Source of the DNA: an uncultured Sphingobacteriales bacterium
Lineage (GTDB): Bacteria; Bacteroidota; Bacteroidia; Chitinophagales; Chitinophagaceae
Assembly (NCBI GenBank): GCA_946479435.1
Contig: CAMLFX010000030.1
Span: 1-30,114, forward strand
Direction: 5' to 3'
Length of the DNA stretch: 30,114 bases
Shown: in pieces, positions 1-30,114 of the stretch
How the letters are laid out: every line of letters begins with the position of its first letter
Numbering within the stretch: the stretch's first letter is position 1
The notes under the pieces: model-generated
Database searches by the model: none
Told to the model about the DNA's origin: nothing
Seen by the model: only the letters and a program-made list of their open reading frames with translations
Translations under genes and position numbers: made by a program

Positions 1-360
1 TTGAGCCTGTATATGATTCAGCAACACAACTATATCACTGAAGCCGCATATCCAGTTAGGCTTTTTCCTGCACGCAGCGAAATTCAATCGGTCAATAATA
101 CGGCTCAAACCATATCCACCCCTACCCATTAATATGGCACCAATATTGGGGTCATCCAGCATTTGCTGCAGGTCATGTAAGCGTTCTTCGTCATTACCTG
201 AAAGATAAAGGTCGTGAGTGCGAGTGGTATCACCCAGTTTTACTTTATATCCTTTTTGTACTAAAATACTTGCCGCATATTGTATTTGCTCAAGTGGTAT
301 ATAGCTTGATGGGCAAGTAATGCCTATAGTAGAACCTTTTTGTAAATATTGGGGATGCAT
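1..360 (-). CDS. LD-carboxypeptidase, peptidase S66 family (partial, N-terminal 120 residues)
   Basis: The reverse strand reads open from an ATG at 360 to the contig edge, giving 120 residues of a family usually near 300. A GRGGYG segment (residues 80-84) followed by a leucine/isoleucine-rich helix, and a GFSD motif with the presumed nucleophile Ser108, are typical of S66 peptidases. These cytoplasmic serine enzymes trim the terminal D-alanine from tetrapeptides during murein recycling. It lies 2 bases after the Rieske gene on the same strand, so it is probably the last gene of the dtd-led operon seen here. The family call is firm. The exact substrate is not, and the catalytic Glu/His of the C-terminal half lie outside the window. 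Confidence 0.85.
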   Translation of the reverse strand, partial: MHPQYLQKGSTIGITCPSSYIPLEQIQYAASILVQKGYKVKLGDTTRTHDLYLSGNDEERLHDLQQMLDDPNIGAILMGRGGYGLSRIIDRLNFAACRKKPNWICGFSDIVVLLNHIQAQ

Positions 361-362
361 TG

Positions 363-692
363 CTAATTCTGTAAACCTACATAAATATAACCATCTCTTA
401 TTTCTACGGGGTAGGTGCGCAGCTTATATCCTTCACCACTTGTATTTCTGCCATTTTGCGGGTCGAACCGGTATTTATGTAACGGACACACTATTCGCCC
501 TTGCGCATCCACCCATCCATCGCAAAGCGGTGCACCGGCATGGGGGCATGTGGCAGAGAATGCAAAAACTACATCGTTCTTCATCAGCAAGCCAACACGT
601 TTTTCGCCTACTAATACTTCCTGTATTTTTTCATTAACAAGTTGTGTAGGTAAAAGCGTTTCTATCTTATGCCAGGTGTAAAAGATACTCAT
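363..692 (-). CDS. Rieske [2Fe-2S] ferredoxin-like protein
   Basis: A 109-residue single-domain protein with the two Rieske cluster motifs: CPHAG (Cys49, His51) and CPLH (Cys69, His72), separated by 17 residues. The two Cys and two His would bind a [2Fe-2S] cluster. It has no signal peptide or membrane segment, so it is a soluble cytoplasmic electron carrier of the NirD/biphenyl-dioxygenase-ferredoxin type and not a cytochrome bc subunit. Its start codon overlaps the stop of the upstream deaminase gene by 4 bases, which suggests translational coupling. No oxygenase or reductase partner is present in the window, so the electron acceptor is unknown. Confidence 0.85.
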   Translation of the reverse strand: MSIFYTWHKIETLLPTQLVNEKIQEVLVGEKRVGLLMKNDVVFAFSATCPHAGAPLCDGWVDAQGRIVCPLHKYRFDPQNGRNTSGEGYKLRTYPVEIRDGYIYVGLQN

Positions 693-1132
693 CGCCTTAT
701 TGCAAAAAAATCACGCATTAACTGTGCACATTCTTCAGCCAGTATACCGCTGGTCAGTTGTGCTTTGGGGTGAAATGGCCAATTACTGCCGGTTGTTTTC
801 TTGTAGCCGTTCTTTAGATCTTCGGCTCCATATACAATGCGTCCCAGTTTCGACCAGTAAATGGCGCCACTGCACATCAGGCAAGGTTCCAGAGTTATAT
901 ATAAGGTAGCTTCAGGTAGATATTTAGTGCCTAATTCATTGAAAGCAGAGGTCATGGCAATGATCTCTGCGTGTGCAGTACTATCATTCAGTCGTTCAAC
1001 CTGGTTGTGCCCTCTCGAGATGATCTTATTATCCCAAACCACTAAAGCGCCAACAGGTATTTCACCGGCATCAAATGCCAGCTTTGCTTGTCGCAATGCC
1101 TGTTGCATGAAGTATTGATCATCAAATATCAT
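689..1132 (-). CDS. tadA: tRNA-specific adenosine deaminase-like nucleoside deaminase (TadA family)
   Basis: A 147-residue zinc-dependent deaminase. HAE (His54, Glu56) and PCxxC (Cys84, Cys87) are the zinc ligands and the proton-shuttle glutamate of the CDA/TadA fold. Length and the TLEPCLMCSGAI segment fit TadA, which converts A34 to inosine in tRNA-Arg. Some Bacteroidota paralogues in this family are guanine or other nucleoside deaminases, so the symbol is likely but not proven. It lies 19 bases after dtd and overlaps the Rieske gene by 4 bases, inside a minus-strand housekeeping operon. Confidence 0.8.
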   Translation of the reverse strand: MIFDDQYFMQQALRQAKLAFDAGEIPVGALVVWDNKIISRGHNQVERLNDSTAHAEIIAMTSAFNELGTKYLPEATLYITLEPCLMCSGAIYWSKLGRIVYGAEDLKNGYKKTTGSNWPFHPKAQLTSGILAEECAQLMRDFFAIRR

Positions 1133-1151
1133 AGAGCAAAAATACTAAGAG

Positions 1152-1604
1152 CTATTCTTTGTTTTGAGTATCCATTATAATAGTTACTGGTCCATCATTT
1201 ACCAGGGCTACTTTCATATCTGCACCAAATATGCCACTTACTACAGGTTTACCAATGGTTTCTGAAAGCCTTTTTATGAAGTAATTGTATAATGGTATTG
1301 CCTGTTTGGGTCTGGCAGCACGTATAAAAGAAGGGCGGTTACCTTTTTTATAAGAGGCATGTAAGGTGAACTGGCTTACTACAAGTATTTCACCATTTAT
1401 ATCCTGTATCGATAAGTTCATTAAGCCTGCTTCATCTGCAAATATCCTCAACTGTGTCATTTTGTTGCAAAGCCAGTTGGTATCTTCATCAGTATCTATT
1501 GCCTCAATACCAATCAGTACTAGTAAGCCTTTACCAATAGACGCATGTACGCTGCCATCAATTGTAACTGAAGCACTTGCGGCTCTTTGTATCACAACAC
1601 GCAT
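1152..1604 (-). CDS. dtd: D-aminoacyl-tRNA deacylase (DTD)
   Basis: A 150-residue protein that removes D-amino acids mischarged on tRNA. The SQFTL motif (residues 77-81, with Thr80 at the active site) and the NDGPVT segment (136-141, containing the Gly-cisPro signature Gly138-Pro139) are diagnostic for DTD. A frame extension to an upstream ATG at 1619 exists. The start at 1604 is chosen because family members begin at the MRVVIQR segment and this gives the normal length. It is the first gene of the minus-strand operon and diverges from mnmE across about 65 bases. Confidence 0.92.
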   Translation of the reverse strand: MRVVIQRAASASVTIDGSVHASIGKGLLVLIGIEAIDTDEDTNWLCNKMTQLRIFADEAGLMNLSIQDINGEILVVSQFTLHASYKKGNRPSFIRAARPKQAIPLYNYFIKRLSETIGKPVVSGIFGADMKVALVNDGPVTIIMDTQNKE

Positions 1605-1671
1605 AAGGCAAATGTGCAAATAATAAAGCAGTTTGCGTACTTGTTTCTATTTTTGAGCCTGTATGTATGCA

Positions 1672-3036
1672 ATGAACGAAACAATAGTGGCGTTGGCTAC
1701 ACCGCCGGGTGTAGGTGCTATAGGAGTGATAAGACTAAGCGGCCCCGAAGCTATTAGCATAGCTGATGCTATGTTTAAAGGGAAGAAACTGGCAGACCAG
1801 CCCTCGCATACATTGCATTTTGGTAAGATCATTTCAGGTGCAACCACGATTGATGAAGTGGTGATCTCTTTGTATAAGAACCCCAAAAGCTATACAGGCG
1901 AAGATGTGATCGAGATCAGTTGCCATGGTTCCGATTATGTAATACAGCAGATAATCAGCCTGTGTATGCAAAATGGTGCACGTATGGCAAAACCAGGAGA
2001 GTTTACCCAGCGTGCGTTTCTAAATGGCAAGCTGGATCTTACTCAGGCTGAAGCTGTTGCTGACCTGATAGCCAGCCAATCGCAAGCATCGCACCATTCA
2101 GCTATGCACAATCTGCGCGGTGGTTTTAGCGAAGAGTTGAAGCAGATGAGAGATGAACTCATAAAATTTAGCGCACTGATAGAGCTGGAACTGGATTTTA
2201 GCGAGGAAGACGTTGAATTTGCCGATAGGGCGCAATTGAATAGTCTTCTTAACGAATTGACCCGATCTGTTGGTAAACTTTTGCAGTCGTTCAAGCTGGG
2301 CAATGTTGTGAAGAATGGTATTAGTGTAGCAATAATTGGGAAACCTAATGCAGGTAAAAGCACCTTATTGAATGCCCTACTGAATGAAGAGCGTGCTATT
2401 GTGAGTGATATTGCTGGTACTACCCGCGATACTATTGAGGAAACACTTAATATAAATGGAATACTTTTCCGATTAATAGATACTGCAGGTATACGTGAGC
2501 ATACAAGCGATATTATTGAAACTATAGGTATAGGCAGGAGTTTACAAGCTATGAAACAAGCAGATGTAGTGGTTTACATATTTGATATAGCAGAGAATAC
2601 TATTGAAGACATTTCAACACACATTGCAGATTTTTCTAAAGAACAGAGTAAGTATCTACTAGTTGCTAACAAGATAGACCAAGCTGATGGAATAAAGATA
2701 ACTAAACTAAAAGAGCTCTTTAAGGAGGTATTACCTATTTCAGCAAAAAATAAAGAATATATAGATCTTATAAAAAATGCTTTATATGTATTGTCTATAG
2801 GTGAAAACATGCAACTGGAGGGAACTATTATTACTAATGCCCGTCATTTTTCCTCGCTTCAACTTGTGATGGCTGCACTGGTTGACATAAAAAATGGGAT
2901 GCAGGAGAGGATATCCGGTGATCTTTTATCATTGGATATTCGCAGATGTTTGTATTATATAGGAGAGATAACAGGAGAGATAACCACTGAGGATAAGCTT
3001 GATTACATATTCAGTAAATTTTGCATAGGTAAATAA
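1672..3036 (+). CDS. mnmE: tRNA uridine-5-carboxymethylaminomethyl modification GTPase MnmE
   Basis: With MnmG, this enzyme modifies the wobble U34 of several tRNAs. Visible in order: the N-terminal folate-binding TrmE domain (about 1-118, opening with the conserved TIVALATPPGVGAIG stretch), a helical domain, and an inserted G domain. The G domain has a P-loop GKPNAGKS (223-230), DTAG (270-273) and NKID (333-336). The C-terminal CIGK (451-454) carries the conserved cysteine. The length of 454 residues is normal. An ATG three codons upstream (1663) is possible, but the family alignment favours 1672. Composition changes inside the gene: about 45% GC over 1681-2400 against about 35% over 2401-3000 (hand count). 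Confidence 0.95.
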   Translation: MNETIVALATPPGVGAIGVIRLSGPEAISIADAMFKGKKLADQPSHTLHFGKIISGATTIDEVVISLYKNPKSYTGEDVIEISCHGSDYVIQQIISLCMQNGARMAKPGEFTQRAFLNGKLDLTQAEAVADLIASQSQASHHSAMHNLRGGFSEELKQMRDELIKFSALIELELDFSEEDVEFADRAQLNSLLNELTRSVGKLLQSFKLGNVVKNGISVAIIGKPNAGKSTLLNALLNEERAIVSDIAGTTRDTIEETLNINGILFRLIDTAGIREHTSDIIETIGIGRSLQAMKQADVVVYIFDIAENTIEDISTHIADFSKEQSKYLLVANKIDQADGIKITKLKELFKEVLPISAKNKEYIDLIKNALYVLSIGENMQLEGTIITNARHFSSLQLVMAALVDIKNGMQERISGDLLSLDIRRCLYYIGEITGEITTEDKLDYIFSKFCIGK

Positions 3037-3039
3037 TTT

Positions 3040-3087
3040 CCTTACTTTTTTAAGGCGTTTTAAGCATATTTCATCATCCTTAAGGAT
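3040..3087. other. Two small inverted repeats downstream of mnmE
   Basis: CCTTA and TAAGG arms (3040-3044 and 3051-3055) around a CTTTTT loop are followed 20 bases on by a perfect 12-base palindrome, ATCCTTAAGGAT (3076-3087), leading into a T-rich run. Both share the CCTTA/TAAGG core. Either could act as a weak terminator for mnmE or as a binding site in front of the polysaccharide operon. The stems are short, so neither use is secure. Confidence 0.3.
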
Positions 3088-3094
3088 TTTATAA

Positions 3095-3127
3095 TTTAGC
3101 TTCTAAAGGCAAATAGTTATATATTTG
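3095..3127 (+). promoter_or_regulatory. Candidate Bacteroidota-type promoter for the polysaccharide operon
   Basis: TATATTTG at 3120-3127 matches the Bacteroidota -7 consensus TAnnTTTG exactly. A near match to the -33 TTTG element (TTTA, 3095-3098) lies 21 bases upstream. The resulting transcript would have a leader of roughly 65-70 bases before the OPX gene start at 3203. This is the only gap wider than 30 bases between mnmE and the end of the polysaccharide genes, so it is the natural place for the operon promoter. Confidence 0.4.
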
Positions 3128-3202
3128 CATGCGCCATTCTGCATTATATTTTATTTAATATATATAGTATTAATAGCTTTTGCAAGCGACTAAAAAGATC
3201 AT

Positions 3203-3991
3203 ATGAAGCAATTGTTTTATCTGTTTACCGTAATTACTATTGTTTTTTTATGTTCGTGCGGCAACTCTAAAAAGTTGACTTATTTTAATGATCTAGGTGA
3301 TTCTTCTACTATTTATTCTGCAATACCCAAAAGAGCCGAACCTGTAGTGCAGATAGGTGATATATTAGCGATAACTGTAAGTAGTTTGAATGCTGAGTCT
3401 AATCAACTTTTTAATAAAGGAAGCATGCCTAATAATCAATCGGTTACAACATTAGGTGGATTAGCAAGCAGCGGCGATGGCTATTTAGTCAATAATGATG
3501 GTAATATCAGCTTCCCGGTACTAGGGCAGATAAAGCTTGTTGGTTTGACAAGAGAACAGGTTAGGAGAAAAATGGTAGAAGAATTAAGCACCTTTGTTAA
3601 AGACCCGATTGTAAGTATTCGCTTTAATAACTTTAGAATTACAGTAGTAGGTGAAGTAAATAAGCCGGCAACCTTTGTGGTACCCAATGAAAAAATTAGT
3701 ATCATAGAGGCTTTAGGTATGGCGGGCGATATGACTGCCTATGGCAAAAGAAACAACGTGTTGTTGATTAGAGAGGAAAACGGACAAAGAACAATGGTTA
3801 GAATCAACCTTAATAACCATGATGTTTTAAATTCACCCTATTATTACTTAAAACAGAATGATGTGATTTATGTAGAGCCAACTAAATATAGGGACCCATC
3901 TGGTGCAAGGAACTTCCAAATAATCTCTATTACATTATCCATTATTTCTATTGTAACGCTGATCGTCACAAGATTTGGCGTTGTTAATTAA
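3203..3991 (+). CDS. Outer-membrane polysaccharide export (OPX, Wza-like) lipoprotein
   Basis: A 262-residue export-channel component. Residues 1-19 form a lipoprotein signal with an LCSC lipobox, so Cys19 should be acylated. A Poly_export domain follows (about 47-140, starting with the typical QIGDILAITV strand), then an SLBB beta-grasp domain (about 145-200). A hydrophobic helix near the C-terminus (about 238-257) is a common arrangement in Bacteroidota OPX proteins. It lies 14 bases upstream of the Wzc-like kinase gene, its expected inner-membrane partner. It opens the operon and is inferred to carry the finished polysaccharide across the outer membrane. Confidence 0.9.
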   Translation: MKQLFYLFTVITIVFLCSCGNSKKLTYFNDLGDSSTIYSAIPKRAEPVVQIGDILAITVSSLNAESNQLFNKGSMPNNQSVTTLGGLASSGDGYLVNNDGNISFPVLGQIKLVGLTREQVRRKMVEELSTFVKDPIVSIRFNNFRITVVGEVNKPATFVVPNEKISIIEALGMAGDMTAYGKRNNVLLIREENGQRTMVRINLNNHDVLNSPYYYLKQNDVIYVEPTKYRDPSGARNFQIISITLSIISIVTLIVTRFGVVN

Positions 3992-4005
3992 TACTAATTA
4001 GCTTC

Positions 4006-6357
4006 ATGAACGAAGATATATCAAGCGTTTCAAGAGAAAGAGAAATTGATTTTAAGTCTATTCTTAATTATTACCTACGCAACTGGATATGGTTTTTAGT
4101 AGCGCTGATTGTGGCGTTTCTTGTAGCATTCTTATATCTCAGATACACATCCTCTGAATATAATGTAAGTACCAAGGTATTGATTAAGGGCGAGAACGGA
4201 GGAGAGAATTCTCTTTTTGCCGATTTAGAATCATTTCAAAATAATCAGAATATAAGTAATGAAATCCAGGTCTTGAAGGGTAAGACACTAATGCAACGCG
4301 TTATTGGTGAATTAAATTTCAATACCTCATGCTTCACTGAAGGTAAAATAAAGCGCACTGAATTATATGGAGAAGCACGGCCGATAGCTACTACTGTGAG
4401 CTGGATGGATGAAAATGCCGCTGGTTTAACGGTTAAGCTCATCTTAAAGAGTGGTGATAAATTTATATTGCAAGATTCATTGGGTAAGGCAGAAATTCCT
4501 TTTGGAAAGGAAATAAGAAGGCCTTACGCAATATTTACCATTACAAAGTCTAATTGGACAAAAGCAATTTCTGATAATGTCATTGATTTAAGGTTTAATA
4601 GTATAAGTAATCTTGCCTATAAGTACAATGCCTTGCTGAAAGTTGAAACAATTAATCCAGACGCGAGTGTATTAAATATATCCTTGGTTGATGTAATACC
4701 AGAAAAAGCGGAAGATATTCTAAATAAACTTGTTGAAGTATATAATAGAGAAGCTATTGAGGATAAAAATCAAATTGCGGCAAATACAGTTAAATTTATT
4801 GATGAAAGGCTGAATTATTTGGTAACAGAGTTATCGCAGGTTGAACGCAATGTTGAGAACTATAAGAAAAAAAATCAAATAGCGGATGTTAGTGTTGAGG
4901 CACAACAATATTTGCAAGACGCAAGCGAATATAACAGGAAGTTAGCTGAATATGAAACCCAAATATCGATCCTTGAATCTATAGAGCGGTATATGAAAGC
5001 TGATGGCAACCGTAATCAGCTAGTGCCAAGTTCATTAGGGTTACAAGATATTACCCTTGCAAGCCTTATAAATAAATTTAACGAGCAGCAACTAGAAAGG
5101 CAAAGACTCTTACGTACTGTACAAGAGGGAAGCCCATTAGTAACTGGCGTAAATGAGCAACTAAATAGCCTCAGGGTTAATATATTAGAAAATCTGGGGA
5201 ATATTAAGCGTTCACTTATTATTACTCGTAATGATCTTGAAGCGAGTTCTGGTAAATCAAGGTCAAGAATACAAAGCGTGCCTTCCATAGAGCGTAATCT
5301 ACTGGAGATTCAACGCCAGCAAGGCATAAAGGAAACTTTATACTCCTATTTGCTACAGAAAAAAGAAGAGGCTTCGATATCATTAGCTGCTACAATTTCT
5401 AATTCACGGATTATAGATAAAGCAATAGCTGATAAAGCACCTGTTTTTCCTAAAAAAGGGATGATTTATCTGTATGCGCTTAGCATTGGTCTAGGTATTC
5501 CTATAATTGTTTTATATCTGCGCAATGCATTAAATGATAAAGTACAGTCAGTTGATGATATTCAGAAGATAATGGATATAGCAGTATTAGGTGAAATATC
5601 GCATAGTGATAATGATAATGTACTTGTTGTAACAGAGAATCGACGCAGTGAGATAGCTGAACTTTTCAGGTTGATACGTACAAATCTTCAATTTGCTGGC
5701 GGGGGTAATCAGGTGATTATTGTTACATCCAGTATGAGTGGTGAGGGTAAAACTTTCTTTACCATTAATCTGGGTGCAAGTCTTGCTATAACCGGCAAAA
5801 AAGTTGTTTTACTTGAGTTTGATATCCGTAAGCCAAAGTTATTTAAAGACTTAGGGTTTGGTGGTAATACCCAAGGCATAACGAATTACCTGGTAAGCAA
5901 CGATGTTACTATTGATCAACTACTGACGCCCGTTAAAGATGTGCCTGGTTTATATGCAATAGCTGCGGGGCCGTTGCCACCTAATCCTTCAGAATTGTTG
6001 ATGAATCCTAAAATTGAGATTCTAATAAACGAACTGAAAAATCAATTTGACCATATTATTATAGATACATCCCCGGTTGGCCAAGTAGCAGATGCTTTTG
6101 CACTGAGCAAGTTTGCCAATCTAGGTTTATATATGGTAAGGTATAACTATACTTTCAAGCAACAGCTACACATTATTAAAGACATAAAAGAGAATGGTAA
6201 AATAAAGCCATTGATGTTGGTGATGAATGATGCTAAGAAAGAAAATACATACGGTTATGGCTATGGTTATGGCTATGGTTATGGTTATGGTTATGGTGAA
6301 GAAAACAATGTGCCAGGTATAATGGAGAAATTCAGAAAAAAATTTAAAAGAAAATAA
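4006..6357 (+). CDS. Polysaccharide co-polymerase and bacterial tyrosine kinase (Wzc-like)
   Basis: A 783-residue inner-membrane protein controlling chain length and export. It has a Wzz domain after a first membrane helix (about 30-50), a long coiled-coil periplasmic region (about 245-440), a GNVR-like segment, and a second helix (about 486-506). A cytoplasmic BY-kinase domain follows, with Walker A SGEGKT (578-583), a Walker A' stretch LLEFDIRKP (Asp606), and Walker B IIID (Asp687). The A' motif has Glu604 where the usual DxD has its first Asp. The C-terminal tail carries eight alternating Tyr-Gly pairs (749-764), the expected autophosphorylation cluster in an unusually regular form, followed by a basic end. 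No tyrosine phosphatase gene is adjacent. Confidence 0.93.
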   Translation: MNEDISSVSREREIDFKSILNYYLRNWIWFLVALIVAFLVAFLYLRYTSSEYNVSTKVLIKGENGGENSLFADLESFQNNQNISNEIQVLKGKTLMQRVIGELNFNTSCFTEGKIKRTELYGEARPIATTVSWMDENAAGLTVKLILKSGDKFILQDSLGKAEIPFGKEIRRPYAIFTITKSNWTKAISDNVIDLRFNSISNLAYKYNALLKVETINPDASVLNISLVDVIPEKAEDILNKLVEVYNREAIEDKNQIAANTVKFIDERLNYLVTELSQVERNVENYKKKNQIADVSVEAQQYLQDASEYNRKLAEYETQISILESIERYMKADGNRNQLVPSSLGLQDITLASLINKFNEQQLERQRLLRTVQEGSPLVTGVNEQLNSLRVNILENLGNIKRSLIITRNDLEASSGKSRSRIQSVPSIERNLLEIQRQQGIKETLYSYLLQKKEEASISLAATISNSRIIDKAIADKAPVFPKKGMIYLYALSIGLGIPIIVLYLRNALNDKVQSVDDIQKIMDIAVLGEISHSDNDNVLVVTENRRSEIAELFRLIRTNLQFAGGGNQVIIVTSSMSGEGKTFFTINLGASLAITGKKVVLLEFDIRKPKLFKDLGFGGNTQGITNYLVSNDVTIDQLLTPVKDVPGLYAIAAGPLPPNPSELLMNPKIEILINELKNQFDHIIIDTSPVGQVADAFALSKFANLGLYMVRYNYTFKQQLHIIKDIKENGKIKPLMLVMNDAKKENTYGYGYGYGYGYGYGYGEENNVPGIMEKFRKKFKRK
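6250..6297 (+). repeat. In-frame hexanucleotide repeat encoding (Tyr-Gly)8
   Basis: Eight 6-base units run head to tail inside the kinase gene. The last four are identical TATGGT; the earlier ones differ only by TAC for TAT or GGC for GGT, and alternate as 12-base pairs. Gain or loss of units would keep the frame and change the number of tail tyrosines in steps of one. The unit structure is seen directly; length variation between strains is inference. Confidence 0.9.
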
Positions 6358-6371
6358 TTTATAAACAGAAA

Positions 6372-7370
6372 ATGATTTTATCTGATAAAAAAGTTTTAGT
6401 TACAGGTGCTGATGGTTTCATTGGTTCGCATCTTGTAGAGCAGCTAATACAAGAAGGTTGTAAGGTAAAAGCGTTTTGTTATTATAATTCCTTCAACAGT
6501 TGGGGCTGGCTGGATACTTTACCGCAGCAAATTCTTGATCAGATAGAAGTGTTTACCGGCGATATTCGCGACCCTAATGGTGTGCGTACTGCTATGAAGG
6601 GCGTAGATGTAGTATTTCACCTTGCAGCATTAATTGCTATACCATTTAGTTACCATTCCCCCGATTCTTATATTGATACGAACGTAAAGGGTACACTTAA
6701 TATAGTGCAGGCGGCAAAAGATCTTGGTATTGAAAGAGTATTGGTTACATCTACATCGGAAGTGTATGGAACTGCACAGTATATACCTATTGATGAAAAG
6801 CATCCGCGCCAACCGCAATCACCATATTCAGCATCTAAAATTGGTGCAGACTGTATAGCAGATTCATTCTACCGCAGTTTTGATTTGCCACTTACAATAG
6901 TTCGTCCGTTCAATACATTTGGGCCAAGACAATCTGCGAGGGCAGTAATACCTACCATTATCACTCAGTTGCTGAATGGTATGGAGGAAATAAAATTGGG
7001 CGATATTACCCCAACCCGCGATCTGTTGTATGTAAAGGATACCGCTAATGGCTTTATCGAAATAGCTAAATCAGATAAACTTATCGGACACGATTGCAAC
7101 ATTGCTACACAATCTGAAATAACCGTTGGCGATCTTGCACAAGAGCTTATCAATCAGATAAATCCTAAAGCAATAATCATCTCTGATGAACAAAGGCTGC
7201 GCCCTGAAAAATCAGAAGTGTTCCGTTTGTATGGCTCAAACAGCAAGATAAAAGAATACACCAACTGGCAGCAAAAATATAGCTTGAAAGAAGGTTTAGC
7301 CGAAACTGTTACTTGGTTTAGCAATAAAGAAAACCTGAAACAGTATAAAGCCGGTATCTATAATATTTAA
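6372..7370 (+). CDS. legB: NAD-dependent nucleotide-sugar 4,6-dehydratase (LegB type)
   Basis: A 332-residue extended short-chain dehydrogenase. The Rossmann motif is GADGFIG (12-18), the STSE segment (127-130) corresponds to the catalytic S/T-D-E triad of RmlB-type 4,6-dehydratases, and Tyr152/Lys156 form the YxxxK pair. Ser in the middle of the triad is also seen in GDP-mannose dehydratases. In legionaminic acid synthesis LegB converts NDP-GlcNAc to the 4-keto-6-deoxy sugar; GDP is the likely carrier here because ptmE is present. It follows the kinase gene by 14 bases and precedes legC by 2, placing it as the first sugar-synthesis step. Confidence 0.85.
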   Translation: MILSDKKVLVTGADGFIGSHLVEQLIQEGCKVKAFCYYNSFNSWGWLDTLPQQILDQIEVFTGDIRDPNGVRTAMKGVDVVFHLAALIAIPFSYHSPDSYIDTNVKGTLNIVQAAKDLGIERVLVTSTSEVYGTAQYIPIDEKHPRQPQSPYSASKIGADCIADSFYRSFDLPLTIVRPFNTFGPRQSARAVIPTIITQLLNGMEEIKLGDITPTRDLLYVKDTANGFIEIAKSDKLIGHDCNIATQSEITVGDLAQELINQINPKAIIISDEQRLRPEKSEVFRLYGSNSKIKEYTNWQQKYSLKEGLAETVTWFSNKENLKQYKAGIYNI

Positions 7371-7372
7371 TC

Positions 7373-8527
7373 ATGGCAGAAAAATTTGAGCAGATAGTTT
7401 CTTTTATTAAGGAACAATTCCCTCAAAAAAGTTTTATTCCGTTACATGAACCATTGTTTATTGGCAATGAACGGAAATATGTAATGGATGCGATTGATTC
7501 GACATTTGTTTCTTCAGTTGGCGCTTACGTTAATCGCTTTGAAGAAATGATGGCCGAAATAACAGGCGCTAAACATGCAATAGCAATTGTAAATGGTACA
7601 AATGCATTGCACATGGCGTTACTGTTGGCCAATGTGAAAAGAGAAGATGAAGTGATTTGCCAGGCACTGACCTTCATTGCAACTGCTAATGCTATCAGTT
7701 ACATAGGGGCTAAACCTGTGTTTTTAGACGTAGATAAAGATACCTTAGGCTTATCTCCTGAATCACTAAGATCGTTTCTGCAAAACCATACTGAGAAGAA
7801 AGCCGATGGGTTTACTTACAATAAGTTAACAAGCAAAAGAATAGCTGCTTGTGTGCCTATGCATACCTTTGGCCTGCCATGCAGGATAGATGAGATAGCT
7901 GCTATTTGTGATGATTGGAATATAGTTTTGGTTGAAGACGCAGCAGAATCATTGGGTAGCTATTACAAAGGCAAACATACAGGTGTATTTGGCAAGATTG
8001 GCATATTTAGTTTCAACGGTAATAAAACAGTGACTTGTGGTGGTGGTGGTGCATTGGTTACTAATGATGATGACCTGGCAAAAAGAGCAAAGCATTTAAC
8101 CACGCAGGCAAAAGTGCCGCATAAATGGGAGTTCGTACACGATGAGATTGGCTATAATTACCGTATGCCAAACCTAAATGCAGCCTTGGCATGTGCCCAA
8201 TTAGAACAGCTTAAGCCATTTGTAGAGAATAAAAGAGAATTAGCAGAAAAGTATAAGACCTTTTTTGCAACGGAAGGAACTTCATTTATTGATGAACCGG
8301 AGAATAGTAAAGCTAATTATTGGTTGAATGCTGTGGTGTTGAATGACCTGGAAGAGCGAAATGCATTTTTAGAATATACAAATAGCAATGGTGTTATGAC
8401 CCGCCCTGTTTGGGAGCTAATGTACCGGTTGCCAATGTTTAAGAATTGCCAGAAAGATGAAATGGTGAATAGCAATTGGCTGGCAGATAGAATAGTTAAT
8501 ATACCAAGTAGCGTAAGAGCAAATTAA
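7373..8527 (+). CDS. legC: PLP-dependent nucleotide-sugar 4-aminotransferase (LegC type)
   Basis: A 384-residue DegT/DnrJ/EryC1/StrS aminotransferase. The PLP-anchoring Lys218 lies in FSFNGNKT before a glycine run, and EDAAESLG (188-195) supplies the conserved Asp189 that contacts the cofactor ring nitrogen. It should transfer an amino group from glutamate to C4 of the LegB product. Its N-terminal extension (about 20 residues before the PLHEP segment) fits the LegC subgroup. The pairing with legB 2 bases upstream and a hexapeptide acetyltransferase 2 bases downstream matches the order of the chemical steps. Confidence 0.86.
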   Translation: MAEKFEQIVSFIKEQFPQKSFIPLHEPLFIGNERKYVMDAIDSTFVSSVGAYVNRFEEMMAEITGAKHAIAIVNGTNALHMALLLANVKREDEVICQALTFIATANAISYIGAKPVFLDVDKDTLGLSPESLRSFLQNHTEKKADGFTYNKLTSKRIAACVPMHTFGLPCRIDEIAAICDDWNIVLVEDAAESLGSYYKGKHTGVFGKIGIFSFNGNKTVTCGGGGALVTNDDDLAKRAKHLTTQAKVPHKWEFVHDEIGYNYRMPNLNAALACAQLEQLKPFVENKRELAEKYKTFFATEGTSFIDEPENSKANYWLNAVVLNDLEERNAFLEYTNSNGVMTRPVWELMYRLPMFKNCQKDEMVNSNWLADRIVNIPSSVRAN

Positions 8528-8529
8528 TT

Positions 8530-9165
8530 GTGGAAGCAAAACTCATATTATTAGGTGGCGGCGGTCATTGCAAATCTTGCATTGATGTAATTGAGAGCGC
8601 CGGTAATTATGAGATAGCAGGTATACTTGATAAAGAAGAATCCCTCCACACATCTATATTGAGATACAAAGTTATTGGCGCCGACAAGGATATTCTTCAA
8701 TATCATGAAAAGGGCTACCACTTTTTAATAACTGTTGGGCAGATAAAAAATGCCAACATCCGTAAAAAGCTTTTTAAAACACTTACAGATATAGGTGCTG
8801 TTATTGCAACAATAATTTCCCCACATGCAAAGGTTTCAAAATATGCGACGTTGGGTAAAGGAACTATTGTAATGCATAATGCCACAGTAAATGCAGCTGC
8901 AAGAATTGGCGATAATGTTATTATAAATACCGGTGCTAATATCGAACACGATGCTGCTATTGGTAATGACTGCCATATTTCTACAAACGCAGTAATAAAC
9001 GGCGATTGTGTTATTGGTAACGAAGTTTTTATAGGTAGTAATGCAACTATATCAAGCCAGGTAGAAATCGGTGACAATGTCGTTATTGGTGCAGGAGCAG
9101 TAGTCTATAAGAATATTAAACAGCAGGGTACCTATGCTGGTAATCCTGCAAAAATTATAAGCTAA
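8530..9165 (+). CDS. NeuD/PglD-family sugar N-acetyltransferase, candidate LegH step
   Basis: A 211-residue protein starting with GTG two bases after the legC stop. The N-terminal Rossmann-like half has a GGGGH segment (residues 9-13) as in PglD. The C-terminal half (about 95-205) is a left-handed beta-helix of hexapeptide repeats. His140 followed by Asp141 sits at the position of the PglD catalytic base. PglD acetylates the 4-amino group of a UDP-sugar, so this enzyme is inferred to acetylate the new amino group made by LegC. The alternative is O-acetylation of the finished nonulosonic acid, as proposed for NeuD proteins of sialic acid loci. Its stop overlaps the legI start by 1 base. Confidence 0.82.
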   Translation: MEAKLILLGGGGHCKSCIDVIESAGNYEIAGILDKEESLHTSILRYKVIGADKDILQYHEKGYHFLITVGQIKNANIRKKLFKTLTDIGAVIATIISPHAKVSKYATLGKGTIVMHNATVNAAARIGDNVIINTGANIEHDAAIGNDCHISTNAVINGDCVIGNEVFIGSNATISSQVEIGDNVVIGAGAVVYKNIKQQGTYAGNPAKIIS

Positions 9166-10175
9166 TGCAAAGAACACTTATTATAGCAGAGGCTGGTGTT
9201 AATCATAATGGTAATTTAGATAACGCAGTAAAGCTGATAGACGCTGCAGTAGAGGCAGGTGTGGATTATGTAAAGTTTCAAACATTTAAGGCTGAAAAGC
9301 TGGTATCTAAGTCAGCTCAAAAAGCAGAATATCAAAAACAGAATACAGGCAACGAAACTGAGAGTCAATTACAAATGTTGCAAAAGCTTGAGCTTTCTGA
9401 AAGAGATCATGAATACCTGATAGACTATTGCAAATCGAAAGGTATCAAGTTCTTTTCTACAGCTTTCGATCTGGATTCGCTTGCATACTTATCTAAAATA
9501 GGCCTGACCCTGGTTAAGATACCATCAGGCGAGATCACTAATCTGCCTTATTTACGTAAGGCTGCATCTTTGTTCTCTGAAGTTATACTCTCAACAGGTA
9601 TGGCTACTATGCAAGAGATAAAAGACGCCATGAATGTGTTTCTTGAATCGGGTATAGGAAAAGAGAAGATTACTATTCTGCATTGCAATACAGAATACCC
9701 TACCCCAATGCAGGATGTAAACCTGAACGCAATGCTGCATATTCAGAAAGAATTTGGAACAGCAGTAGGCTATTCAGATCATACAATGGGTATTGAGGTA
9801 CCTATAGCAGCAGTAGCATTAGGCGGCACTGTTATCGAAAAGCATTTTACGCTTGATAAGAACATGCCGGGTCCTGATCATATAGCATCGTTAGAGCCAG
9901 ATGAATTGAAAGCGATGGTATCAGCTATACGTAATCTTGAAGCTGCACTATCAGGCAACGGAGTGAAAGAGCCTTCTGCATCAGAAAAGAAGAATATGGC
10001 TATTGGCCGCAAAAGCCTGGTTGCTAGTACAGACATAAAAAAAGGTGAGGTATTTACTGAACAGAATGTTACTGTGAAGAGGCCCGGTACAGGAATATCG
10101 CCTATGAAATGGGATAGTGTGATGGGGTTGACTGCTAAACAAGATTTTTCAGAAGATCAACTTATCGAATTGTAA
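9165..10175 (+). CDS. legI: Nonulosonic acid synthase (NeuB family; legionaminic acid synthase LegI)
   Basis: A 336-residue enzyme that condenses phosphoenolpyruvate with a six-carbon amino sugar to give the nine-carbon acid. Seen: the AEAGVNHNG start, the IPSGEI strand (119-124), the NTEYP loop, and the metal ligands His206 (in YSDHT) and His227 (in EKHFT). A C-terminal antifreeze/SAF-type domain covers about 278-336. NeuB, LegI and PseI cannot be fully separated by eye, but the neighbouring legB, legC and hydrolysing epimerase genes point to legionaminic acid over pseudaminic acid; there is no PseB or PseG gene. It overlaps the upstream stop by 1 base. Confidence 0.9.
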   Translation: MQRTLIIAEAGVNHNGNLDNAVKLIDAAVEAGVDYVKFQTFKAEKLVSKSAQKAEYQKQNTGNETESQLQMLQKLELSERDHEYLIDYCKSKGIKFFSTAFDLDSLAYLSKIGLTLVKIPSGEITNLPYLRKAASLFSEVILSTGMATMQEIKDAMNVFLESGIGKEKITILHCNTEYPTPMQDVNLNAMLHIQKEFGTAVGYSDHTMGIEVPIAAVALGGTVIEKHFTLDKNMPGPDHIASLEPDELKAMVSAIRNLEAALSGNGVKEPSASEKKNMAIGRKSLVASTDIKKGEVFTEQNVTVKRPGTGISPMKWDSVMGLTAKQDFSEDQLIEL

Positions 10176-10178
10176 GCA

Positions 10179-11150
10179 ATGGAATTAGAGCAATATAAAT
10201 CAGGTGACGAAGTTCAGATATTAGACCTTTTTCATAAGGCCTTTGGGAAAGAGCTGTCACATGAATTTTGGAAGTGGCGCTTTGCAGATAACCCTTTTTT
10301 TGAACCACATTTAATAAACCTGATGTGGGAAGGGGAGGTACTGGCAGGACACTACGCAGTATCGGCAAGTGAAATAGTAATGAATGGTAAAACATATCTG
10401 ACAAGCCTATCGGGTACTACAATGACACACCCTGATTTTGCAGGCAAAGGTATTTTTACCGATCTGGCCTTAACCCTGTACGATAGGATTGCACAAGACT
10501 ATGGTGTGAATATGGTATTAGGTTTTCCTAATAAAAACTCACATTACGGGTTGGTGAAAAAGATAGAATGGAAAGATGTAGCAATACTTCCAACCTTATC
10601 TATCAATTCAGGTAAACTGAAAAATACTGCTAACGATAATGTAAGGCGGATTGAGCGCTTTACTGAAGCGCATAGCTCATTTGCTAATAGCTCGATTGAA
10701 GAACTAGGGTTTTCAATATATACCAACAGGTCAGCGAAATATCTTAACTGGAGATATCTTGATTGTCCGATAAATGATTATAACTGTTTTGAATACATCG
10801 AAGATGGTACTATAAAAGGCATCATCATAACTAAGCGGTTTGCATCTTTTACTACGCCCGGCGAATTTGAGATTGATATTGTAGAAGTTTTCTGTAATGC
10901 AAATATTGGTGTGCTCGATGTACTCATGACTGCTGTAAATTATTTTTATAATATCAAGGGTAATGCGTTCAGTAAAATGAATATGTGGATGTCGGTTTTA
11001 GATGCAAGGCATCTGCTGCTGGAAAAACTTGGTTTCAGTATTGGGCTGCCACTCACATTTATGTGCACCAAAGCATTTAAGCCGGGGTTTGAAGCGATTT
11101 ATAATTATCAAAACTGGTATATCTCTATGGGAGATTCAGATGTTTATTAA
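10179..11150 (+). CDS. GNAT-family acyltransferase in the nonulosonate cassette
   Basis: A 323-residue cytoplasmic protein. The N-terminal half (about 1-160) contains the GNAT acyl-CoA pyrophosphate-binding segment HPDFAGKGIFTDL (around residues 88-100) followed by an amphipathic helix. The second half (about 185-310) also looks like a degenerate GNAT fold, as in the larger two-domain members. It starts 3 bases after legI and ends 8 bases before legG. The position suggests it acylates an amino group on a pathway intermediate or the finished acid. It could perform the LegH step itself or attach a different acyl group. Substrate and acyl donor cannot be read from sequence. Confidence 0.75.
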   Translation: MELEQYKSGDEVQILDLFHKAFGKELSHEFWKWRFADNPFFEPHLINLMWEGEVLAGHYAVSASEIVMNGKTYLTSLSGTTMTHPDFAGKGIFTDLALTLYDRIAQDYGVNMVLGFPNKNSHYGLVKKIEWKDVAILPTLSINSGKLKNTANDNVRRIERFTEAHSSFANSSIEELGFSIYTNRSAKYLNWRYLDCPINDYNCFEYIEDGTIKGIIITKRFASFTTPGEFEIDIVEVFCNANIGVLDVLMTAVNYFYNIKGNAFSKMNMWMSVLDARHLLLEKLGFSIGLPLTFMCTKAFKPGFEAIYNYQNWYISMGDSDVY

Positions 11151-11158
11151 TTAAGAGC

Positions 11159-12325
11159 ATGAACAAAAGGAAGATAATAGCGGTAACAGGTGCCAGGTCA
11201 GATTATGATCTGCTGTTTAAGGTATATGAAAAACTGAATGCTGATGACAGGTTCGATTTTTCAATTATCATAACAGGTCCCAACCTGTCCGATACATTTG
11301 GATATACCGCAAAGAATATTGAGAATGATAATTTTCGCATAGCAGGTAAAATATTTAATCTGGTCGATTCGAACCAAAAAGTGGGCAGGGCTGTTTCAGT
11401 GGGATATCAAATACCATCGCTGGCACATATTCTTTTGCAGGAGCAACCTGATATTGTTTTAGTGGCCGGCGATAGGGAAGAAGCAATTACTGTTACGCTT
11501 ACTTGTGCCTATATGGATATTGCTGTTGCACACTTTTTTGGTGGTGATATTGCGAAAGATGGTAACATTGATAATTCGGTACGCTATGCAGCAAGTAAAT
11601 TTGCGCATATACATTTCCCTTCATTACCAGAACATAGAAATACCTTATTAAAACTAGGTGAAGATGATTGGAGGATATTTGTTGTAGGTAATCCTGCTCT
11701 CGATCGCCTTTTGTCTGTTGAAAACTTATCGCCTGCTGATACCTTTTCAAGGATCACAGATAATAAGAACATTTTGGACTATTGTGTGTTGATACAACAC
11801 TCTATAATAACACAGGTAGAAGAACAAGCAGCACATATAAGGATAACACTTGACAGTGTACTGAAAACAGGATTGCATTGCTTTATCAATTATCCGAATT
11901 CTGATGCCGGTAACAATGCCATTATACTTGCTTACCAGGAGTATGTACAGAAATATCCCGACAAATTTACGCTATTCAAAAACCTGGATCGAACTACTTA
12001 TGTGAACCTGCTGAAAAATGCATTGTTCCTTATTGGCAATTCCAGCTCTGGTTTGGTAGAAGTAGGTTCTCTGGGCTTACCTGCAATAAATGTAGGCGAG
12101 CGTCAGCGTGGCCGCCTGCATGGCGATAACGTAATATTTGTTGATAATGATGAGCAGCAAATATTAAAAGCAATTGATACTGTTTTGCACGATCAGCCAT
12201 TCAGAGATAAGGTAGCACAGAAAATCAACCCTTATGGTGATGGTAACTCTTCGCAAAAGGTTATAGATGTTCTGGCGAGTATTGAATTAGGAAATAAATT
12301 ATTACATAAGAATATTACGTATTAG
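11159..12325 (+). CDS. legG: Hydrolysing nucleotide-sugar 2-epimerase (NeuC family; LegG)
   Basis: A 388-residue GT-B-fold epimerase. TGARSDY near the N-terminus, AGDREE (about 102-107), HFFGGD, the HFPSLPEHR segment, GNPALD, and GNSSSGLVE in the C-terminal nucleotide-binding half are all family signatures. In the legionaminic pathway it releases the nucleotide and inverts C2, giving the 2,4-diacetamido-trideoxymannose that LegI uses. Its order after legI matches the neuB2-neuC2 order of Campylobacter. It is followed by a 23-base gap, one of the wider gaps in the operon, which holds no clear terminator. Confidence 0.88.
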   Translation: MNKRKIIAVTGARSDYDLLFKVYEKLNADDRFDFSIIITGPNLSDTFGYTAKNIENDNFRIAGKIFNLVDSNQKVGRAVSVGYQIPSLAHILLQEQPDIVLVAGDREEAITVTLTCAYMDIAVAHFFGGDIAKDGNIDNSVRYAASKFAHIHFPSLPEHRNTLLKLGEDDWRIFVVGNPALDRLLSVENLSPADTFSRITDNKNILDYCVLIQHSIITQVEEQAAHIRITLDSVLKTGLHCFINYPNSDAGNNAIILAYQEYVQKYPDKFTLFKNLDRTTYVNLLKNALFLIGNSSSGLVEVGSLGLPAINVGERQRGRLHGDNVIFVDNDEQQILKAIDTVLHDQPFRDKVAQKINPYGDGNSSQKVIDVLASIELGNKLLHKNITY

Positions 12326-12348
12326 TTTTACGAAACATATAATTACTC

Positions 12349-12747
12349 ATGTTTACAATAGGTCAAAAAGCAAGCATCACTAAAACTTTCTCGGAAGAAG
12401 AAGTACTTGATTTTTCAAAAAAATCGATGGATGATAATCCTATTCATTTCGATAAAGAATATGCAGCTACTTCGCGTTTCAAACAGCGCATTGTACAAGG
12501 TCCTTTTGTGGCATCATTAATTGGTGGTATACTGGGTTCTAAGCTTCCTGGGCCTGGTACTATATACATCAATCAAACAACTAACTTTTTACTGCCTGTA
12601 TATATCGGTGAAACTGTGACGGCTCATGCAGAAATAGCATCTGTAAGAGAGGATAAACCGGTAATTAAATTGCGCACCTGGGTTGAAAAGGAAAGTGGTG
12701 AAAAGGTGATAGAAGGCGAAGCAACGATATTGTTTTTAGGCGCATAA
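12349..12747 (+). CDS. MaoC-like (R)-specific enoyl-CoA hydratase-type hot-dog protein
   Basis: A 132-residue single hot-dog domain. The segment SMDDNPIHFD (26-35) matches the hydratase signature SGDxNPxH, with Asp28 and His33 as the catalytic pair of PhaJ. The following VQG (49-51) has Gln where many PhaJ enzymes have His. Such enzymes hydrate 2-enoyl-CoA to (R)-3-hydroxyacyl-CoA. A fatty-acyl enzyme inside a sugar operon suggests supply of a 3-hydroxyacyl (for example 3-hydroxybutyryl) donor for N-acylation of the nonulosonic acid; this is inference. It starts 23 bases after legG and ends 10 bases before the deacetylase gene. Confidence 0.85.
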   Translation: MFTIGQKASITKTFSEEEVLDFSKKSMDDNPIHFDKEYAATSRFKQRIVQGPFVASLIGGILGSKLPGPGTIYINQTTNFLLPVYIGETVTAHAEIASVREDKPVIKLRTWVEKESGEKVIEGEATILFLGA

Positions 12748-12757
12748 CACAACAAAA

Positions 12758-13429
12758 ATGAAGAACGTAATTGTAATATCTGCACACCCGGACGATGAAA
12801 TATTAGGTGCAGGCGGTGCAATATTAAAGCATATAGCCAATGGTGATAAAGTTTATTGGTTAATAACAACCAATGTATTTGAATCGCAAGGCTTTTCTAA
12901 AGAGCGTGTAGAAAGCAGGCAGAAAGAAATAGAAAGAGTGGCTGAAAGTGTTGGCATCACTAAAACATTTAAGCTTACTTATCCTACTATGACTTTGTCA
13001 AGCAGCTCCTTGATAAAATTGGTACCTGAAGTATCGGCAATATTTACTGAAGTTAAACCTGAAATAATTTATTGTCTTAACCGTTCGGATGCGCATTCCG
13101 ATCACCGCATTACTTTCGATGCTGTGATGGCATGTACAAAATCTTTCAGATATCCATTTATTAAGCAGGTGCTATTATATGAATGTATATCAGAAACTGA
13201 ATTTGCACCGGCTGTACCTGAGAAAGTATTTATGCCTAACTACTTCATCGATGTCTCTTCATATTTCGATAAAAAGATCGAAATAATGAAAATATACGAA
13301 TCTGAATTAGGTGAGCACCCCTTCCCAAGGAGTGTAAGAAATATGGAAGCACTGGCAACATTTCGTGGTGCTAGCGTAGGTGTAGAATATGCAGAGGCTT
13401 TCCAACTTGTAAAATTCATCGATAAATAA
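12758..13429 (+). CDS. PIG-L/LmbE-family N-deacetylase
   Basis: A 223-residue zinc-dependent deacetylase. AHPDDE (9-14) provides zinc ligands His10 and Asp13 and a general-base Asp. HSDH (113-116) supplies the third ligand, His116. The C-terminal GVEYAEAF segment is typical of LmbE proteins acting on sugar N-acetyl groups. In this setting it probably removes an N-acetyl group from a GlcNAc-type precursor or from the nonulosonic acid, opening an amine for another acyl group. The actual substrate is unknown. Its stop overlaps the start of ptmE by 1 base, so it is coupled to the core pathway. Confidence 0.88.
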   Translation: MKNVIVISAHPDDEILGAGGAILKHIANGDKVYWLITTNVFESQGFSKERVESRQKEIERVAESVGITKTFKLTYPTMTLSSSSLIKLVPEVSAIFTEVKPEIIYCLNRSDAHSDHRITFDAVMACTKSFRYPFIKQVLLYECISETEFAPAVPEKVFMPNYFIDVSSYFDKKIEIMKIYESELGEHPFPRSVRNMEALATFRGASVGVEYAEAFQLVKFIDK

Positions 13430-14478
13430 TGAGCAATCTTATAGACCATATAATCCATAAAGATGAAACTGTACGTGCTGCGTTAACGAAACTGAATAAC
13501 CTGGGGTCTGATGCTATTTTGTTTGTTGTTGACGACGACAGGAAATTAATGGGTTCATTAACAGATGGAGACCTTCGTAGAGGGTTTATTAATAATTTAG
13601 ATTTCGAAGATCCGTTATCGAATTTTATTCAGAAGAATCCTGTGTTCATCACTAAAGGCCATTATGATCTCGATCAACTCGAAACTTACAAGAATAGAAA
13701 TTTTAAAATAATTCCTATACTCGATAATGATCACTGTATAGTTGATATTATCAATTTCAGGATTCAGAAAACGATAATACCCGCTAATGCCGTACTTATG
13801 GCTGGTGGTAAAGGGAAAAGATTATTGCCGCTGACTGCTAATACCCCTAAGCCATTACTAAAGATTGGTGATAAACCTATTATTGAATACAATATCGATA
13901 GACTTATCAGTTACGGTATTAAAAATATTCACTTAAGTATAAATTATCTGGGCGAGCAACTTGTTGAATATTTTGGTGATGGCAATAATAAAAATGCTAA
14001 CATCAAATATGTAAAAGAATCGAAACCGCTAGGTACGGTGGGTTCAGTATTGCTGATAGATGAACATGAGTATGATGATATACTCATAATGAATAGCGAC
14101 TTGCTAACTAATATAGATTTTGCTGATTTTTTTGCGACGTATAAAAAGGCTAATGCTGATATGGCTGTGGCAGCTACCTCTTATTTTGTAGATGTGCCCT
14201 ACGCAGTGCTTGAAACTGATACAGAAAATAATGTACGTTCTTTAAAAGAAAAGCCCAGGTACACTTATTATTCTAATGCAGGTATTTACCTTCTGAAAAA
14301 AAGTCTGTTAGAAAAAATACCTAAAGATGATTTCTTCGATATAACCGATCTGATGGATATCATTTTGAAGGAAAAAAGAAAAATGGTTACCTATCCTATC
14401 ACAGGCTATTGGTTAGATATTGGCAAGCACGAAGATTTTAAAAAAGCACAGGAAGACATAAAGCACATAATATTTTAG
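13429..14478 (+). CDS. ptmE: CBS-domain sugar-1-phosphate nucleotidyltransferase (PtmE type)
   Basis: A 349-residue fusion of two CBS domains (about 8-115, with the GSLTDGDLRRGF motif) and a nucleotidyltransferase domain (about 118-349). The latter has the signature MAGGKGKRLLPLT (124-136) followed by PKPLL, and later the MNSDLLTNID acidic segment. In Campylobacter jejuni PtmE makes the GDP-linked amino sugar that feeds LegB, so its presence argues for a GDP- over a UDP-linked pathway. The CBS pair may sense a nucleotide. It starts inside the deacetylase stop codon and ends 1 base before the acyltransferase-3 gene. Confidence 0.85.
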   Translation: MSNLIDHIIHKDETVRAALTKLNNLGSDAILFVVDDDRKLMGSLTDGDLRRGFINNLDFEDPLSNFIQKNPVFITKGHYDLDQLETYKNRNFKIIPILDNDHCIVDIINFRIQKTIIPANAVLMAGGKGKRLLPLTANTPKPLLKIGDKPIIEYNIDRLISYGIKNIHLSINYLGEQLVEYFGDGNNKNANIKYVKESKPLGTVGSVLLIDEHEYDDILIMNSDLLTNIDFADFFATYKKANADMAVAATSYFVDVPYAVLETDTENNVRSLKEKPRYTYYSNAGIYLLKKSLLEKIPKDDFFDITDLMDIILKEKRKMVTYPITGYWLDIGKHEDFKKAQEDIKHIIF

Positions 14479-14479
14479 T

Positions 14480-15544
14480 ATGTATGAAATAAATAAGAAC
14501 TCTTCATACGCTATAGATGCGGTTAGGGGTGTTTCTGCGCAACTAGTTTTAGTGGGGCATAGCTTGTCATTTTTTGGTTTTTATACAGCGCATCCCAAAC
14601 TACCAATTATTCAAAACCTTGGCGTAGTAATATTTTTTATTCTTTCAGGCTTCCTTATTATTTCTACTATACTTCGCCGTGGTGATGGGTATAGTTTTAA
14701 AGACTATTTTATCGATCGCTTTTCTCGCATTTATGTAGCATATATTCCTGCCTTGATATTTGTATTACTGATGGATAGAATATTTCTTGGCGCAACAAAT
14801 GAATTTACAAACCAGAGCGATTGGTTTGTGTTTGCAGGCAATACCCTGATGTTTCAAAACCACCCGCTTATTAATGCGATATCTCCTAAAGAGATAGAGG
14901 CATTTGGATCTGGCAGGCCATTCTGGACTGTTGCTATTGAGTGGTGGATATACCTGCTTGTGGGGTTTGTTTTTATTTACCTGAAAACAAAAAAGCTGTT
15001 TACCCCCAAAAACCTTTTTTTGTTTTTATTAGTCTTAATTGTTCCATTATATAATATAATAGGTCGTGGACAGGGATTAGTAATAACATGGATATTCGGA
15101 GCCCTGGTGGTTTATTTTGCTACGCTGAATGTGAAGTACAATACAAAGTATGTCTTATTGCTGATGGGTATATGTTGTGTTGCGTGGTTAATGCGGACAC
15201 TGAAATTTTCAGAACAAGATCAATATGACATGGGTATTTCATTTATTGCAGCAGTTTTCTTCTTGCTATTGCTAAAGCTGGCAGAGGTTAGAAATTGGGC
15301 CACAGATATGAATAAGCATGTAAAGTCCTTTTTCATACTTATTGCTAATTATTCATATTCTCTATATCTCGTACACTATACTATAATAATAATACTTGGA
15401 AAGTATTTGCCTAAAAATCAAAATGTGTTTGTACAGTTCGCAATATTATTTTTCACTTCAAACATTATTGCATTCATTTTTTATAGTATGACGGAGAAGC
15501 ACACATACCGATTTAAAAACTTCTTAAAAAACAGGCTACCATGA
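14480..15544 (+). CDS. Membrane acyltransferase-3 family protein
   Basis: A 354-residue integral membrane protein with about ten hydrophobic segments. The N-terminal DAVRGVSAQLVLVGHS stretch has Arg16 and His27 in the R-x10-H spacing that marks acyltransferase-3 enzymes such as O-antigen O-acetylases. It is inferred to O-acylate the polysaccharide or a lipid-linked repeat unit, using acyl-CoA from the cytoplasm. It lies inside the nonulosonate cassette, between ptmE and legF, and overlaps legF by 4 bases (ATGA). This suggests its target is the nonulosonic acid residue and not another sugar of the repeat. Confidence 0.86.
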   Translation: MYEINKNSSYAIDAVRGVSAQLVLVGHSLSFFGFYTAHPKLPIIQNLGVVIFFILSGFLIISTILRRGDGYSFKDYFIDRFSRIYVAYIPALIFVLLMDRIFLGATNEFTNQSDWFVFAGNTLMFQNHPLINAISPKEIEAFGSGRPFWTVAIEWWIYLLVGFVFIYLKTKKLFTPKNLFLFLLVLIVPLYNIIGRGQGLVITWIFGALVVYFATLNVKYNTKYVLLLMGICCVAWLMRTLKFSEQDQYDMGISFIAAVFFLLLLKLAEVRNWATDMNKHVKSFFILIANYSYSLYLVHYTIIIILGKYLPKNQNVFVQFAILFFTSNIIAFIFYSMTEKHTYRFKNFLKNRLP

Positions 15545-16263
15545 ATGTATTAATAACTATCTGTGCTCGTGGTGGTTCAAAAGGTATACCGGGTAAGAAT
15601 GTTAAGGAGTTGAACGGTAAACCTCTTATTTATTATACAATTGAAACCGCTGAGAAATTCCGGGGACTAGGTTATTCAGTAGATATCATCCTATCGACAG
15701 AATCGGCTGAAATAAAAAAAATTGTAGAAGCTGGTAATTACTCTATAGATACATCTTATACAAGACCGGAAGAGCAGGCAACAGATACAGCAGGTAAACT
15801 GGATGTGATAATTAATGCTATGAACTATAGCGCTGAAAAGAATCGCAAAGAATATGATTTTGTAATTGATATGGATGTAACGTCGCCATTGAGGAATGCA
15901 AAAGATATTCAAAATGCATTGGTGTTATTACAGAATGATGCTGAGGCGAACAATATATTTTCAGTAAGTCCCGCTAATAGAAATCCATATTTTAATATGG
16001 TAGAAGAGGATGGCAACGGGTATTACAAACTTTGTAAAGAAGGAAAGTTTTTAACCAGGCAATCTGCCCCCAAGGTGTATGATATGAATGCATCGTTCTA
16101 CATCTTTAAAAAGATGTTTTTTGATAAAAATCTTAGAACCGCTATTAACGATCGTACATTAATTTATGAAGTGCCGCATTTATGTTTTGATCTCGATCAT
16201 AATATCGATTTCGAATTTATGAGTTATTTATTGGCAACAGGTAAACTAGATTTTACATTGTAA
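15541..16263 (+). CDS. legF: CMP-nonulosonic acid synthetase (LegF/PtmB, NeuA family)
   Basis: A 240-residue cytidylyltransferase that activates the nine-carbon acid with CTP. The N-terminal ICARGGSKGIPGKN (7-20) is the CTP-binding signature, and DMDVTSPLR is the metal- and substrate-contacting segment of the family. Length fits single-domain NeuA/LegF enzymes. It is flanked by the acyltransferase (4-base overlap) and the ptmF-like oxidoreductase (1-base overlap). The order ptmE, then ptmF and ptmB, then ptmA resembles the Campylobacter flagellin glycosylation locus, apart from inserted genes. Confidence 0.9.
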   Translation: MNVLITICARGGSKGIPGKNVKELNGKPLIYYTIETAEKFRGLGYSVDIILSTESAEIKKIVEAGNYSIDTSYTRPEEQATDTAGKLDVIINAMNYSAEKNRKEYDFVIDMDVTSPLRNAKDIQNALVLLQNDAEANNIFSVSPANRNPYFNMVEEDGNGYYKLCKEGKFLTRQSAPKVYDMNASFYIFKKMFFDKNLRTAINDRTLIYEVPHLCFDLDHNIDFEFMSYLLATGKLDFTL

Positions 16264-17186
16264 TGAAAGTGCTTATTGTTGGTTTGGGGTCTATTGCACA
16301 AAAGCATATTGCAGCGCTGAAAAGCGTGTACAATGATCCTGAGATATATGCATTACGTTCAAGTCAATCGGCAAATATTGTTGAAGGTGTGCAGAACGTA
16401 TATGATATTTCAGAGATTAGCAGTTTAAACATTGATTTTGTAATCATCTCTAATCCAACATCAGAGCATAAAACCAGTATTGAAAAACTACTTCCTTTCA
16501 AGCTGCCAATGTTTATTGAAAAGCCTCTTTTTAGTGAATTAGGGCAAGAAGCTTTAATACAACAAATTTATAATGCCGGTATTGCAACGTATGTTGCTTG
16601 TAATCTCAGGTTTTTAGAATGTCTTACTTTCGCGAAAGAATATGTGCGTGCTAAGAGAATAAACGAGGTGAATATATATTGTGGGTCATATTTACCTAAC
16701 TGGAGGCCAGGTGTGGATTTTAGGAAGGTATATAGTGCTAATGCAGAAATGGGAGGAGGAGTGCATATCGATCTCATTCACGAAATAGATTATGCACATT
16801 GGCTATTTGGGCAACCACTAAGCGTGCATTCAATTAAAAGAAATGTTTCATCGCTTGAGATCACTGCAGTTGATTATGCAAATTTTGTTTTGCAATACGA
16901 TCAGTTTACTGTTGGAATAGTGCTAAACTATTACAGAAAAGACTCAAAGCGAACTTGTGAAATAGTTTGTGAAGATGGGACACTATTGGTGGATTTACTT
17001 GGCAATACAGTCGCCTGGAATGACGAAGTAATTTTCAAATCTGATAAAAATATTATCAGCACATATCAGGATCAGATACAGTTTTTTGATAAACAGATTT
17101 TAACTGGCAAATCAAACTTTAATAACGTAGCAGAAGCATATCAAATACTTAAGGCATGTCTACAAGTAAATTTAAAGATAAAGTAA
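16263..17186 (+). CDS. ptmF: Gfo/Idh/MocA-family oxidoreductase (PtmF type)
   Basis: A 307-residue NAD(P)-dependent oxidoreductase. GLGSIAQKH (7-15) is the dinucleotide-binding turn, EKP (86-88) the conserved Lys-containing motif, and GGGVHIDLIHEIDY (164-177) the substrate-binding segment with His173. In C. jejuni, PtmF together with PtmA has been linked to providing the glucosamine-phosphate precursor of the GDP branch. The call rests on family motifs plus position between legF and ptmA. The reaction is not evident from sequence alone. Its 3' end overlaps the next gene by 31 bases in another frame. Confidence 0.82.
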   Translation: MKVLIVGLGSIAQKHIAALKSVYNDPEIYALRSSQSANIVEGVQNVYDISEISSLNIDFVIISNPTSEHKTSIEKLLPFKLPMFIEKPLFSELGQEALIQQIYNAGIATYVACNLRFLECLTFAKEYVRAKRINEVNIYCGSYLPNWRPGVDFRKVYSANAEMGGGVHIDLIHEIDYAHWLFGQPLSVHSIKRNVSSLEITAVDYANFVLQYDQFTVGIVLNYYRKDSKRTCEIVCEDGTLLVDLLGNTVAWNDEVIFKSDKNIISTYQDQIQFFDKQILTGKSNFNNVAEAYQILKACLQVNLKIK

Positions 17187-17902
17187 TAATAGTTACAGGT
17201 GCAAATGGTTTGATTGGCAGGCCATTGACAAGCCAGCTTAGGGCAACGGGTGCAAAGCTGGTTTGTGCAGACATAAATATTGAACCAGATGAAAACACTG
17301 ACATTTTTAAATGCGATGTAACAAATCCGGCTTCTGTTAAGCAATTAGTAGAACAAGTAATAAGCAAATACGGGCGCATTGATGGATTGGTAAACAATGC
17401 ATATCCGCGTACAGCAGACTGGGGAACCAAATTTGAAGACATACCACTTGAGTCTTGGCAAAAAAATGTGGATACGCAGATGAACAGCGTGTTTTATATG
17501 TGTCAACTGGTATTAAAGCATATGCAAGCTCAAAGTTCAGGTTCTATTGTTAATATAGGCTCTATTTACGGTGTAGTAGGTAACGACTTTACTATTTATG
17601 AAGGATATGGAGGCACATCACCTGCAGCGTATGCTGCTATTAAAGGTGGAATAATAAATTTCACAAGATACTTGGCATCTTATTATGGCAAGTATAATAT
17701 TAGAGTAAACTGTGTATCACCTGGTGGCATTAGGGAAAATCAGCATCCTAGTTTTATTGAACGTTACGAAAGCAAATCACCATTAAAAAGAATGGCGAAT
17801 GCTGAAGAGATGGCTCCGGCAATAATGTTCCTCCTTTCTGAAGATGCCTCATACATTACGGGTCACAACCTGATGGTTGATGGAGGATGGACAGCAATAT
17901 AA
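17156..17902 (+). CDS. ptmA: Short-chain dehydrogenase (PtmA type)
   Basis: A 248-residue classical SDR. TGANGLIG (14-21) is the cofactor motif, Ser136 in NIGS, and Tyr159 with Lys163 complete the catalytic set. NNAYP (80-84) has Tyr where most SDRs have NNAG; I recall the same replacement in PtmA-like proteins. A glycine-rich insert before the catalytic Tyr (about 149-155) is also notable. The start at 17156 lies inside ptmF; it is kept because it sits just before the cofactor strand, as normal, and no later in-frame ATG precedes that strand. It is the last gene of the nonulosonate cassette, 9 bases before the flippase gene. Confidence 0.83.
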   Translation: MSTSKFKDKVIIVTGANGLIGRPLTSQLRATGAKLVCADINIEPDENTDIFKCDVTNPASVKQLVEQVISKYGRIDGLVNNAYPRTADWGTKFEDIPLESWQKNVDTQMNSVFYMCQLVLKHMQAQSSGSIVNIGSIYGVVGNDFTIYEGYGGTSPAAYAAIKGGIINFTRYLASYYGKYNIRVNCVSPGGIRENQHPSFIERYESKSPLKRMANAEEMAPAIMFLLSEDASYITGHNLMVDGGWTAI

Positions 17903-17911
17903 TAATAACGA

Positions 17912-19312
17912 ATGCTTAAAAAGCTTTTTTCGCATACTGCAATTTATGGGCTAGCACCTCAAATAACGCTCATTGTCAATTTCTTTACACTGCCAATCAT
18001 TACAAAGGATTTGACGGCAACTGATTTTGGTGTGTCTGGTACTCTTACGGCTTATACCAGTGCCATATCTGTACTTGCAATTTTGGGTCTTCGTGTAGTA
18101 TTGGTAAATAGTTTCTACAAATCACCAGAACAGTATAAATGGGCGTGGAGGCAGATATATGGATTTCTTACTCTTTGGAATATTATCTATGCCCTTATAC
18201 TTGGCTTGCTCGTATATTTTGCTGTGCCTGCCGTAGCAGAAAAACATAAATGGATAATTGTCTTTCTAAATGTTACGCCATTGGTTTTTTTCGGCCAAAC
18301 AGCCATTATCGGTCGCACATTTTATCAGCTAAAGCAAAAACCGTTTCAAATAGCAATACGAAGTTTAGTATTTGGAGTATTGACAATAGGTCTAAATATT
18401 ATTTTTATTACAGGCTATAAGATGGGTTATATGGGGTGGTTTTGGTCTGCCTTTATTGTGGGCGTGTTAACTAATGTTTCTTACTGGTATCCCATAAATA
18501 AGAAGTTGAAATTATCGCCAATTTTCAATTTTAAAAAGCGCTTCATAAAACAATCGTTAAAAGTGAGTCTGCCAACTGTTCCTCATTTTTATGCGGGATA
18601 TCTGTTAAATAGCTCGGATAGATTGGTTATGGACCAGCTAGGTATTAGTACCACTGATTTGGGTAAATATAGTGCCGCTAATACATTTGGTACGCTGATG
18701 GATGGGTTTTCAACTGCAACTGGCTGGGCTATTGGTCCCCTTGTAAATGAAAGGTTCAAAGTAAAAGACGACCTGGGTGCAAGAAACATTATCTTTTTAC
18801 TTCAAATTGTTTTTTGGGGGCTCACATTTGTAGCATGTATCTGGTTGAAAGAGATTTTTCATTTAATGATTAGCAATGCAGAGTTAAGTAAAACTTATCC
18901 TCTTGGCATAGTGATGATAATGTCGTTCAACTACAGGCCAATGTATTTTGGCTCTGTAAACAAATTATTCTTTTATGAAAAGACTAACCTGTTATGGCAA
19001 ATAACATTGATAGCAGGTATATTTAATGTTGTGCTTAATTTAATTCTTGTGCCTATAGTAGGGTATGAAGTAGCAGCATTTACAACTTTTGTTGCTTTTA
19101 TGTATATGGGCTTTGCCGGTTTCTTTTATAAGACATTCAGGCAAATCAATACAGTTAATTATCATCCCATTTTATGGCTGGTAGGAAATGTAATACTTCT
19201 GGGTGCAGCTTATCTTGTAGTTGAATTGGGTATCATTTATAAAGTGGTTATCTCTATAGTTGCGCTTGCTATATCAGTACAATACATTAGAAAACTAAAT
19301 AAAACTTTGTAA
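17912..19312 (+). CDS. Wzx-like polysaccharide flippase (MOP superfamily)
   Basis: A 466-residue very hydrophobic protein with about 12-14 predicted membrane helices, opening with the amphipathic segment and TLPIITKDLTATDFG turn found in the Polysacc_synt/RfbX family. It is inferred to flip the undecaprenyl-linked repeat unit to the periplasmic face for polymerisation. Basic residues between the helices fit binding of an acidic, nonulosonate-containing substrate, but that is weak evidence. The gene begins the assembly part of the operon and overlaps the next start by 1 base. Confidence 0.9.
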   Translation: MLKKLFSHTAIYGLAPQITLIVNFFTLPIITKDLTATDFGVSGTLTAYTSAISVLAILGLRVVLVNSFYKSPEQYKWAWRQIYGFLTLWNIIYALILGLLVYFAVPAVAEKHKWIIVFLNVTPLVFFGQTAIIGRTFYQLKQKPFQIAIRSLVFGVLTIGLNIIFITGYKMGYMGWFWSAFIVGVLTNVSYWYPINKKLKLSPIFNFKKRFIKQSLKVSLPTVPHFYAGYLLNSSDRLVMDQLGISTTDLGKYSAANTFGTLMDGFSTATGWAIGPLVNERFKVKDDLGARNIIFLLQIVFWGLTFVACIWLKEIFHLMISNAELSKTYPLGIVMIMSFNYRPMYFGSVNKLFFYEKTNLLWQITLIAGIFNVVLNLILVPIVGYEVAAFTTFVAFMYMGFAGFFYKTFRQINTVNYHPILWLVGNVILLGAAYLVVELGIIYKVVISIVALAISVQYIRKLNKTL

Positions 19313-20787
19313 TGGATTTTAATAGCAGGGAAGAACTCATTAATTTTTTAAGTACAATAGAACGTAAGTATCCTGTAGATACATGGCAGGCTTATGGGGT
19401 TGATCTTTGGCCAATACTTAAAATACAATTGTTCTTCTCCGTATTTAAACAAGCAAACGAACCTTTACCCAAAAAAGAAAGGTATATACGTTTTATCAAT
19501 AAAGTTTTTAAAAAGGTAAATGCTTTAGCAGGTCAGTATAATGTACCTAAAGCAGCAGCTTTGATGAAAAATCTGAAAATAGAGAAGTCAGATATTGCAT
19601 TTGCCGCACCAGCAACAACAAGAGTCAATTGGAAAAATAAGTCATTTAGTAGGTATTTCGATCCTATAATGGATGATTTACAACAAGAAGGTATCAAATC
19701 ATTTCACTACGACTATCTAAGAATAAGCCTTGATAATTCTTATAAAAAAGAAAGACTGCTCGACGTTACAAGTCTGTATCCTTACTTTCAGTTAAAACAT
19801 AAAGCTGCTGTTCAAATCGATCTTTCAAAACATAAAGATCTTGAAGCCTGTCTCGATGAGATCAATAATAGGTATCATCTAAGCAAGAGTGATATTGTGA
19901 AGAAATTAAACAATAATCTTACTGACATATTGATATGGAAAGAGCTTTGGAAACATGTTTTCAGTATACAGCAGCCTAAGATAAGTTTATGCATCTGTTA
20001 CTATAGTAATCCTATGTTTGGTATGTGTGTTGCAGCTGCAGAGGTAGGTATTCGCACAGTAGATATGCAGCATGGGGGTCAGGGATATTTACATCCAGCC
20101 TACTATTTTGCTAACGTAAAAAAAGGCGGTTATAACACTGTGCCCAATTACTTTTGGTCTTGGGATGCGACATCTTTCGATTCATTACAACAGTGGTTGC
20201 CTAAAGACAAAACGCATAGCGCTATACTGGAAGGTAATCCCTGGATAGATTATGTGGCAAACGAAAGCCTTGAAGAATATGTGAGTGACAAAAGAAAAAA
20301 GATATTGCTGACACTGCAGGTAGGTCTTATACCATTATTGCCTCATTTTGTTGTTGATGCAATAAGAAAAACAACTGATGAGTATGTTTGGTGGTTGAGG
20401 TTACACCCAAGAATGACATCAGAGGAAATAAAGCAAATTGTTGCGCTCTTAAAAAAAGAACGGCTTTTTCACAAGGTAGAAATGAAGTTGGCTACCGATT
20501 TGCCTTTGCCAATATTGCTAAATAATTCTGTAGCACATCTGTCAAGCTACTCCGGTAGTATTAATGAAGCTGCTATGATGAGTGTGCCGCTGAATATTAT
20601 TATTCATGAAATTGGGAAAACTACATATACTGGTTTAATAGATAATAAATTAGCAGTATATTTTGATCCTGCAGTCGATGGAAACCTTTTCGACTATATT
20701 ACAAACCATGAAAAGCAAATAACAGAAGGCGTAAAGAAAGAAACGATGAAGAGAGATTACAAAAAGATAATAAATGAACTTATTTAA
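19312..20787 (+). CDS. GT-B-like surface polysaccharide protein, candidate CMP-nonulosonate transferase
   Basis: A 491-residue soluble protein whose family I do not recognise with certainty. The N-terminal half is charged and helical. A central DMQHGG segment (251-256) resembles the HG turn of capsule GT-B enzymes. The C-terminal half has RLHPR (363-367) and SSYSGS (411-416), followed by Glu419. HP and SS/ST motifs in this order contact the CMP moiety in bacterial sialyltransferases (GT38, GT52, GT80), and an HP motif occurs in capsule Kdo transferases. The operon makes a CMP-sugar and no other gene is an obvious user of it, which supports the inference. It overlaps the next gene by 14 bases. 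Confidence 0.6.
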   Translation: MDFNSREELINFLSTIERKYPVDTWQAYGVDLWPILKIQLFFSVFKQANEPLPKKERYIRFINKVFKKVNALAGQYNVPKAAALMKNLKIEKSDIAFAAPATTRVNWKNKSFSRYFDPIMDDLQQEGIKSFHYDYLRISLDNSYKKERLLDVTSLYPYFQLKHKAAVQIDLSKHKDLEACLDEINNRYHLSKSDIVKKLNNNLTDILIWKELWKHVFSIQQPKISLCICYYSNPMFGMCVAAAEVGIRTVDMQHGGQGYLHPAYYFANVKKGGYNTVPNYFWSWDATSFDSLQQWLPKDKTHSAILEGNPWIDYVANESLEEYVSDKRKKILLTLQVGLIPLLPHFVVDAIRKTTDEYVWWLRLHPRMTSEEIKQIVALLKKERLFHKVEMKLATDLPLPILLNNSVAHLSSYSGSINEAAMMSVPLNIIIHEIGKTTYTGLIDNKLAVYFDPAVDGNLFDYITNHEKQITEGVKKETMKRDYKKIINELI

Positions 20788-21490
20788 GCGGGCTCAATAT
20801 TTCATTAATAGAGTACTTGAGCATATCATTTACAGCGCAAATTTTATTGCGCTTACTAAAAATGGTAATATCAATAAAAAGGTAAAGTTAAAGGGTGCCA
20901 GGATATATGGAGATGTATCTATTGCCGAAGGCTGTAAGATTATAGATGGGGTTATAATAAAAACTTTATCTTCCATTACAATTAAAAGATATAGTTCTAT
21001 TAATGGTCCGAACACAGATTTGCTTTCCTACATCAACCCTATAACAATTGGTTCATTTTGCAGCATTGCACGCAATGTAAGCATGCAAGAATTCAATCAT
21101 AACTATAAAACAATAACAAGTTATCACATCAACAGAAATGTTTTTGGGCACGAAAAGCGAACTGATATATATTCAAATGGCCCTATAGAAATTGGTAACG
21201 ATGTATGGATAGGTACACATTGTGTTATACTGTCAGGGTCTAAAATTGGCAACGGCGCTATTGTGGCAGCCAACAGTGTTGTTATAGGTGAAATTCCCCC
21301 TTATGCTATTGCCGGTGGCAATCCTGCTAAAGTGCTTAAATATAGGTTTGATGAGGAGACTATAGATTTGTTACAAAAAATCTCCTGGTGGGATTGGAGT
21401 ATAGAAAAGATAAAAAGGCATGAATACCTTTTTAAAGATGATATAAGTAAAGAAAGGTTAAAGAAATTTTTATTAGAAAATAACGACTAA
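20774..21490 (+). CDS. CatB/Vat-like hexapeptide acetyltransferase
   Basis: A 238-residue left-handed beta-helix acyltransferase. Hexapeptide repeats run from about 35 to 200, with the loop EFNHNY carrying the likely catalytic His109, and IGNDVWIG plus the GNPAK end typical of the xenobiotic/polysaccharide acetyltransferase group. A C-terminal helical tail of about 45 residues follows. In a polysaccharide operon the usual role is O-acetylation of a sugar, not chloramphenicol resistance. Its start lies 14 bases inside the preceding gene, and the next gene follows its stop directly. Which sugar it modifies is unknown. Confidence 0.85.
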   Translation: MNLFKRAQYFINRVLEHIIYSANFIALTKNGNINKKVKLKGARIYGDVSIAEGCKIIDGVIIKTLSSITIKRYSSINGPNTDLLSYINPITIGSFCSIARNVSMQEFNHNYKTITSYHINRNVFGHEKRTDIYSNGPIEIGNDVWIGTHCVILSGSKIGNGAIVAANSVVIGEIPPYAIAGGNPAKVLKYRFDEETIDLLQKISWWDWSIEKIKRHEYLFKDDISKERLKKFLLENND

Positions 21491-22603
21491 ATGAAAATAG
21501 TCTATATCGTCGATTTTTCTGTTGAAGGGAATTCAGGCAAACATAAGGCAACCCGTGAAAAAGCACATGCACTGAAAGCATTACTTGGAGAAGAAAACGT
21601 TGATTTTTATTATCCTAAGGGTAGTAAAAAGGGCATCGCCAAGTATTTAGGCAGCATGGTTTTCGATGTACAACTATTTGCGAAACTGTTATTCAGGAAA
21701 GGCGATTATAAAGTTGTGATGCGTGTATTGTTTTTACCACTTACGCGACTATTGTTTTATATAAAAAGGGTACCTGTTATTTGTGAATTTCATGCTGACT
21801 TTAAAGAAGAAATTCCATTGCTTAATAAAAATGCAGTTGAAAAACAATTGCTATATATATTATCATTCTTTTTTAATCTCAACTTCAAATTGAGTAATGG
21901 AATAATCTTCAATCACCCATACTTGAAAAGTAAGTTTGATCCTATTCTTGGAAAAAAATCCATTTACTCTTATAATGGGTCTAATTATAAAGATTTTAAA
22001 CCACAGGATATATCAGTAGCCCGCGAAAAGCTGGGTATACCTGAAGGGCAAGTAATCTTTCTTTTTTTAGGATCTGTATCACAATGGCACGGGGTTGACT
22101 ACCTGGTAGATTTATTTAACACACCATCAATTGCAGAGCGCAAAGATGTTTATTTATATATAGTAGGTGGTAAAAAGAATGCCTATGTAGATGGTTTGAT
22201 AGCTAAATCAAGGAATAAAAATATAATATTTAAAGATCCTGTGCCATCAAATATAGCAGAACAGTATATAAACGCCAGCAATTATTGCCTGCTGCCTGTT
22301 AAGCATAATAGAACTAGCCCCGGTAGTCCGTTAAAATTGTACGATTATATCTGTTGTGGTAAACCCGTAATTACACAGGAGAATATGGCTGGATATTCCG
22401 ATGAAGTACTTAATTATTATTTGGGTTATGTAACAGATTTTACCAGGCCTGAAATTGCTGCACAAACAATACTGCAGGTATTAAATACAGAAAGGGTTGA
22501 CGATTTTAAAGAAAACAATATAAACGTAGCTGTTAATAAGGTTTCATGGCTGCAAAGAATGAAGGCTTGGGTGTTATTTATTGAAGGTATTGAGTATAAA
22601 TAA
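21491..22603 (+). CDS. GT4-like glycosyltransferase
   Basis: A 370-residue GT-B glycosyltransferase. An N-terminal acceptor domain (about 1-165) is followed by a donor domain with the phosphate-binding GS turn (194-195 in FLFLGSVSQWHG) and the stretch GSPLKLYDYICCGKPVI (278-294). That stretch corresponds to the EX7E region but uses the SP-x-K-x-x-D-Y form seen in many capsule enzymes. It is inferred to add one sugar of the repeat unit on the cytoplasmic face; donor and linkage are unknown. The gene follows the acetyltransferase stop with no gap. Its own stop codon is the left edge of a 20-base inverted repeat. Confidence 0.85.
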   Translation: MKIVYIVDFSVEGNSGKHKATREKAHALKALLGEENVDFYYPKGSKKGIAKYLGSMVFDVQLFAKLLFRKGDYKVVMRVLFLPLTRLLFYIKRVPVICEFHADFKEEIPLLNKNAVEKQLLYILSFFFNLNFKLSNGIIFNHPYLKSKFDPILGKKSIYSYNGSNYKDFKPQDISVAREKLGIPEGQVIFLFLGSVSQWHGVDYLVDLFNTPSIAERKDVYLYIVGGKKNAYVDGLIAKSRNKNIIFKDPVPSNIAEQYINASNYCLLPVKHNRTSPGSPLKLYDYICCGKPVITQENMAGYSDEVLNYYLGYVTDFTRPEIAAQTILQVLNTERVDDFKENNINVAVNKVSWLQRMKAWVLFIEGIEYK

Positions 22604-22620
22604 TTGTAATTTTACAATTA
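22601..22620. repeat. Inverted repeat overlapping a stop codon
   Basis: Nine-base arms TAATTGTAA and TTACAATTA are separated by two bases. The left arm begins with the stop codon of the glycosyltransferase and the right arm ends 10 bases before the polymerase start. It is A/T-rich with no following T run, so it is a poor intrinsic terminator. An operator or weak mRNA-processing hairpin is possible. Confidence 0.4.
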
Positions 22621-22630
22621 CAGAAAAACT

Positions 22631-23836
22631 ATGCTTTTTGAGTTAATACTGTTTATTTTAGTTCTTATTTCGGGCCTTACTGTTGCGAAATATTTTTCTC
22701 ATGCTCAGAAAGACATTAAAAGATTAAGGTTACTTTGGCTTTATCATTTATTCTTTTCGTTTGCCTACGCATATCTTACTACATTAGATACCAGTAGCGA
22801 TTCTCTCAAATATTGGAGAGTGGCTAAAACGCTTAATGCTTCGCAAGCATGGGCTTTCTTGTTTGAAGAAAGAGGCACATTGGCAATGTACGCCTTAAAT
22901 TATTTTCCTTCAGCGGTATTAGATTTGTCATACCTATCATTAAGTACTTTATATGCCTTATTTGGGTTTGTAGGTATTTGTTTCTTTTATAGAATAGCTT
23001 CAGATGTGATTCCTCAGAATAGTAAGGTGAAATCAGTTTATCTTTTTCCTACCTTATTCTTTCTCCCTACATTGCATTTCTGGTCATCGGGCGTAGGAAA
23101 AGATACATTGCTTTTTACTTGTGCAGGTGGTTTTGTTTACGCTCTGATGAAAATTGAAAAGCGGTATTTACTGCTATTGTGTTCAATTGGCGCATCATAT
23201 TTTGTAAGACCACACATTACCGTTTATTTATTGCTTTCATTTGCCTTGGCATATTTGGTAAACACTAAAATTCAACTTTACAAGCGTGTTATGTTATCGC
23301 TTTTGCTATTGGGTGCCAGTATAGTTATATTACCTAAGCTTATGGAATTTGCTAAGATTGAAGAGTTATCTCTTGACAGTTATAGTAAATTTGCAGAACA
23401 AAAGGCAGAGATACTAAGTAGGGCAAATGTAGGTTCGAGGGTTGATATGTCTAACTATCCACTACCATTAAAAGTATTTACCTTCCTCTACAGGCCTTTG
23501 TTTTTCGATATAAATAGCTTGCCATCTTTATTGGCATCTATTGAAAACCTTTTCCTGTTATTCTTGTCATATAATGTAATACGCAATAGTCCTGTTAAGG
23601 TTTTCAAGAAAGCGCCATACGTAATAAAAGGATTATTCTTTTATCTCATGCTTGGGGCTACCGTTTCATCTATGTCTTTAGGAAACCTGGGTATTATGAT
23701 ACGTATGCGCAATATGTTTTTGCCCGCTATGCTTATATATATATTGTGGGCGTACTCTTATCAAACACAAAAAATACTAAAAGAAAGGAACCGGCCGATA
23801 GCTAACAAGAAACAAGCTTTAGCTAATACCGTTTAG
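22631..23836 (+). CDS. Wzy/EpsG-like polysaccharide polymerase
   Basis: A 401-residue integral membrane protein with about 10-11 hydrophobic segments. The DTSSDSLKYW stretch (53-62), SSGVGKD (152-158) and FVRPH (191-195) between helices resemble conserved loops of EpsG/Wzy-type polymerases and O-antigen ligases. It is inferred to polymerise lipid-linked repeats in the periplasm. It is the only candidate polymerase in the operon, and the presence of a Wzx-like flippase, a Wzc-like co-polymerase and an OPX channel makes the Wzx/Wzy scheme consistent. It lies 27 bases after the GT4 gene and 1 base before the beta-helix gene. Confidence 0.75.
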   Translation: MLFELILFILVLISGLTVAKYFSHAQKDIKRLRLLWLYHLFFSFAYAYLTTLDTSSDSLKYWRVAKTLNASQAWAFLFEERGTLAMYALNYFPSAVLDLSYLSLSTLYALFGFVGICFFYRIASDVIPQNSKVKSVYLFPTLFFLPTLHFWSSGVGKDTLLFTCAGGFVYALMKIEKRYLLLLCSIGASYFVRPHITVYLLLSFALAYLVNTKIQLYKRVMLSLLLLGASIVILPKLMEFAKIEELSLDSYSKFAEQKAEILSRANVGSRVDMSNYPLPLKVFTFLYRPLFFDINSLPSLLASIENLFLLFLSYNVIRNSPVKVFKKAPYVIKGLFFYLMLGATVSSMSLGNLGIMIRMRNMFLPAMLIYILWAYSYQTQKILKERNRPIANKKQALANTV

Positions 23837-23837
23837 T

Positions 23838-25163
23838 ATGCATATTGTTATAAATACCACCTTATTATTGCTGTTTGCTTTTGTAGCAAATGCCCAAAAG
23901 ATTATCGATGTAAAAAAATTAGGTGCTGTAGGTGATGGTAAGCATAATGATTATCCCGCATTATTAAAAGCAGCACAACTAGCAGCAACAACTAATGGTG
24001 CAGAGATTGTATTTCCTAAAGGCATTTATTTTTTAAACGTTATACATAAAACAGGTAGTTCTGTAAGTGATATCATCTTTAATAACTGTAGTAATCTTAC
24101 TATAAAAGGCAATAACTCTGTAGTAAGGGTTAACGGTAATTTTATAAGAAAAGCGGATAAGATAAAAGGCAATATTAGGTTCAGTAATACACAGGCTATT
24201 ATTCCATTTTATTTTACCGATTGTAAAAATATTACACTAAAAGATATTGAGATTGACGGTAGCGCTGATAAAATGCAACGCGACGAAGGTATAGCGGAAG
24301 GTGGTGGACATTTGATGTTATTTAAGGACTGTGAAGGTGTTACTATTGAGAATGTTTTTGTTCACCATGCGCAGTCAGATGGGGTTTATATAGGCGGCAA
24401 AAAATCTGCAAAGTTCCGGGTTGAAAACCTGCGGTCGTCAAATAATGGCAGGCAAGGAATGTCAATAATACAATTGCTTGGAGGCAACTTTAATAATTGT
24501 AAATTTATAAACACAGGTATTACTGAAGGTAGGTACGGTTCGCATGCACCCAGGGCGGGTGTAGATATTGAGCCAAGGCCAGGGGGCATATCAGTGCGTG
24601 ATATAAAGTTTAGCAATTGCACTTTTGAAAATAATCTGGGCTCACAATTTGTGTGTAGCACACCTAAAAATACTGATAACGTACTGCTTGATAAATGCAG
24701 GCTGGTGGCAGCATCGGGAAGGTCAGCTTACCAGGTATTATTAGCGGCAAGCAACGTGGTGCTTCAAAATTGTTATATAGATTGCGGACCTGGCAATATA
24801 TATCCTATTGCCAATTCCGATCCCGGCAGTTCGGTTACAATAAAAAACTGCACTATAAAAAGCGCGGGGGTAGGTATTATGTCTGTTTCCAAGTTAGGGA
24901 AAGATCAGCTAACTATTGATAACAATACTATCGAATACACCGGTCAAACTCCGGTAAAGAAATACTTTCTATATCTACAAACAGAAGGTGCTACGTTTAC
25001 CAATAACAAAATAATAATACCCACACAATATCAAAGAAAAGGTGCTGCTACATCTTTAATACAGAAAGGTAAAATTGCGTCCGGTAATACATTTTATAGC
25101 GGTAGTAAAATTTCTAAACCAGCAGTATCCTATCAGGGTACGAAAATCGTAAAAGATAAATAA
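23838..25163 (+). CDS. Secreted right-handed beta-helix protein (pectate-lyase-like fold)
   Basis: A 441-residue protein with a Sec signal peptide (1-19, cleavage after ANA). The mature start IDVKKLGAVGDGKHNDYPALLKAA is the Pectate_lyase_3/GH28-type N-cap. Repeating short beta-strands rich in Asn and Gly stacks (about 85-420) fit a parallel beta-helix. Exported beta-helix enzymes in exopolysaccharide loci are usually lyases, hydrolases or epimerases that trim or modify the polymer. No catalytic set can be assigned by eye. Position between the polymerase and a glycosyltransferase suggests its substrate is the polymer made here. Confidence 0.8.
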   Translation: MHIVINTTLLLLFAFVANAQKIIDVKKLGAVGDGKHNDYPALLKAAQLAATTNGAEIVFPKGIYFLNVIHKTGSSVSDIIFNNCSNLTIKGNNSVVRVNGNFIRKADKIKGNIRFSNTQAIIPFYFTDCKNITLKDIEIDGSADKMQRDEGIAEGGGHLMLFKDCEGVTIENVFVHHAQSDGVYIGGKKSAKFRVENLRSSNNGRQGMSIIQLLGGNFNNCKFINTGITEGRYGSHAPRAGVDIEPRPGGISVRDIKFSNCTFENNLGSQFVCSTPKNTDNVLLDKCRLVAASGRSAYQVLLAASNVVLQNCYIDCGPGNIYPIANSDPGSSVTIKNCTIKSAGVGIMSVSKLGKDQLTIDNNTIEYTGQTPVKKYFLYLQTEGATFTNNKIIIPTQYQRKGAATSLIQKGKIASGNTFYSGSKISKPAVSYQGTKIVKDK

Positions 25164-25174
25164 CCCTATTACAA

Positions 25175-26332
25175 ATGCACAAGCTTTTCCGCATAACTAC
25201 GGTCTCTGTTTCTTTAGATAAACTTTTACACGGTCAGCTGGGCTTTATGTCTAAGTATTATGAGGTAACAGGTATTGCTTCGGGCGAAGAAGTATTGAAA
25301 AAAGTGACAGCAAGAGAGGGAGTTGTGACGCATAATATAGATATGACCAGGAAAATAACTCCTGTTCAGGATCTTAAAGCTACCTGGCAATTATATAAAT
25401 TACTAAAGAAAGAAAAGCCATTAATAGTCCATTCGCACACGCCTAAGGCCGGTATTGTAGGTATGCTGGCGGCAAAGATGGCTGGTGTGCCTCATCGCTT
25501 GCATACTGTTGCCGGCCTGCCGTTATTGGTAGCTACAGGCAAGAAGAGAAAGGTGCTAAACTATGTGGAGAAGCTTACTTATTCGTTTGCTACAAAAGTA
25601 TACCCAAACTCTTTTGGCCTAAAGCAGATAATAATAGATGAAGGTTTCTGCAAAGAAAGTAAGCTGAAAGTTATTGGTCAGGGCAGTTCGAATGGTATTG
25701 ATACAAAGCACTTTTCTCCTGATACGGTTAGTGAGCAACAAAAGGCTGAATTACGTTCGAAGTATAATTTAAAAGATGAAAATATTGTTTTCGTTTTTAT
25801 CGGAAGATTAGTTGGTGATAAAGGCATCAATGAGTTGATGGCGGCATTTGTAAAATTACATGTATCATATCCGCAAACCAGGTTGTTATTACTTGGAGAA
25901 TTCGAGAAAGAGCTAGATCCTGTAAAGCGCGAAACTGAAGATATAATACATAATCATCGTGCAGTTATTGCGGCTGGTTTCCAACCCGATATACGTCCAT
26001 ACCTTGCTGTTTCAGATGCATTGGTATTCCCTAGTTATAGAGAGGGTTTCCCAAATGGTGTAATGCAGGCGGGCGCTATGGGGTTACCTGCTATTGTTAC
26101 TGATATAAATGGTTGCAATGAAATAGTAGTAGAAGGTAAAAATGGTATCATTATTCCTGTGAAGGATGAAGATGCTATAAAAGTTGCGATGGAAAGGGTT
26201 ATTACCCAAAAAAGTGCGACGGCTACTATGCGGCAAAATGCCAGGGCTATGATATGCGATAGGTATGAACAGGAATTAATATGGAGTGAATTGCTAAAAG
26301 AATATAAATCGCTAGAGGCAAAGGATATTTAA
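25175..26332 (+). CDS. GT4 glycosyltransferase, last gene of the polysaccharide operon
   Basis: A 385-residue GT-B enzyme. HSHTPKAGIVG (86-96) is the acceptor-domain loop, GRLVGDKG (210-217) the donor phosphate loop, and EGFPNGVMQ (290-298) the EX7E region with Gln298 in place of the second Glu. NGCNE (312-316) follows. This pattern is common among Bacteroidota GT4 enzymes that act early in repeat-unit assembly. No phosphoglycosyltransferase follows it, although such a gene often does in related loci. It is convergent with the dehydrogenase gene across a 57-base gap with no strong hairpin. Confidence 0.88.
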   Translation: MHKLFRITTVSVSLDKLLHGQLGFMSKYYEVTGIASGEEVLKKVTAREGVVTHNIDMTRKITPVQDLKATWQLYKLLKKEKPLIVHSHTPKAGIVGMLAAKMAGVPHRLHTVAGLPLLVATGKKRKVLNYVEKLTYSFATKVYPNSFGLKQIIIDEGFCKESKLKVIGQGSSNGIDTKHFSPDTVSEQQKAELRSKYNLKDENIVFVFIGRLVGDKGINELMAAFVKLHVSYPQTRLLLLGEFEKELDPVKRETEDIIHNHRAVIAAGFQPDIRPYLAVSDALVFPSYREGFPNGVMQAGAMGLPAIVTDINGCNEIVVEGKNGIIIPVKDEDAIKVAMERVITQKSATATMRQNARAMICDRYEQELIWSELLKEYKSLEAKDI

Positions 26333-26389
26333 TTTCACTAATCTCTATAATCAATCAATACTAAAACTTTAATTGAAGTGTTCGGTAGT

Positions 26390-27478
26390 TTACATTGGCA
26401 GTTCTTTAATGTTTAGCTCTTTTGCAAGTTCGTTGAGGTCTTTCACTACCACATCAATCAGTGGTATGCCTTTTATTTTGCGTTCTTTTTCGGCTTCGTG
26501 TTCCGGTTCGCCGGGAATGATTACCTGTTTGTCTGCATCAACAGTTTTTGCACTTTTAAAGCGCCTGATCCAATTGTCCATATGGTTTTTGAAATCCTGG
26601 GCGGGGCGGAACCCATCAATCCGCATAGCTCCTAAAAAATGTCCAATACCTTCGCCAACGGGATCAGAAGGTGGCTCAAGGAAAGCTACGAATGGTGGCA
26701 CCCAGGGGCCATAATTGGCGCCTGATAATACTGCTGATAAAATATCGACTACCGAACTCAGCCCATAGCCTTTGTGGCTGCCATGGTCCTTATCGCTACC
26801 TAGTGGTAAGAGAGAACCACCATGTTTCAGTTGGTTGGGATCTGTAGATGGATTGCCTTCATTATCCTGCACCCAACCTTCTGGTATAGGTTTATTAGCA
26901 CGCTGTGCTATTTCCAGCTTACCATTGGCCGCCGCGGCTGTAGCCATATCAACTACTACAGCTGGGTATTTAAATGCCGGGAAGGCATAACACATTGGGT
27001 TAGTGCCCAGCAAACGTTCGTTAGCGTAAGTAGGGGCAACCAAAGGGCTTGCATTCGTCATACTGATCCCTATCATGTCTTGCTCAACAGCCATAAGGGA
27101 ATGATAACCGGCAATACCAAAGTGGTTAGAGTTTTTTACAGATACCCACCCACTGCCGTAAGTCTTTGCTTTTTCAATAGCAAGCTTCATAGCAAATGGC
27201 GCTACTACCAGGCCCAGCCCACCATCACCATCCACTGTAGCAGTAGTATAGGTTTCGTGTACAACTTTAATATCTGGTGTTGCATTAATGCGATTCTTTC
27301 TCCATAGCCTTACATAACCGCTTAAACGTGCAACACCATGCGAATCAATACCACGCAGATCGGAACGTATCAAAACATCAGCAGCTAAGGCCGTATCCGA
27401 TTCCCGACAACCCATTTTACGGAATACATCTTCAGTGAAATTACGGAGTTCTTCTTCTGTATATGTATAAAACGTCAT
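26390..27478 (-). CDS. Malate/L-lactate dehydrogenase family oxidoreductase (Ldh_2)
   Basis: A 362-residue NAD(P)-dependent dehydrogenase of the Ldh_2 group (malate, L-lactate, ureidoglycolate, or 2,3-diketogulonate type). Seen: RSDLRGIDSHG (38-48) with His47, NSNHFG (116-121) with His119, GTNP (159-162), and DHGSHKGYGL further on. Length and motifs are intact, but the family covers many 2-hydroxyacids, so the substrate is left open. It is probably not part of the polysaccharide operon, being on the other strand. Its start codon overlaps the stop of a possible 21-codon reading frame upstream. Confidence 0.88.
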   Translation of the reverse strand: MTFYTYTEEELRNFTEDVFRKMGCRESDTALAADVLIRSDLRGIDSHGVARLSGYVRLWRKNRINATPDIKVVHETYTTATVDGDGGLGLVVAPFAMKLAIEKAKTYGSGWVSVKNSNHFGIAGYHSLMAVEQDMIGISMTNASPLVAPTYANERLLGTNPMCYAFPAFKYPAVVVDMATAAAANGKLEIAQRANKPIPEGWVQDNEGNPSTDPNQLKHGGSLLPLGSDKDHGSHKGYGLSSVVDILSAVLSGANYGPWVPPFVAFLEPPSDPVGEGIGHFLGAMRIDGFRPAQDFKNHMDNWIRRFKSAKTVDADKQVIIPGEPEHEAEKERKIKGIPLIDVVVKDLNELAKELNIKELPM

Positions 27479-27540
27479 CGTATAGGTTTGTCTGCAAAAT
27501 TTTTGTTTTGCGGATCAATATTACTGTATTGTGCATTCAT
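27475..27540 (-). CDS. Possible 21-codon upstream reading frame coupled to the dehydrogenase
   Basis: On the minus strand an ATG at 27540 opens 21 codons ending in a TGA that shares ATGA with the dehydrogenase start. The peptide is polar (opening MNAQYSNIDPQ) and not recognised. The overlap geometry is that of a translationally coupled leader, but a frame this short can occur by chance. Confidence 0.2.
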   Translation of the reverse strand: MNAQYSNIDPQNKNFADKPIR

Positions 27541-27566
27541 CACAAAAATGCTTCGCACTTCCGGAA

Positions 27567-28292
27567 TCAGTTATTTGTTTTTAAGCTATCCGAAGACTGG
27601 TAAGGTTTTGCTAACCATTGTTTATAATTGTAACGAATCCACATTTTTATCTCTAGATCAGTAGCTGTTCGTGCATAATCGTAAGGCATAGGGTACGAAT
27701 TCATAAAATTGGCTAAAGTATCCCCACTCAGATTAGTAAGCATACTAACCAATTCGGGGGTATAACGTGAATCGATAAATCGCTCCCCTTCCCAATAGTT
27801 AAAACTTTTCTGGAACCGGTATATTTGCTTACTGTGCTTGGATACTCGTTCAGCTATTAATGATACAGGGCTCATGATAGAAGTTGTTCTTTGGCGAGAC
27901 AGTGTGCGTATATATGTTTCATGTCTTTCAATGGAGTCTTTTTGATATTTTGTGAGTCCCGGCCTTATTAATACATTTTGTAATTCATAGGTCAGTGGTT
28001 CCATTTCAATACGCGAAGTAGCTATATTTAGTGTGGGTGGCATAGATTTCTGCTGTGTTTTATAGCCTATAAAGGAGAAGATTAGTTGCTCGCCACTTTT
28101 TGCTGTTATTGCAAATTCTCCATCATAATTAGTATAAGTAGATTGTTGTGTAATAACATTTACTATCGTAACAGGGTATAAAGCCTCACCCGTACGCTTG
28201 TCAACAACTACGCCTTTTAAAATTTGCGCATGTGCCCAATTACAGCTAAAAACTGCAAAAACTAACAATAATAGCCTGTGGGACAAACTCAT
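27567..28292 (-). CDS. Secreted CarboxypepD_reg-like domain protein
   Basis: A 241-residue protein with a Sec signal peptide (1-22, cleavage after AHA). A CarboxypepD_reg-like beta-sandwich (about 24-105) follows, with the usual KGVVVDKRTGEAL start and FSFIGYKT strand. This domain is widespread at the N-terminus of TonB-dependent receptors and of small periplasmic or surface proteins in Bacteroidota. The remaining C-terminal part (about 110-241) is helical and charged and matches no family I know. There is no TonB-dependent barrel. It lies 88 bases upstream of the dehydrogenase on the same strand; a functional link is unproven. Confidence 0.8.
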   Translation of the reverse strand: MSLSHRLLLLVFAVFSCNWAHAQILKGVVVDKRTGEALYPVTIVNVITQQSTYTNYDGEFAITAKSGEQLIFSFIGYKTQQKSMPPTLNIATSRIEMEPLTYELQNVLIRPGLTKYQKDSIERHETYIRTLSRQRTTSIMSPVSLIAERVSKHSKQIYRFQKSFNYWEGERFIDSRYTPELVSMLTNLSGDTLANFMNSYPMPYDYARTATDLEIKMWIRYNYKQWLAKPYQSSDSLKTNN

Positions 28293-28386
28293 GTGCGTAA
28301 AGATAACGGGAGACCAGCTTAGATAGCTATCTTATCCTTGTTTTTACAATACTTTAAGAAAATTAAGCTTATATCTATTCTTTGCA

Positions 28387-28417
28387 TTGTTAAATAAGTT
28401 CGATTGAGTTTATTTTG
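28387..28417 (+). promoter_or_regulatory. Weak candidate promoter for kbl
   Basis: A TTG at 28387-28389 and a TATTTTG at 28411-28417, one base short of the Bacteroidota TAnnTTTG element, are spaced by 21 bases in front of kbl (28434). The 141-base divergent region 28293-28433 should hold promoters for both kbl and the secreted-protein gene, and no better match was seen. Confidence 0.25.
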
Positions 28418-28433
28418 CTAAAAATATATACAC

Positions 28434-29624
28434 ATGTCAAGTCAGTCGTTTTATCAACGTTTGCAAAATGAATTGCAGGAAATACAAGAAGCTGGTTTAT
28501 ATAAAAAGGAAAGGGTTATTGAATCTGAGCAAGGTGCTGAAATAACAGTTAATGGAAAAAAAGTATTGAATTTCTGTGCCAATAACTATCTGGGACTTTC
28601 CTCTCATCCTAAGGTGCTTGAGGCAGCTAAAGCAACAATCGATAAGCGCGGCTATGGGATGAGTTCTGTACGTTTTATTTGCGGCACACAAGATATTCAT
28701 AAAGAGCTTGAGGCGAAACTATCAACATTTCTAGGCACTGAAGATACTATACTGTATGTGGCCTGTTTTGATGCTAACGGGGGGGTATTTGAACCACTTT
28801 TAGGTGAAGAAGATGTAATTATATCAGACGAATTGAACCATGCATCTATTATAGATGGGGTGCGTCTGTGTAAATCGCGCCGTGCACGCTATAAGCATAA
28901 TGATATGGCAGATCTTGAAGTGCAGTTACAGGCTAACGCAGATGCACGTACACGAATTATTGTTACCGATTCTGTTTTCTCAATGGATGGAACAATAGCA
29001 CAACTGGACAAAATATGCGATCTGGCTGATAAATATGATGCATTAGTAATGATAGACGAAAGCCATTCATCTGGCTTTATGGGTAAAACCGGCCGTGGTG
29101 TGCATGAGCTTTGTGGTGTTATTGGGCGTGTTGATATCATTACAGGTACTTTAGGTAAAGCGCTCGGCGGAGCTTCCGGTGGTTTTACCAGCGGTAAAAA
29201 AGAAGTAATAGAAATGCTGCGCCAGCGCAGCCGCCCATATCTTTTCTCTAATACAGTTGCTCCTTCAGTTGTAGGGGCTTCTATAGCGGTATTAGATATG
29301 CTTAGCGAAACAACAGAACTTCGTGACAAGCTTGAAGAAAATACTATTTATTTCCGCAGTAAAATGACTGAAGCAGGTTTTGATATAAAACCGGGTACGC
29401 ATGCTATTGCACCACTTATGTTATACGATGCAGTAGTAGCCCAAAAGTTTGCAGCTAAATTATTAGATGAAGGTATCTATGTTATTGGTTTCTTCTACCC
29501 TGTTGTACCTAAAGGCCAGGCACGTATTCGGGTACAAATATCAGCTGCACATAACCGACAACATTTAGATAAAGCAATAGCTGCATTTACCAAAATCGGC
29601 AAAGAGCTAAATGTGATCAAATAA
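28434..29624 (+). CDS. kbl: Glycine C-acetyltransferase (2-amino-3-ketobutyrate CoA ligase)
   Basis: A 396-residue PLP enzyme of the alpha-oxoamine synthase family, cleaving 2-amino-3-ketobutyrate with CoA into glycine and acetyl-CoA in threonine breakdown. Lys242 in [14 protein letters not shown] is the PLP lysine; DESHSSG (208-214) and [10 protein letters not shown] (50-59) are family motifs. The near-identical length and motifs to Kbl, including [13 protein letters not shown], favour it over serine palmitoyltransferase or BioF. No tdh gene is next to it. It is followed by a strong terminator and is not part of the polysaccharide operon. Confidence 0.92.
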
Positions 29625-29643
29625 AATTTCTTTTATAAAAAGC

Positions 29644-29671
29644 AAAGCGGCCTCTATATAGAGGCCGCTTT
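29644..29671. terminator. Bidirectional intrinsic terminator between kbl and the RND pump gene
   Basis: A perfect 28-base inverted repeat with GC-rich arms (AAAGCGGCCTCTAT and its complement) is followed by TTATATT on the plus strand. On the minus strand it is followed by a T-rich run. It sits 19 bases after the kbl stop and 24 bases beyond the stop of the convergent pump gene, so it can end both transcripts. Confidence 0.88.
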
Positions 29672-29695
29672 TATATTGCACTTGTCTGAAAATTA

Positions 29696-30067
29696 TTAAT
29701 CTTTCATCGCTTCTGCCATAGAAGTACGTTTCCTTTTCACCCATGCTTTAAACTTGAAACTTTGCAGCATAAGTACAGGTACTAGTATCAACGTAAGGAA
29801 AGTTGCAAAGCTCAACCCGTAGATCATTGTCCATGCTAATGGTCCCCAGAAAGCAACACTATCACCACCAAAGAAAATATGAGGGTTTAGTTCGCTAAAT
29901 AAGGTAGAAAAATCAATATTTAAGCCTACACCTAAAGGTATAAGACCCAAAATAGCTGCTGTAGCTGTTAGCAAAACAGGTGTCATACGTGTTCGGCCAG
30001 CTTCTACTATAGCATCATATGGCTCCATTCCTTCTTTTAGCATAAGGTCCATAAATTCAACAAGTAG
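29696..30067 (-). CDS. RND-family efflux transporter, C-terminal end (partial)
   Basis: The last 123 residues of an inner-membrane resistance-nodulation-division pump. The open frame runs LLVEFMDLMLKEG, the conserved entry of the late membrane segments. It continues with the RTRMTPVLLTA motif, a loop with ELNPH and GGDSVAFWGPL as in Bacteroidota RND proteins, the last helices, and a basic tail. The full protein would be about 1000-1100 residues; the rest lies outside. The frame is genomic up to 30067 and is then cut by adapter sequence. Drug, metal or other substrate class cannot be judged from this end. Confidence 0.85.
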   Translation of the reverse strand, partial: LLVEFMDLMLKEGMEPYDAIVEAGRTRMTPVLLTATAAILGLIPLGVGLNIDFSTLFSELNPHIFFGGDSVAFWGPLAWTMIYGLSFATFLTLILVPVLMLQSFKFKAWVKRKRTSMAEAMKD

Positions 30068-30114
30068 AGATCGGAAGAGCGTCGTGTAGGGAAAGAGTGT
30101 AGATCTCGGTGGTC
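30068..30114. other. Illumina TruSeq adapter sequence (artefact)
   Basis: The final 47 bases begin AGATCGGAAGAGCGTCGTGT and continue as the reverse complement of the Illumina universal adapter, with no mismatch that I can see. It is sequencing or assembly contamination and not part of the genome. The coding frame of the RND gene is natural up to the base before it. Confidence 0.98.

What the first reader, a model, noticed from the sequence alone, without database searches (positions are those of the whole stretch)
10179..15544. Candidate acyl-modification module (GNAT, MaoC hydratase, PIG-L deacetylase, acyltransferase-3) interleaved with nonulosonate genes
Four genes not needed for basic legionaminic acid are inserted between legI, legG, ptmE and legF, two of them overlapping core genes by 1 or 4 bases. 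A coherent reading is deacetylation of one amine, hydration of an enoyl-CoA to a 3-hydroxyacyl-CoA, transfer of that acyl to the amine, and membrane O-acylation. 3-Hydroxybutyryl groups on nonulosonic acids are known in Gram-negative glycans, but I know of no described locus with this set.
Basis: inference. Interest (0 to 1): 0.75.

Follow-up and report, generated by a model that had tools for sequence, protein, structure and literature searches.

The report
Sugar acyl-swap gene cassette
In a bacterial surface-sugar gene cluster, a set of linked enzymes looks built to remove an acetyl group from legionaminic acid (a bacterial sialic-acid-like sugar) and put a 3-hydroxybutyryl group there instead, and similar sets made of unrelated enzymes occur in other bacteria.

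Summary
In detail: GNAT, MaoC, PIG-L and acyltransferase-3 genes lie where stated in a Bacteroidota polysaccharide locus. The most similar plain leg locus examined (L138) has the same order without them; its other core genes are 55-80% identical, but its LegG only 32%. So LegG changed with the insert. The supported cassette is GNAT + variant LegG + PIG-L, with MaoC as an add-on. AT3 is not linked to it. MaoC resembles PhaJ, an (R)-specific enoyl-CoA hydratase, with its catalytic motif intact. 15 of 31 near GNAT rows share a contig length with a listed MaoC; 0 of 89 distant ones do. The near clade has Gly where most distant ones have Met, in the strand before the CoA loop. In 14 glycan-type MaoC loci, picked after inspection, MaoC adjoins an acyltransferase; 11 also hold a deacetylase of one of two unrelated families. 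My reading is an N-acyl swap: PIG-L frees an amine, MaoC makes (R)-3-hydroxybutyryl-CoA, GNAT transfers it, and the variant LegG accepts the product. LegH is kept, which points to N5. Acinetobacter is reported to make Leg5Ac7(3-hydroxybutanoyl), so the product class is known; the route appears new. No chemistry was tested.

The parts
6372..7370 (+). LegB, NAD-dependent 4,6-dehydratase
   Evidence: TIGR04180 506.5 bits, cut-off 475
7373..8527 (+). LegC aminotransferase (makes the C4 amine, later N7)
   Evidence: TIGR04181 561.5 bits, cut-off 420
8530..9165 (+). LegH, NeuD/PglD-type N-acetyltransferase, retained beside the cassette
   Evidence: TIGR03570 225.4 bits, cut-off 160.8; 60% identical to LegH of L138
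9165..10175 (+). LegI, nonulosonate synthase
   Evidence: TIGR03569 500.4 bits, cut-off 399.65
10179..11150 (+). GNAT, two-domain GNAT fold, N-acyltransferase candidate; Gly79 in the strand before the CoA loop
   Evidence: PF13527 44.4 bits; AlphaFold2 pLDDT 93.6; Foldseek: N-myristoyltransferases and two-domain GNATs 2ozg, 3n7z, 2hv2; residue 79 and tree
11159..12325 (+). variant LegG (hydrolysing 2-epimerase family) that co-occurs with PIG-L and GNAT
   Evidence: TIGR03568 369.8 bits; 72% to L141 and Taibaiella, 32% to L138; tree and motif
12349..12747 (+). MaoC, PhaJ-like (R)-specific enoyl-CoA hydratase candidate
   Evidence: best PDB sequence match 1iq6, (R)-specific enoyl-CoA hydratase, 3.1e-32; the two best plasmid matches directly follow phaC in Vibrio; D28 and H33 invariant in 32 aligned sequences
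12758..13429 (+). PIG-L N-deacetylase candidate
   Evidence: PF02585 84.8 bits; HPDDE and AHSDH motifs in the translation; PDB: diacetylchitobiose deacetylase and BshB-type enzymes
13429..14478 (+). PtmE-like, CBS + nucleotidyltransferase
   Evidence: PF00571 and PF00483
14480..15544 (+). membrane acyltransferase-3; in this operon only, not part of the recurring cassette
   Evidence: PF01757 93.0 bits; no BLAST relative in L138, L136, L141, Taibaiella, G1345, L123
15541..16263 (+). LegF-like CMP-nonulosonate synthetase
   Evidence: PseF model 95.3 bits, below its cut-off; 59% to the gene in L138
16263..17186 (+). PtmF-like Gfo/Idh/MocA oxidoreductase
   Evidence: Pfam; 55% to L138
17156..17902 (+). 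PtmA-like SDR
   Evidence: Pfam; 69% to L138

Best explanation
GNAT, the variant LegG, PIG-L and MaoC form an N-acyl-swap cassette inside a legionaminic acid pathway. PIG-L removes an N-acetyl group from a nucleotide-linked precursor, most likely the C2 acetamide that becomes N5. MaoC hydrates crotonyl-CoA to (R)-3-hydroxybutyryl-CoA. GNAT transfers that acyl group to the freed amine. The variant LegG is a 2-epimerase/hydrolase adapted to this substrate. LegH still acetylates the amine made by LegC, which becomes N7. Expected product: CMP-Leg5[(R)-3-hydroxybutyryl]7Ac. Shown: gene content, families, intact catalytic motifs, co-variation, recurrence. Inferred: acyl identity, position and order of steps.
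For: LegG follows the cassette and not the backbone. GNAT, variant LegG and PIG-L recur together in Taibaiella and G1345, and with MaoC in L141. 15 of 31 near GNAT rows share a longest-contig length with a listed MaoC against 0 of 89 distant ones; Gly79 in 31 of 31 near rows, Met in 84 of 91 distant ones; near clade SH-aLRT 100. MaoC is PhaJ-like. Analogous sets from unrelated parts: CE4 deacetylase-MaoC-GNAT near neuB/neuC-type genes; PIG-L, MaoC and a hexapeptide acyltransferase; MaoC-GNAT-formyltransferase-PIG-L-NeuB-like in Salinimicrobium L004. L129 has one formyltransferase in LegH's place and a second directly before PIG-L, as expected if PIG-L makes a second amine.
Against: No product structure or enzyme assay was available. 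In Taibaiella the only NeuD-type enzyme over the cut-off lies about 18 kb from PIG-L, beside an aminotransferase, so GNAT could act at C4 there. L129 has PIG-L with an ordinary LegG. L123 has a 3-hydroxyacyl-CoA dehydrogenase beside its GNAT but Met at position 79, and that GNAT matches only residues 8-132. Gly79 may be one inherited change. In Acinetobacter the 3-hydroxybutanoyl group of legionaminic acid is at N7 (PMC9676051), and there the enzyme reported to change with the acyltransferase is called a synthetase, not the epimerase (PMC3628348). One CE4-MaoC-GNAT locus (L028) also holds an aminotransferase.
Confidence: 0.6

Rival explanations
1. The 3-hydroxybutyryl group is put on the C4 amine (N7), as in Acinetobacter, by GNAT after LegC; PIG-L removes acetyl groups that LegH added first, or acts on another sugar.
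For: Acinetobacter lgaABCHIFG is assigned Leg5Ac7R (PMC9676051). In Gillisia L003 the MaoC gene follows a hexapeptide acyltransferase that sits directly after LegC, in the position of LegH. Taibaiella has no LegH within its leg operon.
Against: A LegH-type gene lies in the leg genes or the cassette in the window, L141, L123 and G1345. PIG-L is 67-78% identical in L141, Taibaiella and G1345, so a bystander role is unlikely. CE4-MaoC-GNAT occurs next to neuB/neuC-type genes with no LegB/LegC among the five genes upstream (L017) and no BLAST hit to them in the locus; if that sugar is sialic acid it has one nitrogen, N5.
Confidence: 0.25
2. The cassette makes a different acyl amide: MaoC supplies another (R)-3-hydroxyacyl-CoA, or runs as a dehydratase.
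For: MaoC-family substrate range cannot be read from sequence; the best NCBIfam match is far below its cut-off (105.6 of 282).
Against: Closest solved relative by sequence is 1iq6, and the two best plasmid relatives sit directly after phaC, where the monomer is (R)-3-hydroxyacyl-CoA.
Confidence: 0.15
3. The genes serve other sugars of the same polysaccharide or are chance neighbours in a variable locus.
For: Polysaccharide loci are mosaic, and close relatives are rare: GNAT (E <= 1e-60) in 1 of 300 and 0 of 397 genomes; LegG (E <= 1e-90) in 1 of 395, 0 of 119, 1 of 147, 1 of 4 and 2 of 188. The single hits are the centre G001 itself, and G1207 is counted. AT3 fits this reading.
Against: Order GNAT-LegG-PIG-L in Taibaiella, G1345 and L123, and with MaoC in between in the window, and co-variation with LegG, an enzyme of the nonulosonate pathway itself.
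Confidence: 0.1

Closest known systems
Acinetobacter baumannii lgaABCHIFG (Leg5Ac7R) versus lgaABCDEFG (Leg5Ac7Ac), and psaABCGHF versus psaABCDEF
   Same: A changed acyltransferase comes with a second changed pathway enzyme, and the product is assigned (R)-3-hydroxybutanoyl (PMC9676051). PMC3628348 argues that a differently acylating PsaE changes the substrate of the UDP-cleaving PsaD. Passages read only.
   Different: N7 rather than the N5 proposed here. In the lga case the second changed enzyme is called a synthetase (LgaD/LgaH), while here the epimerase LegG changed and LegI did not. The module names list no hydratase or deacetylase, and one N-acyltransferase instead of two.
Campylobacter jejuni cj1321-cj1326 flagellar island
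   Same: [quoted passage not shown] also PMC3487957 and PMC13130089; passages only). I recall hydroxyacyl dehydrogenase/dehydratase annotations there; no call confirmed this.
   Different: Gene set not compared here; the primary paper (PMC2687346) is not held.
Anthrose operon of the Bacillus cereus group
   Same: Recalled only: enoyl-CoA hydratase plus acyltransferase decorating a 4-amino sugar.
   Different: Amine from transamination, not deacetylation (recalled); none of the six papers listed contains the word anthrose.
PhaJ of polyhydroxyalkanoate synthesis
   Same: Best PDB sequence match and shared Asp/His motif.
   Different: No phaC was seen among the locus genes scanned; the setting is a glycan locus.
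BshB-type PIG-L deacetylases
   Same: PIG-L family with the metal-binding motifs.
   Different: Below the BshB1 cut-off (72.8 of 182.5).

Membership tests
legionaminic acid biosynthesis locus | LegB, LegC, LegH, LegI, LegG over curated cut-offs | tested here: met
   the LegI and LegG models are named for neuraminate enzymes and do not tell Leg from Neu
legionaminic acid biosynthesis locus | CMP-nonulosonate synthetase over a curated cut-off | tested here: inconclusive
   PseF 95.3 of 205.7; 59% to the L138 gene in the same position
legionaminic acid biosynthesis locus | legionaminic acid in the polysaccharide | not testable with these tools
   needs chemistry
PhaJ-type (R)-specific enoyl-CoA hydratase | D-x-N-P-x-H catalytic motif (roles recalled) | tested here: met
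   D28, N30 and H33 invariant, P31 in at least 90% of 32 sequences; aligned with 1iq6
PhaJ-type (R)-specific enoyl-CoA hydratase | makes (R)-3-hydroxybutyryl-CoA | not testable with these tools
   needs assay
PIG-L deacetylase | Pfam PF02585 over cut-off and HPDDE / HxDH motifs | tested here: met
   84.8 of 28.2 bits; motifs in the translation
BshB1 bacillithiol deacetylase | TIGR04001 over cut-off | tested here: not met
   72.8 of 182.5
Acinetobacter Leg5Ac7R-type locus | single N-acyltransferase replacing the acetyltransferase | tested here: not met
   LegH and GNAT both present
Acinetobacter Leg5Ac7R-type locus | the same second enzyme (called synthetase, LgaD/LgaH) changes with the acyltransferase | tested here: inconclusive
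   here LegG changes and LegI does not; no Acinetobacter sequence was compared

The most novel reading that the evidence does not exclude
N-acyl swapping (an N-deacetylase, an acyl-CoA-making enzyme and an N-acyltransferase) is a portable module that bacteria have assembled several times from unrelated proteins (PIG-L or CE4; MaoC, 3-hydroxyacyl-CoA dehydrogenase or a formyl donor; tandem GNAT, single GNAT, hexapeptide enzyme or formyltransferase) to rewrite the N5 group of nonulosonic acids. In one lineage it comes with a dedicated 2-epimerase, and here yields Leg5[(R)-3-hydroxybutyryl]7Ac.
Probability: 0.4. Interest if true: 0.72.

Novelty: new variant of a known kind. Interest (0 to 1): 0.58.

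Why it matters
Nonulosonic acids differ largely in their N-acyl groups, and how those groups are chosen is known for few loci. If right, acyl identity and position could be predicted from genes: an acyltransferase after LegC sets N7, while a deacetylase with its partner acyltransferase resets N5. It also gives a role to PIG-L, CE4 and MaoC genes in glycan loci, and the purified enzymes could make new sialic-acid-like sugars.

Tried and rejected
AT3 as part of the module: no BLAST relative in six compared loci; left as an operon neighbour, probably O-acylation. PIG-L as bacillithiol BshB: below cut-off. GNAT as LegH replacement: a LegH-type gene is kept in the window, L141, L123 and G1345, unclear in Taibaiella. 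Gly79 as a universal gate: not met in L123. GNAT in the genomes of five MaoC loci: a close copy in G001 only, weak or no match in the other four; none in the genome of L002. Plasmid search with the Flavobacterium-type GNAT: no match. Plasmid search with its MaoC: 358 records, the 12 listed are MaoC or phosphate-acetyltransferase-fused proteins. Whole genome of the window: not held. Papers searched; the search for legionaminic acid with MaoC gave 0 papers.

Limits. The 29 LegB loci include G001, the centre of the search, already known to hold MaoC; without it MaoC is in 0 of 28 and a GNAT relative in 1 of 28 (L123). PIG-L relatives are in 5 of 29: L141 70%, L129 46%, L123 45%, L128 26%, L125 23%. 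Seven of the 29 regions are shorter than 20 kb, so absences are not all firm. The 14 glycan MaoC loci were picked after seeing their genes, out of 80 loci; one search printed only the first 30. The control is 100 of 162 neighbour proteins: 12 loci without a callable ORF, 10 with long ORFs, four long neighbours and everything after L054 were left out. Only 25 of its 105 families were printed, down to two members, so acyltransferase families with two or fewer members may be hidden. One long neighbour of L006 was left out of A4, and 25 of 38 families were printed there. Contig sharing rests on equal longest-contig lengths in printed tables of the best 120 rows, not on contig names. Taibaiella koreensis as the source of G1207 rests on the contig length 680615 and the protein names. 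The cassette LegG group without L123 has weak support (55/51); with L123 it is 100/99, but L123 is a long branch.
Full report
WHAT IS THERE. The window is a Bacteroidota-like Wza/Wzc-type polysaccharide locus (the phylum follows from the relatives): Wza 3203, Wzc 4006, LegB 6372, LegC 7373, LegH 8530, LegI 9165, GNAT 10179, LegG 11159, MaoC 12349, PIG-L 12758, PtmE 13429, AT3 14480, LegF 15541, PtmF 16263, PtmA 17156, flippase family 17912.

INSERTION AND A CHANGED LEGG. I searched LegB (TIGR04180) in 395 Bacteroidota genomes: 25 were over the cut-off. I fetched 29 regions, those 25 and the next 4. L138 has the same gene order as the window without GNAT, MaoC, PIG-L or AT3; identities are LegB 80, LegC 74, LegH 60, LegI 74, PtmE 70, LegF 59, PtmF 55, PtmA 69, but LegG 32%. 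L141 (genome G001), Taibaiella and G1345 have LegG at 72, 72 and 54% and PIG-L at 70, 78 and 67%. A LegG tree of 39 rows puts the window with these three and 13 database LegGs, together with L123, at 100/99 support; the 17 without L123 have 55/51, need one change on the tree, and 0 of 500 shuffles are as low. All 17 read GGD-[IV]-[AV]-KDGNIDN...RY in the aligned loop; Arg-Tyr is in 0 of the other 22, and a loop of the same length in 2 of 22 (L122, L123). The database LegGs were picked from the closest relatives (13 of the 120 listed). G001 was the centre of the draw and was known beforehand to hold MaoC, so it is not an independent observation.

THE CASSETTE. G1345 carries GNAT-LegG-PIG-L-LegH as a run on one strand with LegF and PtmE beside it on the other; no LegB, LegC or LegI was found in the stretch fetched, which ends at the contig end. 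Taibaiella has LegB-LegC-LegI-GNAT-LegG-PIG-L-PtmE-LegF and no MaoC. L141 has LegH-LegG-PIG-L-PtmE-LegF and further on LegI-GNAT-MaoC. L123 has LegC, LegH, LegI, an ORF6N protein, a 3-hydroxyacyl-CoA dehydrogenase, a distant GNAT (33% over residues 8-132), LegG (37%), PIG-L (45%) and PtmE. Close relatives are rare; the genome counts are under the third rival.

MAOC AND THE GNAT CLADES. MaoC matches 1iq6, the (R)-specific enoyl-CoA hydratase, at 3.1e-32, and its two best plasmid relatives follow phaC in Vibrio. Of 31 near GNAT rows (43-91% identity) 15 share a longest-contig length with a listed MaoC, and of 89 more distant rows none does; 13 and 11 share one with a listed LegG. The GNAT model is confident (pLDDT 93.6), nearest by Foldseek to N-myristoyltransferases and two-domain GNATs (TM-scores about 0.6-0.7), with no significant sequence relative in the PDB. 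Residue 79 lies in strand 71-83, just before the D-F-A-G-K-G stretch: Gly in 31 of 31 near rows and the window; Met 84, Leu 5, Val 1, Gly 1 of 91 others. The near clade has SH-aLRT 100. By the usual GNAT pattern (recalled; not measured on coordinates) this strand position faces the acyl group, so Met to Gly would make room for a larger acyl. The distant GNAT of L123 has Met there despite its dehydrogenase neighbour, which counts against a general rule.

INDEPENDENT ASSEMBLIES. In 14 MaoC loci in glycan clusters (L001-L008, L017, L021, L023, L026-L028; chosen from 80 after seeing their genes) a GNAT or hexapeptide acyltransferase adjoins MaoC in 14. A PIG-L or CE4 deacetylase lies in the same locus in 11: PIG-L in L001 (about 7 kb away), L002 (three genes away, BLAST only) and L004-L007; CE4 in L017, L021, L023, L027, L028 (GNAT and CE4 of L023 and GNAT of L028 from tallies and gene position). 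The three without one are L003, L008 and L026; in L003 and L026 an aminotransferase is next to the acyltransferase-MaoC pair. Among 100 control neighbours of other MaoC genes, none of the 25 families printed (six to two members) is an acyltransferase or such a deacetylase. In L017 the CE4-MaoC-GNAT trio follows neuB-type, neuC-type and CMP-synthetase genes, with methyltransferase, GINT1-like, asparagine synthase and two glycosyltransferase genes upstream and no LegB/LegC. In L129 a formyltransferase stands in LegH's place and a second one just before PIG-L. These fit one rule: each free amine has its own acyltransferase, and PIG-L or CE4 makes the second amine.

MECHANISM. Nucleotide-linked 2,4-diacetamido-trideoxyglucose is the likely substrate: PIG-L-family enzymes act on 2-acetamido sugars (established for the family; relatives), LegH is kept for the C4 amine, and LegG, which works at C2, is the core enzyme that changed while LegI did not (74% to both L138 and Taibaiella). 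Hence N5. The N7 alternative follows Acinetobacter (PMC9676051, PMC3628348; passages only). Position and acyl identity remain inference.

NOVELTY. Genes for 3-hydroxybutanoyl legionaminic acid, and co-variation of the acyltransferase with a second pathway enzyme, are described in Acinetobacter. I found no paper holding both legionaminic acid and MaoC (0 papers), and saw none describing the deacetylase-hydratase-acyltransferase set in the listings or in the passages of five papers on Campylobacter and Acinetobacter. The library lacks most subscription papers, so this is weak evidence of absence.

Noticed in passing
L123 8644-9507 (-): 3-hydroxyacyl-CoA dehydrogenase between LegI and a distant GNAT in a leg locus with PIG-L: a possible second source of hydroxyacyl-CoA, perhaps of the other stereochemistry (recalled for the family).
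   Followed up: partly
L129 10952-11842 and 7916-8794 (-): Two formyltransferases in one leg locus, one in LegH's place and one beside PIG-L: predicts a 5,7-di-N-formyl legionaminic acid.
   Followed up: partly
L017 6239-11224, also L021, L023, L028: neuB/neuC-type genes with CE4 deacetylase, MaoC and a 277-279 aa GNAT; predicts an N5 3-hydroxyacyl sialic acid.
   Followed up: partly
L028: Record titled Rhizobium MAG, but the MaoC stretch has the same neighbours and spacing as Flavobacterium loci L021 and L023; possibly a mis-binned contig.
   Followed up: no
L004 9989-13358: Salinimicrobium: MaoC, small GNAT, formyltransferase, PIG-L and a NeuB-like gene in a row; recalls the hydroxybutyryl/formyl pseudaminic acid of Pseudomonas pilin (recalled).
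   Followed up: partly
window 19312-20787 and 22631-23836: Two proteins without a Pfam match in a polysaccharide locus; one may be the Wzy polymerase.
   Followed up: no
window 23838-25163: Pectate-lyase-like (RHGA epimerase) protein inside the polysaccharide locus.
   Followed up: no
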